DNA of 7,096 nt, from the NCBI GenBank assembly GCA_027004335.1, contig JALTID010000210.1:1-7096 (forward strand), given 5' to 3'. Numbering within the stretch: the stretch's first letter is position 1; each line of letters opens with the position of its first letter. This DNA is from JALTID01 sp027004335 [NCBI: bacterium] (GTDB lineage Bacteria; JALSQH01). Below the pieces are notes generated by a model. That model made no database searches. It saw nothing but the letters and a program-made list of their open reading frames with translations, and had not been told where the DNA came from. The translations under genes and the position numbers were made by a program. Positions 1-7,096 of this stretch are shown piece by piece.

Positions 1-1353
1 TTAGAAAAATTAAAAGAAATAGTGGGGAAAAATTTTCCCTCTGCTTCTGTTGAGGATCTCTATCTTTACGGTAGAGATGGTGGTTCCACCCCACCCCGAG
101 AGGTTGATTTTGTAGTTGCTCCCGGTAGCGTGGAAGATGTACAGCAGATAGTTAAGTTTGCCTATAATGAAGGGATCCCCATTACTCCATCCGGGGCTGG
201 ATTAACTCTCAATGGTCTTACCCTTCCTCTTAAGGGGGGGATTGTACTTGATATGAGGAGGATGAACAGGATCATTGAAGTAAATAAGTTGGCAAGATAT
301 GTGGTGGTTGAATCTGGTGTTACCCAGGGGTTTCTCCTCTCCTATCTCAAAGAAAACTATCCTGAGCTGCAACATTCACTTCCTGAGGCACCCCCCGCTG
401 CTACAGTGGTTGGGAATCTTTTAATAAAGGGTCACGGCACCCAGGCTTTTTATGGAGAAAATTCCGATATGATAAATGGTCTTGAAGTGATCCTTCCTGA
501 TGGAGAAATAGTTTATACAGGCTCCAGATCAATCTCAGACTACTGGTTTACCAAGGGACCCCTCCCTGAGCTAACAGGATTGTTTATCTCCTGGTTTGGG
601 ACCACAGGCATTGTCACAAAGGCTTCTCTCAGACTCTTTCCAAGAACCAGGTTTAAAGATGCGGTACTTTTTGTAACAGATGACGCTGAGCTTCTTCCAC
701 CTCTAATATATGAGATCACATCTACAAGACTGTTTGACAACATTGGAATGCTTGGTCAGGATCTCCCTGAATATTTAAAGGGACATAAATTTGTAGCTGT
801 TATGATCTCAGGGAATTATGAGGAAGAGATAGAACTTAAAAAAAGAATTATCTCCTCTGTGGAAGAAAAAGTTGATGGAGTGACTCTTATCCAGCAGATA
901 CCTCCAAATATTGCTAAGAGATTTATGGAGGAACCTCCCTTTGCAGCAGTTGCCGCTGATTTTAGAAAGGGGGGTGGATTCCAGTACTGTGGTTCCATGA
1001 TACCACTTGAAAAAGTGCCAGAGGCGTGGGTTGAAGGGGAGAAGATCGCCCACAAATATAATTTTTATTTTTCATGTGCCAACCAGGTACTTGCCTATGG
1101 TCATGAAGTTATGTTTGGATTCAACTACTCCTTTAACAGGGCGGACAAAGATGAAATAGAGAGAGTAAGAAAAGCAATGAAGGAAACCAATGAACTTGTT
1201 GTTAAATTGGGGGGGATCCCATGGAAGGCTGATACTTACGGACAGAAACTCATCCTTGATAAGATGTACCCGGGGACAAAAAAGCTGATTGAGAAGATCA
1301 AAAAACTGCTTGATCCTGAGGGAATAATGAATCCCGGCAACTGGGAGAGTTAA
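1..1353 (+). CDS. FAD-linked oxidase/dehydrogenase subunit (VAO/PCMH superfamily), 5' end outside window
   Basis: This is probably the flavoprotein catalytic subunit of a cytoplasmic dehydrogenase that oxidises a small organic substrate and passes electrons to the Fe-S protein encoded 3 bases downstream. The reading frame is open to the first base of the window and the residues before the GTG at 22 (LEKLKEI) suit this family, so the true start is upstream. Numbering from nucleotide 1, the FAD-binding PCMH-type domain covers about residues 10-225. It has the phosphate-binding loop PSGAGLTLNG (63-72), followed by a typical LDMRRMNRI segment and the GVT...PEAPPAATVVGN stretch (to about 139). The C-terminal cap ends with the family signature LDPEGIMNPGNW (437-448). 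Where GlcD-like enzymes carry GEHGIG, this protein has GGIPWKADTYG (404-414). Parts of the middle also recall p-cresol methylhydroxylase/vanillyl-alcohol oxidase. The superfamily is confident; the substrate (lactate, glycolate or other) is unknown. Confidence 0.88.
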   Translation, partial: LEKLKEIVGKNFPSASVEDLYLYGRDGGSTPPREVDFVVAPGSVEDVQQIVKFAYNEGIPITPSGAGLTLNGLTLPLKGGIVLDMRRMNRIIEVNKLARYVVVESGVTQGFLLSYLKENYPELQHSLPEAPPAATVVGNLLIKGHGTQAFYGENSDMINGLEVILPDGEIVYTGSRSISDYWFTKGPLPELTGLFISWFGTTGIVTKASLRLFPRTRFKDAVLFVTDDAELLPPLIYEITSTRLFDNIGMLGQDLPEYLKGHKFVAVMISGNYEEEIELKKRIISSVEEKVDGVTLIQQIPPNIAKRFMEEPPFAAVAADFRKGGGFQYCGSMIPLEKVPEAWVEGEKIAHKYNFYFSCANQVLAYGHEVMFGFNYSFNRADKDEIERVRKAMKETNELVVKLGGIPWKADTYGQKLILDKMYPGTKKLIEKIKKLLDPEGIMNPGNWES

Positions 1354-1356
1354 TAT

Positions 1357-2523
1357 ATGGGCCTTGATGAATACAGAGAGATAATTCATAGATGTTTTCG
1401 TTGTGGTTTCTGCAAATTAACAACTGATTACAACTGGAGAGGCTTTAACTGTCCGGAGTATAATAAATTCAGACTTGAGAGTTACTCTCCAGGTGGTATG
1501 CTCTGGCTCTCCTATGCTGCTTTTGTAACTGGAGAATTAAAACCAGACAACCATCTTGCTGAGATTCTGTATTCCTGCTCCATGTGCAAAAACTGCGCCC
1601 AGAGTTGTAAATTTAAATTTGGTGATATGGTAACTGAGATGCTCCGAAAAACAAGAGAGGAAATTGTAGAAAAACACCCTGAATTGGTTCCTGCGGTGGT
1701 TCAAAAATTTTTAAAGAATGTTTATAGATATGGAAATCCATATGGTGTAAATTCCTCCGAATTTAAAAGCATAGAAAAGATTCCTGGTGTTGAAAGATAC
1801 AGTAATCAGGAGTACCTCCTCTATCTCTCCCCCATCTCCTACATTGAACCTTCTGCCTATGAATCTGCCCATTCTCTTGCTGAGGTTTTAGTGAAGCTAA
1901 AAATCTCCTTTGGAATTATAGGACCTGATGAGATCTGTGACGGGAATGAGGTTCTGATGTTAGGTGATTCAGCCCTTTTTGATTATGTGAAGGAGAAAAA
2001 TCTTGAACAATTCAAAAAAATGAATGTTAAAAAAATTATCACATTCTCCCCCCACAGCTACAATGCCATGAAAAACTACTATTCTATGGATGAAATAGAA
2101 GTATTTCATTATACTCAGATTATTTATGACTTTCTTAACAAAGGTAAAATTAAATTTAACAGGGGACTTAATAAAAGGATCACCTACCATGATCCCTGTT
2201 TTTTAGGAAGATACAACGGTATTTATGAAGAACCAAGGGAGATTTTAAGGTCAATTCCCGGTATAGATTTTGTTGAAATGCCGAGAAACAGAGAAAAGGC
2301 TTTTTGCTGTGGTGGTGGAGGTGGTAATTTTTATACTGATATGATTGGCCCTGGTGAAAATGCACCATCCAGAGTTAGAGTTAGAGAAGCTGAGGAAACC
2401 GGTGCGGAAATTATTGCTGTTGCATGTCCTGTATGTAAGTTAATGCTGGAAAACGGGGCGCAGGGAGAAGATTCAAAATTAGAAATTAAAGATATATCAG
2501 CTATCCTTCTTGAACTCCTTTGA
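1357..2523 (+). CDS. Fe-S / CCG-domain electron-transfer protein, GlcF/HdrD-like
   Basis: This is the likely electron-accepting partner of the preceding flavoprotein, 388 residues, soluble. The N-terminal third resembles a two-cluster ferredoxin: C13-x2-C16-x2-C19 with C32-P, then C74-x2-C77-x2-C80-x3-C84. These would bind two [4Fe-4S] clusters. The rest has the layout of two cysteine-rich CCG domains. The second is intact: HDPC (C281), CCGGGGG (C317, C318) and CPVC (C357, C360). The first is degenerate: the expected cysteines are replaced in SPIS (158-161), EICDG (only C194 remains) and SPHSY (231-235). The fold is still recognisable there (FGIIGPDE, VKKIITFSPHSYN). The start is the ATG 3 bases after the upstream stop, with GGGAGAG at 1343-1349, 7 bases away. 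The gene is cotranscribed with the flavoprotein, and its last 27 bases overlap the opposing tetR-type gene. The partner role is inferred from GlcD/GlcF-type operons. Confidence 0.88.
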   Translation: MGLDEYREIIHRCFRCGFCKLTTDYNWRGFNCPEYNKFRLESYSPGGMLWLSYAAFVTGELKPDNHLAEILYSCSMCKNCAQSCKFKFGDMVTEMLRKTREEIVEKHPELVPAVVQKFLKNVYRYGNPYGVNSSEFKSIEKIPGVERYSNQEYLLYLSPISYIEPSAYESAHSLAEVLVKLKISFGIIGPDEICDGNEVLMLGDSALFDYVKEKNLEQFKKMNVKKIITFSPHSYNAMKNYYSMDEIEVFHYTQIIYDFLNKGKIKFNRGLNKRITYHDPCFLGRYNGIYEEPREILRSIPGIDFVEMPRNREKAFCCGGGGGNFYTDMIGPGENAPSRVRVREAEETGAEIIAVACPVCKLMLENGAQGEDSKLEIKDISAILLELL

Positions 2524-3174
2524 ATATTTCTTACTTAGACTTTCCATTTTTTCTCTAAACTCGTTGAATGCCTCAATTCTTATTTTCATTATTGTGTCCA
2601 GAGGCTGGTTCTCTAGTTCACTTAGTATCCCGTAATTGTAAAGGCTGACGATACCATGCAGTGTGCTCCAGAGGCGGATTAAATTTATTCTTGCTTCCTG
2701 CTCAGGGGTGCCCGAAAAGGCTTCTCTGAGAAGTTTTAATATAAAATTAAACACCTTCAGACCTGTTTTTTTACTTTCTGATGCCAGTTTTTCCGCGTCT
2801 GTTCCTACAAAATCTGTATACCTCGGGGCAGAAGTCATGAGCATCACTTCATAGTAGTTTTTGTTTTTTATTGCAAAATTTATGTATGCTTCCCCTACAT
2901 TTAAGAGTTTTTCAAGGGGGGTTTTCCCGGAAAGAGTTAAAGAAGATAAAGCGGAATAGAGTTTTTCAAAAGCCCTTTTTAACAGGGTAAGATAAAGTGC
3001 ATCTTTACTCGGAAAATAATTGTAAAGATTTGCTGCAGTCATACCTGTTCTCTTGGCAATATTTCTCATACTCAGATTTGCATAACCTTCCCTTGTTATT
3101 ACATCAAGGGCTGCAGCAAGAATTTTTTCTTTTACCTGTTCAATTTCTTCCGGGGTTCTTGGTAACTTTGCCAT
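2497..3174 (-). CDS. TetR/AcrR-family transcriptional regulator
   Basis: This is a 225-residue DNA-binding repressor. The N-terminal TetR domain is clear. A first helix (about 11-29, [14 protein letters not shown]) is followed by the helix-turn-helix at about 34-53 ([21 protein letters not shown]) and the usual [12 protein letters not shown] continuation. The C-terminal ligand and dimerisation region (about 70-225) is all-helical and too divergent for me to name a ligand. I chose the ATG at 3174 because GAGGGG lies 8 bases upstream; a TTG six codons earlier overlaps that ribosome-binding site. The gene is convergent with the Fe-S gene and overlaps its end by 27 bases. It is divergent from the S6-S18/L9/DnaB operon. 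It has its own strong promoter, with an inverted repeat over the -10 box that would fit autoregulation. The flavoprotein operon is a possible target, but its promoter is outside the window. Confidence 0.9.
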
Positions 3175-3182
3175 CTCTTCAT

Positions 3183-3188
3183 CCCCTC
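3183..3188 (-). promoter_or_regulatory. Ribosome-binding site deciding the tetR-type start
   Basis: Read on the - strand this is GAGGGG, 8 bases before the ATG at 3174-3172. The longer reading from TTG at 3192-3190 would start just before this site and has no comparable purine-rich site upstream, so the ATG is preferred. Confidence 0.7.
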
Positions 3189-3208
3189 TCAAGAATTTGT
3201 AGTATTAA

Positions 3209-3231
3209 ACCTATTTATATTTATAATTGGT
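3209..3231. promoter_or_regulatory. Imperfect inverted repeat, candidate TetR operator
   Basis: A 23-bp imperfect palindrome with half-sites ACCTATT and AATTGGT; 7 of 11 half-site positions are symmetric around the central base. It covers the -10 box of the repressor's own promoter, where an autorepressor would be expected to bind. Part of the symmetry may simply come from the AT-rich -10 region, so this is a suggestion rather than a demonstrated operator. Confidence 0.35.
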
Positions 3232-3242
3232 AAGAATGTCAA
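3214..3242 (-). promoter_or_regulatory. Sigma-70-type promoter of the tetR-type gene
   Basis: On the - strand there is a perfect -35 box TTGACA (3242-3237), a 17-base spacer and a -10 box TATAAA (3219-3214). Transcription would begin near 3207, giving a leader of about 33 bases before the ATG at 3174. Box quality and spacing are close to consensus. Confidence 0.75.
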
Positions 3243-3259
3243 GGGTAAGACTTTATTAT

Positions 3260-3287
3260 TTGATTTTATTTTTGTGAAATATATAAT
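3260..3287 (+). promoter_or_regulatory. Sigma-70-type promoter of the S6-S18/L9/DnaB operon
   Basis: TTGATT (3260-3265), a 16-base spacer and a perfect TATAAT (3282-3287) predict a transcription start near 3294. The -35 box lies 17 bases from the -35 box of the divergent repressor promoter, so the two promoters sit back to back. This position also rules out the ATG at 3274 as the operon's first start, since that ATG lies before the -10 box. Confidence 0.72.
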
Positions 3288-3296
3288 AATGCTAAA

Positions 3297-3344
3297 CTCC
3301 TTGCTCTTCCTTCAAGAGGGAGGGCTAAAAAACCATGAGGAGGT
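3297..3344 (+). promoter_or_regulatory. Structured mRNA leader of the ribosomal-protein operon
   Basis: Two nested pairings can be drawn in the short leader. A hairpin at 3303-3325 pairs GCUCUUCC with GGGAGGGC in 8 base pairs (two of them G-U) around a 7-base loop. Enclosing it, CUCCUU (3297-3302) can pair with GAGGAG (3337-3342), which is the Shine-Dalgarno core of the S6-S18 gene. This would hide the ribosome-binding site and allow translational control. Bacterial rpsF leaders are known to bind the S6:S18 dimer in many phyla, but I do not see the CCG element of that motif here. The pairing is seen in the sequence; regulation is inferred. Confidence 0.45.
3337..3344 (+). promoter_or_regulatory. 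Shine-Dalgarno site deciding the S6-S18 start
   Basis: GAGGAGGT ends 4 bases before the ATG at 3349, and the same motif precedes L9. It fixes the start at 3349, where the protein begins [10 protein letters not shown] as normal S6 does, rather than at the in-frame ATG 25 codons upstream. Confidence 0.85.
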
Positions 3345-3348
3345 GCTT

Positions 3349-3930
3349 ATGAGAGTCTATGAGACTATTTTTATTCTTGGTGAAAAGTTAGAGGATCCAC
3401 AGATTTCAGAGGAAATTGAAAAATATCGCAAACTCATTGAAGAAAGTGGTGGTGACATAATTTCTGTGGATAACTGGGGTAAAAGAACCCTCGCTTATGA
3501 GATTCAGAAAAATAGAAGAGGGACTTATGTTCTTATAAAATTTCAGGGGGAGGGAGACATCATTAAGAAGCTTGAGAGAAGATTTAGACTTGACGAACAT
3601 GTTATTAGATTTTTTACTGCAAAGGTTGAGCAGAAAAAGGAAGGGAAAAAGAGGACCAGAAGATCCGGGCAGAATGGAGAGTATAGAAGAGGAAGGAAGA
3701 AATATGGAAGGTTCTGCGAAGATGGAGTTGAGATTGATTATAAAAATCCTCGTTTACTCAGAGATTATATTACAGAAAGAGGAAAAATTCTTCCAAGAAG
3801 AGTTACCGGTACATGCGCAAAACATCAGAGGCAACTCACCGTTGCGATAAAGCGGGCAAGAGTTTTGGCATTAATACCATTTACAACTGTGACAAAGAAG
3901 ATTATAATTTTACCAAAGGATTTGAAATAA
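3349..3930 (+). CDS. rpsF-rpsR: Fused ribosomal proteins S6 and S18 in one reading frame
   Basis: This is a single 193-residue frame carrying two small-subunit proteins that are normally separate and that bind each other on the 30S platform. S6 spans residues 1-94: beta strand [19 protein letters not shown] at 43-54 and [15 protein letters not shown] at 75-89. A basic linker (about 95-112) follows. S18 spans about 113-178 and includes [19 protein letters not shown] (143-161) and [14 protein letters not shown] tail of about 15 residues (179-193) extends past the usual S18 end. Of the S18 cysteines, C123 and C156 remain, while the position two to three residues before C123 is Gly120 rather than Cys. 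No ATG, GTG or TTG occurs in frame between the S6 core and the S18 body, so S18 cannot be started separately in this frame. Its neighbour is rplI, 19 bases downstream; ssb is absent. The alternative is a 2-base insertion error at 3677-3681. Confidence 0.88.
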
Positions 3931-3936
3931 AATAGC

Positions 3937-3944
3937 GAGGAGGT
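3937..3944 (+). promoter_or_regulatory. Ribosome-binding site of rplI
   Basis: GAGGAGGT, 5 bases before the ATG at 3950. It is the same strong site as in front of the S6-S18 gene and sits inside the 19-base gap between the two genes. Confidence 0.8.
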
Positions 3945-3949
3945 AGGTA

Positions 3950-4411
3950 ATGGAGGTGATTCTCCTAGAAGATGTGGAAAAATTGGGGAAAATAGGAGAT
4001 GTTGTTAAGGTTGCTGATGGCTACGCAAGGAATTATCTTATCCCCAAAAAGTTAGCGGTAAAGGCAGATCCCAGAAGAGTGAAAGAGTTTGAGCATAAAA
4101 AGAGAATGGTCCAGAGAAAGATTGAAAAGAAAAAGAAGATGATGGAATCTCTTGCAGAAAAACTTTCTGGGGTTAAACTAACCTTCCATAGGAAAATAGT
4201 TGAAGGAGAGGAAAGCAAGATATATGGCTCTGTTACGATTAATGACCTTCTTACCGCTCTTCAAAATGAAGGAATAGAAGTTCCCAAGAATAGTGTAGAG
4301 TTGGAAAAGCCGTTAAAGCAGTTAGGTGTCTTCACTGTGCATGTGAAGCTGGATCTGGGGATAAAAAGTGAGGTACAGGTGGAGATAATGCCTGAAGATG
4401 AAAATAAGTGA
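3950..4411 (+). CDS. rplI: 50S ribosomal protein L9
   Basis: L9 binds 23S rRNA near the base of the L1 stalk and helps maintain reading-frame fidelity. The protein has 153 residues, the usual length (about 150). The N-terminal rRNA-binding domain is textbook: MEVILLEDVEKLGKIGD then VVKVADGYARNYLIPKKLA (18-36). It is followed by the long, lysine-rich connecting helix (about 40-75, EFEHKKRMVQRKIEKKKK) and the C-terminal domain (about 76-150) with GSVTINDLLTAL and IEVPKNSVELEKPLKQLGVF. The gene lies 19 bases after the S6-S18 stop and its last 14 bases overlap the start of dnaB. Nothing is unusual in the protein. Confidence 0.97.
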   Translation: MEVILLEDVEKLGKIGDVVKVADGYARNYLIPKKLAVKADPRRVKEFEHKKRMVQRKIEKKKKMMESLAEKLSGVKLTFHRKIVEGEESKIYGSVTINDLLTALQNEGIEVPKNSVELEKPLKQLGVFTVHVKLDLGIKSEVQVEIMPEDENK

Positions 4412-5774
4412 AGATATAGGGGGAAAAGTACCCCCTCAAAATCTGGAGGCGGAAGAGTATTTACTTGGGAGTTTGCTTCTTGATAATTCTCTTGTTGATT
4501 CAGTGGCTGGTGTAGTATCTGAAAAAGATTTTTACAAACCTGCTCATGGGGTGATTTTTCGGCATATGCTACTATTACGGGATAGGGGTGACCCCATTGA
4601 TGTAGTCACTTTAACTGAATCACTTACAAAATCGGGGGAAATAGAACTCACCGGTGGAGCATCATATATTGCTTCTCTTGCGGATGTTGCTCCATTGGCT
4701 TCTCATGCTGAAGATTATGCAAGAATTGTTAAAGAAAAATCTGTTTTGAGAATGTTGATTCGTGAAGCAACGAGGATTGTTGATGAGGCATACATGCCGG
4801 AGAAGGATGTTGAAACATTTTTTGGTGAGGTGGAGAAGAGGATCTTTGAGATATTAGAAAGCGGTCAGCCAGAAGTCCTTGTTCCAATAAGGGATGCTCT
4901 TGAAGAGGTAATGGGAATACTTGAAGAACTCTCCTCCTCCCCCTATGCAAGGATTGGAATATCCACAGGGTTTGAAGATCTTGATAATATTATATATGGT
5001 TTGCTGCCCGGCAACTTTATTATCCTTGCTGCCCGACCCTCTAAGGGTAAGACTTCTTTTGCTTTAAATATAGCAACCAATGTTGCGATGAAGGGCTTTC
5101 CTGTGCTTTTCATTTCCATGGAGATGCAGGTTAGAGAATTAATTAACAGAATGCTCTCTTCAATGTCTGGAGTTCCCCTTGATATTATAATTAAAGGACT
5201 TTTTGGTCAGAGTGGCATGTTGAAAATTTACAAGGCTTATGAGAGCTTGAAGGATCTTGATATTAAATTTGATACCTCTTCAAGAACTCTTTATGATGTT
5301 AGGACCAAGATAAGAAAATTTGTTAATGAAAATTATAGAAAGTATAAGGATAAGAATAAATTAGGGCTTGTGATTATAGATTATATTCAATTGATGACCT
5401 CTGGAGGTAGAAGTGAGAGAAGAGAATTAGATGTAGCAGAAGTATCCAGAGGATTAAAAAATATTGCCAGTGATCTTAATATCCCTGTTTTTGCTCTTTC
5501 TCAATTGAATAGAGAGGTGGAAAAAAGAGAAAGAGTGGAGCCGCGGTTATCAGATCTCAGGGAATCTGGCGCTCTTGAACAGGATGCTGATCTTATAATG
5601 TTTATTTATGATCCTGATGAACTGAAAAAGAAAAAAGATGAAGCGGTACGGAAACAATCACGGGATTTTCAAAGATTGATTGTTAAGGTAGCCAAACAGC
5701 GAAATGGTATGTTGGGATCTGTAGAATTCCAGTTTTATAAAAGATTGACACTTTTTAGAGAAGTAACTATTTAG
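4398..5774 (+). CDS. dnaB: Replicative DNA helicase DnaB
   Basis: This is the hexameric helicase that unwinds the replication fork; 458 residues, normal length. The N-terminal primase-interacting domain starts with KVPPQNLEAEEYLLGSLLLD (residues 10-29). A linker follows, then the RecA-like motor from about residue 185. Walker A is ARPSKGKT (212-219), with Lys216 where many DnaB proteins have Met. Walker B is LVIIDYIQLM (324-333, Asp328), the H4 region is FALSQLNREVEKR (365-377), and the arginine-finger region is RLSDLRESGALEQDAD (383-398). The end has the usual VAKQRNGMLGSVEFQF. There is no intein. The start ATG lies inside the end of rplI (14-base overlap) with only a weak ribosome-binding site, and a stop lies four codons upstream in frame, so translation probably depends on coupling to L9. 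The stop overlaps the stop of the opposing gene by 4 bases. Confidence 0.97.
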   Translation: MKISEDIGGKVPPQNLEAEEYLLGSLLLDNSLVDSVAGVVSEKDFYKPAHGVIFRHMLLLRDRGDPIDVVTLTESLTKSGEIELTGGASYIASLADVAPLASHAEDYARIVKEKSVLRMLIREATRIVDEAYMPEKDVETFFGEVEKRIFEILESGQPEVLVPIRDALEEVMGILEELSSSPYARIGISTGFEDLDNIIYGLLPGNFIILAARPSKGKTSFALNIATNVAMKGFPVLFISMEMQVRELINRMLSSMSGVPLDIIIKGLFGQSGMLKIYKAYESLKDLDIKFDTSSRTLYDVRTKIRKFVNENYRKYKDKNKLGLVIIDYIQLMTSGGRSERRELDVAEVSRGLKNIASDLNIPVFALSQLNREVEKRERVEPRLSDLRESGALEQDADLIMFIYDPDELKKKKDEAVRKQSRDFQRLIVKVAKQRNGMLGSVEFQFYKRLTLFREVTI

Positions 5775-6544
5775 GTTATTATCTTCCAGATAGCAGTGGT
5801 GGGAAGAAGTTCCATTTTCATTTCTGTTATTTCTTTTTTAAAATTTCTAAGGAAATCGGTATCATATTTATAACTCGTGAGTTGAGGTCTTACAATTTTA
5901 TCCTCTGAAGAACACAGTACGGTAGGAGTTGCTGCAAGAGCTCCTGTAATAATCAATTCATACGATCCAATTTTGTTAATCAGCCATTCTTTCCCCATGG
6001 CATCGCAACCGATAAGAACTATGTCTCTTTTGCGTGAAAGTTTTGCCAGATTTTCGTCCTTTGTTACAAAGGTCCTGATTCCATGTTTTCTCAATTCCTC
6101 CGCAGTCTTATATCCCTCCATGGCAGGATGCCCTTCTCCAACAGTTACTGTAAAATCTTTCCCCTCTTCACGAAGCGCAATTAAAGAGGAGATAACCATT
6201 TTGCTGTGAGAGATTGTCACAAGTTTTTTTACCTCAAGTTTTTTTAAGAAATTTACGCATTTTTTTACAGGTTCTTGGTGGATTTTCTTCAGGTGCGTTC
6301 TGAAATCAATCAGGTGTTCTTTGAGATTGTCCCTGTAATTTTCAAGGTGATAGGCAATGTAATGCATCTGGATCATAGGGGGGAAATTTTTTCTAATCTC
6401 AGCTGCTGTCCATTTCAGAATTTCAGGGGTAATTTCTTTTTCATATTCAATGAGGACTTCAATGATCTTTTCCTGGAGGTAGGTTGCACCGTGGGTCCTG
6501 TCTTCTAAAAGTTGCTGAAGTTTTCCTATTACCTCTTTGCTCAT
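5771..6544 (-). CDS. eIF-2B alpha/MtnA-fold protein of unknown substrate
   Basis: This is a 257-residue member of the eIF-2B/methylthioribose-1-phosphate isomerase/ribose-1,5-bisphosphate isomerase superfamily. The N-terminal helical part (1-about 95) precedes a Rossmann-like C-terminal domain. Family marks are VTISHSKMVISSL (109-121), VGEGHPAMEGYKTAEELRKHGI (135-156, matching the usual ESRP..eG stretch) and IGCDAMGKEWLINKIGSYELIITGA (178-202, matching the GAD...NKIGT stretch). Asp181 aligns with the catalytic Asp. The catalytic Cys of the isomerases aligns with Ser112, and the HSKMV pattern is closer to eIF-2B alpha (SRVV). Isomerase activity is therefore doubtful; a sugar-phosphate or nucleotide sensing role is possible but speculative. 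The start ATG overlaps the stop of the upstream nuclease gene as ATGA, with AGGATAGGG just before it, so the two are translationally coupled. It is somewhat shorter than the usual 300 or so residues. Confidence 0.8.
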   Translation of the reverse strand: MSKEVIGKLQQLLEDRTHGATYLQEKIIEVLIEYEKEITPEILKWTAAEIRKNFPPMIQMHYIAYHLENYRDNLKEHLIDFRTHLKKIHQEPVKKCVNFLKKLEVKKLVTISHSKMVISSLIALREEGKDFTVTVGEGHPAMEGYKTAEELRKHGIRTFVTKDENLAKLSRKRDIVLIGCDAMGKEWLINKIGSYELIITGALAATPTVLCSSEDKIVRPQLTSYKYDTDFLRNFKKEITEMKMELLPTTAIWKIIT

Positions 6545-7096
6545 TTTATCCCTATCCTGCAGATAGTTACATAGGGGCAGTAGTTGCAGAAATTCTCCTC
6601 AAGGGGATCGGGGTAAAAAGGGATTTCTGGGTTGGTGATTGCGGATAGTAACGGGGTAAGAATTTTTTCCCTGAAAGTTTCAAGTTCAACCTCAGATTGA
6701 GCGGGGATTATCTCTTTAAAAATATCATCTTCTTTTGTTTTTCTTATAAAATAAAAAGCTGAGGAAATTGGAAATGGATCTTTTTCTTTCGTGGTTTTAT
6801 AGTAGAGATAAGAGTAGATGGCGAGCTGTGTGGAACCAATTTTCTCATAAATGTTTTTTCTCAACTCCTTGTCTTTTTCCAGGGTTAAGGGTGGAGAAAA
6901 TGTTTCTTCTATTATTGTATCCCAGAGTTTCTTTCCTCTGGTGTATCTGTCAGGTTTTCCTCCTGTTTTGTAATCAATGATTTCAATACACCCTTCTTTT
7001 CTCTGGATCCTGTCTGCAAATCCCTTAATTTTTACACCAAATCCAGCAATATTTTCTTTACATGACATCCCTTTCTCCAGAGCTTCTACCACAGCC
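6541..7096 (-). CDS. PD-(D/E)XK nuclease, RecB/AddB-type C-terminal part, 5' end outside window
   Basis: This is the C-terminal 184 or so residues of a DNA nuclease; the frame stays open to the window edge, so the GTG at 7092 is not a real start. Numbering from that codon, the nuclease core shows GFADRI with Asp27, then IIDYKTGG with Asp40 and Lys42, which is the PD-(D/E)XK signature. A downstream helix QLAIYSYLYY supplies the family's Gln/Tyr motif. The end has C169-x2-C172-x5-C178, the spacing of the [4Fe-4S]-binding cysteines of AddB; the fourth cysteine normally lies before the nuclease core and could be C11 or outside the window. The product could be the end of an AddB-like helicase-nuclease acting in double-strand-break repair, or a stand-alone RecB-family nuclease. 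The visible part cannot decide. It is coupled to the eIF-2B-like gene by a 4-base overlap. Confidence 0.82.
   Translation of the reverse strand, partial: AVVEALEKGMSCKENIAGFGVKIKGFADRIQRKEGCIEIIDYKTGGKPDRYTRGKKLWDTIIEETFSPPLTLEKDKELRKNIYEKIGSTQLAIYSYLYYKTTKEKDPFPISSAFYFIRKTKEDDIFKEIIPAQSEVELETFREKILTPLLSAITNPEIPFYPDPLEENFCNYCPYVTICRIGIK

What the first reader, a model, noticed from the sequence alone, without database searches (positions are those of the whole stretch)
3349..3930. Ribosomal proteins S6 and S18 fused into one polypeptide
One frame encodes a complete S6, a basic linker of about 18 residues, a complete S18 and a short tail. No in-frame ATG, GTG or TTG lies between the S6 core and the S18 body, so the two would be made as one chain. 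S6 and S18 bind as a heterodimer on the 30S platform, which makes a fusion physically reasonable and would fix their ratio at 1:1. I do not recall a described S6-S18 fusion in bacteria.
Basis: partly seen in the sequence, partly recalled or inferred. Interest (0 to 1): 0.82.

Follow-up and report, generated by a model that had tools for sequence, protein, structure and literature searches.

The report
Ribosomal proteins S6 and S18 fused
In this uncultured bacterium, two ribosomal proteins that normally pair up as separate chains are encoded as one chain behind their usual self-regulating RNA switch; such fusions turn up rarely but in several distinct bacterial groups.

Summary
Window 3349-3930 is one 193-codon ORF with near-complete S6 and S18 family matches, both above curated cut-offs, joined by a basic linker of about 21 residues without in-frame start or stop. 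It is the only S6/S18 place found in its 80%-complete genome. rplI and dnaB follow; ssb is on another contig. Upstream (3295-3345) lies an S6:S18-type autoregulatory operator: a covariance model built from nine other loci finds it at E 2.2e-12, and the same model's best hit in the E. coli operon is the proven rpsF leader. Stop-free S6-S18 ORFs occur in 4 of 386 genomes (three of them built the profile), and a fifth was found later. In two larger phyla all spanning hits (13 of 395 and 15 of 245 genomes) keep a stop. The one same-family relative is undecided: its assembly breaks here. Most likely this is a real fusion that acts as one 30S platform unit and, by inference, as its own single-chain repressor. 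No description was found in the listings searched. New variant of a known partnership; moderate interest.

The parts
3260..3287 (+). possible sigma-70 promoter (TTGATT, 16 nt, TATAAT), which would start transcription close to the operator
   Evidence: consensus scan, 10 of 12 matches; 4 sites found in 3150-4000 against 2.3 expected in shuffles, so weak
3295..3345 (+). S6:S18 operator (rpsF-leader type): stem CUCCUU/GAGGAG that holds the Shine-Dalgarno sequence, inner hairpin GCUC..GGGC, unpaired strand with the CC pair
   Evidence: covariance model R1 built from 9 other loci: 49.8 bits, E 2.2e-12; predicted fold -22.4 kcal/mol, z -2.73, 4 of 200 shuffles as good; same model's best hit in the E. 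coli operon is the rpsF leader, E 6.5e-4
3349..3930 (+). rpsF::rpsR fusion gene, 193 aa plus stop
3349..3630 (+). S6 domain, residues 1-94
   Evidence: NCBIfam TIGR00166 1-94; the two best PDB matches of the model are S6 chains at rmsd 0.9-1.1 A
3631..3693 (+). basic linker, residues 95-115, no start or stop codon in frame
   Evidence: between the two NCBIfam matches; codons checked; pLDDT 56 in residues 101-110 and 66 in 111-120
3694..3885 (+). S18 domain, residues 116-179, with the IKRAR motif at 167-171
   Evidence: NCBIfam TIGR00165 116-179; 40 of 65 identical to E. coli S18
3886..3927 (+). short C-terminal tail, residues 180-193; a similar tail ends the S18 fragment of same-family genome G001
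   Evidence: pLDDT 50 and 44
3950..4411 (+). rplI (L9), next gene
4398..5774 (+). dnaB, start overlaps the end of rplI

Best explanation
A genuine fusion of rpsF and rpsR. The ancestor probably had the two genes side by side without ssb or priB between them; loss of the rpsF stop in a compatible frame joined them (inferred). Translation from the ATG at 3349 makes one basic chain of about 23 kDa (estimate from 193 residues). Its S6 and S18 halves fold as the usual domains (predicted) and bind each other within the chain (inferred). The unit joins the 30S platform in one step, at a fixed 1:1 ratio (inferred). Surplus chain binds the operator at 3295-3345 through the S18 half and hides the Shine-Dalgarno sequence, so the repressor is one molecule and not a heterodimer that must first form (inferred from the operator and from E. 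coli work). A free S6 C-terminus and a free S18 N-terminus no longer exist, so modification of those ends is excluded unless the chain is cut.
For: Both domains matched almost end to end and above curated cut-offs in one frame; no start or stop in that frame at the junction. Only one place in the genome matches the protein, and G000, G034, G049 and G241 each show a single S18 match. S6-S18 ORFs without a stop in G034, G049, G241 and G387, confirmed with separate S6 and S18 models; the linkers of the five are 10 to 35 residues between the model matches. Operator upstream in the window, in G001 and in G049 at E 2.2e-12, 4.3e-12 and 3.9e-8; in 62 other loci, none used to build the model, 11 hits at E <= 0.01, all 11 directly upstream of S6. 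S18 residues at the operator contact in E. coli (K60, R61, R63; PMC4647458, passages read) align with K168, R169, R171, and IKRAR is invariant in the five fusions. AlphaFold2 model: mean pLDDT 86.4, pTM 0.77 for the whole chain. The hypothetical separate S18 start at 3674 has no strong Shine-Dalgarno sequence before it (one search lists only GAGG at 3651 upstream of it within 3560-3674), whereas S6 and L9 have GAGGAGG.
Against: No reads, transcripts or peptides were available. The only same-family genome, G001, is split here: S6 runs off one contig at about residue 87 and S18 starts at about residue 125 on another, so the window's fusion has no close confirmation. One missing base between 3677 and 3684 would restore overlapping separate genes, and across 3640-3720 frame +1 even scores a little better in codon usage than the fusion's frame (0.61 against 0.40 per codon). 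The operator model finds no leader for G034, G387 or G241 at E <= 1 (with filters off only E 2.4 for G034, 0.21 for G241 and none for G387), and the fold energy of G001's leader is not exceptional (z -0.92). The other four fusions have more degenerate S18 halves than the window.
Confidence: 0.82

Rival explanations
1. Assembly or consensus error: one base is missing near 3677-3684, and the true genome has rpsF ending at the TAG at 3684-3686, overlapping rpsR that starts at the ATG at 3674.
For: The ATG and TAG are in the frames that such an error needs, and frame +1 scores slightly better than the fusion's frame in 3640-3720. Fragmented assembly, 262 contigs. The relative's assembly also breaks in this region.
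Against: Needs an indel in an 8-base stretch without a long homopolymer; no strong Shine-Dalgarno sequence before 3674; stop-free fusions in four other assemblies show that the arrangement exists.
Confidence: 0.1
2. The fused chain is made but cut in the linker after translation, so the ribosome carries ordinary separate S6 and S18.
For: The linker is basic, long and predicted flexible (pLDDT 56-66), a plausible protease target.
Against: Linkers of the five fusions differ in length and sequence, with no shared site by eye; G049's is only about 10 residues. Cleavage motifs and proteases were not searched for.
Confidence: 0.06
3. Separate S18 is also made from the same mRNA by internal initiation or frameshifting, giving both fused and free forms.
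For: An ATG lies at 3674 in frame +1.
Against: No in-frame start codon in 3560-3760, so frame +1 would need a frameshift as well. Slippery signals were not searched for.
Confidence: 0.02

Closest known systems
bS6:bS18 heterodimer of the 30S platform, encoded by rpsF and rpsR
   Same: Both family models matched almost end to end; RNA-contacting IKRAR motif kept; rplI follows as in E. coli
   Different: One polypeptide; no free S6 C-terminus or S18 N-terminus; first cysteine of the CxFC motif common in S18 relatives is glycine
rpsF leader / S6:S18 operator of E. coli and B. subtilis (Babina 2015, PMC4647458, passages read; Matelska 2013 and Fu 2014 known here only through citing text)
   Same: Stem with the Shine-Dalgarno sequence, inner hairpin, CC pair in the unpaired strand; the same covariance model finds both
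   Different: The effector here would be a single chain instead of a heterodimer; the base after the CC pair is A, but G in E. coli and in relative G001
rpsF-ssb-rpsR or rpsF-priB-rpsR-rplI operons (review PMC10931766, passages read; E. coli)
   Same: S6, S18, L9 order
   Different: Nothing between S6 and S18; ssb is on another contig; rpsF and rpsR are one gene
   Same: Same domain order in one ORF; an L9 gene follows in G034 and G049
   Different: Linkers of 10-35 residues without evident similarity; the S18 halves of the other four lack the CxFC motif altogether

Membership tests
bS6 (TIGR00166 / PF01250) | near full-length match above the curated cut-off | tested here: met
   88.1 bits against 42.9; 106.7 against 27
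bS18 (TIGR00165 / PF01084) | near full-length match above the curated cut-off | tested here: met
   100.9 bits against 38.75; 96 against 21
bS18 (TIGR00165 / PF01084) | RNA-contacting K, R, R of IKRAR | tested here: met
   K168, R169, R171 align with E. coli K60, R61, R63
Single-chain S6-S18 fusion | both domains in one open frame without internal start or stop | tested here: met
Single-chain S6-S18 fusion | no separate S6 or S18 gene elsewhere in the genome | tested here: met
   one place in G000, one S18 match; genome 80% complete, so not final
Single-chain S6-S18 fusion | present in close relatives | tested here: inconclusive
   the one same-family genome is broken at this place
Single-chain S6-S18 fusion | intact chain in ribosomes | not testable with these tools
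   needs proteomics or cryo-EM
rpsF leader (S6:S18 operator) | two-helix structure with CC pair next to the Shine-Dalgarno stem, just before rpsF | tested here: met
   R1 hit at 3295-3345, E 2.2e-12; no Rfam family matched there at gathering score, only chance hits below it
rpsF leader (S6:S18 operator) | represses translation on binding S6:S18 | not testable with these tools
   shown for E. coli in PMC4647458 (passages read)

The most novel reading that the evidence does not exclude
Covalent fusion of S6 and S18 has become fixed more than once in deep bacterial lineages. There the platform heterodimer works as a single chain both in the ribosome and as its own translational repressor, which removes the dimerisation step from the feedback loop and removes the two chain ends that other bacteria modify.
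Probability: 0.5. Interest if true: 0.62.

Novelty: new variant of a known kind. Interest (0 to 1): 0.52.

Why it matters
As far as I know (recalled, no call), fusions of two ribosomal proteins are unusual, because each is under strong constraint. A natural S6-S18 chain is a ready-made test of whether the two need to move or turn over separately, of the order of 30S platform assembly, and of a repressor that is normally a heterodimer. It also predicts that such cells cannot glutamylate an S6 C-terminus (RimK in E. coli, passage) or acetylate an S18 N-terminus (RimI, passage) on the uncut chain.

Tried and rejected
The first leader alignment (A3, 30 sequences) misplaced the hairpin arms and gave only four pairs. 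It was replaced by nine leaders chosen for equal spacing between hairpin and CC (A4). The rest of the 66 of 117 S6 upstream windows that met a loose pattern (some of those matches, such as L003's, are out of register) were left out of the model. The model finds only 11 of 62 further loci at E <= 0.01, so it is specific but not sensitive; the strongest of the 11 (L057) resembles rows of the model.

Trees: concatenated S6, S18 and L9, 106 rows (32 loci without all three were dropped). The fused label needs three changes, at least two forced by starred branches; G049 groups with G034 and G387 at support 77, unstarred. In a 34-row subset chosen by me there were four changes, at least two forced, but one clade of all fused rows plus G001 was not rejected (p-AU 0.296), and a clade of the window's family with G034, G387 and G049 scored higher than the free tree (p-AU 0.594). 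Three of the four tests on the large tree did not finish. So the number of origins is open. G049 is a long branch.

First protein alignment for AlphaFold placed S6 rows on S18 (A5) and was discarded; a second (A6) had a row with masked letters and was replaced by A7. The 50 Foldseek matches shown align over about 89-96 columns with chains of 92-122 residues from S6 or small-subunit entries; none covers the whole 193-residue model.

Literature: searched for S6-S18 or ribosomal-protein fusions. None of the listed titles and abstract starts describes an S6-S18 fusion, and the six exact phrases gave 0 papers. Lists were partial: 20 of 62 papers, 20 of 46, 25 of 174. Passages were read in PMC4647458, PMC10931766 and PMC3571937. 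Only open-access papers are held. I recall, without a call, that automatic protein databases label some two-domain entries as multifunctional fusion proteins, so such ORFs may already be listed without comment.

Full report
The observation. Window 3349-3930 translates to 193 residues and a stop. It passes the Pfam and NCBIfam models of both S6 and S18 over nearly their whole length. The coding frame has no stop and no ATG, GTG or TTG between 3560 and 3760. In the own genome (1.5 Mb, 262 contigs, 80.2% complete) this is the only place that matches the protein, and the only S18 match.

The surroundings. The gene is followed by rplI (3950-4411) and by dnaB (4398-5774), whose start overlaps rplI. 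ssb or priB stands between rpsF and rpsR in several groups of bacteria (PMC10931766, passage); here the one SSB match of the genome is on another contig, and in relative G001 it is on a contig other than those of the S6 and S18 pieces. Upstream on the other strand is a TetR-family gene.

The operator. Bases 3295-3345 fold into a stem that holds the Shine-Dalgarno sequence and an inner hairpin, with an unpaired strand containing CC (z -2.73 for the window, but only -0.92 for G001 and -1.97 for G049). A covariance model was built from leaders of nine other loci chosen for equal spacing. Its two helices have 14 cells with changes on both sides against 3.6 in shuffles, and 96.6% of cells paired. 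It finds the window's leader at E 2.2e-12, G001's at 4.3e-12 and G049's at 3.9e-8 among six sources; the leaders of G034, G387 and G241 were not found at E <= 1, and with filters off the G034 and G241 leaders gave E 2.4 and 0.21 and G387's none. In 62 named loci that were not used to build it, 11 hits reached E <= 0.01, and all 11 lie directly upstream of S6 (S6 starts). In E. coli rpsF-priB-rpsR-rplI (1701 bases) its best hit is the leader just before rpsF, E 6.5e-4. That leader lowers expression of a reporter about fourfold when S6 and S18 are both overexpressed; [quoted passage not shown] The matching S18 residues are present in the fusion, and IKRAR is invariant in the five fusions. A review (PMC10931766, passages read) describes S6 and S18 as a heterodimer that regulates its own operon.

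How rare it is. A profile of three fusions (window, G034, G049; these match by construction) was run on 386 genomes, whose family codes run to 260. At E <= 1e-25, four ORFs span both domains without a stop: the three of the profile and G241, which is new. Seventeen others span both domains in one frame but with one stop (16) or two (G023). These show how a single lost stop could make a fusion. In the phyla of the fused genomes: window's phylum 1 open fusion with G001 undecided (2 genomes); G034's phylum 2 of 5, G387 being new; G241's 1 of 2; G049's 1 of 1. A profile of five fusions run on 395 genomes of G024's phylum gave 13 spanning hits at E <= 1e-33, all with at least one stop. On 245 genomes of G054's phylum it gave 15, all with at least one stop. 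Some genomes are in more than one of these sets, and a diverged fusion could fall below the thresholds. S6-S18 ORFs were confirmed with separate S6 and S18 models in the loci of all five genomes.

Origins. The five fusions lie in four phylum-level groups by the tool's grouping. Trees of S6, S18 and L9 suggest at least two changes between fused and separate, but one clade is not rejected. Whether the fusion arose once or several times is therefore open. Linkers differ in length and show no evident shared sequence.

The main weakness. The only same-family genome, G001, has S6 on one contig that ends at about residue 87, and S18 on another that begins at about residue 125. This fits a fusion with a short unassembled linker, but also fits other arrangements. 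A missing base near 3677-3684 would turn the window into overlapping separate genes, and codon usage in 3640-3720 does not speak against this (frame +1 0.61, fusion frame 0.40 per codon). I consider it unlikely, because no strong Shine-Dalgarno sequence precedes the ATG at 3674 and because other assemblies hold an open frame of this kind.

Structure. AlphaFold2 with 22 rows gives mean pLDDT 86.4 and pTM 0.77, with both halves confident and the linker low. The S6 half matches PDB S6 chains, the two best at rmsd 0.9 and 1.1 A. No fused chain is among the 60 PDB sequence matches shown of 139. G049's linker of about 10 residues implies that the S6 end and the S18 start can lie close together (inference).

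Verdict. A real, rare gene fusion that recurs in several deep lineages is by far the best reading. Its working as one assembly unit and one repressor molecule is inferred from well-studied parts. It is a new variant of the S6:S18 partnership, and I found no description of it in the listings and passages seen.

Noticed in passing
L113 1-281 and L112 1-209 (G001 contigs C250 and C135): The relative's assembly breaks inside the S6-S18 region on both sides, which hides whether it is fused.
   Followed up: partly
window 3694-3720: The S18 half reads KYGRFCED: the first cysteine of the CxFC motif common in relatives is glycine. The S18 halves of the other four fusions lack this motif altogether.
   Followed up: partly
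L115, L118 and the loci: A number of genomes hold rpsF and rpsR in the same frame with one stop between them (16 of 386), a natural starting point for fusion.
   Followed up: yes
In 8 of 386 genomes no S18 was found, and in G180 only a weak one (E 3.5e-6); incomplete assemblies or diverged S18.
   Followed up: no
window 1-2523: FAD-linked oxidase and a CCG/4Fe-4S protein side by side, similar to glycolate or lactate oxidase pairs but below the curated cut-offs, beside a TetR regulator on the other strand.
   Followed up: no
window 5771-6544, - strand: IF-2B / ribose-1,5-bisphosphate isomerase-like protein below all NCBIfam cut-offs shown, next to a PD-(D/E)XK nuclease domain with weak likeness to AddB.
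   Followed up: no
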